64,000 bases of DNA from Paracoccus sp. (in: a-proteobacteria) (GTDB lineage: Bacteria > Pseudomonadota > Alphaproteobacteria > Rhodobacterales > Rhodobacteraceae), in NCBI RefSeq assembly GCF_030538495.1, contig NZ_JAUNTW010000004.1, forward strand, positions 62,001 through 126,000. Direction: 5' to 3'. Both the position numbers and the translations under genes were made by a program. The notes beneath the pieces are model-generated. The model ran no database searches and was not told where the DNA came from. It was given only the letters and a program-made list of their open reading frames with translations. Shown piece by piece: positions 1-64,000 of this stretch (the stretch's first letter is position 1; every line of letters starts with the position of its first letter).

Positions 1-402
1 TTGACCGCATCGCGCGGCTCGCAATGGGTCTGCGACAAATGCCATAATGTGATGCATAACTGGTCGCCGGTTTGCGACAGCTGCAACGGTTTCGACACGC
101 TGACCTGGCGCGAACCGGATGAAAAAGGCCCGGCCCCCACGACCGGCGCGGAAATGCTGCCGTTGCTGGTGGGTGCGCCGAAACCGGCGGAACCGGAACC
201 TGCGCCCGAGGCCGCCCCGGCGGCCCCTGCGGAACCCACGCAAAAGGTGGAAATCGCCCGCGTCGCCCCCGGCATGGTCCCGACCGAGGATGACTATGTT
301 CAGGTCGATCTGGCCCCGTCATCGACGGTTACGGAACCCGCCGCCGCCGTGGAACCTGCGCCTGAACCCGCACCGGCCCCCGAAGCCGCGCCAGAAAAAT
401 GA
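1..402 (+). CDS. HemY-type heme biosynthesis protein, C-terminal fragment
   Basis: The reading frame is open from the first base, so this is the 3' end of a gene that starts outside the window. The first 40 residues carry two CxxC pairs (Cys11/14 and Cys25/28) within a W-V-C-D-K-C ... P-V-C-D-S-C ... FDTLTWR-P pattern. I recognise this as the conserved C-terminus of alphaproteobacterial HemY-like inner-membrane TPR proteins, usually encoded beside hemC/hemD. A tail of about 90 residues rich in Pro, Ala and Glu follows and is probably disordered. The HemY name rests on this C-terminal motif alone; the membrane and TPR parts are not visible. Confidence 0.7.
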   Translation: MTASRGSQWVCDKCHNVMHNWSPVCDSCNGFDTLTWREPDEKGPAPTTGAEMLPLLVGAPKPAEPEPAPEAAPAAPAEPTQKVEIARVAPGMVPTEDDYVQVDLAPSSTVTEPAAAVEPAPEPAPAPEAAPEK

Positions 403-407
403 CCGGC

Positions 408-433
408 GGGCGCGGCAAAAAAATGCCGCGCCC
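408..433 (+). terminator. Perfect hairpin 3' of the HemY gene
   Basis: Ten-base arms GGGCGCGGCA and TGCCGCGCCC enclose an A6 loop, starting 5 bases after the HemY stop. Only a short CCCTTTCCCTT follows, so it is a weak intrinsic terminator or a 3'-end stabilising hairpin. A second inverted repeat, GCGGGCG (446-452) with CGCCCGC (466-472), sits between it and the tRNA. Confidence 0.5.
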
Positions 434-482
434 CCCTTTCCCTTAGCGGGCGAAGGTGCTATCTGCGCCCGCACAGTCTGAT

Positions 483-558
483 GCCGGTGTAGCTCAGCTG
501 GTAGAGCACGTCATTCGTAATGATGGGGTCGGGGGTTCGAGTCCCTTCACCGGCACCA
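483..558 (+). tRNA. tRNA-Thr (anticodon CGU)
   Basis: A full cloverleaf can be drawn. The acceptor stem is GCCGGTG (483-489) with CACCGGC (548-554). The D-arm has GCTC/GAGC. The anticodon stem CGTCA/TGATG holds the loop TTCGTAA, giving anticodon CGT. The T-loop is TTCGAGT. The discriminator is A555 and CCA is encoded (556-558). The anticodon reads ACG, hence threonine. A strong terminator follows at 601. Confidence 0.96.
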
Positions 559-600
559 CCTGATCCGCTCAGGTGATTTCCACGTCCAGAAAAAACCGTT

Positions 601-626
601 GCGCGCTGACAAAGCGCGCTTTTTTT
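601..626 (+). terminator. Intrinsic terminator of tRNA-Thr
   Basis: Perfect 7-bp stem GCGCGCT/AGCGCGC with a 5-base loop, followed by seven T residues (620-626). It lies 42 bases after the tRNA. Confidence 0.85.
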
Positions 627-704
627 GTTTTTGACGGAACGATGTTGCGCGTCAGATGTTAGTGATCCGAAAACAGATTAACGCCCAACCGAAAGGGAAA
701 CATC

Positions 705-1133
705 ATGTCGAACGCAAATGTTGAACAGGCAAAACGTGACGCTCAGGCTGCTGCCAAAGAAGCGGAAAAAGACATCAAATCCGGCGCAAAAGAGCTGGCC
801 AACAAAGCCAAAGACGTGGCCCGTGACGTTGCCGACAACAGCGGCGTGGAGCGCCTGAAAGAACGCGGCGCGGAACTGGTGGATGACGCCAAAGCCGCTG
901 GTCGCGAATACGCCGAACTGGCCCGCGAAAAGGGCGAAGAATATGCCGACCGCGCCCGTTACGAAGCCGAGCGTCTGTATGAAGCTGGCCACGAAAAAGC
1001 CCGCGAAGTCGCCAACTATGCCGAAGAGCAATATGACGAAGTGTCGGCCATGGTTCGCCGCAATCCGGCTCAGGCCCTGGGTATTGCTGCTGGCGTCGGC
1101 TTCCTGGTCGGTCTGCTGCTGGCCCGTCGCTAA
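705..1133 (+). CDS. DUF883/ElaB-YqjD family membrane-anchored protein
   Basis: A 142-residue protein. Residues 1-105 are very rich in Ala, Lys, Glu and Asp and predicted to form a long charged helix or coiled coil. The C-terminus (about 112-142) has the signature R-R-N-P-A-Q-A-L-G-I-A followed by a hydrophobic glycine-zipper helix ending in LLLARR. This layout is that of the ElaB/YgaM/YqjD (DUF883) family, C-tail-anchored inner-membrane proteins of which YqjD binds ribosomes in E. coli. The next gene starts 12 bases on and encodes another small membrane protein, so the two are likely co-transcribed. A stress or stationary-phase role is inferred from the family only. Confidence 0.75.
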   Translation: MSNANVEQAKRDAQAAAKEAEKDIKSGAKELANKAKDVARDVADNSGVERLKERGAELVDDAKAAGREYAELAREKGEEYADRARYEAERLYEAGHEKAREVANYAEEQYDEVSAMVRRNPAQALGIAAGVGFLVGLLLARR

Positions 1134-1145
1134 GGAGGGGCCGTA

Positions 1146-1796
1146 ATGTTCGATTATGCGCATCGTCTGAAACTTGCGCTGTCGGACACGGCGCGTCGTT
1201 CGGCCCTGAAAATCGGGGCCGGCGTCGTCGGCCTGATCGCGGTGTGTTACCTGATGTCGGCGCTGTGGTGGTTCCTGAACCTGACCATGGAATTGGGACC
1301 GACGCTGGCATCGCTGATTATCGGCGTGGTTCTGGCCGCAATTGCCGGGGTGGTGTTCGTGCTGGGCAACAAAACCCAGCATCAGATGCCCACCACGGAC
1401 GAGCTGAAACGCGAAGTCGAAGCCCGCGTGACGCTGGCCGCTGATGCTGCCACCGACCGCGCCCGGGTTGAAATGGCCCGCGCCGTCGATATGGCCGAAC
1501 GCAAGGTTCACAGCCTGATGGATGAGGCCGGGGAACGTGCGAACGCATTTGCCTATAACGCGGAACGCCGCGTCATGGGGACGGTGCGCGATACGGCGGC
1601 CTCGGTCGGGTTGACGACGCAGAACCTGCAAACCGCGCGACGCAAGGCCGAACACGGCGTTGCGACCGCCAAGCGCGCGGCCAACACCAATGCGGGCAGC
1701 ATGGCCAAGGTGCTGGGTGCCTTTGCGGTGGGTGTGACGCTGGCCGCCAAGGTTGCGGAATCGCGCCGCCGTGATGACGACGATTATTACGTCTGA
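1146..1796 (+). CDS. Phage-holin-superfamily-like small membrane protein
   Basis: A 216-residue protein with two adjacent hydrophobic helices (about 21-43 and 52-74), a charged amphipathic middle (about 80-180) and a weak third hydrophobic stretch near 186-201, ending in an acidic DDDDYYV tail. This resembles proteins annotated as phage holin family or Act-like membrane proteins that accompany DUF883 genes in Rhodobacteraceae. Despite the name there is no phage context. The ATG follows a strong AAGGAGGGG ribosome binding site (1132-1140) that overlaps the end of the preceding gene, which argues for one operon. The molecular function is unknown. Confidence 0.6.
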   Translation: MFDYAHRLKLALSDTARRSALKIGAGVVGLIAVCYLMSALWWFLNLTMELGPTLASLIIGVVLAAIAGVVFVLGNKTQHQMPTTDELKREVEARVTLAADAATDRARVEMARAVDMAERKVHSLMDEAGERANAFAYNAERRVMGTVRDTAASVGLTTQNLQTARRKAEHGVATAKRAANTNAGSMAKVLGAFAVGVTLAAKVAESRRRDDDDYYV

Positions 1797-1816
1797 TCCG
1801 ATGGCTTGAAGAAAGG

Positions 1817-1844
1817 GGGCGGCGCGCAGGTGCCGCCCTTTTTT
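1817..1844 (+). terminator. Intrinsic terminator after the DUF883/holin-like pair
   Basis: Stem GGGCGGC (1817-1823) with GCCGCCC (1832-1838), an 8-base loop and six T residues (1839-1844). Confidence 0.85.
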
Positions 1845-1908
1845 GATGCGGTCTTGCAGGCGGCCTGTGCATCCCCTAAATCTGATGGCAACAGAAAAGG
1901 ACATCACC

Positions 1909-2151
1909 ATGGCGATGGAAGCCCACGACATCGAGGCGCTGATCCGGGCATCGTTCCCCGACGCGCAGATCACCATTACCGATCTGGCTGGCGACGGAAA
2001 CCACTACGCCGCCGAGGTGATCGACGAAAGTTTCCGCGGCAAAAACCGGGTGCAGCAACAGCGCGCCGTCTATGCCGCGCTGCAAGGGAAAATGGACGGC
2101 CCGGCGGGCGAATTGCACGCTTTGGCGCTGACGACCAAGGCGCCGGAATAA
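1909..2151 (+). CDS. BolA/IbaG family protein
   Basis: An 80-residue BolA-fold protein with the family hallmarks: a GDGNHY stretch (28-33), a positively charged [11 protein letters not shown] helix start, and the C-terminal E-L-H-A-L segment whose His (residue 70) is the usual Fe-S ligand in BolA-glutaredoxin complexes. I start at the ATG preceded by AGAAAAGG rather than at an upstream in-frame codon that lacks a binding site and family homology. The next gene is a CGFS glutaredoxin, the known partner: BolA and monothiol Grx share a [2Fe-2S] cluster and act in iron-sulfur trafficking or iron sensing. Confidence 0.9.
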
Positions 2152-2179
2152 CCCGGTCCGCCGCAAAAGGAATGAACGA

Positions 2180-2542
2180 ATGACCGATACCACTGCCCGC
2201 ATCCGCGACATGATCGACAACCGCGATGTTGTCCTGTTCATGAAAGGCACCAAAGACATGCCGCAATGCGGGTTTTCCAGCCGGGTTGCGGGCGTCCTGA
2301 ATTATATGGGCGTCGATTATCAGGATGTGAATGTGCTGGCGGACGCCGATATTCGTCAGGGTATCAAAGATTTTTCCGACTGGCCGACCATTCCGCAACT
2401 CTATGTCAAAGGCGAATTTGTCGGCGGCTGCGATATCGTCACCGAAATGGTGCTGTCGGGCGAACTGGATCAGCTGTTCGCGCAAAAAGGCGTGACCTAT
2501 GACACCGAGGCTGCCGACCGGATCCGCGAAGCAAACGCCTGA
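2180..2542 (+). CDS. grxD: Grx4-type monothiol glutaredoxin
   Basis: A 120-residue single-domain glutaredoxin with the monothiol active site CGFS (30-33) preceded by MKGTKDMPQ. It also has the W-P-T-I-P-Q-L-Y cis-proline segment and the GG-C-D glutathione-binding region. These features define the Grx4/GrxD class, which carries a bridging [2Fe-2S] cluster and delivers it to targets or partners with BolA. It sits 28 bases after the bolA-type gene, so the two form an operon. Confidence 0.93.
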
Positions 2543-2606
2543 TCCGCGTCCTGTTAATTGATCTTTATTGCCTTGCGGGACACGACGTTTGGTGCAAGCT
2601 GATGCT

Positions 2607-2984
2607 ATGCAACATGTCGTGTTCCGCTTTTTCGTGATCGATCGTGATCCCTTTGTCGCGCAGGATATGTGCGACGGGCTGCGGGCGGCCTGTGTGGGCG
2701 CGGATGTGTGCCATGTCAGCAGCGTGGACGAATTAACGGCGCTGCCGGATTTGGCGCGCGATGCGGGCCTTGGCTTGCCTGTTGTGATCACAAAGAAATC
2801 CATTGCAGAAATCATGGCCAGCGGGCTGGATCTTCTGGTGCAGCAAATCAATTCGCAACTGGTCGTGCGTCTGGGCGATGACCCGGTGGCCGATATTCTG
2901 GGCCGCGGATGGCTGCCCTTGGCCGCGCCATTCAGCTGGGACGATCTGGCCGATCTGGTCCAGCAACTGCAAGGGCGTGGATAA
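2607..2984 (+). CDS. Small conserved protein resembling a response-regulator receiver
   Basis: A protein of about 125 residues if it starts at ATG 2607 (an in-frame start 39 bases upstream is possible). The alternating hydrophobic strand and helix pattern, the early acidic D12/D14 and the C-terminal LVQQL helix suggest a receiver-like fold. I see no convincing phosphoacceptor Asp at the end of strand 3 and the Lys environment (VVITKKS) is not standard. It is best called a hypothetical protein with a possible pseudo-receiver fold. It has no partner kinase nearby. Confidence 0.5.
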   Translation: MQHVVFRFFVIDRDPFVAQDMCDGLRAACVGADVCHVSSVDELTALPDLARDAGLGLPVVITKKSIAEIMASGLDLLVQQINSQLVVRLGDDPVADILGRGWLPLAAPFSWDDLADLVQQLQGRG

Positions 2985-3003
2985 GAGGTCGCGCGGCGAG
3001 GGG

Positions 3004-3414
3004 GTTGTTCCCGCGAAGGTGGGGATGAACCGACCAGCCGTTTTGTCGCGGGCGTGTCGGCGTCCTGTTCCCTGTAAGCGCGGGATGAACCGCAGACTGA
3101 ATCCCATTCTTACATTGCCGCGCCCTATTCCCCGCGAAAGCGGGGATGGACCGACTCCATATCGATTCCGTTAATCGGTAGAGTGTTGTTCCCCGCGAAC
3201 GCGGGGATGAACCGGGCGAAGCATGGCCAACCCGCGTTATCTATCATTGTTTCCCACGCAAGCGGGAGCAACCGTCGCGATGGCCCTGAACGGGCAGGAC
3301 GCGGCGCTGTTCCGCGGGAACCACCATCCTGACCAGCAGACCTTGGCTGCTCCTTGCGGACGCGGGATGGGCCGCGCGGCCGAACCGTTTCTCGTAAACG
3401 CGGGGATGCCCCCG
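3004..3414. CRISPR. Degenerate orphan CRISPR-like array, type I-E-like repeats
   Basis: Five 29-base repeat units (3004-3032, 3064-3092, 3125-3153, 3186-3214, 3246-3274) are separated by unique spacers of 31, 32, 32 and 31 bases. The best unit (3186-3214) has TTCCCCGCG, a short loop, then CGCGGGGATGAACCG, closely matching the type I-E consensus. The other units have one to eight changes. A very poor unit follows at 3307-3335, then two repeat-like segments (3346-3374 and 3386-3414) with irregular spacing. No cas gene lies in the window. The spacing is diagnostic; the repeat divergence suggests decay. Confidence 0.72.
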
Positions 3415-3460
3415 ATGCTCTGCCCCCGCAACTGCCCGCCCTTTGGCGCGGTCACGCCGT

Positions 3461-3564
3461 GAGTATTTTTGCACAGAAGAAACGGCAAGGGCGGCACCCA
3501 ACCTAAGGCGCCGCCCCTATCTTCTGTGTCTAAATATCCCGGGGGTCCGGGGGCTGGCCCCCGG
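3461..3564. repeat. Inverted repeat with CAGAAGA core plus GC hairpin
   Basis: The left arm GAGTATTTTTGCACAGAAGA (3461-3480) pairs imperfectly with TCTTCTGTGTCTAAATATC (3520-3538). A CCGGGGG/CCCCCGG hairpin (3547-3564) follows. The same arms occur at 35915-35972, 40744-40796 and 63875. The element lies between convergent genes, as its relatives at 35.9 and 40.7 kb do. Confidence 0.65.
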
Positions 3565-3590
3565 CCTCTCCCCCGGTCCGCCCTCGCTAA

Positions 3591-4628
3591 TCAGAACCCG
3601 GCTTTGATCCGTTCGAACTCGGCCAACTGGCGCAGGCGTTGTTGCGGGTCGTTCGGGGTCTGGTCCAGAATCGGGGCATCCACCGGGCCGAGACCTTCGG
3701 CAACCGCCGGATCATCGGCGATCGTGGCCATGGCCGCGGCCGAGGTGTGGCCGTAACCGATCGCATCCAACAGCGCGCGACCCGCCGACGGTTCCAGCCA
3801 CGCGTTGACGAAATCATAGGCTTTGTCTTCGCTGCCCGGCCCGTTTTTCAGATTGATCAGACCGCAGAAAAACGTCGATGACCCTTCTTTCGGCGCACGC
3901 TGGAAGCCGACGGGATAGCCGTCCTCTTTCAAATACACCACGCCGTCATTCCACGACCACGCAACATCGACCGCGCCTGATGCCATCAGCTGCGCCTGTT
4001 CGGACGGGTCCGACCAATAGGCGGCGACGTTCTGATGCGCCTCGCGGAGCCATGCTGCGGCGGCTTGGAATTGTTCTTCGGTCACGTCGTCCCAATCGGT
4101 CGTGCCGGTCGCCAGATAGCCCAATGCCCAGACATCATCGGCGCTGTCGGGCAGGGATGTGCGGCCCTGATATTTGGGGCTGACAAAGACTTGCAGCGTT
4201 TCCACATCTTCGGCCGGGACGTTTTCGGTGTTATAGGCAATCGCCGTCGCGCCCCAATCGGTCGGGATATACCAGACGCCCTGATCATCCTTGAACACGT
4301 CGGAATCCAGGAAACGCGCTTCGATCTGGTCGAAATTCGGGATGCGCGACGTGTCCCAGGGTTCGATCAGGTCGGCATCGCGGTATTTGCTGACCATCTG
4401 GCTGCACGGATGGGCGATGTCGGCGCGGAAACCGGATGCGACTTTTTGGAACGCTTCGTCATCGTCGCCGTAAAAGGCAAAGGTGGGGCTTTGCCCGTGT
4501 TTGTCGATATAGGCCTGAAAGATTTCAGGAACCTCGAACCCGGCCCAGTCGAAAATCGTCAGTTCCGGGTCGGCGGCAAAGGCGGGCAGCGCCGCCGCGG
4601 TCAGAATGGTGGTGGTCAGCAAACGCAT
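3591..4628 (-). CDS. Periplasmic substrate-binding protein, spermidine/putrescine (PotD/PotF) type
   Basis: A 345-residue extracellular solute-binding protein. Residues 1-18 form a signal peptide cleaved after ALPAFA. The mature protein has the polyamine-binding layout: an early I-F-D-W-A-G-F motif, an H-P-C-S segment, W-Y-I-P-T-D-W-G-A-T near the middle, and A-W-S-W-N-D later. Homologues deliver polyamines to PotABC-type importers. No permease or ATPase gene is adjacent, so it is an orphan component here and its ligand is uncertain. An AGGAAGG lies about 11 bases before the ATG. Confidence 0.8.
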   Translation of the reverse strand: MRLLTTTILTAAALPAFAADPELTIFDWAGFEVPEIFQAYIDKHGQSPTFAFYGDDDEAFQKVASGFRADIAHPCSQMVSKYRDADLIEPWDTSRIPNFDQIEARFLDSDVFKDDQGVWYIPTDWGATAIAYNTENVPAEDVETLQVFVSPKYQGRTSLPDSADDVWALGYLATGTTDWDDVTEEQFQAAAAWLREAHQNVAAYWSDPSEQAQLMASGAVDVAWSWNDGVVYLKEDGYPVGFQRAPKEGSSTFFCGLINLKNGPGSEDKAYDFVNAWLEPSAGRALLDAIGYGHTSAAAMATIADDPAVAEGLGPVDAPILDQTPNDPQQRLRQLAEFERIKAGF

Positions 4629-4733
4629 GGGACACGGGGCCTTCCTGTTGGTGTCATTCCCGACAGGCTAGCCCCGCATCTGTGGCCGCGCAAGGCGTTC
4701 GCGCGACCGTGAACGCCCGACGTAACGCGCGCG

Positions 4734-5477
4734 TCACCGCATCCGCAGCCCGCCATCCAAACGGATCGTTTCGCCGTTCATATAGTCGTTTTCGACAATG
4801 AACTGCGCCAGATGGGCAAATTCCGCCGGGTCGCCCAGACGTTTGGGAAAGTTAACCTCGGCGGCCAGACTGTCCTGAACCTCTTGCGGCAGGCTGCGCA
4901 GCATGGGCGTGCCGAATGTGCCGGGCGCGATCGAACAGATGCGGATCGCGGGGCGCACCAGATCGCGCGCAATCGGCAGGGTCATGCCCGCAATCGCCGC
5001 CTTGGACGCGGCATAGGCAGCCTGTCCCGCCTGACCGTCAAAGGCCGCAATCGACGCGGTGTTGATGATGACGCCGTTCTGATCGCGACCGTTCTTGGCC
5101 ATCTGTTCGGCGGCCAGACGCAGCACGTTAAAGGTGCCGATCAGGTTCACCTCGATCACTTTGCGAAAGCTGTCCAGTTTATGCGCGCCGTCGCGGCCAA
5201 CGGTTTTTTCGCCAATGACGATGCCCGCGCAGTTCACGCATACGTCGATGCCGCCCATTTCGGCCACGGCGGCGTCAATCGCGGCCTGCACGCTGGCGGG
5301 GTCGGTCACGTCGGTTTCGGCAAAGCCCGCGCCGATGCTGGCGGCGTATTCCGCGCCTTTGGGGTCACGGTCCAGAATGAAGACCCGAGCGCCCGCCTTG
5401 CGGAAATGGTCCGCCGTGGCCTGACCCAAACCGGATGCGCCCCCGGTGATGATGGCGCGGCTGTCTGCGATTTTCAT
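4734..5477 (-). CDS. Short-chain dehydrogenase, 3-hydroxyacyl-CoA dehydrogenase type 2-like
   Basis: A 247-residue classical SDR. The cofactor motif is TGGASGLG (11-18), Asp36 follows strand 2 (NAD preference), and the catalytic set is N111, S142, Y155, K159. The C-terminal P-K-R-L-G-D-P-x-E-(F/Y)-A and M-N-G-E-T-I-R-L-D-G motifs resemble type II 3-hydroxyacyl-CoA dehydrogenases (HSD17B10 group). I use the ATG at 5477, preceded by GGGAGGGG, instead of a longer upstream frame. The likely reaction is NAD-dependent oxidation of a 3-hydroxyacyl-CoA in short or branched acyl-chain degradation; the substrate is inferred from family resemblance. Confidence 0.8.
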   Translation of the reverse strand: MKIADSRAIITGGASGLGQATADHFRKAGARVFILDRDPKGAEYAASIGAGFAETDVTDPASVQAAIDAAVAEMGGIDVCVNCAGIVIGEKTVGRDGAHKLDSFRKVIEVNLIGTFNVLRLAAEQMAKNGRDQNGVIINTASIAAFDGQAGQAAYAASKAAIAGMTLPIARDLVRPAIRICSIAPGTFGTPMLRSLPQEVQDSLAAEVNFPKRLGDPAEFAHLAQFIVENDYMNGETIRLDGGLRMR

Positions 5478-5529
5478 GAAATCCCCTCCCTTGTCGGTCT
5501 GGTCCCTTTGTCGCATGACCGCGCGCCCG

Positions 5530-6372
5530 TTACCAGCGTCCCGAGGCCCCTCCGCCCGAGGATTGCCCCCCGCCGAACCCGCCCGAGCGTCCCCCGCCGG
5601 AACGGGGTCGCGTGTCGCGGTCGGTGCGGGGGCTGGTCCAGCCGCAGGTCGGGCAACGGCGCCACACGCTTTCGCGCAGGGGGCGGCCTGCGGCGTCGGT
5701 GGCGTTTTCGATGGGGGCGGTTTCTTCGGTCAGGCCGCGGCCTTGGCAGTTGGGGCAGGGCTGGCGGCGGCGTTGAACATCGCGCCAGATGCCGCGCGCA
5801 ATGGTCGATGCGATGAACGCGAACACGCCCCAGAACAGCACCATCGGCCCCCAGTCGCCAATCCCGCGCCGAGGCGGTTCGACGCCATGCCCCGCCGCCA
5901 CCGGGCGCGCGATCAGGTCGATCACCTGCAACGCGCCGTCGCGGGTGCCGCCCGACATATTCCCGTCGCGAAAGGCGGGCAGCATGGTGCGATTCATAAT
6001 CCGTTCCGCCACCAGATCGGCGTTGCGCGAATATCCGGCGCCAAGTTCGATGCGCGCTTCGCGGTCATCCGGCAGGACCAGCACCATGAACCCGTCATTG
6101 CGGGTCGCATCGCCCACGCCCCAATGATTGAACAGCCGCGTCGCGAACTGTTCCAGCGTGCCGCCCCATTCCGCGCGGCTGGGCAGGGTGACGACCGTTC
6201 CCTGAACCCCGGTGTCGCGATAGAGCGCGATCAGCGCCTGATCCAGAACCCGCGTGTCGTCATTGGTCAGCACGGCGGCAAAGTCGTTGATGCTGGTATG
6301 CACCCAATCGGGCAAATCCTGCGCCGCCACGGGCAGCGCCAGCATCAGCCAGATCACCGCCGCGCGGATCAT
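5530..6372 (-). CDS. TPM-domain protein with a zinc ribbon and Gly-rich tail
   Basis: A 280-residue envelope protein. It has a signal peptide 1-17 (LPVAA), a TPM (Psb32/MOLO-1-like) domain about 20-140 with D-G-F-M-V-L-V-L and R-I-E-L-G-A-G-Y-S, one membrane helix about 174-194, then a four-cysteine ribbon (C206, C209, C240, C243) and a Gly/Ser/Arg tail ending in GRW. TPM proteins are membrane-anchored and of uncertain activity; some are phosphatases. Its ATG overlaps the ppk2 stop (ATGA), so the two are translationally coupled. The zinc ribbon on the cytoplasmic side is the notable feature. Confidence 0.75.
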
Positions 6373-7253
6373 GCCCGCAACAGGTCCGGCCCGCCCGCGA
6401 TTTTGGGGTCAATCGCGCCGATGACATCCACATCTTTGCCCGCGTAATCCACGGCGTGAAGGATGGTCTGGATCGCCGCAATCCGCGCGCGGCGTTTGTC
6501 ATCGGACCGGATCACCGTCCAGGGCGCAATCGGGGAATGGGACAGGTTCAACGTGTCGCGGATGGCGACCGAATAGTCGTCCCATTTCGCCAGCCCGTTC
6601 ACGTCGATGGGCGACAGTTTCCATTGCTTCAGCGGGTCGTTTTCCCGATCCAGAAACCGGCGCAACTGTTCGGCGCGTCCCACATCCATCCACAATTTGA
6701 CCAGCACCACCCCGTCATCGACCAGCGTTTGTTCAAAGCTGGGCAATTGCCGGAAAAAGGCGTTCCGCTGGGCATCGGTGCTGAACCCAAACACGCGCTC
6801 CACCACGCCACGGTTATACCAACTGCGGTCGAACAGCGCGATTTCACCGGCGGCGGGCAGCCAGTCGATGTAACGCTGAAAATACCACTGGCCTGCTTCG
6901 CGTTCGGTTGGTTTGGGCAGCGCCACGATATAGGCCGAACGCGGATTCAGATTGGCGCGCACCCGGTCGATGGTGCCGCCCTTGCCGGCGGCGTCGCGGC
7001 CTTCGAACAGCACAACCACGCGCTTGCCCGCCGCGATCACGCCATACAGCATCCGCACCAGCTGCGTTTGCAGCCGGTCCAGATGCGCGTTGTAATCGTC
7101 GCGGTCCATATCCCGGTCATAGGGGAACGCATCATCCAGAATGTCACGCTTGCTGCCGTTCTGAATCGCCTGACGGATGTCCTTGGGCGCGCCCTTTTCC
7201 AGATATTCGGTGATTTTGCCCACCAGAGGCAGGTCGGGGTTATGGTCAGGCAT
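6369..7253 (-). CDS. ppk2: Polyphosphate kinase 2 family protein
   Basis: A 294-residue PPK2-family kinase. Visible motifs are the Walker [10 protein letters not shown] (85-93), the lid region D-R-S-W-Y-N-R (142-148), and E-R-V-F-G-F plus the P-L-K-Q-W-K-L-S-P segment. PPK2 enzymes move phosphate between polyphosphate and nucleoside di- or monophosphates. The length and motifs fit class I (NDP-phosphorylating), but assigning direction and substrate needs assays. It overlaps metA upstream by 8 bases and the TPM gene downstream by 4, placing it inside a metA operon. Confidence 0.9.
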
Positions 7254-8181
7254 CGTCGCGGTTCCCAATGCGGGACATATCGAAATATGTCGTCTGATAG
7301 ATCTCGTTGATCCAGTTACCGTAGAGCAAATGCGCATGGCTGCGCCAGCGATTTGCGGGCGCGCGCGTGGGGTCGTCATCGGGGTAATAATTCGCAGGCA
7401 CCCGCGCGGGTTTGCCTGCCGCCGTGTCGCGGTCGTATTCGTCCTTTAACGTGGTGCTGTCATATTCAAAATGGTTGAACACATAGAGCGCGCGATGATC
7501 CGGGTCGGCCAGCAGGCATGGCCCGGTTTCGGGGCTGGACAGCAGTGTTTGCAGCGCCGGGCGGGCGTCCACATCGGCCTGACGGTTTTCGGTCCAGCGG
7601 CTGACCGGCACCAGCACATCATCCGAAAACCCCCGAAGATAGGGCGACGCAGGCGCGCAATTCTGGTGCCGGTAACATCCGAACGCCTTGTGATCCAACA
7701 GATATTTCGGCAGGCCGTGGAAATACCACGCCATAGCCATGCCGCCCCAGCACACGCCAAAGGTCGAATGAACATGCGTCTGCGTCCAGTCAAAGACGCG
7801 CGCCAGTTCGTCCCAATAGGTGACATCGGCGAAATCCAGATGTTCAACCGGCGCGCCGGTAATCACCAGCCCGTCGAACTTTTCCCCCGACGCCTGCACA
7901 TCGCGGAACGGCCGGTAAAAGCTGGCCATATGGTCGGCGGCGGTGTTGCGGCTTTCGTGATCGGACATGCGGATCAGTTGGAAATCAATTTGCAGCGGCG
8001 TGGCTCCGATCAGGCGGGCAAATTGGTTTTCGGTCTGAATCTTTTTCGGCATCAGGTTCAGCAACCCGATGCGCAGCGGGCGAATATCCTGTTGCGCGGC
8101 ACGACCGGGGGACATGACCATCACGCCTTCGTCCGACAGGATGCGGTATGCGGGCAGGCTTTCGTTCAGGGTGATGGGCAT
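7246..8181 (-). CDS. metA: MetA: homoserine O-acyltransferase, probably acetyl-CoA specific
   Basis: A 311-residue MetA-family enzyme catalysing the first committed step of methionine synthesis. The catalytic triad is visible: C144 in F-G-V-C-W-G-G, and H237 with E239 in F-N-H-F-E-Y. The segment T-G-A-P-V-E places Glu113 where E. coli MetA has Gly111. In characterised enzymes Glu at this position directs use of acetyl-CoA, so O-acetylhomoserine is the likelier product despite the usual succinyltransferase label. The gene begins 2 bases after a P-loop ATPase gene. Homoserine dehydrogenase lies at 51.8 kb. Confidence 0.93.
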
Positions 8182-8183
8182 GG

Positions 8184-9044
8184 TCAGGCTTTCTTACGGT
8201 CGATGGCGGCGGCGATCAGGTCGGTGAAATCGGCAGGGCTGCGGACCTGCGACACCTCGTGCGCGGTGATGGTGACGCCGCGTTCCGCCATGGCGGCATA
8301 GCGCGGCTGACGATGCGCCAAGGCGCGGGCATAGGTCCAGCGGATGAAATCGTCGGGGTTCACCTCGTCTTCCTTCAGCCCCTTTTCGACGCGATAGGCG
8401 ATCCAGGACCGTTCCAGAAAATCGGGCTGGTAATACATCGGTTTCGGCGCGCGATCAAAACGGCGGACCAATTCGGCAGTGTGGTCATCGCTGCCCTGAA
8501 TCCAGACCAGCAGCAAATCGCGTTCCAGTGCCGCCAGAACCGGATCATCGGGGTTTTCCGGGTCCACGACTTCGCAAATCGAGCCGCCGCTGTCGCAGAC
8601 AAAGTTCGGGATTTGGTAAATATCGCGCGCGCGGCGCATGAAATGGCGGGTATCCAGCAGGGCGGAAATTTCCGCCCCCCGGTGCTGGTCCTGACGCAGC
8701 CGGTATTCGTCCCATTCCAGCCCGCCCCGGCTGGGGCTGCCGGGTTTGCCCAGATAGGTGGACAGCGGCGCCAGATTGTCGAACGTGATGTTGCTGGCGA
8801 TATAGACCGAATCTGATAACAGCAATTCGCGCAGGAACGGAACCTTCATCGCCTCGCGTTTGAAGTTATCCGCGATGTATTCGCCCATATAGCGGGTGCC
8901 GATGCGGTAATCGACGGAATAATGAAACCAATCCCCGTCGCGCAGGATGTTGGACAGATAGGTTTTGCCCAAACCCGACATACCAAACAGCACCACCCGT
9001 TTGGATGCCGCATCCCGCCATTCCTTTGCGCTGCGATAGATCAT
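8184..9044 (-). CDS. Uncharacterised P-loop ATPase encoded upstream of metA
   Basis: A 286-residue protein with a clear Walker A, G-M-S-G-L-G-K-T (21-28), near the N-terminus, and no ABC signature. Later segments include C-D-S-G-G-S-I-C-E and a V-W-I-Q-G-S-D-D acidic patch. I recognise it as a conserved Rhodobacterales ATPase of unknown function rather than a named family. The 2-base gap to metA implies co-transcription and hints at a link to methionine metabolism or to whatever the metA-ppk2-TPM operon does. It could be a small-molecule kinase with a P-loop. Confidence 0.6.
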
Positions 9045-9101
9045 GCCGGTTCCCCTTTTTCCGCGACCCTAGGTAATGGCCCCGCGCGCAAAGGAAAAGG
9101 G

Positions 9102-9575
9102 TCAGCGGTCGCGCGTATTCACCGGATAGGCGGTGGAAAACCGCATCCGTTCCATGGCGAAATGGGATGTCACGTTTTTGATCGGCACGGCGTCGGTCAG
9201 CGCCTTATAAAATTGGTCGAACGCGTCCATATCGCGCACCGACACGCGCAGCAGATAATCCATTTCGCCGGCCATGCGATACGCCTCCATCACCTGGGGA
9301 AGGCTGTCGATGGCGGCGTTGAAGGCGTCGCGCCATTCGGTGCTGTGGTCCGCCGCCTCGATCGCGACAAAGACCGACAGGCCAAAGCCCAGCTTGCGCG
9401 GATCGGCCAGTGCGACGCGCCCGGTCAGAACGCCTGCGGCCTCAAGCTTTTGGATGCGTTTCCAGCATGGGGTTTGCGACAACCCCACGCGGTCGGCGAT
9501 TTGCGCAATAGGCATGGTCGCATCGGCCATCAGCGCGGCCACGATTTTGCGGTCGATCAGGTCCAGTTCAATCAT
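9102..9575 (-). CDS. Lrp/AsnC family transcriptional regulator, last gene of the sulfate operon
   Basis: A 157-residue regulator with an N-terminal winged HTH (about 1-60, motif Q-I-A-D-R-V-G-L-S-Q-T-P-C-W-K-R) and a RAM/AsnC ligand-binding domain (about 65-150) containing M-A-G-E-M-D-Y-L-L. Its start codon overlaps the end of cysW by 8 bases, making it the fifth gene of the cys operon. This suggests it responds to a sulfur amino acid or precursor and controls sulfate uptake; the effector is unknown. An Lrp-like palindrome lies upstream of cysA at 13420-13436. Confidence 0.88.
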   Translation of the reverse strand: MIELDLIDRKIVAALMADATMPIAQIADRVGLSQTPCWKRIQKLEAAGVLTGRVALADPRKLGFGLSVFVAIEAADHSTEWRDAFNAAIDSLPQVMEAYRMAGEMDYLLRVSVRDMDAFDQFYKALTDAVPIKNVTSHFAMERMRFSTAYPVNTRDR

Positions 9576-10416
9576 CGTTCCCCCGCGTTGTGCGCCCTTC
9601 GAGCAGCGTTTTCAGGATCAGCACGATCAGCGCAATCAGGGTCAGCGATGACGCCGCGGCAAAGGATCCAACGATGTTCAAGTCATTGAACAACAATTCG
9701 ATTTGCAACGGCAAGGTGTTTGTCTGCCCCCGGATCGACCCCGACACCACCGATACCGCGCCAAATTCGCCCACGGCCCGCGCCGTCGCCAGAACCGCGC
9801 CATACATCAGCGCCCAGCGGATATTGGGCAGCGTCACCCGGCGGAAAATCTGCGCGCCCGATGCGCCCAGCGTCAGCGCCGCCTGTTCCTGTTCCGACCC
9901 CTGCGCCTGCATCAGAGGCAAGACCTCGCGCGTGACAAAGGGGGCGGTGACGAACAGTGTGACCAGCACAATACCGGGCAGCGCGAACAGGATTTGCACA
10001 TCATGCGCGGCCAGCGTCGGCCCCAGCAGCCCCTGCCGCCCATAGAGCAGCAGATAACACACCCCGGCGATGATCGGGCTGATCGAAAATGGCAATTCGA
10101 TAAAGGTCAGCAGCAGCTTGCGCCCCGGAAAGGTAAACCGCGCAATCAGCCACGCCGCCGCCAGCCCGACCGTGATATTCACCGGAATGGTGATGGCCGC
10201 CACCACGGTCGTTAACCAGATCGCGTGCAACGTGTTCGGTTCCAGAATATTGGCCGCGAACACGCCAAAGCCCTGCGACAGCGCGCGCCAGAAAATGTAA
10301 ATCAGCGGCACGACGACGATAAACAGCGTCAGCGCCACGGCCAGCCCGATCAGCAGCCGCGCGGCGCGGCGGTCGGGCGCGGGCGCCAATGCGCCGGGGG
10401 TTGGGGCCGCGTTCAT
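9568..10416 (-). CDS. cysW: Sulfate ABC transporter permease CysW
   Basis: A 282-residue inner-membrane permease with about six hydrophobic helices and the EAA-type cytoplasmic loop (E-Q-E-Q-A-A-L-T-L-G-A-S). The V-G-E-F-G-A-V-S-V-V-S-G motif is typical of CysW. I place the start at the ATG overlapping the cysT stop (ATGA) rather than 13 codons upstream. With CysT it forms the channel of the CysAWT-Sbp importer for sulfate or thiosulfate. Confidence 0.93.
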   Translation of the reverse strand: MNAAPTPGALAPAPDRRAARLLIGLAVALTLFIVVVPLIYIFWRALSQGFGVFAANILEPNTLHAIWLTTVVAAITIPVNITVGLAAAWLIARFTFPGRKLLLTFIELPFSISPIIAGVCYLLLYGRQGLLGPTLAAHDVQILFALPGIVLVTLFVTAPFVTREVLPLMQAQGSEQEQAALTLGASGAQIFRRVTLPNIRWALMYGAVLATARAVGEFGAVSVVSGSIRGQTNTLPLQIELLFNDLNIVGSFAAASSLTLIALIVLILKTLLEGRTTRGNDD

Positions 10417-11270
10417 GCCCGCCCCCGATGCCGCGTCATCCGCGATTGCAGCCAATTCGACAGCGCCAGCAGGATCAGCGCAATCATCATCAGGGTTAAC
10501 GCAATCGCGGCGGCTCCGTTATAGTCGTATTCTTCCAGCCGGATTACGGCCAGCAGCGATGCGATTTCGGTTTTCATCGGCAGGTTCCCGGCGATGAAAA
10601 TGACCGCGCCAAATTCGCCCAGCGACCGGGCGAATGCGATGGTCACGCCAATCAAAAACGCGGGCAGAATGGCGGGGAACACCACACGGCAAAAGATGGT
10701 AAAGGGTGACGCGCCAAGGCTGCGGCCGGCCTCTTCCAGCGTCGGGTCCAGATCCTCAAGGATGGGTTGCACAGTACGCACCACAAACGGAATGGATGTA
10801 AATGACATCGCAATCGCAATCCCCCAGATGGTGTAAACCACGCTGATGCCGGTGGGGGCCAGCAGCGCGCCATACCAGCCATTCGCGGAAAACAGCGCCG
10901 TCAGCGCCAGCCCCGCAACGGCGGTCGGCAGCGCAAAAGGAATGTCCATCATCGCGTCCAGCAACCGCCGCCCCGGAAACCGATACCGCGTCAGCACCCA
11001 CGCCATCAGCAACCCATAGGCCGCGTTGAAAATGGTGGCCAGAACCGCCGCCGTGATGGTCAGTTGCAGCGCGGCCATGGTGCGGGGCGCGGTCACGATC
11101 TGCCAATACCGGGCGGGGCCGATTTCCGCGCCCTTCAACACCAGTGCAATCACCGGCAACAGGACAATGACGCCGATATAGGTCAGCGTCAGCCCCATGG
11201 TTAACCCAAAACCGGGCAGGACGCGGCGCGACCTGACCCGGCGGGGCGTTATGGTTGCCGAAAGGCTCAT
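10413..11270 (-). CDS. cysT: Sulfate ABC transporter permease CysT
   Basis: A 285-residue permease with six hydrophobic helices. The EAA loop E-E-A-G-R-S-L-G-A-S and the downstream S-L-G-E-F-G-A-V-I-F-I-A-G-N motif match CysT/CysU. The start ATG overlaps the stop of the binding-protein gene (ATGA). It is the first permease of the heterodimeric CysTW channel. Confidence 0.93.
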   Translation of the reverse strand: MSLSATITPRRVRSRRVLPGFGLTMGLTLTYIGVIVLLPVIALVLKGAEIGPARYWQIVTAPRTMAALQLTITAAVLATIFNAAYGLLMAWVLTRYRFPGRRLLDAMMDIPFALPTAVAGLALTALFSANGWYGALLAPTGISVVYTIWGIAIAMSFTSIPFVVRTVQPILEDLDPTLEEAGRSLGASPFTIFCRVVFPAILPAFLIGVTIAFARSLGEFGAVIFIAGNLPMKTEIASLLAVIRLEEYDYNGAAAIALTLMMIALILLALSNWLQSRMTRHRGRA

Positions 11271-12250
11271 TGATTGACGAACACTTTGTCCAGAATACCG
11301 CCTTCGGCGAAATGTTCGGATTGGACCTGCGCCCAGCCGCCGAACACGTCGTCAACCGTGACCAGTTCCACATCCGCCGCGTCGGTTTCAACTGCCGGAT
11401 CGTTCACGCGGTAATAATGGTTCGCCAAAATCTGTTGCCCCTGCGTGGAATACAGGAAATCCAGATAGGCGGTCGATACCTCGGTCGAACCCTTTTTGTC
11501 GGTGTTCGCGTTCACCACGGCGACCGGAAATTCGGCCAAGAGCGACAGCGACGGCGTAACGCGTTCAAAATTGGCGTCGGCATATTCGGCTGCGATGCCG
11601 CCGGTTTCGGCCTCGAACGTGATCAGCACATCGCCCAAGCCGCGTTCGGCAAAGGTCGTCGTCGCCGCGCGCCCGCCCGTGTCAAACACCGGCACATTCG
11701 CAAACAGCTTGGCCACGAATTCCTGCGCGCCCGCCTGATCGCCGCCATTCTGGTTCAGCGCAAAGGCATAGGCCGCCAGATAGGTATAACGCGCATTGCC
11801 GCTGGTTTTCGGGTTGGGAAAGATCACCTGAACGCCGTCCGCGGTCAGATCGTCCCAGTCGGTGATGTTTTTGGGGTTGCCTTCACGCACCAGAAACGCG
11901 GGCAGCGAATAATAGGGCGACGCCTCATTCGGGAACGCATCGCGCCAGTTTTCCGCGACCAGCCCGTTATTGGCCAGCACGTCAATATCGGTGACCTGGT
12001 TAAAGGTCACGACATCGGCGGGCAGACCTTCCAGAATGGCGCGGGCCTGACGGGATGATCCGCCATGCGACTGGTCGATGCTGACCGTGCGGCCCGTATC
12101 GGCCTGCCATTTTTCGGCAAAGGCGGGGTTGATGTCAGCGAACAATTCGCGCGCCACGTCATAGGACACGTTCAGGATGGAATCCTGCGCCACAGCGGGC
12201 GCGGCCAGCCCCAGAATCAGCGCAAGCGTGGTCGTCAAACGGGTGGTCAT
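11267..12250 (-). CDS. sbp: Periplasmic sulfate-binding protein
   Basis: A 327-residue solute-binding protein with a signal peptide 1-21 (AAPAVA). The mature part starts L-N-V-S-Y-D-V-A-R-E and contains S-H-G-G-S-S-R-Q-A-R and the N-P-K-T-S-G-N-A-R anion-binding segment, both hallmarks of Sbp/CysP. Its ATG overlaps the cysA stop, so transcription runs cysA-sbp-cysT-cysW-lrp. It captures sulfate (or thiosulfate) for CysTW. Confidence 0.93.
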   Translation of the reverse strand: MTTRLTTTLALILGLAAPAVAQDSILNVSYDVARELFADINPAFAEKWQADTGRTVSIDQSHGGSSRQARAILEGLPADVVTFNQVTDIDVLANNGLVAENWRDAFPNEASPYYSLPAFLVREGNPKNITDWDDLTADGVQVIFPNPKTSGNARYTYLAAYAFALNQNGGDQAGAQEFVAKLFANVPVFDTGGRAATTTFAERGLGDVLITFEAETGGIAAEYADANFERVTPSLSLLAEFPVAVVNANTDKKGSTEVSTAYLDFLYSTQGQQILANHYYRVNDPAVETDAADVELVTVDDVFGGWAQVQSEHFAEGGILDKVFVNQ

Positions 12251-13335
12251 GATGCGATTTCCTTTGGATAATGCGTGGTTTGCGGCAGAGCGGCTTCAGC
12301 GCCACCCGCGAAAATCTGCCCCGCCAGCGGGCGCAGGCGCACGCGCTGACCCACGGTCAGGGCGCGGGCGTCACGGCGGGGAACCTCGGCCTCGATCCGG
12401 TGGGGGCCGTTTTCGGCGATCAGGCGCAGCAGCGCGCCGGTCGATGCCATGTCGGTGATGGTAAAGGGCGCGTCGGGGTCGGGGATCGGCTGAATATCGG
12501 CGGGGCGCAGAAACAGCGTCGCCGCCCCGTCCGGCAGAGGACGCCGGGGCAGGGCGGACAGGTCCAGCCCCGCCGCATCCGCGCGCCCCGCCCGCAGCGT
12601 GACCGGCAGTTCCACCGTCAGCCCCAAAAACCGCGCGACAAAGGGCGTCGCGGGGTGGTCATAAATCTCGTCCGGGCGCCCGGTCTGTTCGATCACGCCG
12701 CCATTCATCACGACGACGCGGTCGGCCAGCTCGAACGCTTCTTCTTGGTCATGGGTCACAAAGACGGTGGTGGTGCCGGTGCGGTCATGCACTCCGCGCA
12801 GCCACCGGCGCAAATCCCGCCGCACCTGTGCGTCCAATGCGCCAAAGGGTTCGTCCAGCAACAAAACGCGCGGCTCAATCGCCATGGCGCGGCCCAGTGC
12901 GACCCGCTGACGCTGCCCGCCCGACAATTCGGATGGATAGCGGTTGCCCAAATGCGCGATTTGCAGAAAATCCAGCAGCCGCGACACGGTGTCGTTGATG
13001 ACCGCGCGACCGGGGCGTTCCGCGCGCGGCAGCACCGTCAGGCCGAAGGCGATATTGTCGCGCACGGTCATATGCGGGAACAGGGCGTAATGTTGAAACA
13101 CAAACCCGATACGCCGCTGCGCCGCCGTCAGCGGCAACCAATCCTGCCCGTCAAAGGACAGCGCCCCCGCATCCGGCCAATCCAGCCCCGCGATGATCCG
13201 TAACAGAGTGGTTTTCCCGGACCCCGACGGCCCGAGCAGCGCGATCAGTTCGCCCTGTTCGATGGTCAGGTCCAGCCCGCGCAGCACCTGCGTGCGGTCA
13301 AAGCTGCGGGTCAGGTGGGAAATGGTCAGCGTCAT
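12247..13335 (-). CDS. cysA: Sulfate/thiosulfate ABC transporter ATPase CysA
   Basis: A 362-residue ATPase with Walker A G-P-S-G-S-G-K-T-T (35-43), signature L-S-G-G-Q-R-Q-R (137-144), Walker B L-L-L-D-E-P and a C-terminal TOBE-like domain. It powers the CysTW permease. I choose ATG 13335 because AAGGA sits eight bases upstream of it; a GTG two codons earlier would be too close. That same AAGGA lies in the 3' arm of a 10-bp inverted repeat in the leader. As the first gene of five overlapping genes, its translation may set expression of the whole operon. Confidence 0.94.
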   Translation of the reverse strand: MTLTISHLTRSFDRTQVLRGLDLTIEQGELIALLGPSGSGKTTLLRIIAGLDWPDAGALSFDGQDWLPLTAAQRRIGFVFQHYALFPHMTVRDNIAFGLTVLPRAERPGRAVINDTVSRLLDFLQIAHLGNRYPSELSGGQRQRVALGRAMAIEPRVLLLDEPFGALDAQVRRDLRRWLRGVHDRTGTTTVFVTHDQEEAFELADRVVVMNGGVIEQTGRPDEIYDHPATPFVARFLGLTVELPVTLRAGRADAAGLDLSALPRRPLPDGAATLFLRPADIQPIPDPDAPFTITDMASTGALLRLIAENGPHRIEAEVPRRDARALTVGQRVRLRPLAGQIFAGGAEAALPQTTHYPKEIAS

Positions 13336-13340
13336 TGTCA

Positions 13341-13394
13341 CAATCCTTGGGCTGCCCGACAGGTAACAACGCCGCCTGCGGCTGCCAAGGATTG
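13341..13394 (-). promoter_or_regulatory. Structured cysA leader that pairs with the ribosome binding site
   Basis: In the mRNA, CAATCCTTGG (5' arm, 13385-13394) is perfectly complementary to CCAAGGATTG (3' arm, 13341-13350). The 3' arm contains the cysA Shine-Dalgarno AAGGA and ends 5 bases before the ATG. The 34 bases between can form two small hairpins (around GCCGC/GCGGC and CTG-TCGGG-CAG), giving a three-way-junction outline. This looks like a cis-acting RNA that masks the binding site. Whether it is a riboswitch and what it senses cannot be told here. A computationally predicted alphaproteobacterial motif linked to sulfate-transport genes (sul1) has been proposed; I cannot confirm that this is an example. 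Confidence 0.5.
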
Positions 13395-13419
13395 GAAATG
13401 GTCAAGTTTTGGGCTGCAA

Positions 13420-13436
13420 AGAGAATAATATTCTCT
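13420..13436. promoter_or_regulatory. 17-base palindrome upstream of cysA, Lrp-box-like
   Basis: AGAGAATAATATTCTCT is a perfect palindrome around a central A. Its central 15 bases fit the E. coli Lrp consensus (YAGHAWATTWTDCTR) at 12 positions by my count. On the minus strand it contains TATTAT, a possible -10 element. It lies about 85 bases upstream of the cysA start, in an operon ending with an Lrp/AsnC gene. Confidence 0.45.
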
Positions 13437-13442
13437 GCGCCG

Positions 13443-15480
<2,038 letters not shown>

Positions 15481-15484
<4 letters not shown>

Positions 15485-16323
15485 GCCTGCACCACGGTTT
15501 GCGTCTGTTCGCCCAGATTGTCGATGCCCAGCCGCATGACTTGGCCGGGTTTCAGATAAACGGGCGGTTTCTGCCCCAGACCCACGCCCGGCGGCGTGCC
15601 GGTGCTGATGACATCGCCGGGTTGCAGCGACATGAATTGCGACAGATAGCTGATGATCCGCGCCACATCGAACACCATCGTCGCGGTGGTGCCGTCCTGA
15701 TAACGGTGGCCGTCCACCTCCAGCCACATGCGCAGATTGTTCACGTCGCCCGCCTGATCAGGCGTGACCAGCCACGGGCCGATGGGGCCGAAGGTGTCGC
15801 AGCCCTTGCCTTTGTCCCACGATCCGCCGCGTTCCAATTGGTATTCGCGTTCTGATACGTCATTGATGACGCAGTAACCGGCGACGTGGTTCAGCGCGTC
15901 GGATTCCGCGATATAGCGCCCGCCCTGACCGATGACGACGCCCAGTTCGACCTCCCAGTCGGTTTTGGATGACCCGCGCGGGATTTCCACATCGTCATTC
16001 GGGCCGCAAATGGCGCTGGTCCATTTGTTGAACACGACGGGTTCGGTGGGAATATCCATGCCGGATTCAGCGGCGTGGTCGGCATAGTTCAGGCCGATGC
16101 AGATGAATTTGCCCACGCGCCCGACGCACGGCCCGATGCGGGGGTTGCCGTCCACCACGGGCAGGCTGGCCGGGTCAATCGCCGCCAGACGGGCCAGACC
16201 GGCAGGCGTCAGCACATCGCCCGCAATATCATCGACATGCGCCGACAGATCGCGGATCGCGCCGTCATCGTCCAGCATCCCGGGTTTTTCCTGGCCCTTG
16301 GGGCCGTAACGCAACAGCTTCAT
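15481..16323 (-). CDS. Fumarylacetoacetate-hydrolase family protein, 2,4-diketo-3-deoxy-L-fuconate hydrolase
   Basis: A 280-residue FAH-superfamily enzyme with the metal-binding D-W-E-V-E-L (E124, E126), I-G-L-N-Y-x-D-H and G-D-V-I-S-T-G-T-P-P-G-V-G motifs. In L-fucose clusters this protein cleaves 2,4-diketo-3-deoxy-L-fuconate into pyruvate and L-lactate, ending the pathway. Homologues are often mislabelled ureidoglycolate lyase. The ATG at 16323 is chosen over one four codons upstream because GAGG lies at the right distance. It overlaps the dehydratase gene. Confidence 0.85.
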
Positions 16324-16377
16324 CGCTTGCCTCATCTGTGTTGGGCCGGGGGCAGCGCGCCGCCCCCGGTAAGTGGG

Positions 16378-17316
16378 TTAATCGTAAAGAACCGCGGCGA
16401 TCTCGGCGTCGTCGATATTGGTGGCGTCATACCAATAGAACCCCGTATCGATATGAGATTCCACGGTTTCCCCCCGCGCGGCGGCCACGGCGGCCTTGAC
16501 GGTTTCATAGCCGATACCGACCGGGTTTTGCGTGATGGCACCCGCCATCAGACCGTCGCGGATGGCGTCGGTTTGCGCCTTGCCGCTGTCGTAACCGACG
16601 ATGACGATCTTTGCGCCGGATTCGCGCACGCCGTTGACGACGCCCACGGCGCTGCCTTCATTGGTGCCGAAAATGCCCTTGATGTCGGGATTGGCGGTCA
16701 GGATCGCTTTGGTGATTTCGGTCGAACGCAGATGGTCGCCGCCGCCATATTCAACGGTGACGATCTGAACATCGGGATAGGCTTCGGCCATGCGGTTCAC
16801 GAACCCGTCGCGGCGCGTCACCCCGGTGGTCGATGTCTGGTCATGCGCCACGACCGCAACCTTGCCCGACCCCCCGATCAGGTCAGCCATCTTATCCGCA
16901 GCCAAAGCGGCGGCGGCGGTGTTGTCGGTGGCCGCCGTGGCGACGGGGATGTCGCTGTCCACGCCGCTGTCAAAGGCCACCACCGGGATGCCCCGATCCT
17001 GAGCCTGACGCAGCAGCGGGATCGCCGCCTGACTGTCCAAAGCGGCAAAGCCAATCGCCGCCGGGTTGCGCGCAAGGGCGGCGGCCAGCATGTCGATCTG
17101 ACGGTCAACCTGACTTTCGTTATCCGGCCCTTCGAAGGTGACGGTCACGTCAAATTCGGCTGCGGCTTTGTCGGCACCGGCCTTGACCGCCTGCCAGAAC
17201 TGGTGCTGAAACCCCTTGGAAATCAGCGGCACAAACATTTTGTCCTGCGCCAGTGCCGGGCCAGCCAGCAACGACAGCGCGGCGGCGGCGCCTAACAGGG
17301 TTCTTCTGGTGAACAT
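16378..17316 (-). CDS. Sugar ABC transporter periplasmic binding protein (RbsB/RhaS type)
   Basis: A 312-residue type I periplasmic binding protein with signal peptide 1-23 (G-P-A-L-A cleavage). It has the family pattern: V-P-L-I-S-K-G-F-Q-H-Q-F-W early, V-A-F-D-S-G-V, and G-I-F-G-T-N-E-G-S-A. AAAGGGAGGAAACC precedes the ATG. It is the binding component for the permease and ATPase encoded just upstream, presumably for L-fucose given the catabolic genes around it. Confidence 0.88.
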   Translation of the reverse strand: MFTRRTLLGAAAALSLLAGPALAQDKMFVPLISKGFQHQFWQAVKAGADKAAAEFDVTVTFEGPDNESQVDRQIDMLAAALARNPAAIGFAALDSQAAIPLLRQAQDRGIPVVAFDSGVDSDIPVATAATDNTAAAALAADKMADLIGGSGKVAVVAHDQTSTTGVTRRDGFVNRMAEAYPDVQIVTVEYGGGDHLRSTEITKAILTANPDIKGIFGTNEGSAVGVVNGVRESGAKIVIVGYDSGKAQTDAIRDGLMAGAITQNPVGIGYETVKAAVAAARGETVESHIDTGFYWYDATNIDDAEIAAVLYD

Positions 17317-17362
17317 GGTTTCCTCCCTTTGGTTCACGATGCGGGGGCGTGGTCGCCCCTTC

Positions 17363-18340
17363 TTAGGTTGTTGTTCCGCGCCGGCGCAGCTGGTCGGCGT
17401 AAACGGCGGCAATGATGATCGCGCCGGTGATGACGGTTTGCCATTCAGGCGCGACCGACAGCACGCGCAGCCCGTTGGTCAGCACCGCCATGATCAGCGC
17501 GCCGATCAGCGTTCCCAACACGGTGCCGCGCCCGCCCGCCAGACTGGTGCCGCCAATGACGACGGCGGCGATGGCCTCCAGCTCATAACCCAGACCCAAG
17601 GCGGGCTGCGCGCTGTTCAGGCGGCTGGCGATCAGCAGCCCGCCGATGCCCACAATCGCCCCGGCCAGTGCATAGATCGCCATTTTCCACCGATCCACAT
17701 TGACGCCGGACAGGCGCACGGCCTCTTCGTTGGAACCCAGCGCAAAGGTGTAACGCCCCAGCACCGTGCGCGACAAAATCCACGCGGTGACGGCGGCGAC
17801 GATGAACAGGATCAGCACCCCGTTCGGCACCGGAAAGGCGGGGATCACGGACCCGATCAGCGACCCTTGCGAAATCGTGGTAAATCCGGGCGTGTCGTTG
17901 AAATAAATCGGGCGCGTGCCGGTGACGATCAGGGATAACCCCTTTAGAATCAGCATCATGCCCAGCGTCGCGATGAAGGGCGGGATTTTCATCTTCGCGA
18001 CCAGCACGCCCGACACCAGCCCGCAGGCCGCGCCGGTGGCAATGGCCGCAGCCACCCCCAAAGGCAGCGGCATCCCGGCCCAAGTCAGCACCACCCCGGT
18101 CATCACCGCGCAGAACGTCATCAGCGTGCCGATGGACAGGTCAATCCCGCCGGTGATGATGATCAGCGTCACCCCAATCGCCAGCACTCCGTTCACCGAA
18201 GTCGCCTGCAAAATCGCCATGATATTCGACACTTGGAAAAAGTTCGGGCTGGCCAGAGAAAATCCGATCACCAGAATAATCAGGCTGGCAAAGGCCAACA
18301 GTTTTTGCTGCGCCGCGCCGCGCGGGTTCATGATGCTCAT
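17363..18340 (-). CDS. Sugar ABC transporter permease (RbsC family)
   Basis: A 325-residue inner-membrane permease with about eight to ten hydrophobic helices and the RbsC-family signatures I-D-L-S-I-G, K-(M/I)[12 protein letters not shown] and [14 protein letters not shown]. The ATG overlaps the stop of the ATPase gene (ATGA). It forms the channel of the putative L-fucose importer. Confidence 0.9.
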
Positions 18341-19854
18341 GCTGCGGTTCCTTGTGTGCCTTCGGTGTCGCGCTGCGTGGCAAGCGCCATAATCTGGGTC
18401 TGTGATGCCCCGCCGGGCAGGATGCCGGTCAACCGGCCTTCGCACATCACGGCGATGCGGTGGGACAGGCGCAGCACCTCGGGCAGTTCGCTGGAGATGA
18501 CGATGATCGCCTTGCCGTCCGCCGCCAGATCGTTCAGCAGGCGATAGATTTCGGCCTTGGCCCCCACATCAATACCGCGCGTGGGTTCGTCGAAAATCAG
18601 AATGTCGCAATCGCGCAGCAGCCATTTCGCGATGACCACCTTTTGTTGATTGCCGCCGGACAGAAGGCGCACCTCTTGCCGGTCGTGGGGGGTGCGGATG
18701 CCCAGGCGCGTGATGTAATCGCGCGCAATCTCGCCCAGCCGGTTTTCGTTAATCCGGCCCATGGCGTCGGTGTAACGATGCAGGCTGGCCATGGCGATAT
18801 TGGCGCGCACATCCATGGGCAGGGCCAGCCCGAAATGTTTTCGATCTTCGGACAGATAGCCGATGCCCGCAGCCACGGCGTCGGCGGGGCTGGTGATGCG
18901 GCGGGGCTGGCCATGAACGATAATTTCGCCCCGGTCGCGCGGATCAGCGCCGAAAATCGCGCGCGCCAGTTCCGTGCGTCCGGCGCCCATCAGCCCGGCA
19001 AAGCCCAAGATTTCGCCCCGCTTCAGGGCAAAGCTGATGTCGCGCAATTCGCGGCCGCGGGTGATGCCGCGCACCTCAAGCGCGGTTTCGGCATGGGACA
19101 GGTCGGGAATGGTCACGGTGTCATCGGTCAGTTCGCGGCCCACCATCATGGTGATGATCTGGCTGATCGGCGTATCGGCGGCCTGCACGGTGCCGACATA
19201 GGCCCCGTCCCGCATCACCGTGACCCGATCCGAAATCTGGCGGATTTCGTCCATTTTGTGACTGATATAGATGATTCCCACACCTTCGGCCCGCAGGCGT
19301 CGGATGATGGTAAACAGTTCCGCGATTTCCGCGTCATTCAGCGCGGCGGTGGGTTCGTCCATGATCAGCACGCGCGATTTGAACGACAGCGCCTTTGCGA
19401 TTTCGACCATCTGCTGCCGCGCAATGGTCAGCCCCCCCACCTGAGCGCGCGGGTCCATCGGCACATTCATCGCGTCGAAAATCGCGGCGGCCTCGGCGTT
19501 TTGGCGGGATTCGTCGATGCGGCCCAGTGACAGACGCGGTTCGCGCCCGATCCAGATATTTTGCGCCACCGTCAGATCGCGCATCAGAGCCAGTTCCTGA
19601 TGGATAATCCCGATCCCCATATCCTGCGCCGATTTGGGCGTGGGCAGGCTGACCGCCGCGCCATCAATCGCAATCACGCCGCCATCGGGTTGGTAAACGC
19701 CCGACAGGATCTTCATCAGCGTGGATTTGCCCGCGCCGTTTTCCCCCATCAGGGCGTGAACCTCGCCCGCGCGCAGGTCGAAATCGACGGATTTCAGCGC
19801 GTGAACGCCGGGGAAATGTTTATCAATCCCCCGCATCTGAATCAGGCTGGTCAT
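18337..19854 (-). CDS. Sugar ABC transporter ATPase (RbsA family, two domains)
   Basis: A 505-residue tandem ABC ATPase. The N-terminal domain has G-E-N-G-A-G-K-S-T (37-45) and Walker B L-I-M-D-E-P. The second domain has the degenerate [11 protein letters not shown]-loop and L-S-G-G-N-Q-Q-K signature typical of RbsA, XylG and similar proteins. It couples to the permease and binding protein downstream. The start overlaps the lactonase stop. Confidence 0.92.
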
Positions 19855-20657
19855 GGCGTCACCCCGTAAAAGCGCGCGGCATTGCCGCCCATGATGGCCG
19901 CGCGGTCGGCATCGGGCAAGCCTGACAGGGCGGCGTCCGTGATCGCGCGCCAGTCGGCCAAGGCTGCTGCCAACGTCACAACCGGCCAATCGCTGCCCCA
20001 GATCAGGCGGTCCGGGCCGAACAGCGTCAGCAGATCGGCGATCACGCCCGGAATATCGGCGGCGGGCAGTTCGGTCATCAGCCCCGACAGCTTGCACATG
20101 ATGCGCGGATTGCCCGACAGCCGCGCCATGCCCCGCCGCCATTCGGTGGGGTCACCGGGCTGCGGTTTCGCGGCATGGTCAATCACGATGGGCAAGGCGG
20201 GGTGGGCATCGGCAAAGCGGGCCAGCACGTCCAGATGCCGCGCCGTAATCAGCGCATCAAAGGTCAGCCCATGATCACACATCGCCGCCACAGCATCGCC
20301 GCGCGCGCCGGTCAGCAGCCAATCGGTATCGGCAATATCCTGCAGCATCGGGCGGATGCCCCGCAGGGTGGGGTTCCGCGCCAGCCGCGCAATCACCGCC
20401 GGCGCATCCGGCGCGGCCAGATCAACCCAGCCCACCACGCCAATAATGCGCGGATCACGCGCGGCCAAATCCAGCAGGTATTCGGTTTCCGCGACGGAAT
20501 CCGCCGCCTGCACCGCAATCACCGCCCCATCCGCCGGATAATCGCCGGGGGTGAAGTCACGACGCAGAGGCTCTAACACGCCGCCCTGACCCTCTAACCA
20601 GCCGTAATCGCCGCGATCCAGCCGCCAGAAATGGCAATGTGCATCAATCTCGGTCAT
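19851..20657 (-). CDS. Amidohydrolase family L-fuconolactonase
   Basis: A 268-residue amidohydrolase-2 (TIM-barrel) protein with N-terminal D-A-H-C-H-F-W (5-11), a mid-barrel V-I-D-H-A-A-K-P and a C-terminal I-W-G-S-D-W-P-V metal site. This matches COG3618 lactonases. In context it hydrolyses L-fucono-1,4-lactone to L-fuconate between the dehydrogenase and the dehydratase. It overlaps the ATPase gene downstream by 4 bases. Confidence 0.83.
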
Positions 20658-20681
20658 CGCGCGCGCCCCCCCTTACGCCGG

Positions 20682-21425
20682 TCAGATGGTCACGCCCCCA
20701 TCCACCAGCAGCGCCTGACCGCTGACAAAGCGGCTTTCATCCGACAGCAGGTAAACCACCATCGGCGTGATGTCATCGACGGTTGCCAGCCGCCCCATCG
20801 GTTGACGCGCGATAAAGTCACGTTCCGCCTGCACCGGATCGGGGGCCGAGGCGATCCGCCCCCGCAGCGACGGCGTGTCAACCGTGCCGGGACACAGCGC
20901 GTTGCAGCGCAGCCCCTGGGTCACGAAATCGGCGGCAATGCCTTTGGTCAAACCGATCACGGCGGCCTTGGTCGCGCCATAGGCGGTCCGGTTCACAAAC
21001 CCTTTGATCGACGACGCCATCGACGCCATGTTCAGCACGCTGGCGGTGCCGGTCTCGGCGGCGCGCTCCAGCATCCCCGGCAGACAGGCCCGCGTCAGCC
21101 GCATCATCGCCGTGACGTTCAGCGCCATGCTGAAATCCCAATCCTGATCGCTGATGTCCAAAACCGTGCCGTGATGCACAAAACCCGCGCAGTTGAACAA
21201 CCCATCCAAGGCGCCCACGCGGCGCCCCATATCCGCCACAGCCTGCGCATCGGTCACGTCCAGTTGCGCGGTTTCAATGCCGTGATCGGCCAACCCCGCC
21301 AGCAAGCCCGCATCGCGATCCGTGGCGATGACCTGCGCGCCCTGTTCGGCGCAGGCAAGGGCGCTCGCGCGCCCAATCCCCTGACCCGCCGCCGTGACCA
21401 AGATGCGTTTCCCGTTCAACCGCAT
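20682..21425 (-). CDS. 2-keto-3-deoxy-L-fuconate dehydrogenase (SDR)
   Basis: A 247-residue SDR with the distinctive T-A-A-G-Q-G-I-G cofactor motif (11-18), D37 for NAD preference, S135, Y149 and K153. It closely resembles the Xanthomonas-type 2-keto-3-deoxy-L-fuconate dehydrogenase, which makes the 2,4-diketo acid split by the FAH-family hydrolase. ATG 21425 has a strong AGGAGGGGG upstream. It is the first gene of the eight-gene minus-strand operon and faces the iclR gene across 121 bases. Confidence 0.85.
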   Translation of the reverse strand: MRLNGKRILVTAAGQGIGRASALACAEQGAQVIATDRDAGLLAGLADHGIETAQLDVTDAQAVADMGRRVGALDGLFNCAGFVHHGTVLDISDQDWDFSMALNVTAMMRLTRACLPGMLERAAETGTASVLNMASMASSIKGFVNRTAYGATKAAVIGLTKGIAADFVTQGLRCNALCPGTVDTPSLRGRIASAPDPVQAERDFIARQPMGRLATVDDITPMVVYLLSDESRFVSGQALLVDGGVTI

Positions 21426-21546
21426 TGCCGCCCCCTCCTGCCGCATTGCCTTATATGAACAGACTATCCATATATAAATCATTGACGCAAGTTTTTTCTT
21501 GCGCTGAATTAGAGCGCAGCAAAGTTATCAAGCGCGCAGGCTTTTC
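21426..21546. promoter_or_regulatory. Divergent promoter region between the L-fucose operon and iclR
   Basis: This AT-rich 121-base gap has two inverted repeats. TATATG (21452-21457) pairs with CATATA (21469-21474), and CGCAAG (21486-21491) pairs with CTTGCG (21498-21503) around T6. On the minus strand TTGCGT and GATAGT, 16 bases apart, could serve as -35 and -10 for the operon, which would place the first repeat over the promoter. These are candidate IclR operators. Confidence 0.4.
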
Positions 21547-22326
21547 ATGTCTCAGACTTTGGACGACAGCGACGACACCGCCGACCGCTACCGCGCGCCC
21601 GCGTTGGACAAGGGGCTGGACATCCTCGAAGTGCTGGCCGACCAGCCCCGCGGCCTGACCCGCACCGAAATCGTGCGCGCCTTGGGGCTGAGCGCGTCAC
21701 AGATGTATCGGATGCTGGAACGGCTGGTCGCGCGCGGCTATGTCGCCCGGATCGAAGGCGACCGCTATGCCCTCACCATGCGGATGTTTCTGCTGGCGCA
21801 TGGCCACCCCCCCCTGCGGCGGCTGATCGCGCAGGCGCAACCGGAAATGGATCATTTTGCACGCCAGCAACGGCAATCCTGCCATCTGGTCGTGCCGGAA
21901 CATGGGGCCTGCGTGATCGTCGCACAGGCGGGGCCGGTGGCGCATTGGGAATTTCGCGGGCGTGTGGGGGCGGAACTGGACCTGTTCGACACCGCGTCAG
22001 GTCGCGCGCTGCTGGCGTTCCAAGATCCTGACCGGCTGGCCACGACGCTGGGCCTGTGGGGGCTGCGCTGGGACGATTACCGCGCGCATCTGGACCCGAT
22101 CGCCCCGGCGCTGGAACAGGTGCGGGCGGCGGGCTGTCAGGTGATCCCGTCAAATCAAGCGGTGGGGGTGACGGACCTGTCCGTCCCGGTCCGTGGCCCC
22201 AATGGCGATGCCGTGGCGGTGCTGACCTGCCCCTATATCGACCATCCGGGCGAACAGGCCACCAGCTTGCGCGATGCGGCTTTGCACAGCCTCATTGACC
22301 TCGGCGCGCGCCTGTCGATGACCTAA
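21547..22326 (+). CDS. IclR family transcriptional regulator of the L-fucose cluster
   Basis: A 259-residue regulator. An N-terminal winged HTH (about 15-80) includes A-L-D-K-G-L-D-I-L-E and the recognition helix L-S-A-S-Q-M-Y-R-M-L. The C-terminal effector domain (about 90-255) has the IclR pattern with F-D-T-A-S-G-R-A-L-L-A-F. It is transcribed away from the L-fucose operon and is the obvious candidate to control it, probably as a repressor released by a pathway intermediate. The mode of action is inferred. Confidence 0.88.
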   Translation: MSQTLDDSDDTADRYRAPALDKGLDILEVLADQPRGLTRTEIVRALGLSASQMYRMLERLVARGYVARIEGDRYALTMRMFLLAHGHPPLRRLIAQAQPEMDHFARQQRQSCHLVVPEHGACVIVAQAGPVAHWEFRGRVGAELDLFDTASGRALLAFQDPDRLATTLGLWGLRWDDYRAHLDPIAPALEQVRAAGCQVIPSNQAVGVTDLSVPVRGPNGDAVAVLTCPYIDHPGEQATSLRDAALHSLIDLGARLSMT

Positions 22327-22336
22327 ACGCGCCGCT

Positions 22337-22448
22337 TTCATCTTGGTCCAAATATCCCGCTGGGTGAGGAGGGTCAGAAAAAGGTCCAGTGGACCTTTTT
22401 CCCGACGAACGCCCGCCCCGTGGGGCGGGCTGGGGGGCTGGCCCCCAG
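22337..22448 (-). repeat. Composite three-hairpin 3' module, copy A
   Basis: Read on the minus strand from the fucU stop there is a GGGGGCC/GGCCCCC-type hairpin, then GCCCGCCCC/GGGGCGGGC (22411-22430), then the palindrome AAAAAGGTCCA/TGGACCTTTTT (22378-22400) ending in a T tract, then a TATTTGG remnant of the CAGAAGA-family arm. The last hairpin is a good intrinsic terminator in either direction. It lies between convergent iclR and fucU. Copies B, C and D are at 23.0, 35.9 and 51.6 kb. Confidence 0.8.
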
Positions 22449-22469
22449 CGACCACCTGTCAAAACCCCA

Positions 22470-22904
22470 TCACCCGGCCACAACCCCCTTACGAAGAATG
22501 AAATTGCCATAGGCCCGCGTTTCCGCCGTGCGCAGAACCGCGAATGCCCCGCGCGCGCGCTCGTAAAAGGCAAACCGCTCCAGTGACGCGCTGCGGGTGC
22601 CGGCCTTCGCAAATTGAGGCTCGGCTTCGGCGACGACATCCGGCACGGCCTGCGGGTCGCCGACCACCTGCATGGTCAGCACCGGGTCGGGTTCATAATC
22701 ATCGACCGGCAACAGCGACAGTACGGCGGCCACGGCGCGGGGCGCGTCGCAATCCATCCGCAGCGCCGCGCCATATACCGAAGATTCCGCCACCGATTCC
22801 GCCGGGAAATTCGCATCCGCAATCACCAATTCATCGCCATGTCCCATCTGCGCCAAGACCATCAGCAGGTCCGGGCTGATCAGCGGGTCGATCCCTTTCA
22901 GCAT
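22470..22904 (-). CDS. fucU: L-fucose mutarotase (FucU/RbsD family)
   Basis: A 144-residue protein matching E. coli FucU over its length: M-L-K-x-I-x-P-L-I-S-P-(D/E)-L-L at the start, A-x-M-G-H-G-D-E, A-x-F-P-A, R-F-A-F-Y-E-R-A, and Y-G-N-x-I-L-x-K-G-V near the end. It interconverts alpha and beta anomers of L-fucose so that the dehydrogenase gets its preferred form. It is separated from the main operon by iclR but read in the same direction. The ATG at 22904 matches FucU N-termini; an in-frame ATG 57 bases upstream would run through a terminator-like hairpin. Confidence 0.88.
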   Translation of the reverse strand: MLKGIDPLISPDLLMVLAQMGHGDELVIADANFPAESVAESSVYGAALRMDCDAPRAVAAVLSLLPVDDYEPDPVLTMQVVGDPQAVPDVVAEAEPQFAKAGTRSASLERFAFYERARGAFAVLRTAETRAYGNFILRKGVVAG

Positions 22905-22914
22905 GTTGCCCCCC

Positions 22915-22947
22915 AAAAACAAAACCGGGCCGATGGTGCGGCCCGGT
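22915..22947 (-). terminator. Terminator-like hairpin immediately upstream of fucU
   Basis: On the minus strand ACCGGGCC and GGCCCGGT form a perfect 8-bp stem with an 8-base loop, followed by TTTTGTTTTT. The T tract ends 10 bases before the fucU ATG. It may be an attenuator for fucU or the terminator of transcripts entering from the nlpE-like gene. Confidence 0.55.
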
Positions 22948-22996
22948 GTGATGATATGCAAGGCTTAGTTCCCCGCGCCAACTCCAACACCCCCGC

Positions 22997-23115
22997 TTTA
23001 TCTTCTGTGTCGAAATATCCCGCGGGGTGAGACGGATCAGGAAAAGGTCCAGTGGACCTTTTCCCCGTCGAACGCCCGCCCCTGTGGGGCGGGCTGGGGG
23101 GCGCGAAGCCCCCAG
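22997..23115 (-). repeat. Composite three-hairpin 3' module, copy B
   Basis: It contains GAAAAGGTCCA/TGGACCTTTTC (23041-23063), GCCCGCCCC/GGGGCGGGC (23074-23094), GGGGGC/GCCCCC with a GCGAA loop near 23113, and a TATCTTCTGTGTCGAAATATC arm at the far end. It lies about 56 bases 3' of the minus-strand nlpE-like gene, in the same orientation relative to that gene as copies A, C and D. Confidence 0.8.
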
Positions 23116-23171
23116 CGGTCACGGATCAGAGCACCATGGCCAAAGATGCGCCGGGTAACCTCATGTAATCC

Positions 23172-23978
23172 TCAGTTCCCCGTGCGGATCAGGCGATACG
23201 CGTCGCCCGCGACATCCATATCCGCGTTCAGCATCTGCAACACGCCGTCGCCGGTGTTGATCAGGAAGGTGTCTTCGCGGTCGTCTTCGTCGGATGCCAG
23301 CGTGATCACGCCGTTGGTCATGAACCAATCGCCCGCGTCCTGAAAGGTGCCGTCTTTTTCCTCTTGATAGGTTTCGGTGCGGGTATAGGTGCCGTCGTTA
23401 TAGAGGTTCACATAGACCTCGATCCCCGGACAACTGGCGCAGGGGATGACACCTTCATACAAGCCCCCCAGTTCCAGCGTGGCAAGGTCTTCGCCACCGA
23501 TATAGCCTTCGGGCGCATCCTCGCCCCCGGTGTCCACGACCGGGATGGCGGTATGGGACGCCTTGTAATCATGGGCGGAAATCGCAGCGGCAGGGCCGCC
23601 TTCGCCCGTGACCGACAGTTTCAGTTCAAAGGATTGCGGGCCGGGGTTTTCGTCAGCAATCGGGCCGGTCATCGCGACGCGCAATTCATAGACCCAATCG
23701 CGCGGCAGAACCACGGCCTCGCCATCCAGCAGGGGCTGGTTGATGGGGGCATAGAGAAACGCCTCCATCGGGACATCCGAATCCAGCGAAGCGGTCAGGC
23801 GCTGGCCTTTGCTGGCATCGATGAAATAGCTGCAAAAGGCGCGGCCCTCGATCACGCCGGCGATGGCGGCGGGGGTCGAGCCGATCTCATGCGGAACATC
23901 GCCGCAATCGGGTTCGGCGGCCAGTGCCGGCACCGCAAACGCGCCCAAAATCAACGCAAGGCCAAATGTCTGTTTCAT
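23172..23978 (-). CDS. Secreted protein with a C-terminal NlpE-like domain
   Basis: A 268-residue protein with a signal peptide 1-20 (V-P-A-L-A). Residues about 25-125 look like a PPC-type beta sandwich. Residues about 165-268 carry the NlpE-like domain with G-L-Y-E-G-V-I-P-C-A-S-C-P-G-I (C180, C183) and N-D-G-T-Y-T-R. E. coli NlpE is an outer-membrane lipoprotein that signals surface contact or copper stress to Cpx. This protein has no lipobox, so it is probably soluble in the periplasm. The start at 23978 has AGGA eight bases upstream. It faces an ABC exporter/two-component operon. Confidence 0.72.
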   Translation of the reverse strand: MKQTFGLALILGAFAVPALAAEPDCGDVPHEIGSTPAAIAGVIEGRAFCSYFIDASKGQRLTASLDSDVPMEAFLYAPINQPLLDGEAVVLPRDWVYELRVAMTGPIADENPGPQSFELKLSVTGEGGPAAAISAHDYKASHTAIPVVDTGGEDAPEGYIGGEDLATLELGGLYEGVIPCASCPGIEVYVNLYNDGTYTRTETYQEEKDGTFQDAGDWFMTNGVITLASDEDDREDTFLINTGDGVLQMLNADMDVAGDAYRLIRTGN

Positions 23979-24142
23979 CGTCATCATCCTGTATTGCTGG
24001 GCTTTTGTCGCCCGGTGATCCCTATATGGCCGTTTTATGTGGATAAAGCGTGGATGATCGGCGCATCCCCGGTTGATGCGGGCTGACGGGGTTTTCGCAA
24101 AGCCTCCACCATCTGTCCACATTGGGCGGGCATATCGGCGCC

Positions 24143-25267
24143 ATGATAAATCTGGCGTTGAAATCAGTGATACATGGCTGGCGGCGGTTTTTACCGGTCG
24201 CGGTGGCTGTTGGCGTGTCGGGCGTCATGATGGTGATGCAGGTGGCGCTGGCCATGGGCGCGTTTCAGATGGCCGCCGCGCCGGTGCGGATGTCGGCGGG
24301 CGATCTGTGGGTCGGGCCTGCGGATGCGCGCGCGCTGGACCACAGCACGGGTCTGGGGCCGTTCGCGGCCAGTGGGCTGTGGCTGGACCCCGATATCGCG
24401 CGGATCGAGCCATGGGCGCAGGCCGCCTATGCCCAGATTGGCGATGACGCGATGGCGGCACAGGCCAGCGTGCAGCCGATTGATGCAGGCGCGGGCGCAA
24501 TGGGGCTGGCGCGCGTGGTGCCGCCTGATCTGCGCGCACGTCTGGCGGAACCCGGCACGGCGCTGATCGGGGCGGCGGATGCGGCGAAGCTGGGCGTTTC
24601 GGTGGGCGATACGCTGCGGGTCAGCCGCCAGCCGCTGCGGATCGTGGGGGTGGTGCCGGAATTGCGCACGCTGTTCGGCACGCAACTGGTGACGTCGGAC
24701 GCAACCGCCCGCGCTCTGTCAGGCGAAGCGACCGGGACGCCTGCGTTCTACATCCTGCGTCTGCGGGATGGCGCGGACCCGGCAGAGGTGGCCGAACGTC
24801 TGATGCAGGGCAACCCCGCGCCGGAATATGTGGTGTGGCCGCCCGACGATCTGGCATCGGCCACGGTGCAGGTCTGGGCGCTGGAATCCGGGGCGGGAAC
24901 ATTGTTCATCGCGTCATCTGCGATTGCGCTGGTCATCACGCTGATGGTGGTCAGTCAGACGCTTGGTGCGGCGGTGGCGGGGCAGGTGCGCGAATATGCG
25001 GCGCTGCGGGCCTATGGCATCGGGTTTGGGTCGTTGCAGATGATCGTGATGCGGCAGGGCTTTTACGTCAGCATCGGCGCGCTGGGCCTGACCGCGGCGC
25101 TGTCGGCGGCGCTGCTGGCCGTTCTGCGCGCGCGCAACATTGCCACCGATCTGCCGCTGACGCTGGCGGCGGTTGTGGCGGGGCTGCTGGCGGGGGTGGT
25201 GCTGGTGTCGAACCTGTTCGCCGTCCGCCGCCTGCGCCGCGCCGATCCTGCGGCTTTGCTGAGGTAA
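24143..25267 (+). CDS. ABC exporter permease, FtsX/MacB/DevC type
   Basis: A 374-residue permease: an N-terminal helix (about 17-40), a large periplasmic domain (about 45-240), then three C-terminal helices (about 255-280, 305-330, 335-360), ending R-R-L-R-R-A-D-P-A-A-L-L-R. This is the four-helix FtsX/MacB topology used by mechanotransmitting exporters. The ATPase gene follows by 4 bases, then an adaptor and an outer-membrane factor, so it belongs to a complete tripartite exporter. Substrate unknown. Confidence 0.85.
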   Translation: MINLALKSVIHGWRRFLPVAVAVGVSGVMMVMQVALAMGAFQMAAAPVRMSAGDLWVGPADARALDHSTGLGPFAASGLWLDPDIARIEPWAQAAYAQIGDDAMAAQASVQPIDAGAGAMGLARVVPPDLRARLAEPGTALIGAADAAKLGVSVGDTLRVSRQPLRIVGVVPELRTLFGTQLVTSDATARALSGEATGTPAFYILRLRDGADPAEVAERLMQGNPAPEYVVWPPDDLASATVQVWALESGAGTLFIASSAIALVITLMVVSQTLGAAVAGQVREYAALRAYGIGFGSLQMIVMRQGFYVSIGALGLTAALSAALLAVLRARNIATDLPLTLAAVVAGLLAGVVLVSNLFAVRRLRRADPAALLR

Positions 25268-25271
25268 CACG

Positions 25272-25982
25272 ATGATTCATCCGGGTCCATTTACCACTCT
25301 GTCGGGGCGCGAGCTGACCAAAACATTCGGCCATGGCGCGCGCGCCCTGCGGGTGCTGGACGGGCTGGATCTGGATTTGCCGCGCGGAGGGTTCAGCCTG
25401 GTCAAAGGGCCGTCGGGCTGTGGCAAATCCACGCTGCTGGCGGTGCTGGCCGGTCTGACGCCGCCCGACAGCGGCACGGTGTCGGCGCTGGGTTCGCCCC
25501 TCTGGGCCATGAACAACGCCGCGCGCGATGCGTTTCGGTTGGCGCATATGGGGTTCATCTTTCAGGGCTCGATCCTGTTTCCGGCCCTGACCGCGCGGGA
25601 ACAGATTGAACTGGTGCTGGGCTATGGCGGGGTCGGGCGCGACGCGGCCCGCGATCGTGCTTTGCGCGCCTTGGACGATGTCGGGCTGGCCGCGCGCGCG
25701 CATCTGCGCCCCGACGCCCTGTCAGGCGGAGAAAAACAGCGCGTCGCGATTGCCTGCGCGCTGGCCAAACAGCCGCAACTGATTTTCGCGGATGAACCGA
25801 CCAGTGCGCTGGACAGCGAAAACAGCGAACTGGTCAGCGCGCTGTTGCGGCGGCTGTCGCGCGATCATGGCGCGACGGTGCTGTGCGTGACGCATGACGA
25901 CCGCCTGACGCCGTGGGTTGATCGCATTTTTCACATGCGCGCCGGACGCATTGCCGGTGTCGAGATTGGGGGTTCGGCATGA
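25272..25982 (+). CDS. ABC exporter ATPase, LolD/MacB/DevA type
   Basis: A 236-residue single-domain ATPase with Walker A G-P-S-G-C-G-K-S-T, signature L-S-G-G-E-K-Q-R, Walker B L-I-F-A-D-E-P-T-S and the D-loop S-A-L-D. The short length and F-I-F-Q-G-S Q-loop context fit the LolD/MacB-ATPase group that pairs with FtsX-fold permeases. Its stop overlaps the adaptor start (ATGA). Confidence 0.9.
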   Translation: MIHPGPFTTLSGRELTKTFGHGARALRVLDGLDLDLPRGGFSLVKGPSGCGKSTLLAVLAGLTPPDSGTVSALGSPLWAMNNAARDAFRLAHMGFIFQGSILFPALTAREQIELVLGYGGVGRDAARDRALRALDDVGLAARAHLRPDALSGGEKQRVAIACALAKQPQLIFADEPTSALDSENSELVSALLRRLSRDHGATVLCVTHDDRLTPWVDRIFHMRAGRIAGVEIGGSA

Positions 25983-26860
25983 GAATTGCCTTTGTTTTCT
26001 GCCTGTTGGTGGTGCTGGCTTTGGGGGCGTTTTTCACGCCGTTACCCGCCCATGCGCAGGATGGCCCGTGGATTGCGGTGGCGCGCGGGACCGTGGACGC
26101 GCAAGGCGGGCTGATGCGTCTGGCCGCGCAACGTGAAGGGCTGATCGCGCAGGTCATGGCCGAAGAAGGCGACCATGTGACCGCCGGTCAACCCCTTGCG
26201 CGGCTGGATGATGCGGGCGCGGCGCTGCAACTGGCGCTGACCGTGGCCGAGGTCGAACAGGCCGAAACGCAGGTCGCTTTGGCGCAGATGCGCGCCGATC
26301 ACGCGCAGGCGGACGCGGACCGTCTACGCCCCTTGGCCCGCAGCGACGCCGTGCCGCAGCGCCAGATTGATGAAGCAAACCGCACCGCCCGCATCACCGC
26401 GCTGGAACTGACCGCCGCGCAGCAATCGGCGGCGCTTGCGCGGCAACGCATCGCGGTGCAGCAGGCGGAAATCGACGCGCGGGTGATTACCGCGCCGGTG
26501 GACGGCGTGATCCTGCGCCGCGCCGCGCGGCCGGGGGATGCCACATCGACCGCGACGGTGACGGAAATGTTCCTGCTGGCCCCCGACGGCCCCCGCGTTT
26601 TGCGCGCGCAGTTGGATGAACAATTCGTCGGTCTGGTCACGCCCGGACAACGGGCCGAGGTGATCCGCGAACGCGATGACGGCACCCGGCTGAGCGGCAC
26701 GGTGCAGCGCGTCGCCCCCGTATTCGGCAGCGCCACCCCCGGCGCGCGGACGGGCGATGATGCGCGCACGGTGGACATCACCATCACGCTGGACGGACCG
26801 GCGGCAGAATTGGAACGGCTGGTTCTGGGCCAGCGGATGATTGCACGGATTTTGAAATGA
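25979..26860 (+). CDS. Periplasmic adaptor (HlyD/DevB-like membrane fusion protein)
   Basis: A 293-residue membrane fusion protein. It has an N-terminal signal or anchor (1-26), a lipoyl-type half motif (G-L-I-A-Q-V-M-A-E-E-G-D-H-V-T-A-G-Q-P-L-A-R-L-D), an Ala/Gln-rich coiled-coil hairpin (about 80-165), then V-I-T-A-P-V-D-G-V-I-L-R and a beta-barrel end. It bridges the inner-membrane ABC complex to the outer-membrane factor encoded next, with which it overlaps by 4 bases. Confidence 0.87.
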   Translation: MRIAFVFCLLVVLALGAFFTPLPAHAQDGPWIAVARGTVDAQGGLMRLAAQREGLIAQVMAEEGDHVTAGQPLARLDDAGAALQLALTVAEVEQAETQVALAQMRADHAQADADRLRPLARSDAVPQRQIDEANRTARITALELTAAQQSAALARQRIAVQQAEIDARVITAPVDGVILRRAARPGDATSTATVTEMFLLAPDGPRVLRAQLDEQFVGLVTPGQRAEVIRERDDGTRLSGTVQRVAPVFGSATPGARTGDDARTVDITITLDGPAAELERLVLGQRMIARILK

Positions 26861-28164
26861 AACATGCGTCTTTGGTGGTGGTGCTGGCTCTGTCCGCCTG
26901 CGCCGCTGTGCCGGAACTGACCGGCCCCGTGACCGCGATTCCGGCGGCGGAGTTTCAACGCGCCGACGCCCCCGTCTGGCGGATGGATTTTGGCGATGCG
27001 GGCTTGCGCACGATGCTGGCGCAGGCCGATGCGCAGGGGCTGGACGTGGCCGCCGCCCGCGCGCGGTTTCGCGCTGCTGATCTGACGCTGGCATCGGTGG
27101 GCCGCGGCGTGACGACAACCGCCGATGCCCGGATGGACCGTGCGGGCGGGCGTTTGGACGGCGCGATCAGTTGGGAACCCGACCTTGCCGGGCGGTTTGA
27201 CGCGGCGCTGCAATCGGCGGGGCTGGAACGCGCCGCCAGCGGGATGGACCTGCTGATCGCGCGGCGGACGGTGGCGCGCGAGGTGGCGCAGGGTTGGGTG
27301 TCGCTGATCGAATCGCGCATCGCTGCGGCGCGGATCAACACCGACATCGCCACGGAAACCCGCGCGCTGACCCTGATCCGCGCGCGCCATGCGGCGGGGG
27401 AATCCACCGGCGCCGATCTGGCCGCGCGGGAACAGGCGCTGATCCGGCTGCGCGCGGATGCGGCGGGGGCCTCGGGGCGGGTGGCCTTGGCGGAATCGCG
27501 GCTGCGGGCCTTGGGCGTGCAGACCATCCCGTCGGGGGCATCGCTGAAATCCGCGCGCCGTCCGGCCCCGCCTGCGCGCACCGATCTGGGCGCGACGGGT
27601 GCCGCGCCGGGGGTTTGCGCCGCATGGCTGCGGTTCCGGGCGGCGGATGCGTCGCGGGCCGAAACGCTGGCCGCCGCGCGCCCGCGCGTCGTGGTCACGT
27701 CATCCATCGAGGCAGCGGCGAAAACGCTGGCCGGTTTGGTCGCGGGCAACGCCGCCGCCGTCACCCACAGCGTCCGGGTCGAAGGCGCGCTGATCGACGC
27801 GGGCCAGACCCGGCAGCGCGTCGATCAGGCCCGCCTGTCGGTGGCGCAGGCCGAAATCGACTGGCTGCGCGCCCGGTCGCAGGCCGAGATTGCCGCGCTT
27901 GAGGCCGTCGTGGCCCAGCACACCGCCGAAGGCGCGCTGTCCGCCGCCCTGTCCGCGTGGCAATCGGCGCAGGCGGAACAGACCCGCACCCGCGCGCGTC
28001 TGGATGCGGGGCTGGCCGATGGTGTCGAAATGGCGGAATCCGATCGCGCCGTCGCCGCCGCTCAGCGAGACATTGACGCCGCCCGCGCCGATGCGTTCCG
28101 CGCCGCCGCTGCGCTGCATGACGCATTGCCGCCCCCGGTTGCCGGTTGCGGCCCCGCCCTGTAA
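26857..28164 (+). CDS. TolC/NodT-type outer-membrane efflux lipoprotein
   Basis: A 435-residue outer-membrane factor. The N-terminus has a lipobox (L-A-L-S-A-C at about 10-15), giving a lipidated Cys. Two internally related Ala/Arg/Glu-rich helical halves (about 50-230 and 270-425) with A-D-L-A-A-R-E and A-D-G-V-E-M-A-E-S match the TolC-family repeat (OEP domains). It completes the exporter. The C-terminal half holds a long coiled-coil stretch. Confidence 0.82.
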   Translation: MKHASLVVVLALSACAAVPELTGPVTAIPAAEFQRADAPVWRMDFGDAGLRTMLAQADAQGLDVAAARARFRAADLTLASVGRGVTTTADARMDRAGGRLDGAISWEPDLAGRFDAALQSAGLERAASGMDLLIARRTVAREVAQGWVSLIESRIAAARINTDIATETRALTLIRARHAAGESTGADLAAREQALIRLRADAAGASGRVALAESRLRALGVQTIPSGASLKSARRPAPPARTDLGATGAAPGVCAAWLRFRAADASRAETLAAARPRVVVTSSIEAAAKTLAGLVAGNAAAVTHSVRVEGALIDAGQTRQRVDQARLSVAQAEIDWLRARSQAEIAALEAVVAQHTAEGALSAALSAWQSAQAEQTRTRARLDAGLADGVEMAESDRAVAAAQRDIDAARADAFRAAAALHDALPPPVAGCGPAL

Positions 28165-28186
28165 TCACGCCGCAAAGGAAGCCATT

Positions 28187-28867
28187 ATGACCACACCCAG
28201 CGCGCTGATCCTGATTGTCGAGGACGAAGCCGAAATCGCCCTGATCCTGTCGCGTTATCTGGAACAGGCGGGGTATCGCACCCTGACCGCGCGTGACGGC
28301 GATCAGGCGCTGACGCATTGCCAGACCATGCGCCCCGATCTGATGCTGCTGGATCTGAACATCCCGCGCCGGGACGGGTTTCAGGTGCTGGCGGCGCTGC
28401 GCCAGAACGACGCTCTGCCCGTCATCGTCATCAGCGCCCTGTCCGAAGACGACGACAAATTATCCGCGCTGCGGATTGGGGCGGATGATTACGTCACCAA
28501 GCCCTTTAACCCCAAAGAGGTCGTGGCCCGCGTCGCCGCCGTTCTGCGCCGGATGCAGCCCGCGCCTCAGGTCGTTTTGCGGTTGGGGAATGTCACGCTG
28601 GACCCCTTGGCGCGGCGGGTGACGACGCCTGCGGGCGATATCGGCCTGACCGACAGCGAATATCGCCTGATGCAGGTGCTGCTGCGCCATCCGGGCCGCG
28701 CCTTTAGCCGCGCGGAACTGCTGGATGGCGGGCTTGAGGACAGCGATGCCCTGGAACGCACCGTTGACAGCCACATGTCGCATCTGCGGCGCAAGCTGAA
28801 ATCGGGCGGCGCGGATGTGGAAATCGCGGGCGTCCGAGGCTTTGGCTATCGTCTGGATCGCGGCTGA
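28187..28867 (+). CDS. OmpR family response regulator
   Basis: A 226-residue regulator. The receiver domain has acidic E12/D13, phosphoacceptor D56 (L-L-D-L-N-I-P) and K105 (V-T-K-P-F). The C-terminal winged helix has L-T-D-S-E-Y-R-L-M, R-T-V-D-S-H-M-S-H-L-R-R-K and R-G-F-G-Y-R-L. It is in the same direction as the exporter genes, 22 bases after the outer-membrane factor, and its stop overlaps the kinase ATG (TGATG). It is probably the operon's own regulator, similar in type to BaeR/CpxR. Confidence 0.93.
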   Translation: MTTPSALILIVEDEAEIALILSRYLEQAGYRTLTARDGDQALTHCQTMRPDLMLLDLNIPRRDGFQVLAALRQNDALPVIVISALSEDDDKLSALRIGADDYVTKPFNPKEVVARVAAVLRRMQPAPQVVLRLGNVTLDPLARRVTTPAGDIGLTDSEYRLMQVLLRHPGRAFSRAELLDGGLEDSDALERTVDSHMSHLRRKLKSGGADVEIAGVRGFGYRLDRG

Positions 28868-29952
28868 TGCGGGGGTTGTCCAGCTATCTGTTCCGGGTTG
28901 CGCTGCTTGCGACGCTGATTGCGGTGATGGTGATTCTGGCCGTGGCCTTGGGCGGCGACTGGATCAGCTTTCAGGTGTTTCTGAACAACCTGCCCGCCGA
29001 TCTGCGGCTGGAAATGACGCATGGAACCGGCGATTTCAGCCCCGAATTATCGGCGGCGATGAACGCGCATTATATGGGGTGGGTGAACCGTGCGATCCCC
29101 TTGGCCGCCGTGCTGGTGGGGCTGGCCGTGGGCGGCGTGGTCGGCATGGTCCACAGCCGCCGCCTGATGCGCCCGCTGGACGGGCTGGCGCAGGCGGCGG
29201 AACGGCTGGCCCATGGCGATATGTCCGTGCGCGCCGATCTGGCCCCGTCGCGGATCGACGAAATCGACGCCTTTGTGCGGAACTTTAACACGATGGCGGC
29301 GGCGATCGAACGGTCCGAACGCAATTTGCGCGAATCGAACGCCGCGATTGCGCATGAATTGCGCACGCCGTTAACCATCCTGAACGGGCGGCTGAACGGG
29401 ATGCTGGATGGCGTGTTTCCGGTGGATGATGACGGGCTGCGGCTGCTGTTGACGCAAACCGATCAGTTGCAGCGGATCATCACGGATCTGAACCTGCTGA
29501 CGCTGGCCGCGGCGGGGCGGTTTGAACTGCGCGCGGTGCCTCTGGATTTGGCGGATGCGGTGCGGGCGGGGCTGGCCGATCAGGGGGTGGAACTGGCCCT
29601 GTCGCCGGCGCCCGCGCGCGCGGACCCGGCGCGGGTGCGGCAAATCCTGTCGGCTCTGCTGCACAATGCGCGCCGCTATGCGGGGCAGGGGCTGCGGGTG
29701 GAAACCGGGACGGCTGAGGATGGCGCGTTTTTGGCGGTCATGGATCGCGGGCCGGGGCTGACGCCGGATCAGGCCGAGCGCGTGTTTGACCGTTTCTGGC
29801 GGGCCGAGGGGTCGCGCAACAAAGCCGACGGCGGTTCCGGGCTGGGCCTGTCGGTCGTGCGCGCTCTGGCCCATGCGCATGGGGGCGATGTGCGGTATCA
29901 CGACCGGGCGGGAGGCGGTGCGGTGTTTCGCGTCACTTTTCCGGGGGCGTGA
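28867..29952 (+). CDS. Sensor histidine kinase (BaeS/HAMP type)
   Basis: A 361-residue membrane kinase. It has TM1 about 8-30, a short periplasmic loop (about 31-74), TM2 about 75-96, a HAMP domain about 97-150, H163 in I-A-H-E-L-R-T-P-L-T, and catalytic motifs L-H-N-A-R-R, D-R-G-P-G-L and G-S-G-L-G-L-S. The small sensor loop of about 44 residues suggests it reads a membrane or partner-protein signal rather than a bulky ligand. Its cognate regulator is the preceding gene. Confidence 0.92.
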   Translation: MRGLSSYLFRVALLATLIAVMVILAVALGGDWISFQVFLNNLPADLRLEMTHGTGDFSPELSAAMNAHYMGWVNRAIPLAAVLVGLAVGGVVGMVHSRRLMRPLDGLAQAAERLAHGDMSVRADLAPSRIDEIDAFVRNFNTMAAAIERSERNLRESNAAIAHELRTPLTILNGRLNGMLDGVFPVDDDGLRLLLTQTDQLQRIITDLNLLTLAAAGRFELRAVPLDLADAVRAGLADQGVELALSPAPARADPARVRQILSALLHNARRYAGQGLRVETGTAEDGAFLAVMDRGPGLTPDQAERVFDRFWRAEGSRNKADGGSGLGLSVVRALAHAHGGDVRYHDRAGGGAVFRVTFPGA

Positions 29953-30034
29953 CGCCTGCGTGACAGCGCGCCCGATGGGGCTGGATTCCCGCCGCGCGCC
30001 GCGTCACCATGCGACCAAACAAACGGACCGCGTT

Positions 30035-31222
30035 ATGACCCAACACACAGGCACCCCCGCCGAAGTCTTTACCACCTTTCTGCGTCTGGGGCTGACCAGC
30101 TTTGGCGGGCCGGTGGCGCATCTGGGCTATTTCCGGGATGAATTTGTGAACCGGCGCAGATGGCTGACGGATGCGGCCTATGCCGATCTGGTGGCGCTGT
30201 GTCAGTTTTTGCCGGGGCCGGCCTCGTCTCAGGTGGGTTTTGCCGTGGGGATGATGCGCGCGGGCTGGGCCGGGGCTGTGGCGGCGTTTGTGGCGTTCAC
30301 GCTGCCATCGGCGATTGCGCTGTTGGTCGTGGCGCTGACGGCGGCGCAACTGACCGGGCCGGTCGCCACGGGCGCGCTGCATGGGCTGAAAATCGTCGCC
30401 GTGGCCATCGTGGCGCAAGCGGTCTGGGGCATGGCGCGCAGCCTGTGCCCGGACCGAGAACGGGCCAGCATCGCGCTGCTGGCGGTCGTGATGCTGGCGT
30501 TTTTGCCGGGCGCGTTCGGCATGGTCGGCGCGATTGCGGCGGGGGCCGTGGCGGGGCTGGCCTTGGGGCGCGGTCCGGCGCAACCTGCGGGCGCGCAGAT
30601 GCCGCTGCCGGTGACGCGCCGGGGGGCCATCGTCGCGCTGATCGCGTTTGTCGCGCTGTTGCTGGGACTGCCGCTGATGGCGGGGCTGTCGCAGGCCTTG
30701 GCCGTGGCGGATGCGTTTTATCGCGCGGGGTCGCTGGTGTTCGGCGGCGGGCATGTCGTGTTGCCGCTGTTACAGGCCGAGGTCGTGGCCCCCGGCTGGA
30801 TCACCCCCGACCAGTTCCTGACCGGATATGGCGCGGCGCAGGCGGTGCCGGGGCCGTTGTTCACCTTTGCCGCCTATCTGGGCGCGGTGCTGGATGGGCC
30901 GGTGACCGGAATTGTCGGCGCGACGCTGGCGCTGATGGCGGTGTTTCTGCCGGGGTTTTTGCTGCTGATCGCGGCGTTGCCCTTTTGGGCGCAGTTCCGC
31001 GCGATGCCGGTGGCGCAATCCGCGATGCAGGGTGCCAATGCCGCCGTGGTGGGGGTGCTGGGCGCGGCGCTGTATTCGCCGGTCTTTACCAGCGGCGTCA
31101 CCGATATGCGGGATTTTGCGCTGGCTTTGGGGTGTTTCATCGCGCTGATGCTGTGGCGGGTGCCGTCTTGGGCCGTGGTGCTGATCGGGGCTTTCGGTGG
31201 TATCGCGCTGAGCTTGGTGTAA
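30035..31222 (+). CDS. chrA: Chromate transporter ChrA family
   Basis: A 395-residue long-chain CHR protein with two homologous halves. The N-terminal half has F-L-R-L-G-L-T-S-F-G-G-P-V-A-H-L-G and C-Q-F-L-P-G-P-A-S-S-Q-V-G. The C-terminal half has F-G-G-G-H-V-V-L-P-L-L and A-V-P-G-P-L-F-T-F-A. Members export chromate, sometimes exchanging sulfate. It lies 82 bases after the kinase gene and may be read from the same transcript, though nothing ties it functionally. Chromate resistance is inferred from the family. Confidence 0.88.
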   Translation: MTQHTGTPAEVFTTFLRLGLTSFGGPVAHLGYFRDEFVNRRRWLTDAAYADLVALCQFLPGPASSQVGFAVGMMRAGWAGAVAAFVAFTLPSAIALLVVALTAAQLTGPVATGALHGLKIVAVAIVAQAVWGMARSLCPDRERASIALLAVVMLAFLPGAFGMVGAIAAGAVAGLALGRGPAQPAGAQMPLPVTRRGAIVALIAFVALLLGLPLMAGLSQALAVADAFYRAGSLVFGGGHVVLPLLQAEVVAPGWITPDQFLTGYGAAQAVPGPLFTFAAYLGAVLDGPVTGIVGATLALMAVFLPGFLLLIAALPFWAQFRAMPVAQSAMQGANAAVVGVLGAALYSPVFTSGVTDMRDFALALGCFIALMLWRVPSWAVVLIGAFGGIALSLV

Positions 31223-31231
31223 GCTGCGGCC

Positions 31232-32170
31232 ATGTCGGACGACGATTTATGGTTCCTGCCGGGGCCGCTGGATGAACCGCAAACGCCCCTGATGGATGCC
31301 CGCGACTGGCGGGCGGCGCAATCGGCCTTGGCCGCTGATCTGGCGCGCGCGGCAATGGCTGTGGGGCGGCTGGACGAGCTGATCGCCCAGATGGGGGCAG
31401 GTGCGGCGCGGCGTCTGGCGCTGCAACAGGTCGAATCCTTCCTGTGGGCGGCGGGAACGCCCCTGCGGCGCGAAGAGATTGGCCGCGATTTGATGGATGC
31501 CCGCGCTGATGCTGATATGGCGGTGATGGGGCTGGCCCGCTGGTCCTTGCGCCGGTTAGAGGGCGCGGGCGATCCCGCCGATCTGCGCGGGTTTCTGGCG
31601 CTGCACCGGGCGCAGGATCCGGTCGGTGTGTCGCCGCGCCCGGTGGGGGTGGTCTTTGACGAAACAGCGGCGGCGTTCGCGGCGATGCTGAACGACGCCC
31701 GCGCGTTACACCCGCTGGCCTTGGGTGCGTTTGCGGCGCAGGCATGGCGGCTGTCGGGCCTGTCGCCGGATGATGACGTGGCCGAGGGCGCGACCCTGAC
31801 CGCCCGCCTGATGGCGCGGGATTGTGTGGCGCTGCCCTTTGTCCCGGTGGCGCGGGCGGGGCTGCGGCTGGGGGGCGGGGCGGCGGACCGGCTGCGCGAT
31901 CATCTGCACGCGGTGCAGGCGGCGGCGACCGCAGCCCGGCATGACCTGATGCGGCTGCGCGACTGGGCGGCGCGGCCTGTGCGCGGAAACGCGGCCCGGA
32001 TCATCGCCGCGTTGCTGGCGCATCCGATTGCGACCACGCAGATGGTCGAACAGGCGGCGGGCGTGTCGCGCGACACCGCCGAACGCCATCTGGCGCGGCT
32101 GGCCGCCGACGGTCATGTGCGCGAACTGACCGGCAACAGCCGGTTTCGCCTGTGGGCGGCGGCGGTGTGA
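31232..32170 (+). CDS. DUF1612-type protein with C-terminal helix-turn-helix
   Basis: A 312-residue, Ala/Arg/Leu-rich protein. The N-terminal part has a D-W-R-A-A-Q-S-A-L block and A-G-T-P-L-R-R-E-E-I-G-R-D-L. Residues about 258-305 form a winged HTH, M-V-E-Q-A-A-G-V-S-R-D-T-A-E-R-H-L-A-R-L, ending R-E-L-T-G-N-S-R-F-R-L-W. The pattern fits the DUF1612/HTH_13 proteins known mainly from rhizobial plasmids; the C-terminal wHTH is also like the one ending many Fic proteins, but no Fic motif is present. Function unknown; a DNA-binding role is inferred. It starts 9 bases after chrA. Confidence 0.6.
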   Translation: MSDDDLWFLPGPLDEPQTPLMDARDWRAAQSALAADLARAAMAVGRLDELIAQMGAGAARRLALQQVESFLWAAGTPLRREEIGRDLMDARADADMAVMGLARWSLRRLEGAGDPADLRGFLALHRAQDPVGVSPRPVGVVFDETAAAFAAMLNDARALHPLALGAFAAQAWRLSGLSPDDDVAEGATLTARLMARDCVALPFVPVARAGLRLGGGAADRLRDHLHAVQAAATAARHDLMRLRDWAARPVRGNAARIIAALLAHPIATTQMVEQAAGVSRDTAERHLARLAADGHVRELTGNSRFRLWAAAV

Positions 32171-32217
32171 ACCAAAGCGCGCCCGGCGCGTTACCCCACA
32201 GCGCCAAAGGAACCGCC

Positions 32218-33552
32218 ATGCCCGATCCTGTCAAAGTGCCGCTTGCCACGCGCCCGCTGGGGGTGATTGGAACCGCTCTGACCGCGCGGCGCAACCTGTT
32301 GGAGCTGATCCCCGAACTGGCCACGCGGCAACCGATGGTGTCGGGCAAAACCGCGATCCGCTGGCATATGGTGATGGACCCGGACAGCCTGCGCCGCATT
32401 CTGAAGGATCGCGTGGATGATTACCCCAAATCCGTAACCACGAAACTGATTCTGGAACCCGCCATCGGTGACAGCCTGTTCATCGCCGAGGGCGCGAACT
32501 GGCGCTGGCAACGCCGCGCCGCTGCCCCCGCCTTTGCCACCCGCAACGTCCAGAATCTGGGGCCGGTGATGACCGCGGCCGCCAAGGCCAGCCTCCGGCG
32601 ATTGCAGGCCGCCACGGGGCCGGTGGACATCATGCAGGAAATGGTCGCCGCCACGTTCGAGGTGATTTCCGACGTCACCTTTACCGGCGGCGGCATGTTT
32701 GACCGTCAGGCGGTGCATGACGGGATCAACGCCTATATCGCGCAAACAGCGCGGGTGTCGCTGCTGGATGTGCTGGGCCTGCCCCGGTGGATTCCGCGTC
32801 CGGGGCGGCTGTTGTCCGGGCGTGACCTGCGCCAGATGCGCGCCATGGCCGACCGCGCGATTGCTGACCGGGCCGAGGCCGCGCGCCACGACCCGCCCGA
32901 TCTGCTGGACCTGTTGCTGGATGCGCAAGACCCGGAAACCGGCCGCATGATGAACCGCGATGAATTGCGGGACAATCTGCTGACCTTTATCGTCGCGGGG
33001 CATGAAACTACGGCGCTGACGCTGGCGTGGGCGCTGTATCTGTGCGCGCATGACCCGGACGTGCAGGATCGCGCGGCGGCGGAATCGCGCGCCGTATTGG
33101 GGGATCGCGCGGCGGGTGCGGATGATCTGGCCGCGCTGCCCTTGATCCACCGGATCGTGTCGGAATCGCTGCGGCTTTATCCTCCGGCGGCGTTTTTGTC
33201 GCGCATGGCGCAGGCGCATGACCGGCTGTGCGGGCGCGAGGTGCGTCCCGGCGATACGGTCATGCTGCCCATCTATGCGCTGCACCGCCATAAGATGCTG
33301 TGGGACCGACCCGATGCGTTTGATCCCGACCGGTTCCTGACCCCGCCCGATCGTTACGCATTCCTGCCATTCGGCGCAGGGCCGCGCATCTGCATCGGCG
33401 CCAATTTCGCCGTGCAAGAGGCCGTGATTATCCTGTCCACCCTGCTGGCGCGGTTCCGGTTTGATCTGATCCCCGGACGTCGGCCCGAACCGCAACTGAT
33501 CCTGACGCTGCGCCCCAAAGGCGGGGTGTGGCTGCGCGTCACGCCGCGCTAA
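32218..33552 (+). CDS. Cytochrome P450
   Basis: A 444-residue soluble bacterial P450 with all core motifs: I-helix A-G-H-E-T-T (260-265), K-helix E-S-L-R (316-319), the P-D-A-F-D-P-D-R-F meander, and the heme loop F-G-A-G-P-R-I-C-I-G (385-394) with proximal thiolate Cys392. It acts with separate ferredoxin partners, none of which is adjacent. The substrate cannot be read from sequence. The ATG is preceded by AAAGGAACC, 47 bases after the HTH gene. Confidence 0.93.
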   Translation: MPDPVKVPLATRPLGVIGTALTARRNLLELIPELATRQPMVSGKTAIRWHMVMDPDSLRRILKDRVDDYPKSVTTKLILEPAIGDSLFIAEGANWRWQRRAAAPAFATRNVQNLGPVMTAAAKASLRRLQAATGPVDIMQEMVAATFEVISDVTFTGGGMFDRQAVHDGINAYIAQTARVSLLDVLGLPRWIPRPGRLLSGRDLRQMRAMADRAIADRAEAARHDPPDLLDLLLDAQDPETGRMMNRDELRDNLLTFIVAGHETTALTLAWALYLCAHDPDVQDRAAAESRAVLGDRAAGADDLAALPLIHRIVSESLRLYPPAAFLSRMAQAHDRLCGREVRPGDTVMLPIYALHRHKMLWDRPDAFDPDRFLTPPDRYAFLPFGAGPRICIGANFAVQEAVIILSTLLARFRFDLIPGRRPEPQLILTLRPKGGVWLRVTPR

Positions 33553-33608
33553 CGCCCCCGTTGCACCGCCGCGCGCGACCGCCTAACCTGTCGGTGAAGG
33601 AGAATACC

Positions 33609-34775
33609 ATGCCCGTCAAAAACCGCTTTGCCGAATTGCTGCCCGAAATCACCGCGTGGCGGCGCGATTTTCACGAACACCCGGAATTGCTGTATGACGT
33701 GCATCGCACGGCGGGCCGGGTGGCGGCGCTGTTGCGGGAATTTGGCTGCGATGACGTGACCGAGGGTGTGGGCCAGACCGGCGTGGTCGGCGTCATCCGC
33801 GGGCGCACCGATACGCAGGGCCGCGTCATCGGCCTGCGCGCGGATATGGACGCGCTGCCGATCCATGAACAAACCGGCGTCGATTACGCATCGAAAACGC
33901 CGGGCAAAATGCACGCTTGCGGCCATGACGGGCATACGGCCATGCTGCTGGGGGCGGCGAAATATCTGGCCGAGACCCGCAACTTTGACGGCACCGCCGT
34001 GGTGATTTTCCAACCCGCCGAAGAAGGCGGCGGCGGCGGCAACGCCATGGTTCAGGATGGGCTGGTCAGCCGCTGGGGCATCCAGGAATTTTACGGGATG
34101 CACAATATGCCGGGGATGCCTGTGGGCAGTTTCTCGATCCGTCCCGGCGCGATGATGGCCGCCGCCGATCAGTTCGACATCATCGTGACCGGCAAAGGCG
34201 GCCACGCCGCCAAGCCGCATGACTGCATCGACACCACCCTGACCGCCGCTCAGATCATCGTCGCGCTGCAATCCATCGTGTCGCGCAACATCGACCCGCT
34301 GAAAAACGCGGTCGTGTCGGTTTGCGTCGTGTCCACCGATTCGACCGCGCATAACGTCATCCCGCAGGTCGTGCGCCTGAAAGGCACCGCCCGCAGTCTG
34401 GCGCCCGAGGTCCGCGACCAGTTGGAACAGGGCATCATCCGCGTGGCAACCAACGTCGCCGCCGCCATGGGCGCGACCGCTCAGGTCGATTATCAGCGCG
34501 GCTATCCCGTCACCGAAAACAACCCGCAGGCGACGGTCTGGGCCGCCGATGTGGCCCGCCAGATCAGCGGCGACGTGGATATGAACATGCAACCGATGAT
34601 GGGCGGCGAAGATTTCAGCTATATGCTGAACGAACGCCCCGGTGCCTATATCTGGGTGGGCAATGGCGACAGCGCCATGGTGCATCACCCGGCCTATAAC
34701 TTTAACGACGACGCCATCCCCGCCGGATCCAGCTGGTATGCGGGCATGATCGAAGCACGGATGCCTGCCGCATGA
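33609..34775 (+). CDS. M20D family amidohydrolase (hippurate/N-acyl-amino-acid hydrolase type)
   Basis: A 388-residue metallo-amidohydrolase. It has an N-terminal W-R-R-D-F-H-E-H-P-E-L motif, R-A-D-M-D-A-L-P, metal ligands C104 and H106 in H-A-C-G-H-D-G-H-T, Q-P-A-E-E-G and a C-terminal G-G-E-D-F-S-Y. The small dimerisation domain lies in the middle (about 185-295). Family members cleave N-acyl or N-benzoyl amino acids or related amides. GAAGGAGAA precedes the ATG, and the stop overlaps purU (ATGA), suggesting co-expression. Confidence 0.9.
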   Translation: MPVKNRFAELLPEITAWRRDFHEHPELLYDVHRTAGRVAALLREFGCDDVTEGVGQTGVVGVIRGRTDTQGRVIGLRADMDALPIHEQTGVDYASKTPGKMHACGHDGHTAMLLGAAKYLAETRNFDGTAVVIFQPAEEGGGGGNAMVQDGLVSRWGIQEFYGMHNMPGMPVGSFSIRPGAMMAAADQFDIIVTGKGGHAAKPHDCIDTTLTAAQIIVALQSIVSRNIDPLKNAVVSVCVVSTDSTAHNVIPQVVRLKGTARSLAPEVRDQLEQGIIRVATNVAAAMGATAQVDYQRGYPVTENNPQATVWAADVARQISGDVDMNMQPMMGGEDFSYMLNERPGAYIWVGNGDSAMVHHPAYNFNDDAIPAGSSWYAGMIEARMPAA

Positions 34776-35659
34776 CGAACGCCTTTACCTTGCGCGTGGC
34801 CTGCGCATCCACCCGTGGCATTGTCGCGGCGATTTCGACCTTTCTGGCCGATCACGATTGCAACATCACCGACAGCGCGCAATTCGATGATACCGAAACC
34901 GACCGCTTCTTTATGCGCGTCAGTTTCCGGTCCGAAGGCGGTGCCTCGCTGGACAGCCTGCGCGCTGATTTCGCGCCGGTTGCGGGGCGCTTTGCCATGG
35001 ACGCGCAGATCACCGACGACGCGGTGAAGAAAAAAGTGCTGATCATGGTCAGCCGGTTCGGGCATTGCCTGAACGATCTGCTGTATCGCTGGCGCATCGG
35101 CGCGCTGCCGATTGATATTGTCGGCGTGGTGTCGAACCATCACGATTATCAGAAACTGGTCGTCAATCACGACATCCCGTTCCACATGATCCGCGTCACG
35201 CCCGACACCAAAGCACAGGCGGAATCGCAGCAAATGCAGATCATCCGTGACAGCGGCGCGGAACTGGTGGTGCTGGCGCGCTATATGCAGGTGCTGTCGG
35301 ATCAGATGTGCCGCGACATGTCGGGGCGGATCATCAACATCCACCATTCGTTTCTGCCCAGTTTCAAGGGCGCAAACCCCTATAAGCAGGCCTATGAACG
35401 CGGGGTGAAACTGATTGGCGCGACATCGCATTACGTCACCGCCGATCTGGACGAAGGCCCGATCATCGAACAGGACACCGTGCGCGTGACCCATGCCCAA
35501 AGCCCCGGCGATTATGTCAGTCTGGGCCGCGACGTGGAATCGCAGGTGCTGGCCCGCGCGATCCACGCCCATATCCACGGGCGCGTGTTCCTGAACGGCG
35601 CGAAAACGGTGGTGTTCCCGCCGTCGCCCGGCAGCTATGCCAGCGAACGGATGGGGTGA
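34772..35659 (+). CDS. purU: Formyltetrahydrofolate deformylase
   Basis: A 295-residue PurU: an N-terminal ACT domain (about 5-85) followed by a formyltransferase-like domain with V-S-R-F-G-H-C-L-N-D-L-L-Y-R, the catalytic I-N-I-H-H-S-F-L-P-S-F-K-G and H-Y-V-T-A-D-L-D-E-G-P-I-I-E-Q-D. It hydrolyses 10-formyl-THF to THF and formate, balancing one-carbon pools. Coupling to an M20 amidohydrolase gene is not one I recognise from model species. Confidence 0.94.
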   Translation: MTNAFTLRVACASTRGIVAAISTFLADHDCNITDSAQFDDTETDRFFMRVSFRSEGGASLDSLRADFAPVAGRFAMDAQITDDAVKKKVLIMVSRFGHCLNDLLYRWRIGALPIDIVGVVSNHHDYQKLVVNHDIPFHMIRVTPDTKAQAESQQMQIIRDSGAELVVLARYMQVLSDQMCRDMSGRIINIHHSFLPSFKGANPYKQAYERGVKLIGATSHYVTADLDEGPIIEQDTVRVTHAQSPGDYVSLGRDVESQVLARAIHAHIHGRVFLNGAKTVVFPPSPGSYASERMG

Positions 35660-35844
35660 TGATGCGGAACGCGGTGTTTGGATGGGTTGCGCTGATGCTG
35701 GCCGGATGCGGCTGCAACGTGAATTTTCTGGACACCAGCGGCACCACCTCGGACGCCTGCACGGCGGGCATGGTCGCGGCGGCCATCGTGACCGCGCCGG
35801 TCATGCTGCCCATCGGTCTGGTGCAACAGGCCTTGGATGATTAG
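35659..35844 (+). CDS. Tiny lipoprotein, unknown function
   Basis: A 61-residue protein with a signal segment followed by a lipobox (L-M-L-A-G-C), so probably lipidated at that Cys. The remainder includes two more Cys (one in the adjacent G-C-N and one in D-A-C-T-A-G) and a hydrophobic A-A-A-I-V-T-A-P-V-M-L-P segment. The start overlaps the purU stop (TGATG); a second ATG one codon on is also possible. The lipobox and coupling support a real gene. Confidence 0.6.
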   Translation: MMRNAVFGWVALMLAGCGCNVNFLDTSGTTSDACTAGMVAAAIVTAPVMLPIGLVQQALDD

Positions 35845-35914
35845 GGCCAGCACCTGAACGACAGGTCGCAGGGGGGCTTTGCGCCCCCCATCGCATTCTG
35901 CGATTCCCCCCGCA

Positions 35915-36064
35915 GGATATTTGCACACAGAAGATAGGGCGGGTCGGTGTTATCTTCTGTGCAAAAATATCCCGCGGGGTGAGACGGATCATGAAAAGGT
36001 CCAGTGGACCTTTTCCCTGTCGAACGCACGCCCCCGTGGGGCGGGCCGGGGGCGCGAAGCCCCC
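35915..36064 (-). repeat. Inverted repeat plus composite three-hairpin 3' module, copy C
   Basis: GGATATTTGCACACAGAAGA (35915-35934, arm continuing to 35936) pairs with TCTTCTGTGCAAAAATATCC (35953-35972) at 19 of 22 arm positions. Then GAAAAGGTCCA/TGGACCTTTTC (35993-36015), a GCCCCCGTGGGGC hairpin, and GGGGGC/GCCCCC with a GCGAA loop (36048-36064). It sits between the convergent lipoprotein gene and smc, 16 bases 3' of the smc stop. Confidence 0.8.
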
Positions 36065-36080
36065 AGCCTTTGGGGGCAGG

Positions 36081-39000
36081 TCAGGCCACCAGAGCCTCGG
36101 CCCGTTTCAGATCCACGCTGACCAATTGGCTGACGCCCTGTTCCACCATCGTCACGCCGAACAGGCGATCCATGCGGGCCATGGTGACGGCGTGGTGGGT
36201 GATGATCAAAAACCGCGTATCCGTGCGGCGCGTCATTTCGTCCAGCAGGTCGCAGAAGCGGCTGACATTGGCGTCGTCCAGGGGGGCGTCCACTTCGTCC
36301 AGAACACAGATCGGGGCGGGGTTGGCCAAAAACACCGCAAAGATCAGCGCCATAGCGGTCAGCGTCTGTTCCCCGCCTGACAGCAGCGACAGCGTGGACA
36401 GGCGTTTTCCGGGGGGCTGGCACATGATTTCCAGACCCGCTTCCAGCGGGTCATCGGATTCGACCAGCACCAGACGCGCCTCGCCCCCGCCGAACAGAGT
36501 CGTGAACAGCGTGGTGAAATTGGCGTTCACCGTTTCAAACGCCGCCAGCAGGCGTTCGCGACCTTCGCGGTTCAGGCTGCCGATCCCGGCGCGCAATTTG
36601 CTGATCGCGGCTTCCAGATCGGCCTTTTCCGCCGCCAATTGGTTGCGTTCGGATTCCAGTTCTTTCTGGTCATCTTCGGCCCGCAGGTTGACCGCGCCCA
36701 GACCGTCGCGTTGTGTGCGCAGGCGGGCGATCTGATCTTCGATCGCGGGGATGGGCGTATCGGGGGGCGTGTCGCCCAACAGCGCCAGCAAATCCTGCGG
36801 GGTTTTGTCGGTTTCCTCGGCGATGCGGGCGCGGGCTGTGGCTTCGCTGTCCTGCGCCGCCTCGGCACGGGCATGGGCGGCGGCGCGGGCTTCGCGGGCG
36901 TCGGATGCGGCGCGTTCGCAGTCGCGTTCGGTATGGGCGGCGGCGCGGGCGGCGTCATCACCGGCGGCCAAGGCGTCGCGCGCATGGGTCAGCCGCGTTT
37001 CGGCCTGCGCCTGACGTTCGGCCAGATCGGCGCGGCGCTGCGCCAGCACCGCGGGTTGCGCCGACGCGCCCGCCAATTCGTCACGCGCCCCGTCGCGGCG
37101 CTGCACCAGTTCGGCAGCGCGGGTGCCGGCCTGTTGCAGACGCAGACGCCAGCCGGAATCCTCTTTCGCGATGTCTTGCAGGCGTTTCAGGCGGGCGTTG
37201 CCGTCGCGTTTCAATTCATCCAAGGCCGCGCGGCGGGTCAGGGTGGCGATGCGCGCGGCTTCGACCCCGGTGCGGGCATGTTCGACCGCCGCCGCCGCAT
37301 CGCCCTGATCGGGCAGATCGGCCAGCACCTGTTCGGCATCCCCCAAACGCGCGCGCGCGTCCGAGGCATCGGCCTGATGCCGGGCCAGTTCGCCGCGCGC
37401 CGATTCCACCCGCGCCTGCGCCAGCGACAGATCCGATTCCGCCCGCGTCACCGCCCGCGCCGCATCCGACAGCGCGCGTTCCGCATCGCGCCGCGCATCG
37501 CGGGCGGATTTTTCGACCGCGCCCGCGTCAGACAGAACCGAACGCGCGTCGTCGTGATCATCGCGGGCGGCGTCGGCGCGGGCCTGCGCCGCGTCCGATT
37601 GCACGGTCAGATCGCGCAATTCGTTCACCTTTTGCAGATGCAGCGCGGCGGATGATGACGCATCGCCCGCCAGAACCCGCATCCCGTCCCAGCGGAACAG
37701 ATCGCCTGCCGGAGTCACCAGCCGCTGACCGGGGCGCAGCGCGGATTGCGCCGCCGCTGCCGCGCCCGCATCGACCGCGACCCCGGTTTGCGACAGACGC
37801 CGCGCCAGAACATCGGGACCGCTGACATGCGGGGCCATGGGCTGCACCCCGTCGGGCAGGGGCTGGGCCGCGTCCCAATCGGGCAAGTCGTGCCAGCCGG
37901 TGCCGCCGTCCCGCGACAGACCCGCGCGCAGATCATCGCCCAATGCGGCACCAAAGGCCGCCTCATAGCCGCGCGCGACCTGCACCTGATCCAGCAGCGC
38001 ATCGCCCCCCGATTGCCCGCGTTCGACCAGACGGCGCAGGGCGGTGATTTCGGCGGCCAAGGCTGCGGCCTCGCCTTCGGCGGATGCGCGGGCGGCGCGG
38101 GTCGTGGCTTCGTGCGATTCGGCGTCGGAACGGGCGGCTTCGGCGTCGGACAGGGCGTATTCCGCCGCCTCGACCCGTTCGCGGGCGGCGTCTTGGGCGG
38201 CTTCGGATTGATCCAAGGCCGTTTGCGCGGCGACCCCGGCGGCGGCGGCCTGATCGGCGGCGGCATTGGCCGCATCCGCCGCATGGGTGGCGCGGTCCAT
38301 CATCGCGCGCAGATCGGAGGCCAGACGTTCGGCGGATTGATGGCGGGCGCCCAGACGCGCGGCTTCGTCCGTCAGTTCGGCCAGTCGCGCCTCGACCTCG
38401 CGCAGGGCGTCGGCGGCCTCATCCGCGGCGGCATTGGCGGCGTCCAGACGGTCATCATGGCCTGCGCCCGCGCGTTCCAGTTCGGCGCGTTCCCAAGCCA
38501 ATTGTTCGACCACCTCACCCGCATCGCGGTTCAGCGCGTCTTCGCGGTCGATGTCGCGATCGAGCTGAGCGATCCGCGCGGTCAGGGCGGCAATCGCGGT
38601 CGCGGCGCGGGCTTCGGCGTCGTCCAGGGCCTCGGATTCCACCGTCACGCGCGACAGCAGGGCGGCGGCGATCTGTTCTTCTTCGCGCAGGGGGGGCAGT
38701 GCGTCGTCGGCGTCCTGACGGCGCGCGGTTGCGTCGCTGGCGGCGCGCCCCGCTTCGCCCGCCGCGCGGGTCGCCTGCGCCAAAGCGTCAGCGGCGGCGA
38801 TCCGGGCGGCGTCAGCATCGGCCCAGCGGCGATACAGCAACACCCCTTCGGCCAGACGCAGCGCCGCGCCGATTTCGCGATACCGCGCCGCCGCCCGCGC
38901 CTGCCGCGCCAGACTGGCCGCCTGCGTCGTCAGCTGATCCAGCGTGTCATCCACCCGCGTCAGGTTATTTTCCGCGCCGTTCAGTTTCAGTTCGGCCTCG

Positions 39001-39548
39001 TGCCGGCGTTGATAGAGGCCGGAAATCCCCGCCGCCTCCTCCAGCACGCGGCGGCGGTTTTTCGGCTTGGCGTTGATCAATTCGCTGATCTGCCCCTGCC
39101 GGACCAAAGCGGGGCTGTGCGCACCGGTAGAGGCATCGGCAAACAGCATCTGCACATCGCGCGCCCGCACGTCTTTGCCCGCGATTTTATAGGCGCTGCC
39201 CGCGTCGCGCGTGATCCGGCGGGTGATGTCGAAATGATCGTCATCGTTGAACCCTGCGGGGGCCAGACGGTCGCGGTTATCGACGGTCAGCGACACTTCG
39301 GCATGGCCGCGCGCGGAACGGCGGCTGGTCCCGGCAAAAATCACATCCTCCATCCCGTCGCCGCGCATGGCGGTCGGGCGGTTTTCGCCCATGACCCACC
39401 GCAGCGCTTCGAGCAGATTGGATTTGCCGCAGCCATTGGGACCGACAACGCCGGTCAGCCCCTCGCGGATGATCAGATCCGTGGGGTCAACAAAGCTTTT
39501 AAATCCGTTCAGGCGCAGGCGGTCAAAACGCAAGGGGGCGGGGTCCAC
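36081..39548 (-). CDS. smc: Chromosome segregation SMC ATPase
   Basis: A 1155-residue SMC with an N-terminal ATPase lobe (Walker A G-P-N-G-C-G-K-S, 36-43), a first coiled coil rich in Ala/Arg/Glu, a hinge around the middle (G-Y-E-A-A-F-G-A-A-L-G-D-D-L), a second coiled coil, and a C-terminal lobe with signature L-S-G-G-E-Q-T-L-T-A and Walker B I-C-V-L-D-E-V-D-A-P-L-D. With ScpA/ScpB it organises newly replicated DNA. The start is taken as GTG 39548; a TTG five codons in is an alternative because neither has a strong binding site. ScpA/B are not in the window. Confidence 0.95.
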   Translation of the reverse strand: MDPAPLRFDRLRLNGFKSFVDPTDLIIREGLTGVVGPNGCGKSNLLEALRWVMGENRPTAMRGDGMEDVIFAGTSRRSARGHAEVSLTVDNRDRLAPAGFNDDDHFDITRRITRDAGSAYKIAGKDVRARDVQMLFADASTGAHSPALVRQGQISELINAKPKNRRRVLEEAAGISGLYQRRHEAELKLNGAENNLTRVDDTLDQLTTQAASLARQARAAARYREIGAALRLAEGVLLYRRWADADAARIAAADALAQATRAAGEAGRAASDATARRQDADDALPPLREEEQIAAALLSRVTVESEALDDAEARAATAIAALTARIAQLDRDIDREDALNRDAGEVVEQLAWERAELERAGAGHDDRLDAANAAADEAADALREVEARLAELTDEAARLGARHQSAERLASDLRAMMDRATHAADAANAAADQAAAAGVAAQTALDQSEAAQDAARERVEAAEYALSDAEAARSDAESHEATTRAARASAEGEAAALAAEITALRRLVERGQSGGDALLDQVQVARGYEAAFGAALGDDLRAGLSRDGGTGWHDLPDWDAAQPLPDGVQPMAPHVSGPDVLARRLSQTGVAVDAGAAAAAQSALRPGQRLVTPAGDLFRWDGMRVLAGDASSSAALHLQKVNELRDLTVQSDAAQARADAARDDHDDARSVLSDAGAVEKSARDARRDAERALSDAARAVTRAESDLSLAQARVESARGELARHQADASDARARLGDAEQVLADLPDQGDAAAAVEHARTGVEAARIATLTRRAALDELKRDGNARLKRLQDIAKEDSGWRLRLQQAGTRAAELVQRRDGARDELAGASAQPAVLAQRRADLAERQAQAETRLTHARDALAAGDDAARAAAHTERDCERAASDAREARAAAHARAEAAQDSEATARARIAEETDKTPQDLLALLGDTPPDTPIPAIEDQIARLRTQRDGLGAVNLRAEDDQKELESERNQLAAEKADLEAAISKLRAGIGSLNREGRERLLAAFETVNANFTTLFTTLFGGGEARLVLVESDDPLEAGLEIMCQPPGKRLSTLSLLSGGEQTLTAMALIFAVFLANPAPICVLDEVDAPLDDANVSRFCDLLDEMTRRTDTRFLIITHHAVTMARMDRLFGVTMVEQGVSQLVSVDLKRAEALVA

Positions 39549-39669
39549 GATTCGGGCGGTCCGGCATTGTTTCCAGAACCACGCCCCAAGTCAACATATC
39601 GCGGCATATGGCCCAGTTATCCACAAAATACGGCTGGCCCCGGCGCACGGCCCCGCGTAACATGCGCGT

Positions 39670-40023
39670 ATGATTGAATCGCTGGCCATTATCCTTGGAT
39701 TTCAACTGATGGGCGAGATCGCCGCGCGCGGCCTGTCCCTGCCCTTGCCCGGTCCTGTGGTGGGGCTGGTGGCACTGGTCATCGCCTGCCTGATCCGGCC
39801 CGCACTGGCCGACCGCCTGCGCCCCACAACCACGGGGTTGCTGGCGCATCTGTCGCTGTTCTTTGTCCCGGCAGGCGTGGGGGTGGTGGCGCATTGGGAT
39901 GTGCTGCGGACCCAAGGGGTTGGGCTGGCTGTCGCGCTGATCTTGTCCACAATGCTGGCGATTGCGGCGGGGGCATGGGCGTTCGTGTTGGTCGCCCGCT
40001 GGACGGGGGCGGGCGATGACTGA
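39670..40023 (+). CDS. CidA/LrgA family membrane protein
   Basis: A 117-residue protein with four hydrophobic helices. It has the family signature F-Q-L-M-G-E near the start and P-L-P-G-P-V-V-G-L then L-F-F-V-P-A-G-V-G-V-V in the middle. It pairs with the LrgB-like gene, which overlaps it by 8 bases. CidA/LrgA proteins are holin-like; in many bacteria the pair affects pyruvate or glycolate transport and autolysis. Confidence 0.85.
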   Translation: MIESLAIILGFQLMGEIAARGLSLPLPGPVVGLVALVIACLIRPALADRLRPTTTGLLAHLSLFFVPAGVGVVAHWDVLRTQGVGLAVALILSTMLAIAAGAWAFVLVARWTGAGDD

Positions 40024-40735
40024 CGCGGCGCTGATCTGGTCCTATCTGGCGCAGGAACCGCTGTTATGGCTGACCGCGACGCTGGCCGCCTATCTGGCGG
40101 GGCAGGCCGGGTTCCGCGCGTCGGGACGGCAAAGCTGGGCAAACCCGGTGCTGATCGCGGTGATGCTGCTGGCGGTGCTGCTATGGGTCAGTGGGACGGA
40201 TTACCGCACCTATTTCCAAGGGGCGCAGTTCGTGCATTTCATGCTTGGCCCCGCGACGGTGGCACTGGCGCTGCCGCTCTATGACAATCTGCCGCGGGTG
40301 CGGCGGGCGTTCTGGCCGATGCTGGCGGCGCTGATCGTCGGGTCGGGCGTGGCGGTTCTGTCGGCACTGGCGATTGCGCGCGGCTTTGGCGTGGATACGC
40401 CGGTGCTGGCGGCACTGGCGCCGAAATCCACCACAGCCCCCGTCGCCATCGGCATTGCGGAAAAAATCGGCGGAGCGCCGACGCTGGCCGCTGTTCTGGT
40501 GCTGATCACGGGGATATTCGGCGCGATCATCGCCACGCCGCTGCTGAACACGCTGCGCATCCGCGACTGGCGCGCGCGGGGCTTTGCGGTCGGCGTCGCC
40601 GCCCACGGCATCGGCACCGCCCGCGCCTTTCAGGTCAACGAAACCGCCGGCGCGTTTGCGGGCATCGGTATGGGGCTGAATGCGGTTCTGACCGCCATCA
40701 TCGCACCCGTGGCGTTGCGCCTGTTCGCGGGGTAG
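40016..40735 (+). CDS. LrgB/CidB family membrane protein
   Basis: A 239-residue protein with six to eight hydrophobic helices and LrgB-family motifs: F-M-L-G-P-A-T-V-A-L-A-L-P-L-Y, A-P-K-S-T-T-A-P-V-A-I and A-A-H-G-I-G-T-A-R-A. The ATG lies inside the end of the lrgA-type gene (ATGACTGA). The two are probably one transport unit. Confidence 0.88.
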   Translation: MTDAALIWSYLAQEPLLWLTATLAAYLAGQAGFRASGRQSWANPVLIAVMLLAVLLWVSGTDYRTYFQGAQFVHFMLGPATVALALPLYDNLPRVRRAFWPMLAALIVGSGVAVLSALAIARGFGVDTPVLAALAPKSTTAPVAIGIAEKIGGAPTLAAVLVLITGIFGAIIATPLLNTLRIRDWRARGFAVGVAAHGIGTARAFQVNETAGAFAGIGMGLNAVLTAIIAPVALRLFAG

Positions 40736-40743
40736 CTTTTCTT

Positions 40744-40796
40744 GAGTATTTATGCACAGAAGAAACCCCGGTCGCTTCTTCTGTGCATAAATACTC
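40744..40796. repeat. Perfect 21-bp inverted repeat between lrgB and nrdJ
   Basis: The left arm (40744-40764) begins GAGTATTTATGCACAGAAGA. The right arm (40776-40796) is its exact reverse complement over 21 bases, around an 11-base loop. The left arm recurs identically at 63875-63895 near the end of the window. Placed between convergent genes, it would act as a two-way terminator or 3'-end barrier. It belongs to the CAGAAGA-core family. Confidence 0.85.
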
Positions 40797-40872
40797 ATAT
40801 TCAACCGCGCGGCTGGGGGGGGGACGCCGCAGGTGGGGTGCCGCGCGGATATGTCCCCGCGCGGCCCTGTCG

Positions 40873-43800
40873 TCAGCTGCAGCCGCTGGTGCCGCCGCAG
40901 GTGTTGCACTTCATGCAGGTGCCGTTGCGGACCAGCGTATAGTTGCCACATTCGCCGCAGGGGTCGCCTTCGTAGCCTTGCATTTTGGCGCGACTGCGCA
41001 GGTCCATGGCGACGGTGGCGGTTGCGACCTGAACGGTTTCGGCAACCGTCGTGCTGTCGGTGTTCAGCATCATCAGATCCTGCGGCAGGCGTTTGCGCAG
41101 ATACCCGGCGCTGCTGATTTGTTTCAGCATCGTCAGCGATTTCAGTTCCGCCTGTTCGGTGACCGCGCCGACATTGCGTGATCCTTCGGCCTCGCCGCCG
41201 CCCAGATCGTCGAACGACGCGCCTTGCGGTTTGACATGCGCCAGATCGGTGCGGTCCAGATAGGACACGGCCAGTTCGCGGAACACATAATCCAGAATGG
41301 ATGTCGCGTTTTTGATGCTGTCATTGCCCTGCACCATCCCCGCCGGTTCAAAGCGGGTAAAGGTGAACGCGTCCACGAATTCTTCCAGCGGGACACCATA
41401 TTGCAGGCCCACCGACACGGCGATCGCAAAGTTGTTCATCATGGCGCGGAAGCCCGCACCCTCTTTGTGCATGTCGATGAAGATTTCGCCCAGACTGCCG
41501 TTGTCATATTCGCCGGTGCGCAGATAGACCTTATGCCCGCCGATCACGGCTTTCTGAGTGTAACCCTTGCGCCGCTGCGGCAGTTTTTCGCGGTGACTGC
41601 GCACGGCCTCTTTGATGATGATTTTCTCGACGATTTTTTCCGCGATGACGGCGGCTTTTTCCTGCGGGCTGCCGGTTTCCAGCAGTTCCGCGGCGTCGTC
41701 GTCATCTTCGACCAGAGCGGCGGCCAGAGGCTGCGACAGCTTGGACCCGTCGCGATACAGCGCGTTCGCCTTGATCCCCAGCGACCATGACAGTTCATAG
41801 GCGGCCAAGGCGTCGGCAATGGTCGCGTCATTCGGCATGTTGATCGTTTTGCTGATCGCGCCCGAGATAAACGACTGCGCGGCGGCCATCATGCGGATAT
41901 GGCTGTCCACCGACAAATACCGGGTGCCGCGCTTGCCGCAGGCATTGGCGCAGTCGAAAACCGCGTAATCGGCGGGGCGCAGATGGGGCGCGCCCTCCAG
42001 CGTCATGGTGCCGCACACATGGTCATTGGCCGCGTCAATCTGCGTCTTGGTGAATCCCAGATGCCGCAGCAGATCGAACGCCGGGTCGTTCAGTTTGTCC
42101 GCCGGGATGCCCAGCGTGCCTTTGCAGAAATCTTCGCCCAGCGTCCACTGGTTGAACACGAAGCGGATGTCAAAGGCCGAGGCCAGTGCCGCTTCGACCT
42201 TTTCGATCTCGGCCGGGCCAAAGCCGTGGCCAGCCAGCGCGGTGTGGTTGATGCCGGGGCAATTGCCGATGCTGCCGTGGCCGACCGCATAGGCGATGAT
42301 TTCCTCGATCTGGGCCGAGCCATAGCCAAGCGCAGTCAGCGCCGCCGGAACCGACTGGTTGATGATCTTGAAGTAACCGCCGCCCGCCAGCTTTTTGAAT
42401 TTCACCAGCGCAAAGTCGGGTTCGATGCCGGTGGTGTCGCAATCCATCACCAGACCGATGGTGCCGGTCGGCGCGATCACGGTTGCCTGCGCGTTGCGAT
42501 AGCCGTGCGCCTGACCCAAGGTCAGCGCGTCGTCCCATGCGCTGCGGGCCAGATCGACCAGCCGCTGATCCGGGCAGTTCGCCGCGTCCAGCGCCACCGG
42601 GGCGACGTTGACGTCCTGATAATCGCCGCTGCCATGCGCCGCCGCGCGGTGGTTGCGGATCACCCGCAGCATGTGATCGGCGTTGCGGGCATAGCCGGGG
42701 AACGGGCCAAGCTCGCCCGCCATTTCGGCGCTGGTGGCATAGGATACGCCGGTCATGATCGCGGTCAGCGCCCCGCACAGCGCGCGGCCCTGATCGCTGT
42801 CATAGCCAAGGCCCATATTCATCAGCAAGCCACCGATATTGGCATAGCCAAGCCCAAGCGTGCGGTAATCATAGGACCGCTGCGCGATTTCCTTGGACGG
42901 GAATTGCGCCATCAGCACGCTGATTTCCAGCGTCACCGTCCACAGCCGCGTCGCGTGGATATAGCCGCCCGCATCGAACTGACCGTCATGCAGGAAGGTC
43001 AGCAGGTTCATCGAGGCAAGGTTGCAGGCGGTATCGTCAAGGAACATATATTCGCTGCACGGATTCGACCCGCGGATCGCGCCATCCTCCGGGCAGGTAT
43101 GCCATGCGTTCACCGTGTCGTGGAACTGGATGCCGGGGTCGGCGCAAGCCCATGCGGCATGGCCGATCTGATCCCACAATTCACGGGCATTGACGGTCTT
43201 GGCGACCTTGCCATCGGTGCGGCGCAGCAATTCCCACGGCGCATCGTCACGCACAGCTTTCAGGAACGCATCCGTCACCCGAACCGAGTTGTTCGAGTTC
43301 TGCCCCGAAACGCTGATATAGGCCTCAGAGTCCCAATCCGTATCGTAGGTCGGGAACTCAATGGAATCAAACCCCTGCCGTGCATATTGCAGAACGCGGT
43401 TGATATAGGTTTCCGGGATCATCGCACGTTTCGCGGCACGGATCGCGGTTTTCAGCCCCGCGTTCTTTGCCGGGTCGGTGGCATCATCCATGCTGCCATC
43501 CCATTCACGGATCGCGGCAAAAATCTCGTTCAGCCGCGCCTCATGCATCTTGGAACCGGCGACCAGAGAGGCGACCTTTTGTTCCTCGATCACCTTCCAG
43601 TTGATGAAGGCTTCAATATCGGGGTGATCCATGTCGCAGATCACCATCTTGGCCGCGCGGCGGGTGGTGCCGCCCGATTTAATCGCGCCCGCTGCCCGGT
43701 CGCCGATCTTGAGGAACCCCATCAGCCCCGAGGATTTGCCACCGCCCGACAGCTTTTCCCCCTCGCCGCGCAAGGATGAAAAGTTGGTGCCGGTGCCGCT

Positions 43801-44484
43801 GCCGTATTTGAACAGACGCGCCTCGCGGACCCACAGATCCATGATCCCGCCCTCGTTCACCAGATCATCGCTGACCGACTGGATAAAGCAGGCGTGCGGC
43901 TGCGGGTGTTCATAGGCGCTGTCGGATTTGACCAGCTTGCCGGTCTTGTAATCGACATAGAAATGGCCCTGCGACGGCCCGTTGATCCCATAGGCCCAGT
44001 GCAGGCCGGTGTTGAACCATTGCGGGCTGTTCGGCGCGGCCATCTGACGGGCCAGCATAAACCGCATTTCGTCGTAATAGGCGCGGGCGTCGGATTCGGC
44101 GGTGAAATAACCACCCTTCCACCCCCAATAGGCCCACGCACCGGCCAGACGGTCAAACACCTGCCGCGCACTGGTTTCTCCGCCAAAGCGTGCGTTTTCC
44201 GGCAGTTGCGCCAGAGCGGCCTCATCGGGGACCGACCGCCACAGGAATTCGGGAACGCCCTTTTCCTTGACCCGTTTCAGGGCGGCGGGGATGCCCGCTT
44301 TGCGGAAATATTTCTGCGCGATCACGTCGCTTGCGACCTGAGACCAACCTTGCGGAACCTCGACCTGATCGTTGTGGAACACGATGCTGCCGTCAGGATT
44401 GCGGATTTCGCTGGTTGTGGTGGTAAAGGCGATGTCGCCATAAGCACCTGATTTGTCAGTCGTAAAGCGCCGTTCGATTTTCAT
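40873..44484 (-). CDS. nrdJ: Class II (adenosylcobalamin-dependent) ribonucleotide reductase
   Basis: A 1203-residue NrdJ. N-terminal E-F-L-W-R-S-V-P-D and [10 protein letters not shown] blocks are followed by the catalytic barrel with [18 protein letters not shown] and a P-T-G-T-I segment. The C-terminus ends in a Cys-rich tail (G-E-C-G-N-Y and C-M-K-C-N-T-C-G-G) used for disulfide exchange. It makes deoxyribonucleotides using coenzyme B12 and is oxygen independent. I start at MKIERRF; an upstream MKTTAYG is possible. The long empty upstream region carries candidate regulatory sites. Confidence 0.95.
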
Positions 44485-44931
44485 GCCTGCCCCGTAAGCC
44501 GTTGTTTTCATTTTGCCGCCGCATCGCAAACCCGCGCGCTTGCCCCCCTGCGCATGGCAAAGGTTCCCCGCCTGCAATCGCAGCGGTTCAGGGTCGCGTG
44601 GGTGTTGCGGGCGATGCGTATGGCGTGTTTTTCGCCACAACATCTTGCGCCCGACATGGTTCATTCCACAAATTGCAGCGATCTTTTGCGCGGATCAACC
44701 GGTTTTTTTGCACCTTATGGGGCAGTTTTTCGTTGACATAACCGGATTGTCACATGTCCCGGATTCGTTCACAGGCGCGGGGCGAAATGGCGGCGCTTTG
44801 GCGCGGCGGCGGGATTTTTGCAATCTGGGCGGGGTCTTAGGCGCGGTTGTTCTGGGGTTATCCACAGGGTTATCCCCGTGTCATCCACCGGTCATCAACA
44901 GCGGTTGCCAAAAGGTCACAGCCGGCGGATT
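44485..44931 (-). promoter_or_regulatory. 447-base non-coding region upstream of nrdJ
   Basis: No credible gene. CCACAACATCTTGCG (44635-44649) resembles the NrdR box of alphaproteobacteria. A weaker CCACAAATTGC copy begins exactly 31 bases further (44666), a helical spacing often seen for paired NrdR boxes. TTATCCACA (44858-44866) is a perfect DnaA-box 9-mer, followed by TTATCCCCG. The 5-FCL gene ends at the distal edge. Confidence 0.4.
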
Positions 44932-45465
44932 TCAGCGCAGCGGCGTGAGGATGTCACGGTCGGTCACAATCAGGTCCAGCGGCTGATCAAAGGCGTCGGT
45001 CGGCACGCGGGCCAGTTCCTGCACCGCCCAGGCCAGCCCAATCGCCACCACCGGCCCCGATTTTCGCAGCAATTCCAGCGTTCTGTCGTAATATCCGCCG
45101 CCATAGCCCAGCCGGTTGCCCGCCCGGTCAAAGCCGACCAGCGGCACAATCAGCACATCGGGGCGCAAGGCGGGCGCCGAATCATCGGGGTGCTGGGTGC
45201 CAAACGGTCCGGGCTGCAAGTCGCCGCCATCCCAAGCGCGAAAGATCAGCGGCACCGCGCGCCCGGTCACCACCGGCAGGCATAGCGGCCCGTTATGCAC
45301 AGCCATGGCGGGGCAGGGGTCGGCTTCGCCCCGCATGGGCCAGTAACCGGCCAGAGCGCGCCCGTGATGGGGAGACAGCGCCGCGATTAGCCTTGTGGTT
45401 AACGCATCCGCATCGCCGCCCCTTTGCCGCGCGGCCAAGGCCCGCGCGCGCAGGTCGCGCTTCAT
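44932..45465 (-). CDS. 5-formyltetrahydrofolate cyclo-ligase
   Basis: A 177-residue 5-FCL, at the short end of the family. The N-terminal K-R-x-L-R-x-R and G-Y-W-P-M-R-G-E-A-D blocks are followed by the diagnostic L-G-Y-G-G-G-Y-Y-D-R-T-L substrate loop. It converts 5-formyl-THF to 5,10-methenyl-THF with ATP. Its start overlaps the mgtE stop (ATGA), an unusual pairing that suggests co-transcription with the magnesium transporter. Confidence 0.9.
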   Translation of the reverse strand: MKRDLRARALAARQRGGDADALTTRLIAALSPHHGRALAGYWPMRGEADPCPAMAVHNGPLCLPVVTGRAVPLIFRAWDGGDLQPGPFGTQHPDDSAPALRPDVLIVPLVGFDRAGNRLGYGGGYYDRTLELLRKSGPVVAIGLAWAVQELARVPTDAFDQPLDLIVTDRDILTPLR

Positions 45466-46895
45466 AACAAAAACGCCGCCGCCAGCCCCAGAAAGGCCAT
45501 GAATCCAATGACATCGGTCATCATGGTGACGAATGTCCCGGACGCAAGCGCGGGGTCCGCGCCCAATTTGTTCAGCGCCAGCGGCACCAGAATCCCGGCG
45601 ATTGCGGCGACCAGCAGGTTGATGACCATGGCCGCGCCGATCACCGCCGACAGCCCCGCATCGCGGAACCACAGGAAGGTCACAATCGCCAGAATAATGC
45701 CGAAAATCACGCCATTGGTCAGGCCCACGATGGCCTCTCGACGGACCACGCGCAGGGTGTTGGATGACGTCAGATCGCGCGTGGCCAGACCGCGCACGGC
45801 GACGGTCAGCGTCTGCGTTCCGGCATTGCCGCCAATCGAGGCCACCACCGGCATCAGCACGGCAAGCGCGACCAGCTTTTCAATCGCGCCTTCGAAAATC
45901 GCAATCACGGCGGCGGCGGCAAGCGCGGTCGGGATATTGGTGGCCAGCCACGGCACCCGTTGGCGCACGGTCTGACCCACGCTGTCGGAAATGCTGGATT
46001 CATCGCCGACACCGGCCAGACGCAGAATGTCTTCTTCGTGTTCTTCGTCCAGAACGGCCATGGCGTCGTCAATGGTGATCACACCGACCAGCCGGTCGTC
46101 ACCATCCACCACCGGCGCGGAAATCAGGTGATATTGGTTGAACACATAAGCGACATCCGATTCCTGCGCATAGGCGCTGATGGTGCGGAAACTGTCTTCG
46201 GTAATGTCGCGCAGCGTGGCGTCGCGGCGGGTGGACAGCAAACGGCCCAGCGTGACATAGCCGATGGGGTGGCGGCGCGGGTCCACCAGAATGATGTGAT
46301 AGAACTGTTCGGGCAGCCAGTCTTCGTTGCGCAGAAAGTCGATGGTTTCGCCCACCGACCAATGTTCGGGGGCGGTCACGACCTCGGATTGCATCAGACG
46401 GCCGGCGGAATCTTCGGGATAGGACAGCGACTGCTGAACCGCCACGCGGTCGCTTTCGTCCAAAGCCGACAGGATTTCCTGACGTTCGGGTTCGTCCAGA
46501 TCCTCGACCAGATCGACCACGTCGTCGCTGTCCATTTCGCGGACGGCCTCGGCCAGCACTTCGCGGGGCAGCTGTTCGATGACCTCTTCGCGGATGGCCT
46601 CGTTGATTTCGGTCAGGATTTCGCCGTCGATTTCGCCCGAATACAGCGCCACGAAGATGCGGCGTTTGACGGGGGGCAGGCGTTCGATAATGTCGGCCAC
46701 GTCTGCGCCGTGCAGAGGTTCCAGCAGCGCGTCCAGACGTTCGGCGTCGCCGTCATCGACCGCTTCGTCGATCTGTTTCAGAAATTCGCGCGGCAATTGG
46801 TAATCGTCGCCGTCATGGTCGTGTTCGCCCGCGGCATTATGGGCCAGATCGTGGTGATCGTGGTGGTCTTCGGTCTGGCTCTTGTCGTCGGCCAT
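45462..46895 (-). CDS. mgtE: Magnesium transporter MgtE
   Basis: A 477-residue MgtE. It has an acidic, His-rich N-terminus (D-H-H-D-H-H), the MgtE-N superhelical domain with L-E-P-L-H-G-A-D-V-A-D-I-I-E, a CBS pair (about 165-290), and five C-terminal membrane helices with A-S-I-G-G-N-A-G-T-Q-T and the P-L-A-L-N-K-L-G-A-D-P-A segment. The CBS and N domains gate the channel by sensing cytoplasmic Mg2+. The His/Asp-rich first 30 residues are an extra metal-binding stretch. Confidence 0.94.
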   Translation of the reverse strand: MADDKSQTEDHHDHHDLAHNAAGEHDHDGDDYQLPREFLKQIDEAVDDGDAERLDALLEPLHGADVADIIERLPPVKRRIFVALYSGEIDGEILTEINEAIREEVIEQLPREVLAEAVREMDSDDVVDLVEDLDEPERQEILSALDESDRVAVQQSLSYPEDSAGRLMQSEVVTAPEHWSVGETIDFLRNEDWLPEQFYHIILVDPRRHPIGYVTLGRLLSTRRDATLRDITEDSFRTISAYAQESDVAYVFNQYHLISAPVVDGDDRLVGVITIDDAMAVLDEEHEEDILRLAGVGDESSISDSVGQTVRQRVPWLATNIPTALAAAAVIAIFEGAIEKLVALAVLMPVVASIGGNAGTQTLTVAVRGLATRDLTSSNTLRVVRREAIVGLTNGVIFGIILAIVTFLWFRDAGLSAVIGAAMVINLLVAAIAGILVPLALNKLGADPALASGTFVTMMTDVIGFMAFLGLAAAFLL

Positions 46896-46910
46896 GTTGC
46901 CCCCTGTGGT

Positions 46911-47696
46911 TCAGTCCGCGTTCAGCAGCGCCATGGCCGCCTGATGCAATTCGGGTGTGGCGGCGGCAATGACCTGCCCGCCGTCCAGTGCAGGTCCGCC
47001 CTGCCAATTCGTCACAATGCCACCCGCCGCCTGAATGACCGCAATCGGCGCGGCAATGTCATAGGATTGCAGCCCCGCCTCGATCACCAGATCGACCTGA
47101 CCCAAGGCCAAGAGGGCATAGGCGTAACAATCCATCCCGTAACGGGTCAGCCGCACCTGATCGGCCACGCGGCGAAACGCGGCGGCTTCGGCCGGGGTGC
47201 CGATTTCGGGAAAGGTGGTCATCAAGGTGGCGTGCGACAGGTCCACCCCACGGCGCACGGCCAGATCGCGCACGCCGCCGGGATGGGTCAGGCGCGCCAC
47301 GCCAAGCCCGCCCTGAAACCGTTCCCGCATATAGGGCTGGTCAATCACGCCATAGATCATCCCCTGATCGTCGCGCAGGCCGATCAGCACGCCCCAGCTG
47401 GGCGCGCCGCACAAAAACGCGCGCGTGCCGTCGATGGGGTCCAGAATCCAGGTCAGCCCGCTGGTGCCGGGGGTGTGGCCGTATTCTTCGCCAAAGATCG
47501 CATCATCAGGGCGCAGGCGGGCCAGAACGTCGCGCATGGCGCGTTCGGCGTCTCGGTCAGCCTGCGTCACGGGGTCGAAATCGGCGGGGCGTTTGTTGTC
47601 GGCGTCAATGCCGGTGCGAAACAGAGGCAGAATCGCGCGGCCTGCGGCGTCGGCCATGTCATGCGCGGCCCTGATAATATCGGCTGAGTGATCCAT
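46911..47696 (-). CDS. hisN: Inositol-monophosphatase-family histidinol-phosphatase
   Basis: A 261-residue IMPase-fold phosphatase with metal motifs F-G-E-E-Y-G, L-D-P-I-D-G-T-R-A-F and D-I-A-A-P-I-A-V-I. The W-I-L-D-P-I-D-G-T-R-A-F-L-C-G-A-P-S-W-G region resembles HisN-type enzymes, which dephosphorylate histidinol phosphate in many alphaproteobacteria and actinobacteria. Plain inositol-1-phosphatase or another sugar phosphatase remains possible because no other his gene is near. Confidence 0.75.
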   Translation of the reverse strand: MDHSADIIRAAHDMADAAGRAILPLFRTGIDADNKRPADFDPVTQADRDAERAMRDVLARLRPDDAIFGEEYGHTPGTSGLTWILDPIDGTRAFLCGAPSWGVLIGLRDDQGMIYGVIDQPYMRERFQGGLGVARLTHPGGVRDLAVRRGVDLSHATLMTTFPEIGTPAEAAAFRRVADQVRLTRYGMDCYAYALLALGQVDLVIEAGLQSYDIAAPIAVIQAAGGIVTNWQGGPALDGGQVIAAATPELHQAAMALLNAD

Positions 47697-47815
47697 GCTA
47701 TCCCCGCGCTGTTTTCGCCGGGTCTAACGCGGATTTTGCCGCAATACCAGCGTCGTGAACCACCGTCGCGGGACTGTCACGACGCAGGGTCAGGGGCAGG
47801 GCGGCCTGTCCGAAA

Positions 47816-48175
47816 TCAGGCGGCGTCGGACAGAACGCGGGCCAGTTCAAAGATTTGGCGGCGTTGCGCGGCGGGCATCGCGTAATAGGCGCGGACCAGC
47901 TGCAGGGCCTCTTTGTCGTTCAGGATATCGCCTTCGACGGATTGGGCGTCGTCGTCCATGTCAATGCCATCAAAGAAAAACGACACCGGCACTTCGAGCG
48001 CGGCGGCAATGTCCCACAGGCGGGATGCGGAAACGCGGTTCATGCCGGTTTCGTATTTTTGAATCTGCTGAAATTTAATTCCAACTTTGTCGGCCAACTG
48101 CTGCTGGGTTACGCCAATCATCCAGCGGCGATGACGGATGCGCTTCCCGACATGTACATCTACGGTATGTTTCAT
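47816..48175 (-). CDS. XRE family transcriptional regulator
   Basis: A 119-residue protein with a Cro/CI-type HTH (about 12-66: R-I-R-H-R-R-W, T-Q-Q-Q-L-A-D-K-V-G-I-K-F-Q-Q-I-Q-K-Y-E-T-G). The S-A-S-R-L-W-D-I-A-A-A-L-E-V-P-V-S-F-F-F block that follows is common to a small regulator found across Rhodobacterales. The C-terminus (about 75-119) is short and helical, with no metabolite domain. Target genes are unknown. AAGG lies just upstream of the ATG. Confidence 0.88.
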   Translation of the reverse strand: MKHTVDVHVGKRIRHRRWMIGVTQQQLADKVGIKFQQIQKYETGMNRVSASRLWDIAAALEVPVSFFFDGIDMDDDAQSVEGDILNDKEALQLVRAYYAMPAAQRRQIFELARVLSDAA

Positions 48176-48306
48176 TGCCTTACCTTGGCTACACTCATGC
48201 AATCTGTAATGGTGTTAGCGGTGCTGGTTGCAGTTTGCGAGTGTAAACAGCGTTAACAGGCCGAATTATGCCTAAAAAGACAGGGTGTAAGATGTCAATG
48301 TTGAAC

Positions 48307-48312
48307 TATAAT
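48307..48312 (+). promoter_or_regulatory. Candidate -10 element of the quinone-oxidoreductase gene
   Basis: A perfect TATAAT in an AT-rich stretch, 20 bases before the GTG start; the -35 side (around 48284-48290, GTGTAA) is weak. If used, the untranslated leader would be only about 13 bases. Confidence 0.35.
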
Positions 48313-48331
48313 TTCAAAATAGGGCTAATCT

Positions 48332-49312
48332 GTGAACGAAAATTTTCCGCCTGAAAATTGGCAGGCGATCATACCTATACTTTGTCAGGTCGCCGAGGTG
48401 GTCGAATCGCCGGTTCCACAGCGGCAACCGGGGCATGTTCTGGTCCATATGCAGGCGGCGGCGCTGAATTTCGCCGACCTGCTGCAGGCCGAGGGAAAAT
48501 ACCAAGAGGCCCGCCCGACCCCCTTTGTTCCGGGGCTGGAGGGGGCCGGCGTTGTTATGGAAACCGCCCCCGGCTGCGATCTGGCCGTGGGCGACCGCGT
48601 GGCAGTGTGGTCGCCCGGCACGATGACGCGGGTGATGTCCGTGGCCGCCGATCGCTGCATCAAAATCCCGGACGGCATCAGCTTTGAACAGGCCGCCGGG
48701 TTCCAGATTGCCCATGGCACCAGCCATCTGGCGTTGACGGCGCGCGCCGCGCTGCGTTCGGGCGAAATCTTGGCGGTCTTGGGCGCGGCGGGCGGCGTCG
48801 GTCTGACGGCGGTTGAAATCGGCCGCGCCATGGGCGCGCGCGTTATCGGCATCGCGCGCGGGGCTGACAAAGTGCAGGCTGTTCGCGACGCAGGCGCGGA
48901 TCATGTGATCGACAGTGCGGAATGTGACGATCTGAAAGCGGCACTGCGCGCCCTTGGCGGCGTTGATGTGGTCTATGACCCCGTGGGCGACGTGCCGGGG
49001 TTGCAGGCGTTCGGCGCGCTGAAACCCGGCGGGCGGCATCTGATCATCGGCTTTGCCGGGGGCAAACCGCCCGCGCTGCCGCTAAATCATGCTTTGGTTA
49101 AGAACATCGCGATCCACGGGTTTTACTGGGGGGCCTATCGCGACATGGACCGCGACGCGCTGTATGACAGCCTGCGCGAACTGTTCCAGATGGTTCAGGA
49201 TGGCCGCCTGAACCCGCAGCCGGGCCATATCCTGCCCCTGGACCAGATCGCGCAGGGCTATGCGATGCTGCGCAATCGTAAATCCATTGGCAAGATCGTG
49301 ATAACCATGTGA
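48332..49312 (+). CDS. Zinc-independent quinone oxidoreductase (MDR superfamily)
   Basis: A 326-residue medium-chain reductase of the NADPH:quinone oxidoreductase type. It has an N-terminal A-A-A-L-N-F-A-D-L-L catalytic-domain motif, A-A-G-F-Q-I-A-H-G-T, the nucleotide fold G-A-A-G-G-V-G-L-T-A, and no zinc-ligand cluster. The GTG start is the only reasonable one; AGGG is nine bases upstream. The first 20 residues differ from usual family N-termini, so a start error or local divergence is possible. Probably reduces quinones or enoyl substrates with NADPH. Confidence 0.85.
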   Translation: MNENFPPENWQAIIPILCQVAEVVESPVPQRQPGHVLVHMQAAALNFADLLQAEGKYQEARPTPFVPGLEGAGVVMETAPGCDLAVGDRVAVWSPGTMTRVMSVAADRCIKIPDGISFEQAAGFQIAHGTSHLALTARAALRSGEILAVLGAAGGVGLTAVEIGRAMGARVIGIARGADKVQAVRDAGADHVIDSAECDDLKAALRALGGVDVVYDPVGDVPGLQAFGALKPGGRHLIIGFAGGKPPALPLNHALVKNIAIHGFYWGAYRDMDRDALYDSLRELFQMVQDGRLNPQPGHILPLDQIAQGYAMLRNRKSIGKIVITM

Positions 49313-49419
49313 CAAAGCCGTCAGAGACGGCAATCCGGCATTGAAAAACCGGGGCCGCGCACCGATATTGGACCCATCAAGACAGGGGCGCGCGCCCCAT
49401 CACGACTACGAGGGGAATT

Positions 49420-50163
49420 ATGGCAGATTTCAACACCTATCGCAGCGCCGCGCCGGGCGTCGGCACCCGGCAGGCGGTGATCGATCAGGGCCTGCGGGCC
49501 TATATGAACAAAGTGTATGGCCTGATGGCCGTTGGCATGGGCGTGACCGGCGCGGCCGCATATGGCACCGCAACCATGGCCATGTCGAACCCGGCGGTTG
49601 CGCAGACGCTGTATGGGTCGCCCCTGAAATGGGTGATCATGTTCGCGCCGCTGCTGGTCGTGTTCGGCTTTGGTGCCGCGATCAACCGGTTGTCGGTGCA
49701 GGGCGCAACGGCGGTGTTTTACGGCTTTGCCGCGCTGATGGGCCTGTCGATCAGTTCGATCTTTCTGGTCTATACCGGCATTTCGATCGTTCAGACGTTT
49801 CTGGTGACCGCGATTGCCTTTGCCGGCCTGTCGCTGTGGGGCTATACCACGAAAAAAGACATTTCGGGCTGGGGCAGCTTTTTGATCATGGGCGTGATCG
49901 GCCTGATCGTGGCGTCCATCGTGAACATTTTCCTGCAAAGCTCGGGGATGCAGTTTGCGATTTCGGTTCTGGGCGTGCTGATTTTCGCCGGTCTGACCGC
50001 CTATGACACGCAGAACATCAAAAACACCTATCTGCAAATGGCCGCAGGTGGTGCCGATCAGGATTTCCTGGGCAAATCCGCCATTATGGGCGCGCTGAGC
50101 CTGTATCTGAACTTCCTGAACATGTTCATGTTCCTGCTGCAATTCCTGGGCAACCGCGATTAA
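49420..50163 (+). CDS. Bax inhibitor-1/YccA family membrane protein
   Basis: A 247-residue integral membrane protein with seven hydrophobic segments. It has the BI-1 family blocks: N-K-V-Y-G-L-M-A-V-G-M near the start, G-L-S-I-S-S-I-F-L-V-Y-T in the middle, and F-A-G-L-T-A-Y-D-T-Q-N-I-K with A-L-S-L-Y-L-N-F-L-N-M-F near the end. The two Asp residues implicated in calcium leak in BsYetJ lie in the last block. The exact role in bacteria is unsettled; YccA interacts with FtsH. Confidence 0.92.
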   Translation: MADFNTYRSAAPGVGTRQAVIDQGLRAYMNKVYGLMAVGMGVTGAAAYGTATMAMSNPAVAQTLYGSPLKWVIMFAPLLVVFGFGAAINRLSVQGATAVFYGFAALMGLSISSIFLVYTGISIVQTFLVTAIAFAGLSLWGYTTKKDISGWGSFLIMGVIGLIVASIVNIFLQSSGMQFAISVLGVLIFAGLTAYDTQNIKNTYLQMAAGGADQDFLGKSAIMGALSLYLNFLNMFMFLLQFLGNRD

Positions 50164-50187
50164 TCGCCGCCCACGGAAAATGCCAAA

Positions 50188-50212
50188 GCCGGGCCACGCG
50201 CCCGGCTTTTTT
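50188..50212 (+). terminator. Intrinsic terminator after the Bax inhibitor-1 gene
   Basis: GCCGGGC (50188-50194) and GCCCGGC (50200-50206) with a 5-base loop, followed by six T residues. It lies 24 bases after the stop. Confidence 0.85.
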
Positions 50213-50259
50213 CATGCGCGCCGTCATGAACAACCCCGGCGCGGGGCCGGGGCTCTGGA

Positions 50260-50763
50260 TCAGAACGGGATTTCGTCGTCGTAATCGGCGCGGCTGCTGC
50301 CGCCGCCCTGCGATTGCCCGCCGCCCGACGGGCCACCACGGCTGTAATCGTCATAACCGCCGCCCTGATTGCCGCCGCCGTAACCGCCGCGATCACCGCC
50401 GCCGCCGTCGCCGCGACCATCCAGCATCACCAAGGTGCCGCCATAGGCACGCAGAACAACCTCGGTCGTGTAGCGGTCCTGACCGGATTGGTCTTGCCAT
50501 TTGCGGGTTTCCAGCTGGCCTTCGATGTAAACCTTGCTGCCCTTTTTCAGATAGCGTTCCACGACATTCACCAGACCTTCGGACGTGATGGCAACGCTGT
50601 GCCATTCGGTCTTTTCGCGGCGTTCGCCGGTGTTGCGGTCTTTCCAGTTTTCCGACGTGGCGATGCGCAGATTGGCGACCTTACCCCCGTTCTGGAATGT
50701 GCGGATTTCCGGGTCGCGGCCCAGATTGCCGACCAGAATCACCTTGTTCACGCTGCCTGCCAT
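50260..50763 (-). CDS. ssb: Single-stranded DNA-binding protein
   Basis: A 167-residue SSB. It has an OB fold (1-110) with [17 protein letters not shown]-x-T-G-E-R-x-E-x-T-E-W-H and [12 protein letters not shown], then a Gly-rich linker (about 115-155) and the acidic tip D-Y-D-D-E-I-P-F that recruits repair and replication proteins. The start M-A-G-S-V-N-K is standard; a longer frame upstream is not used. No LexA-type box was seen upstream. Confidence 0.96.
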
Positions 50764-50940
50764 TGGTCCGGCCCCCTTGCTGTCTTGTGTTGGCATGGGC
50801 TTACCCAGCCAAACCCCGACACGCAAGCGGATGATTGCCATTGCTGCGCCAATTGGCCCACGGAAATGCTGGCGAAACTGGCGTTATGATGTATAAGATC
50901 GGCCAAAGGGCAAAGACCCAACACAGGAATGAGGGTGCAA

Positions 50941-51570
50941 ATGCGGATCGGTTTTGCAGGCAAAGCGGGGCTGTATGCGGTGCTGATCACTGCCTTGGCC
51001 GCGCCGGTGCAGGCGGATGGGCTGCGTCTTTCGGGCAGTTCGTCGAAATCACGGGCCGAGACATTCGCCCGCCAAACCCGCCTGATGGATTCGCGCATGG
51101 CGACGCAATATCAGGGATCGGCGCGGCTGCAACCGAATGCGGGCGCTGCGGCAGCGGTCACCGCGGCAGCCCCGGCGACCACGAATATTCCGCGTTACAC
51201 GGGCCGGCGCACTGAATATCTGCCCCATGCCCGCGCGGCGGCACAACGCCACGGCATCCCCGAAGATCTGTTCCTGCGTCTGGTGCAACAGGAATCGGGC
51301 TGGAACCCGAACGCCCGGTCGCACAAAGGCGCCATGGGTCTGGCGCAGCTGATGCCGGGGACGGCGGCCAAACTGGGCGTGAACCCGAATGATCCGGTTC
51401 AGAACCTGAATGGTGGCGCGCGCTATCTGCGGATGATGTATAACCAATTCGGCAGCTGGCATCTGGCCCTTGCCGCCTATAACGCCGGTCCCGGCGCGGT
51501 CCAGAAACACAAAGGCATCCCGCCTTACCGCGAAACCCGAAATTACGTCCGCGTCATCTTGGGCGGCTAA
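50941..51570 (+). CDS. Lytic transglycosylase (SLT domain)
   Basis: A 209-residue periplasmic murein hydrolase. It has a signal peptide 1-25 (P-V-Q-A), an Ala-rich linker to about 90, and an SLT domain with catalytic E118 in [20 protein letters not shown] and [10 protein letters not shown]. It cleaves peptidoglycan with 1,6-anhydro-muramic acid formation. No neighbouring secretion-system genes were found, so it is likely a housekeeping or recycling enzyme. Confidence 0.92.
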
Positions 51571-51646
51571 CGCCAAAAAAAACCAACAAAAAAGGGCGCA
51601 CCGAAAACCCGGCGCGCCTTCTTTATATGCGGACGAAACCCCGCCC

Positions 51647-51755
51647 TATCTCTTGTGCCTAAATATCCCGGGGTGAGACGGATCAGAAAAAGGTCCAGTG
51701 GACCTTTTTCCGTCGAACGCCCGCCCCCGTGGGGCGGGCTGGGGGGCTGGCCCCC
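51647..51755 (-). repeat. Composite three-hairpin 3' module, copy D
   Basis: A TATC-TCTTGTGCCTAAATATC remnant, then AAAAAGGTCCA/TGGACCTTTTT (51687-51709), a GCCCGCCCCCGTGGGGCGGGC hairpin (about 51720-51739), and GGGGGC/GCCCCC around TG (51742-51755). It begins 17 bases 3' of the hom stop and separates hom from the convergent lytic transglycosylase gene. Confidence 0.8.
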
Positions 51756-51771
51756 GGCCTATCCGACATAA

Positions 51772-53061
51772 TCACACCTCTTCGATGCGCAATTCCACCG
51801 GGTCGTTGACCAGAACGCCGGTGCGGGGCAGGGCCTCGATGGCAAAATCAATCGCGTCGGGGGTGGTTTTGTGGGTCACGATCAGCACCGGCACGCTTTC
51901 GGGGCTGTGCTGGCCGTATTGGCGCATCCGGTCGATGGAAATACCGGCATCGCCCAACACCGTGGCGATTTTCGCCAAAGCGCCGGGTTTGTCCTGCAAT
52001 TCCATACGGATATAGTATGCGGCGGGAACGGCGGTGCGGGCGGGTTGCGACGCGATCAGGCTGTCGGCGGGCTGGCCAAAGACCGGCAGACGGACGCCGC
52101 GCGCCACTTCGACCACGTCGGACAGGACGGCGCTTGCCGTGGGGCCTTCGCCCGCACCGGCGCCGCGCAGGACGATCTGGCCGACCTGATCGCCTTCGAC
52201 CACGACCATATTCGTGCCGCCCGCCAATTGGCCCAGCGGGCTGTCGGCGGGGACCAGACAGGGCGACATGCGTTGTTCCAGGCCCCGCGCGGTCATTTGC
52301 GCGACGCCCAGCAATTTGATGCGATAACCCAGATCGGCGGCGCGGCGAATGTCGTCGATGCTGACGCGCTCGATCCCTTCGATTTCGACGGCATCGAAAT
52401 TGACCTGCGTTCCGAACGCAATCGACGACAGGATCGCCAGCTTATGGCCCGCGTCGATGCCGCCCACATCCAGCGTCGGGTCAGCTTCAAGGTAACCCAA
52501 CTGCCGCGCCTCTTCGAACACGTCGTCATAGGGCAGACCGGCGTTTTCCATCCGCGTCAGGATGTAATTACAGGTGCCGTTCATCACGCCCATAACGCGG
52601 TTAATCTGGTTCCCGGCCAGCGATTCGGTCATGGTCTTGATCACCGGGATGCCGCCCGCGACGGCGGCCTCGAACCGGATGACGCGGCCGTGCTGTTCCG
52701 CCAGCAGCGCCAGTTCCTGACCATGCATCGCCAGCAGGGCTTTGTTCGCGGTGATCACGTCTTTTCCGGCGCGCAGAGCGGCCTCGATGCTGTCTTTGGC
52801 AATGCCGTTATCGCCGCCGATCAGTTCGACATAGACATCAACCGCATCATCGGTTGCCACATCCATGGCGCTGTCCATCCAGCGATAGCCCGACAAATCC
52901 GCATCGCGGTTTTTCATTTTGTCGCGCGCGGTGATGGCGGTGATTTCGACCGGACGCCCCGACCGTTTCGCCACCAGATCGGCGTGTTTCTGAATGATCT
53001 TAACGACACCGATCCCAACGGTGCCAAGCCCGGCAATACCAAGGCGCAGGGGGGACGACAT
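51772..53061 (-). CDS. hom: Homoserine dehydrogenase
   Basis: A 429-residue enzyme. The NAD(P)-binding fold has G-I-A-G-L-G-T-V-G-I-G-V (8-19). The central domain holds A-A-V-A-G-G-I-P-V-I-K, N-G-T-C-N-Y-I-L-T and E-A-D-P-T-L-D-V-G-G-I-D-A-G-H-K-L-A-I-L. A C-terminal ACT domain (about 350-425) allows feedback by threonine. It reduces aspartate semialdehyde to homoserine, the shared precursor for threonine and MetA. An Lrp-type gene follows upstream. Confidence 0.95.
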   Translation of the reverse strand: MSSPLRLGIAGLGTVGIGVVKIIQKHADLVAKRSGRPVEITAITARDKMKNRDADLSGYRWMDSAMDVATDDAVDVYVELIGGDNGIAKDSIEAALRAGKDVITANKALLAMHGQELALLAEQHGRVIRFEAAVAGGIPVIKTMTESLAGNQINRVMGVMNGTCNYILTRMENAGLPYDDVFEEARQLGYLEADPTLDVGGIDAGHKLAILSSIAFGTQVNFDAVEIEGIERVSIDDIRRAADLGYRIKLLGVAQMTARGLEQRMSPCLVPADSPLGQLAGGTNMVVVEGDQVGQIVLRGAGAGEGPTASAVLSDVVEVARGVRLPVFGQPADSLIASQPARTAVPAAYYIRMELQDKPGALAKIATVLGDAGISIDRMRQYGQHSPESVPVLIVTHKTTPDAIDFAIEALPRTGVLVNDPVELRIEEV

Positions 53062-53131
53062 GACAGCCTCTTGTCTTATATCTGCTGGGTGTTAGCGCGG
53101 CGGGCGTCCGCTTGCAACGCGCAAACGCCGG

Positions 53132-53632
53132 TCAGGTGGCGTAACGGATGCGTTCTTCGACCACCTCGAACGGAACGGCGGGTTCGTCCTTGGCCGCGCG
53201 GATGACCAGAGACGTTTTCACGCTGGCCACATTCGGGGCGGATGTCAGGTGGTTGGTCAAAAACCGCTGAAATCCCGACAAATCCGGCGCCACGCATTTC
53301 AGGATAAAGTCAATCTCGCCGTTCAGCATGTGACATTCGCGGACCAGAGGCCAGCCTGCGACCAATTCTTCGAACGCGGACAGGTCGCGTTCGGATTGCG
53401 AAGCCAGCCGGACCATGGCAAAGACCTGCACCTCGAACCCCAATTCGCGGGCGTTCACGTCGGCGTGGTATCCGCGGATGAATCCCAATTCCTCAAGCAC
53501 GCGGACGCGGCGCAGGCAGGGGGGGGCGGAAATGCCGACACGGCGCGCCAATTCCACATTGGTCATGCGTCCGTCGGCCTGCAATTCGGCCAAGATTTTG
53601 CGGTCGATGTCGTCCAGTTTCGCGCCGGCCAT
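53132..53632 (-). CDS. Lrp/AsnC family regulator next to trxB
   Basis: A 166-residue regulator with an N-terminal winged HTH (N-V-E-L-A-R-R-V-G-I-S-A-P-P-C-L-R-R-V) and a C-terminal RAM domain containing H-M-L-N-G-E-I-D-F-I-L-K. It differs clearly from the Lrp-type protein in the cys operon, for example in its S-A-P-P-C recognition segment. Read toward hom and divergent from trxB across 142 bases, it may regulate either; an Lrp-like palindrome sits in that gap. Confidence 0.92.
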   Translation of the reverse strand: MAGAKLDDIDRKILAELQADGRMTNVELARRVGISAPPCLRRVRVLEELGFIRGYHADVNARELGFEVQVFAMVRLASQSERDLSAFEELVAGWPLVRECHMLNGEIDFILKCVAPDLSGFQRFLTNHLTSAPNVASVKTSLVIRAAKDEPAVPFEVVEERIRYAT

Positions 53633-53692
53633 GCTGCTCTTTCACGGGTTTTCGTTTATTTATCGGAAACTACAATGCGAACGCCAAATGCG

Positions 53693-53709
53693 CAACAATA
53701 TTTCTGTTG
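53693..53709. promoter_or_regulatory. Palindrome between lrp and trxB
   Basis: CAACA and TGTTG enclose an AT-rich 7-base centre (ATATTTC), flanked by GCG on both sides. The size and AT-rich middle fit an Lrp/AsnC operator. It lies about 60 bases upstream of the lrp start and about 66 bases upstream of trxB. Confidence 0.4.
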
Positions 53710-53750
53710 TCGCGCGCGCGTTGCACAAGACGGGGTGGGGCATTACCTAG

Positions 53751-54713
<963 letters not shown>

Positions 54714-54719
54714 ACGAAA

Positions 54720-54744
54720 AACGCCCCGCGTTAAGCGGGGCGTT
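54720..54744 (+). terminator. Intrinsic terminator after trxB
   Basis: AACGCCCCGC (54720-54729) and GCGGGGCGTT (54735-54744) form a perfect 10-bp stem with a GTTAA loop, ending in T residues. It would also serve the convergent hypothetical gene. Confidence 0.85.
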
Positions 54745-54754
54745 TGGTGTGGCG

Positions 54755-55294
54755 TTACCGAGGCCCGCCGGACCGTTTGCGCTGCGGCAATTCGCCGGAA
54801 TGTTCAAACGCGCCCGACGGGTATTTGTCGCGTTCGGTTTCCGCCAAGGCTTTCTTGCCGGGGTCGGCGTCCGGGTCGGACGGATGCAGGGGGCTGCCAT
54901 CCTCCATCATCGGGTTTGATTCGGCGTTTTCGTCCTTCAGCGCCATGGCTTTTTCGGCCAGCTCTTTTTGCGTCACTTCGTCCTCGGCGTCCTCGGCCGC
55001 GCTGTCGCATTCGGTGCCGCGGCTGTCGCGTTCGGCGCGCGCGCGTTCCAGGGCTTCGTTCAGAAAGCTGTGTTTCGACATCGTGCCGGCATTGCCCTGA
55101 TCGTTGCGGCTTTGACGGTTGCCGATGTCACGCGCGCGGTTGCGGCGGTCGCGCAGGCGGGAAATCAGATCCGACAATTCACGATCCGACAGATTGGACA
55201 GCGCCGGGTTGCGCGCCTGATCGGCCAGTTCCAGTTCGTCACGCGACAGGGCGCGGCGTTCATCGGCACTGGCGGGGGCGTGGTGTTGGGTCAT
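54755..55294 (-). CDS. Conserved hypothetical, highly charged protein
   Basis: A 179-residue, very hydrophilic protein rich in Arg, Asp, Glu and Ser with no hydrophobic segment. The first 75 residues include L-S-D-R-E-L-S-D-L-I-S-R-L-R-D-R-R-N-R-A-R-D-I-G-N-R-Q, a predicted basic helix. The middle (about 85-130) is acidic. The second half is likely disordered, with several Pro/Gly. I have seen similar open frames in Rhodobacterales but no assigned function. It could bind nucleic acid or act as a stress protein, both speculative. It is read convergently to trxB. Confidence 0.6.
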   Translation of the reverse strand: MTQHHAPASADERRALSRDELELADQARNPALSNLSDRELSDLISRLRDRRNRARDIGNRQSRNDQGNAGTMSKHSFLNEALERARAERDSRGTECDSAAEDAEDEVTQKELAEKAMALKDENAESNPMMEDGSPLHPSDPDADPGKKALAETERDKYPSGAFEHSGELPQRKRSGGPR

Positions 55295-55402
55295 GATCGT
55301 TCTCCGTTATTTTTTGTTCAACGCGGGGGGCGGACGCGGGTTCCATGGGCAGCGCGCTGCGTTATGGCGAAAAAGCGCCGTTAACCGTTTTCCCCAACTT
55401 GC

Positions 55403-55424
55403 ATAACGCGGCAGGGGGCGTTAT
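55403..55424. promoter_or_regulatory. Dyad upstream of the ATP sulfurylase gene
   Basis: ATAACGC and GCGTTAT form a perfect 7-bp dyad with an 8-base spacer, about 70 bases before the sat-cysC start. A further GCGTTAT lies at 55359-55365. It is a candidate operator or promoter element; no regulator can be named. Confidence 0.35.
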
Positions 55425-55494
55425 TCCGCGCCGGGAAGACGCTGGGCCATGATCGCCGCAGCGCAGATATCAACGTGAAATCAAGGCTGAAACC

Positions 55495-57204
55495 ATGACC
55501 CATCCGAATCAAACGCCGATTCCCGAACTGTATGTATCCCCCGAAACCGCCGACGCGCTGAAGCATGAGGCCGGGAATCTGCAAAGCTGGGATCTGACCC
55601 CGCGCCAGATTTGCGATCTGGAATTGCTGATGAATGGCGGGTTCAACCCGCTGAAAGGGTTCCTGAGCCAGGCCGATTATGACGGCGTGGTCAACGACAT
55701 GCGCCTGTCGGATGGGTCGCTGTGGCCGATGCCGATCACGCTGGATGTCAGCGAAAAATTCGCCGACGGTCTGGAACCCGGCACCGATATCGCCCTGCGC
55801 GACCAAGAGGGCGTGATTCTGGCCATCATGTCGGTGACCGACAAATGGACCCCGAACAAAGCGCATGAGGCGGAAAAGGTCTTCGGCGCCGACGATCTGG
55901 CGCATCCGGCGGTGAATTACCTGCACAACGTCGCGGGTCCGGTGTATCTGGGCGGCCCGATCAAGGGCTTGCAGGCACCCACGCATTACGATTTCCGCGC
56001 CCGCCGCGAAACGCCGAACGAACTGCGCGCGTTCTTCAAAAAGATGAACTGGCACCGCGTGGTGGCGTTCCAGACCCGCAACCCGCTGCACCGCGCGCAT
56101 CAGGAACTGACCTTCCGCGCGGCACGCGAAGCGCAGGCCAACCTGATGATTCACCCCGTTGTCGGCATGACCAAACCGGGCGATGTGGACCATTTTACCC
56201 GCGTTCGCTGTTACGAGGCCGTTCTGGACAAATACCCGGCGGCAACCACGCATCTGTCGCTGCTGAATCTGGCGATGCGCATGGCTGGCCCGCGCGAAGC
56301 CGTCTGGCACGGCCTGATCCGCCGCAACCACGGCGTGACGCATTTCATCGTTGGCCGCGACCATGCCGGCCCCGGCAAAAACAGCGCGGGTCAGGATTTT
56401 TACGGCCCCTATGACGCGCAGGAACTGTTCAAGAAACATCAGGACGAAATCGGCGTCGAGATGGTGGACTTTAAGCACATGGTCTATGTGCAGGAAAAGG
56501 CCAGCTATTTCCCGGCGAACGAAATCCCCGAAGGCAGCACCGTTCTGGACATCAGCGGCACCGAACTGCGCCGCCGCCTGCGCGAAGGTCTGGACATCCC
56601 CGAATGGTTCAGCTTCCCCGAGGTGGTGACCCAGTTGCGCCGCACCTCGCCCCCGCGCGCAAAACAGGGCTTTACCGTGTTCTTCACCGGCCTGTCGGGC
56701 AGCGGCAAATCAACCATTGCGAACGCGCTGATGGTCAAGCTGATGGAAATGGGCGGCCGTCCCGTGACCTTGCTGGATGGCGACGTGGTGCGCAAACATC
56801 TGTCGTCGGAACTGGGCTTCAGCAAAGAACACCGCGACATCAACATCAAACGCATTGGTTTCGTGGCGTCGGAAATTACGAAAAACGGCGGCATCGCGAT
56901 CTGTGCGCCGATTGCGCCCTATACCGCGACCCGCCGCGCCGTGCGTGAGATGGTCGAATCCGGCGGCGCCTTTGTCGAGGTTCACGTCGCCACCCCGATC
57001 GAGGAATGTGAACGCCGCGACCGCAAGGGTCTGTATAAGCTGGCCCGCGAAGGCAAGATCAAGGAATTCACCGGCATTTCCGACCCCTACGAAGAACCGA
57101 CCAACCCGGAACTGCGCGTTGACACCACCGACATCGACGTGGACAGCGCCGCGCAGGAAGTCCTGCTGAAACTGGAAGGTATGGGCCTGATCGGTCTGAA
57201 CTGA
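55495..57204 (+). CDS. Bifunctional ATP sulfurylase/APS kinase
   Basis: A 569-residue fusion. Residues about 1-385 are a Sat-type ATP sulfurylase with Q-T-R-N-P-L-H-R-A-H (193-202) and G-R-D-H-A-G-P-G. Residues about 390-569 are an APS kinase with P-loop G-L-S-G-S-G-K-S-T (399-407), D-G-D-V-V-R-K-H-L and G-F-S-K-E-H-R. The kinase P-loop is intact, so this should make PAPS from sulfate in one chain, unlike CysDNC systems. It is downstream in logic of the cysA-sbp-cysT-cysW importer but is not next to it. Confidence 0.95.
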   Translation: MTHPNQTPIPELYVSPETADALKHEAGNLQSWDLTPRQICDLELLMNGGFNPLKGFLSQADYDGVVNDMRLSDGSLWPMPITLDVSEKFADGLEPGTDIALRDQEGVILAIMSVTDKWTPNKAHEAEKVFGADDLAHPAVNYLHNVAGPVYLGGPIKGLQAPTHYDFRARRETPNELRAFFKKMNWHRVVAFQTRNPLHRAHQELTFRAAREAQANLMIHPVVGMTKPGDVDHFTRVRCYEAVLDKYPAATTHLSLLNLAMRMAGPREAVWHGLIRRNHGVTHFIVGRDHAGPGKNSAGQDFYGPYDAQELFKKHQDEIGVEMVDFKHMVYVQEKASYFPANEIPEGSTVLDISGTELRRRLREGLDIPEWFSFPEVVTQLRRTSPPRAKQGFTVFFTGLSGSGKSTIANALMVKLMEMGGRPVTLLDGDVVRKHLSSELGFSKEHRDINIKRIGFVASEITKNGGIAICAPIAPYTATRRAVREMVESGGAFVEVHVATPIEECERRDRKGLYKLAREGKIKEFTGISDPYEEPTNPELRVDTTDIDVDSAAQEVLLKLEGMGLIGLN

Positions 57205-57212
57205 CACTAAAA

Positions 57213-57239
57213 AAACCGGCCCCCATGCGGGGCCGGTTT
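57213..57239. terminator. Bidirectional terminator between sat-cysC and DUF1150
   Basis: AAACCGGCCCC (57213-57223) and GGGGCCGGTTT (57229-57239) form a perfect 11-bp stem with a 5-base loop. A-rich bases precede it and T-rich bases follow, so it works for both convergent genes. Confidence 0.85.
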
Positions 57240-57242
57240 CGT

Positions 57243-57470
57243 TTAATGCACGCTGACCGGGGCCAGTTCGTTCTGGCGCGCCAGCATGAATGCCATCTGC
57301 CGGTCCAGCACCAAGGCCAGACGTTCGCCATCCGTGTCATGAACGGCATAGAGCGTTTCCACCCCGTCCAATTGATCGCGCAGATCCTGCGGCAAGGTTT
57401 TGGCCGCGACTTTGCGGACGTAAACGGTGGGCAGACCCGGAGGGTCGGCAAAGTTAAACTTGGTTTCCAT
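57243..57470 (-). CDS. DUF1150 family protein
   Basis: A 75-residue protein matching DUF1150 along its length: M-E-T-K-F-N-F-A at the start, V-Y-V-R-K-V, Y-A-V-H-D-x-D-G-E-R-L-A-L-V and the ending L-A-R-Q-N-x-x-A-P-V-S-V-H. This alphaproteobacterial family typically sits beside small heat-shock protein genes, as here (10 bases after hsp20). Function unknown; co-expression with Hsp20 suggests a stress role. Confidence 0.88.
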   Translation of the reverse strand: METKFNFADPPGLPTVYVRKVAAKTLPQDLRDQLDGVETLYAVHDTDGERLALVLDRQMAFMLARQNELAPVSVH

Positions 57471-57480
57471 ATCTGATCCC

Positions 57481-57888
57481 CTAATTTCGGCTGATCGGGA
57501 TGGTCTGAACGACGTGTTCGGGGCGGCTGCGGATCAGGTCGATATGCAGCAAGCCGTTTTCCAATTGCGCGGCCTGAACCTGCACCCCATCGGCCAACAC
57601 AAAGCTGCGCTGAAACGCGCGCGATGCGATGCCCCGGTGCAGGAAAACGCGCCCCTCATCGGGGTCTGCGATTTTGCCGCGGATGACCAGCGCACGATCT
57701 TCGGTCGTGATGGTCAGATCGCTTTCCGCAAAACCGGCCACGGCCAGCGTGATGCGGAACCCATCGGGCGCGTGGTGTTCGATGTTATAGGGCGGGTAAC
57801 CGTCCCCTTTCGCGGCGCGTTCGGCCAACCGCTCTAACTGATCGAAACCCAGCAGATAGGGATGCGATCCCAGCGTTATTTTCGTCAT
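57481..57888 (-). CDS. Small heat-shock protein (Hsp20/IbpA-like)
   Basis: A 135-residue alpha-crystallin-domain chaperone. The P-P-Y-N-I-E segment starts the domain, followed by I-T-L-A-V-A-G-F-x-x-x-D-L, A-F-Q-R-S-F-V-L-A-D and E-N-G-L-L-H-I-D-L. It ends soon after the I-x-I motif (I-P-I). ATP-independent holdase. I use M-T-K-I-T as the start because AAAGGG lies before it. A heat-shock-type promoter lies about 65 bases upstream. Confidence 0.92.
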   Translation of the reverse strand: MTKITLGSHPYLLGFDQLERLAERAAKGDGYPPYNIEHHAPDGFRITLAVAGFAESDLTITTEDRALVIRGKIADPDEGRVFLHRGIASRAFQRSFVLADGVQVQAAQLENGLLHIDLIRSRPEHVVQTIPISRN

Positions 57889-57951
57889 GTTCAGCCCTTT
57901 GCGACAGCGACTGTTTCCATACGGCCCCATTATGGCGGCCCTTGTCTTTCG

Positions 57952-57982
57952 ATATGGGCGTCCAACCCCCGGGAAACAAGGG
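57952..57982 (-). promoter_or_regulatory. Sigma-32-type promoter of hsp20-DUF1150
   Basis: On the minus strand CCCTTGTTT (57974-57982) is followed after 15 bases by CCCATAT (57952-57958). This fits the RpoH consensus (CTTG-type -35 and CCCCATNT-type -10). Transcription would start near 57944, giving a leader of about 56 bases. Confidence 0.5.
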
Positions 57983-58056
57983 ATAATGCAGATGGCAGTT
58001 AACAGGCGGGTTTTGCTGCGCTATAACGGCGGGAAATGATTTGATGACGGTCCGCC

Positions 58057-58266
58057 ATGCAGCATATGACCCATGACGAAATTCTGCGCACCAAGCTGGC
58101 GGCGTTGCGGGCCGAACATCGCGAATTGGACAACACCATCACCGCGATGCATCAGGAACAGCGCATCCATTCCCTGACCCTGCAACGCCTGAAACGGCAA
58201 AAGCTGGCGTTAAAGGACCAGATCACCCGGCTGGAAGACGAGATCACCCCCGACATCATCGCCTGA
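58057..58266 (+). CDS. YdcH-like protein (DUF465)
   Basis: A 69-residue protein predicted as a helical hairpin: L-R-A-E-H-R-E-L-D-N-T-I, then L-Q-R-L-K-R-Q-K-L-A-L-K-D-Q-I-T-R-L-E-D. These are the H-x-x-L-D and L-K-x-x-K-L-x-x-K-D-x-I motifs of DUF465. The length and pattern are typical. Role unknown. A second in-frame Met (residue 4) could be the true start. Confidence 0.85.
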   Translation: MQHMTHDEILRTKLAALRAEHRELDNTITAMHQEQRIHSLTLQRLKRQKLALKDQITRLEDEITPDIIA

Positions 58267-58335
58267 TTGCGGGGGCCTGATTGCGGGCGGGGGGCGGTCG
58301 CGTTATGGCGGGGCAACAATCACTAAGGGGGCGTT

Positions 58336-58821
58336 ATGTCAGCACCTGTCGGAATCATTATGGGCAGCCAGTCGGATTGGCCCACCATGTGCGAAGCGGC
58401 CACCATTCTGGACGAATTGGGCATCGCCTATGAAACGCGCATCGTCAGCGCGCATCGCACCCCGGACCGGTTGTGGGATTATGGCAAAACCGCCGTTGAA
58501 CGCGGGTTGCAGGTGATTATCGCGGGCGCGGGCGGGGCGGCGCATTTGCCCGGCATGATGGCGTCGAAAACGCGGGTGCCGGTGATCGGCGTGCCGGTGC
58601 AGACGCGCGCGCTGTCCGGGGTGGATTCGCTCTATTCCATTTTGCAGATGCCGAAAGGGTATCCCGTCGCCACTATGGCGATTGGCGCGGCGGGTGCGGC
58701 AAATGCGGGGCTGATGGCGGCGGGGATTTTGGCGATCAGCGACGCGGGCATTGCCGAGCGTCTGGATGCGTGGCGTCAGGCCCTGTCCGACAGCATCCCG
58801 CAGGAGCCGGTCGATGATTGA
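58336..58821 (+). CDS. purE: N5-carboxyaminoimidazole ribonucleotide mutase
   Basis: A 161-residue class I PurE with [13 protein letters not shown] at the start, the S-A-H-R-T-P loop and [12 protein letters not shown]. It isomerises N5-CAIR to CAIR in purine synthesis, using the product of PurK. The stop overlaps purK (8 bases). Confidence 0.96.
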
Positions 58822-59845
58822 AACCATCGGGATTCTCGGCGGCGGTCAGTTGGGGCGGATGCTGTCGGCGGCGGCCAGCCGGTTGGGGCTGCGTTGTCAC
58901 ATCTTTGAACCCGGCCCGGCGATTGCGGGCGATGTGGCGCATCAGGTGACGACGGCGGACTATTCCGACCATGACGCGCTGCGCCGGTTCGCGGAATCGG
59001 TCGATGTAATCACCTATGAATTTGAAAATGTGCCGACTTCGGCGCTTGATCTGCTGGAATCGCTGCGGCCCATTCGTCCGAACCGGCGCGCTTTGGCCGT
59101 GTCGCAGGATCGGCTGACGGAAAAGCAGTTCCTGAACGATATTGGCCTGACGACTGCGCCCTTTGCCGATGTGCCGGATCGGGACGCGCTGATGGGTGCG
59201 TTAGACCAGATCGGCGCGCCCGCGATTTTGAAAACGCGGCGCATGGGCTATGATGGCAAAGGGCAGGTGCGGATCACCGACCCTGCCACGGCCGACTGGA
59301 CCGGCGCGCCGTCGGTTCTGGAAGGTTTCGTCGATTTCAGCGCCGAAATCAGCGTCATCGTGGCGCGGGGGGCGGATGGGCAGGTCGCGGCCTTTGATCC
59401 CGGCCTGAATGTGCATCGCAACGGGATTTTGCACACAACCACGGTGCCGTGTGGGCTGGCGGGGCGGGTGACGACCGACGCGGTGCTGATCGCGGCGAAA
59501 ATCGTCAACGCCTTGGACTATGTCGGTGTGATGGGGGTCGAATTGTTCGTGACCCCGCGCGGGCTGGTGGTGAACGAAATCGCGCCGCGCGTGCATAATT
59601 CGGGCCATTGGACGCAGGCGGGCTGCACCGTCGATCAGTTCGAACAACATATCCGCGCGGTTGCGGGCCTGCCTTTGGGCGACGGGTCGCGTTACGCCGA
59701 TGTGGTGATGGAAAACCTGATCGGCGATGATGTCGCGCAGGTGCCGGCGCTGCTGGCCGAACCCGGCGCGCAACTGCATCTCTATGGCAAAGGCGCGCCG
59801 CGACCGGGGCGCAAGATGGGCCATGTCAACCGGATCACAAAATGA
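58814..59845 (+). CDS. purK: N5-carboxyaminoimidazole ribonucleotide synthase
   Basis: A 343-residue ATP-grasp enzyme. The N-terminal [13 protein letters not shown] is followed by T-Y-E-F-E-N-V-P, the ATP-grasp [12 protein letters not shown] and the late [14 protein letters not shown]. It makes N5-CAIR from AIR, bicarbonate and ATP. The gene is translationally coupled on both sides. Confidence 0.96.
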
Positions 59846-60279
59846 CCGTCCGGCTGGCCGTCCGCGCGGCGATTTTGCATTACGACCGGCTGTTGATGGT
59901 CAACGCCTATCCGGGGCAGGCCTCTGATCTGTGGTGCCTGCCGGGCGGAGGCGTCGAACCCGGCGCATCGCTGCCCGACAACCTGATCCGCGAAGTGTCC
60001 GAGGAAACCGGCCTGACCATCGACGTTGGCGCGCATATCCTGACGAACGAATTCCACGATCCCGACCGTGGCTTTCATCAGGTCGAACTGATCTTTCGCG
60101 CGACTTTGGCGGGGCCGGACACGCTGACGCTGACCGACCCGACCGGAGTCGTCAACCGCGCCCGCTGGGTGCGGCGCACGGAAATTGCGTCGGTGCGTCA
60201 CAAACCGGGGATGCTGGCCCGCGCCGTTTGGGGCCACGGCGCGGCGCTGTATGATCCGCTGGAACGGATCGTAACCTGA
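59842..60279 (+). CDS. NUDIX hydrolase encoded after purK
   Basis: A 145-residue NUDIX protein. The box reads G-G-V-E-P-G-A-S-L-P-D-N-L-I-R-E-V-S-E-E-T-G-L: the R50-E51 and E54-E55 metal ligands are intact, but the first Glu of the classic box is Ala (residue 42). Overlap with purK (ATGA) suggests a nucleotide- or purine-related substrate. Its stop directly abuts the purF stop (TGATCA), with no spacer. Confidence 0.85.
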   Translation: MTVRLAVRAAILHYDRLLMVNAYPGQASDLWCLPGGGVEPGASLPDNLIREVSEETGLTIDVGAHILTNEFHDPDRGFHQVELIFRATLAGPDTLTLTDPTGVVNRARWVRRTEIASVRHKPGMLARAVWGHGAALYDPLERIVT

Positions 60280-61758
60280 TCAGGATTTCGCGGTTTCGCT
60301 GCCGGGGCGCATCTCGAACCCCTTTTCCAACTGATCATGCGGCGCGACGGGATAGTCGCCCGAAAAACACGCATCGCAATATTGCGGGCAGGCGTCGTTG
60401 CGGCCCTGCGCTTCGCCCGCCGCGCGATACAGCCCGTTCAGCGACACAAAGGACAGCGAATCCACCCCAATCCAGTCGCGCATTTCGTCGGTCGTCATGG
60501 TCGCGGCCAACAGTTTCGTGCGGTCGGGCGTGTCCACGCCGTAAAAACAGGGCCACGCGGTCGGGGGGCTGGCGATGCGGAAATGCACTTCGGCGGCGCC
60601 TGCGTCCAGAATCATATCCTTGATCTTGCGGCTGGTGGTGCCGCGCACCACGCTGTCATCGACCAGAACCACCCGCTTGCCCCGGATCAGGGCGCGGTTG
60701 ACGTTCAGTTTCAGACGCACGCCCATATTGCGGATCTGGTCGGTCGGTTCGATAAAGGTGCGGCCCATATATTGGTTGCGGATGATGCCCATGCCGAACG
60801 GGATGCCGCTTTCCTGCGCGTAACCGATGGCCGCGGGGGTGCCGCTGTCGGGGACGGGACACACCAGATCGGCGTCAACCGGGGCTTCGCGTGCCAGCTC
60901 CACCCCGATCTGACGGCGGGTTTCATAGACGGACCGCCCGCCGATGATCGAATCCGGGCGGCTGAAATAGACATGTTCGAATATGCAAAACCGCCCCTCG
61001 GACGGCCCAAACGGGCGCGAGCTTTCGATATGGCCCTTGGAAATGACCACCATTTCGCCGGGTTCGATTTCGCGGATAAACTCCGCCCCCACGATGTCTA
61101 AGGCGCAGGTTTCCGAGGCCAGAACGAACCCGTCATCCCCGATCTGCCCCAGAACCAGAGGGCGCACGCCCAGCGGGTCGCGCACGCCGATCAGTTTGGT
61201 GCGGGTCATGGCGATGACCGAAAACGCACCTTCGACGCGGCGCAGCGCGTCCTTCAGCCGTTCGGACAGGTTGCGCTGAATCGACCGCGCCATCAGGTGA
61301 ATGATACATTCGCTGTCGCTGCTGGATTGGAAAATCGAGCCGCGTTCAATCAGTTCGCGGCGCAGCGCGGCGGCGTTTGTGATGTTGCCGTTATGGGCAA
61401 TCGCGCAGCCGCCCATTGAAAACTCACCAAAAAAGGGCTGCACGTCGCGAATGGCGGTGCTGGCCTTGCTGCCTGCGGTCGAATACCGCACATGCCCGAT
61501 GGCCAGAGGGCCGGGCAGGGTGGCCATCACCTCGGGTCGGGTAAATTTGTCGCGGACATAGCCGAACCGATGCGCGCTTTGAAACCCGTGTTCGGTGTCA
61601 TAGGACACGATGCCGCCCGCCTCTTGCCCGCGATGTTGCAAAGCGTGCAGACCCAAGGCCACGAAATTCGCGGCGTCGGACACGCCGATCACGCCGAAAA
61701 CGCCACATTCTTCGTGCAAACGGTCGCTGTCGAAGGGGTGGGCCAGAAAAGGTTGCAT
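60280..61758 (-). CDS. purF: Amidophosphoribosyltransferase
   Basis: A 492-residue PurF: a 17-residue propeptide (ends H-E-E), then catalytic Cys18 in C-G-V-F-G-V, N-terminal glutaminase motifs G-H-V-R-Y-S-T-A-G and N-G-N-I-T-N, and the PRPP site V-L-V-D-D-S-V-V-R-G-T-T-S. C-terminal C-P-Q-Y-C and D-A-C-F-S-G-D-Y-P motifs are those of Fe-S-type PurF. It catalyses the first step of purine synthesis. cvpA precedes it, as in E. coli. Confidence 0.96.
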   Translation of the reverse strand: MQPFLAHPFDSDRLHEECGVFGVIGVSDAANFVALGLHALQHRGQEAGGIVSYDTEHGFQSAHRFGYVRDKFTRPEVMATLPGPLAIGHVRYSTAGSKASTAIRDVQPFFGEFSMGGCAIAHNGNITNAAALRRELIERGSIFQSSSDSECIIHLMARSIQRNLSERLKDALRRVEGAFSVIAMTRTKLIGVRDPLGVRPLVLGQIGDDGFVLASETCALDIVGAEFIREIEPGEMVVISKGHIESSRPFGPSEGRFCIFEHVYFSRPDSIIGGRSVYETRRQIGVELAREAPVDADLVCPVPDSGTPAAIGYAQESGIPFGMGIIRNQYMGRTFIEPTDQIRNMGVRLKLNVNRALIRGKRVVLVDDSVVRGTTSRKIKDMILDAGAAEVHFRIASPPTAWPCFYGVDTPDRTKLLAATMTTDEMRDWIGVDSLSFVSLNGLYRAAGEAQGRNDACPQYCDACFSGDYPVAPHDQLEKGFEMRPGSETAKS

Positions 61759-61820
61759 CGGCGCGGTCCTGATGGCTGGAGGCTGTCCGGGCTATTTAAG
61801 GGCGGTTCCCCCTAAAGTCA

Positions 61821-61851
61821 CGCCCCCACATGGCTGTGAGGGCGCTTTTTT
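61821..61851 (+). terminator. Hairpin with T tract between cvpA and purF, oriented against both
   Basis: CGCCCCCACA and TGTGAGGGCG pair at nine of ten positions around TGGC, followed on the plus strand by TTTTTT. Both flanking genes are on the minus strand, so the T tract would stop an antisense transcript; on the sense strand it remains a stable hairpin in the cvpA-purF mRNA. Confidence 0.5.
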
Positions 61852-61872
61852 GTCATGTCACTGTCGCAAAGG

Positions 61873-62430
61873 TTAATTCGCGGTGCAGTGCTGCACCAGC
61901 TGTTCATAGCGCGTCACGATCCAGCCCGGCGGATCGGCGGGCAGTTGGCCATCCATATTCACGCGCATCCGTTCAAAGACCTGCGCCGAACGTGATTCTT
62001 CGACGATGGCAAGCTGCTGGCTGGTCATCACGCGGTCGTAAACGATGAAGGCAATGGCGACCAACAAAATGCCGCGCGCCACGCCGAACATGAACCCCAT
62101 GCCCTGATCAATGCCGCCCAGGGCCGACCGCTGCACCACCGACGAAAACAGCGGCGTGATGATCGAAAACACGACCAAAGCCAGTGCAAACACCGCCGCA
62201 AAGGCCGCGATCGTCGCCAGTTCACAGCTTTCTTGCAGCGTGCCGCCCAGAACGGGCAGTTGCCCCAGCATCGGGCGCACGACCGGCGCGAACAGGAATG
62301 CCAGAACCGCCGCCGCGATCCAGCCCAGAATGGCCAGTGATTCGCGCACAAAGCCGCGCGACCATGCCAGAATGGCCGACAGGACAATGACCCCTGCCAC
62401 CACTGCGTCAATAATCGTAAATCCGTCCAT
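61873..62430 (-). CDS. cvpA: CvpA family membrane protein
   Basis: A 185-residue protein with four hydrophobic helices (about 7-27, 31-50, 66-88, 103-123) and the family start F-T-I-I-D-A-V-V-A-G-V-I with S-R-G-F-V-R-E. It has an unusually long hydrophilic C-terminus (about 125-185). CvpA is required for colicin V export and stress tolerance in E. coli and is co-transcribed with purF there; the same order is seen here. Confidence 0.92.
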   Translation of the reverse strand: MDGFTIIDAVVAGVIVLSAILAWSRGFVRESLAILGWIAAAVLAFLFAPVVRPMLGQLPVLGGTLQESCELATIAAFAAVFALALVVFSIITPLFSSVVQRSALGGIDQGMGFMFGVARGILLVAIAFIVYDRVMTSQQLAIVEESRSAQVFERMRVNMDGQLPADPPGWIVTRYEQLVQHCTAN

Positions 62431-62472
62431 AAACTGCCCTATGCGCCGGTTTTTGTTAACCTTTGGGGGCGT

Positions 62473-63837
62473 TCAGCCGGCGCCGAACACATCCCCGACA
62501 AATCCTGTCAGATCGGACACGCGCCGGATTGCGGTGCCGTCCATGCCTTCGGGTTTTTGGGCCTCGGGCAAAATCGCTTGTGTGAAACCAAGTTTCTGCG
62601 CCTCTTTCAACCTGTTTTCACCTTGTGCAACGGGACGTAACGCGCCCGACAGGCTGATTTCGCCAAAAAGAACGGCATCGGGCGGCAGGGCGCTGTCTTC
62701 GCGCGCCGACAAAAGCGCCCCGGCAATCGCCAGGTCGGCGGCGGGTTCGATCACCCGCATCCCCCCCGCGACGTTCAAAAACACATCCAACCCCGCAAAG
62801 GGAATCCCGCAGCGCGATTCCAGCACGGCCAGAATGGTGCTGACCCGCCCGCTGTCCAGCCCCACCACCGTTCGGCGCGGACTGGCCAGCGTGGACGGCG
62901 CGACAAGCGCCTGAATTTCCGTCAGAACCGGGCGCGTGCCTTCGATGCCCGCAAACACCGCGCTGCCGGGGATGGGCTGGCCGCGTTCGGACAAAAACAG
63001 GGCGGATGGGTTCGCGACCTCGGCCAGTCCCGACCCGGTCATTTCGAACACACCGATTTCACCCGCCGGACCAAAGCGGTTTTTTACGCTGCGCAGGATG
63101 CGAAACTGATGGCCGCGTTCGCCTTCGAAATACAGCACCGTGTCAACCATGTGTTCGACGACGCGGGGGCCGGCGATCTGGCCTTCTTTGGTGACATGGC
63201 CGACCAGAACCACCGACACGCCCCGGCTTTTGGCGAAGGTCACCAATTCATGCGCGGCGGCGCGGACCTGCCCGACGCTGCCCGGCGCGGCCTCGACCTG
63301 ATCGGACCACAGGGTCTGGACCGAATCAATCACCGCCAGATCGGGGCGTTCATTGTCCAAGGTGGTTAAAATATCGCGCAAATTGGTTTCCGCGCCCAGC
63401 CGCACCGGCGCATCGGCCAGACCCAGCCGCTGCGCGCGCATACGGACCTGCGCCGTTGCTTCTTCGCCGCTGATATAGATGGCCTGCGCGCCGCGCCGCG
63501 CAAAGGCCGCCGCCGCCTGCAACAGCAGCGTGGATTTGCCGATCCCCGGATCGCCACCAACGAGCAGTGCCGACCCCGGCACCAGCCCGCCGCCCAGAAC
63601 CCGGTCCAGTTCGACCATCCCCGACAGGCTGCGCGGGGGCGGGGGTTCGGATGTGTTCAACCCGGCCAGAGGCACCGCGCGCCCCTTGGCCGCGCCCAAT
63701 CCCCGGCCCGGCCCTTGGGACAGAGGGGCTTCTTCGATCACGGTGTTCCATGCGCCGCAGGCATCGCAGCGCCCGGCCCATTTTTTATGTGCAGCACCGC
63801 AGGCGGTGCAGGTGAATGCGGTCACGGGTTTTGCCAT
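62473..63837 (-). CDS. radA: DNA repair protein RadA
   Basis: A 454-residue RadA/Sms. It has a C4 zinc finger (C10, C13, C24, C27), a RecA-like ATPase with G-G-D-P-G-I-G-K-S-T (94-103), the R-S-V-K-N-R-F-G motif near residue 255, and a C-terminal Lon-type domain (L-N-V-A-G-G-M, G-E-I-S-L-S-G). It drives branch migration in recombination. The M-A-K-P-V-T-A-F start follows AAGGCGGG; the longer frame would read through the repeat at 63875. Confidence 0.96.
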   Translation of the reverse strand: MAKPVTAFTCTACGAAHKKWAGRCDACGAWNTVIEEAPLSQGPGRGLGAAKGRAVPLAGLNTSEPPPPRSLSGMVELDRVLGGGLVPGSALLVGGDPGIGKSTLLLQAAAAFARRGAQAIYISGEEATAQVRMRAQRLGLADAPVRLGAETNLRDILTTLDNERPDLAVIDSVQTLWSDQVEAAPGSVGQVRAAAHELVTFAKSRGVSVVLVGHVTKEGQIAGPRVVEHMVDTVLYFEGERGHQFRILRSVKNRFGPAGEIGVFEMTGSGLAEVANPSALFLSERGQPIPGSAVFAGIEGTRPVLTEIQALVAPSTLASPRRTVVGLDSGRVSTILAVLESRCGIPFAGLDVFLNVAGGMRVIEPAADLAIAGALLSAREDSALPPDAVLFGEISLSGALRPVAQGENRLKEAQKLGFTQAILPEAQKPEGMDGTAIRRVSDLTGFVGDVFGAG

Positions 63838-63874
63838 CCCGCCTTGTTGCACCCAGACGCGCGCGGCGCAAGTT

Positions 63875-63931
63875 GAGTATTTATGCACAGAAGAAGCCCG
63901 GGTCACGTTATTGTCGGCTTGATCTTTGTGC
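63875..63931. repeat. CAGAAGA-family arm upstream of radA
   Basis: GAGTATTTATGCACAGAAGA and the next base (63875-63895) are identical to the left arm at 40744-40764. The right arm appears decayed (GATCTTTGTGC near 63921-63931). It lies about 40 bases 5' of radA, or 3' of a gene outside the window. Confidence 0.6.
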
Positions 63932-64000
63932 GGGGGGCGGTCAGTTTCGCGCCGAGTTTGTAAGGCAATGCCCGATGTCCAATCCCGCACCGTTTTCCCG
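63932..64000. other. Window end, no gene assigned
   Basis: These last bases contain no recognisable coding start or RNA. They may be intergenic or part of a gene continuing outside the window. Confidence 0.4.

Follow-up and report, generated by a model that had tools for sequence, protein, structure and literature searches.

A Degenerate, Probably Remnant Type I-E CRISPR Array in a Paracoccus Genome with an Intact Array of the Same Repeat

Introduction

Orphan or isolated CRISPR arrays are described in PMC8616872 and PMC5294841, where they are read either as possible remnants of degenerated CRISPR-Cas systems or as arrays that work with cas genes located at a distance. Degenerating arrays without cas genes have already been described, and the array analyzed here is a well-documented member of that class. 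It lies in a stretch of DNA of 64,000 nucleotides, the window (contig C4:62001-126000 of the 2.67 Mb Paracoccus genome G000). Like the orphan arrays in those two papers, it is a repeat-spacer array with cas genes absent nearby; in contrast to them, its repeats are individually eroded, and the same genome holds the cognate cas set and a matching intact array. Among the papers listed for CRISPR, Paracoccus and type I-E, titles and abstract openings point to no treatment of such arrays.

Two closer comparisons are available. First, the intact array on contig C5 of G000 shares with the window array the 29-nt repeat, which is identical to the decayed consensus, the 32-nt spacers, the hairpin and the 3' end, but it differs in having identical repeats, a Paracoccus-type I-E leader and adjacent cas genes. 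Second, Paracoccus kondratievae (G087) holds GTTCCCC-type mini-arrays that, like the window array, are short and eroded, occur at several loci behind co-directional genes and accompany an intact I-E array. Unlike in G000, the repeat of that intact array differs from the relics (GGCTCCCCC...ATAGACCC), which therefore look like those of a replaced system; the insertions are not homologous.

We regard it as highly probable that the window array is what remains, in decayed form, of an additional array that belonged to the type I-E system of this genome; it is orphan in its local setting. Since one genome contains the same repeat in eroded and in intact arrays, it supplies the reference against which array decay can be measured. 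The case shows how an extra array fades beside a complete CRISPR system, with the spacers holding register for a while, the repeats mutating in an apparently neutral manner and the trailer end going first.

Results and Discussion

Anatomy of the Window Array

The sequence-only reading of this locus had proposed a decayed, orphan type I-E array with the geometry of 29-base units and spacers of 31-32 bases. It was confirmed that an array of I-E type units is present in the window. Gapped fitting placed five units of 28, 28, 29, 29 and 28 nt in 3005-3306, and all five spacers between 3033 and 3306 were exactly 32 nt. Thus, the five proposed units stood, and the lengths were slightly off: the repeats measure 28-29 nt, some having lost one base, and every spacer 32 nt. 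Unique 32-nt spacers at a period of 61 nt, the geometry of type I-E, were found in the left part of the array. The elements of the array are listed below; differences are relative to the intact repeat.

3005-3032, + strand: decayed repeat unit 1, 28 nt; four substitutions and one deletion
3033-3064, + strand: spacer W1, 32 nt
3065-3092, + strand: decayed repeat unit 2, 28 nt; four substitutions and one deletion
3093-3124, + strand: spacer W2, 32 nt
3125-3153, + strand: decayed repeat unit 3, 29 nt; three substitutions, stem intact, fold of -16.3 kcal/mol
3154-3185, + strand: spacer W3, 32 nt; 29/32 protospacer match in genome G034 with AAG on its 5' side
3186-3214, + strand: repeat unit 4; differs in the first base alone (1/29), fold of -14.3 kcal/mol
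3215-3246, + strand: spacer W4, 32 nt
3247-3274, + strand: decayed repeat unit 5, 28 nt; nine substitutions and one deletion, score 12, exact register
3275-3306, + strand: spacer W5, 32 nt
3307-3336, + strand: possible unit 6; gapped score 7, alone no better than chance
3347-3374, + strand: decayed unit 7, out of register; gapped score 14
3385-3413, + strand: decayed unit 8, at the trailer end and out of register; gapped score 13

Beyond 3306 the register is lost, and two or three worse units follow as far as 3413. About 20 bp are absent between 3307 and 3347, and likewise between 3347 and 3385. Three further segments out of register had been proposed here; units 7 and 8 were upheld by their scores, whereas unit 6 was at the level of chance.

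Chance was gauged on 200 random 450-bp segments of the window fitted with unit lengths of 27-31, for which the 95th percentile was 9 and the maximum 12; a narrower null of 29-mers gave 8 and 11, respectively. Six of the eight units (1-4, 7 and 8) scored 13 to 27, i.e., above the null maximum of 12. Unit 5 tied with this maximum, and unit 6 remained below the 95th percentile of 9.

Because the training of covariance model R1 had included the units of the window and of a second decayed array on contig C19, model R2 was built without any decayed units, from seven intact repeat-spacer-repeat stretches. In a scan of 103,891 bases, for which E-values are rough, R2 recovered the pair at 3125-3214 with 75.1 bits (E 2.6e-21) and the pair at 3005-3092 with 49.5 bits (E 2.5e-13). 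At gathering scores, Rfam yielded a single match for the window, a tRNA at 483-555, and nothing at the array, and Tandem Repeats Finder did not list the array. Tools that need near-identical repeats would probably miss such arrays, so that estimates of how often CRISPR occurs and of what the spacers target are affected.

An Intact Array, Its cas Genes and a Second Relic in the Same Genome

A pattern search of G000 recovered the 27-nt core of unit 4 identically in a tidy array at C5:121987-122991, which is intact, with 16 spacers of 32 nt separating 17 repeats. Its repeats are identical, and the last one ends in CCA. Unit 4 had been singled out as the unit that best fits an I-E repeat, and it does equal the intact repeat save for its first base; its fold has the same energy. 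The C5 array adjoins the full I-E set cas3-cse1-cse2-cas7-cas5-cas6-cas1-cas2, in agreement with the suggestion that Cas proteins are encoded elsewhere. Cas1e, Cas2e, Cas6e, Cas5e, Cas7e, Cse2 and Cse1 scored above the NCBIfam cut-offs. Cas3 passed the core helicase and HD domain models, while its full-length model reached 372.9 bits, below the cut-off of 569.

A second eroded array of six units was located at C19:126780-127111, 10 bp behind a 198-aa gene with similarity to Smr-type endonucleases (69.1 bits; cut-off 180). Thus, the term orphan applies to the window array locally, but not genome-wide. The R1 search of G000, with 150 of 2504 candidates scored, yielded no copies below E 0.02 beyond the three arrays. 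When the consensus was taken from the 13 decayed units alone (seven of the window and six of C19), it equaled the intact repeat letter for letter; unit 6 was left out because it did not rise above chance. The features of an I-E repeat, i.e., about 29 nt, a GC-rich stem and a ATGAACCG-type 3' end, are present in this consensus, the individual repeats being eroded. The identity of the consensus with the genome's own repeat and the R2 scores given above bear out the proposal of a decayed type I-E array.

Three observations concern the structure and the surroundings of these arrays. The C5 array (L009 13988-14992) contains a segmental duplication of three units, by which spacers 4, 5 and 6 equal spacers 9, 10 and 11. 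Beside its trailer end, at L009 6780-13814, lies a type I restriction-modification-like set of HsdM-, HsdS- and HsdR-like genes, each under its full-length NCBIfam cut-off, and this neighborhood suggests a defence cluster. The 16-nt stem-loop CCCCGCGAACGCGGGG (GAAC loop) was not found in any of the 33 array loci checked in other genomes.

Arrays at Corresponding Loci and in Other Paracoccus Genomes

The window array lies between a 138-aa gene ending at 2984 (+) and a potD-like solute-binding-protein gene at 3591-4628 (-). For comparison, 79 potD-type loci from GTDB genomes were extracted; their flanks extended at most 4 kb and in some cases stopped earlier at a contig end. By tblastn (E 1e-5), the SDR neighbor was found in 20 of the 79 loci, and grxD and the 138-aa gene in none. 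The junction of 138-aa gene, array and potD (2984-3591) likewise occurs in none of them. A single convincing array was found among the 79, in P. kondratievae (L076; 33.1 bits), in the opposite orientation relative to potD; the next best score (L023, 15.1 bits) proved on reading to lie inside or beside a gene. With R1, no array was detected at the 138-aa gene loci of 23/23 other genomes, nor at the loci of the Smr-like neighbor of the C19 array in 29 of 123 other genomes. The best score at these two kinds of loci, 16.9 bits at L130, was rejected as a chance hairpin on reading.

In the genus as a whole, R1 matched at E 1e-5 or better in at least 29 of 125 Paracoccus genomes, G000 included; this survey used stricter filters with about 34 candidates scored per genome, so that weak arrays may be missed. 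Decayed arrays were examined closely in two genomes, G000 and P. kondratievae. The intact array of the latter has another repeat, GGCTCCCCCGCACCTGCGGGGATAGACCC, and is accompanied by Cas1e and Cas5e above the cut-off and by a Cas6e-like gene (38.8 bits; cut-off 45.2). Its four eroded GTTCCCC-type mini-arrays lie at the following genome positions.

C1:1908511-1908708: eroded mini-array
C1:282249-282456: eroded mini-array
C2:592257-592341: eroded mini-array
C2:486041-486129: eroded mini-array

In the extracted loci, the same four mini-arrays are found at the positions below.

L076 5083-5167: eroded mini-array between potD and a tmRNA gene (5360-5689)
L225 3250-3457: eroded mini-array
L226 3952-4167: eroded mini-array
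L227 3042-3130: eroded mini-array behind a LysR-type gene

The genes on the 5' side of these relics are a TIGR01620-family gene, an RNA pyrophosphohydrolase gene, the potD-like gene and a gene for the LysR-type regulator. An intact I-E array together with eroded mini-arrays is thus present in P. kondratievae as well, and the phenomenon recurs.

In another genome (G089), the model matched 42 times at C37:10144-13536, both strands counted and E reaching 0.01, with irregular spacings of 60, 61, 121 and 294 and a CTCCCCC-like repeat. This is apparently a large array partway through erosion.

Flanks of the Array

As the sequence-only reading had stated, neither cas genes nor a leader were found beside the array. 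The ten neighboring proteins (705-8181) gave no Cas match in PADLOC-DB, the sole match near the array being a weak one to LmuB (705-1133, E 7e-4). No leader-like sequence was found on the 5' side: when the leader of the intact G000 array was compared with the 300 bp upstream of the window array, P was 0.57, and 0.98 in a second test. For the 300 bp upstream of the C19 array, the same comparison gave P 0.34. Six leaders from intact arrays of other Paracoccus genomes resembled the G000 leader (P 0.013 or less); thus, the test had power. Three nominal resemblances in the flanks were set aside on viewing: that of the inverted leader to the region downstream of the window array (P 0.002) rested on a 15-nt GC run, that of the forward leader to the same region (P 0.042) on 16 nt within the potD-like gene, and that of the intact trailer to the C19 downstream region (P 0.02) on a 10-nt run.

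A recognizable leader was missing at five of the six decayed arrays examined in G000 and P. kondratievae. The sixth, L227, shows the letters of the genus leader by eye, although its alignment to the G000 leader was not significant (P 0.26). All six lie about 10 to 150 bp behind a stop codon on the same strand, an arrangement with a chance of 1 in 64 on which nothing is built here. Missing leaders and starts close behind genes would also be explained if the window array were not the remnant of a leader-bearing array but a new one, started by off-target integration by Cas1-Cas2 outside a leader. Such an event would be expected to duplicate local sequence, yet the units converge on the canonical repeat, and the leader letters at L227 likewise speak against it. 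We consider this origin very unlikely.

The array starts 20 bp past the co-directional stop at 2984. No sigma-70-like promoter was found in 2900-3620. Two overlapping terminator-like sites lie at 3444-3461 on the array strand, just past the array; on both strands together, three such sites were counted, vs. 0.9 (sd 1.0) in shuffled sequence. A strongly palindromic GC-rich run (CCCGGGGGTCCGGGGGCTGGCCCCCGG) was observed at 3536-3570, in the interval that separates the array from the solute-binding gene; we take it to resemble a Rhodobacterales intergenic repeat.

Mode of Decay

In the 13 decayed units of the window and C19, 64 substitutions were counted over 377 sites, i.e., at 17% of repeat sites. 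Transitions accounted for 48 of the 64, with C>T and G>A being the commonest changes, and five one-base deletions were present. Stem pairs were retained at 64/78, vs. 61.4 expected from random placement (P 0.27). Covariation was considered as a sign of preserved RNA structure and rejected, as the shuffle test on the decayed units was flat and stem retention was at the level of chance. Thus, no sign of selection on the hairpins was obtained, and the array appears to have drifted neutrally since acquisition stopped. The nearly perfect state of unit 4 among decayed neighbors is not particularly predicted by uniform drift. The 5' stem arm was altered at 22/78 sites and the 3' arm at 10/78 (gaps included), a difference for which we have no explanation.

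The window array has the sequence, geometry and spacer-origin features of type I-E and lacks the leader and the adjacent cas genes of a functional locus. On its sequence, it may be classed as a degenerate, locally orphan array of the resident I-E system. Its history may have been as follows. Cas1-Cas2 would once have inserted spacers from invading DNA at the left (leader) end. The leader, plus any adjacent cas genes, would have been lost, and this loss was presumably the cause of the decay: with the leader gone, spacers would no longer enter and repeats would no longer be renewed. The units would then drift neutrally, the right (trailer) end being most worn. The cas set and the 17-repeat array on C5 presumably carry the active function. 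This order of events is the one that we infer.

Spacer Targets and Possible Residual Use

A search of spacers W1-W4 in 125 Paracoccus genomes returned a convincing target for one window spacer, W3. Besides its own locus, W3 had one match with up to three mismatches, 29/32 at G034 C285:977-1008, with AAG immediately on its 5' side. In E. coli, type I-E has AAG as a consensus PAM for interference (PMC6568314). Under a GC-adjusted random model, about 6e-7 matches of this kind are expected, the PAM not yet being counted. The flanks of the site in G034 contain no repeat; thus, it is a protospacer rather than part of an array. The target lies in a plasmid-like element of a related bacterium. Genes for DUF2442 and DUF4160 proteins were found on the same piece of contig, as was a Mob_Pre-like gene that scored 24.4 bits (cut-off 25.5). 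Judged by these sequence matches, W3 is very likely a genuine I-E spacer. A spacer search had been proposed together with the array, and the W3 protospacer is what it brought to light; the CRISPR origin, offered there for refutation, withstood the test through the AAG-flanked protospacer and the consensus identical to the genome's own repeat.

The position of all six examined decayed arrays behind co-directional stops is a typical place for dispersed palindromic intergenic elements of the REP-like or terminator-like kind, which might resemble CRISPR repeats in appearance only. Such elements would not account for a 61-nt period with unique 32-nt spacers, for a consensus equal to the genome's I-E repeat, or for a W3 protospacer with AAG, and no genome copies below E 0.02 were seen outside the three arrays (150 of 2504 candidates scored). 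That the units are of this kind is extremely improbable.

It was also considered that the array is worn yet in use, with a read-through pre-crRNA from which Cas6e and Cascade of the C5 locus would employ W3, and perhaps W4, acting in trans to interfere with mobilisable elements or to prime against them. This reading is unlikely, in our view, but it draws on several observations. Units 3 and 4 keep full stems (-16.3 and -14.3 vs. -14.3 kcal/mol for the intact repeat), W3 differs from its protospacer at 3/32 bases only, beside AAG, and the array is placed 20 bp behind a co-directional stop with same-strand terminator-like sites just past it. Since units 3 and 4 fold like the intact repeat, a single crRNA carrying W3 is conceivable: given read-through from the gene ending at 2984, Cas6e could perhaps free it. 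On the other hand, the upstream region showed neither promoter-like nor leader-like sequence, unit 3 has a changed handle (ATGGACCG vs. ATGAACCG), and stem retention is consistent with neutral drift. Moreover, two of the three protospacer mismatches fall at spacer positions 1 and 2, which would presumably lie in the seed. Priming could make use of a target such as this one, with three mismatches and an adjacent AAG. Extended to the genus, the idea would be that eroded I-E mini-arrays behind co-directional genes recur in Paracoccus and are transcribed by read-through, and that their imperfect crRNAs act in trans, chiefly by priming the resident I-E system when plasmids return; we hold this to be slightly less probable still. 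A remnant of an additional array in neutral decay remains the preferred explanation.

Searches with the other spacers and in other collections gave no further convincing target of a window spacer. Spacers W1, W2 and W4 went unmatched in the remaining 124 of the 125 Paracoccus genomes, with up to three mismatches allowed for W1. Queries of the plasmid collection with W1-W5 one at a time produced, among at most ten matches listed per spacer, none better than E 0.2, and the surroundings of the G034 protospacer were unmatched in that collection. When the entire array stretch was compared with the phage collection, no listed match was better than E 1, and viral_contigs contained none of the exact 21-23-mers taken from W1-W5, from C19 spacer 3 or from the G034 protospacer. 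For the whole array stretch, plasmid records with low E-values (best 20 of 86) aligned over repeat-spacer stretches, and one such record is an I-E locus of P. aestuarii.

Two observations were made on phage records. Three short, unannotated records (OR851156.1, OR845838.1 and OR851017.1) showed matches across several repeat-spacer units; thus, bacterial I-E array sequence is probably contained within them. Spacer 3 of the C19 array (L010 4932-4963) matched part of a Paracoccus phage Shpa (KR072689.1) tail gene at 21/22 over its first 22 bases but at 24/32 overall, without AAG and with E 1.
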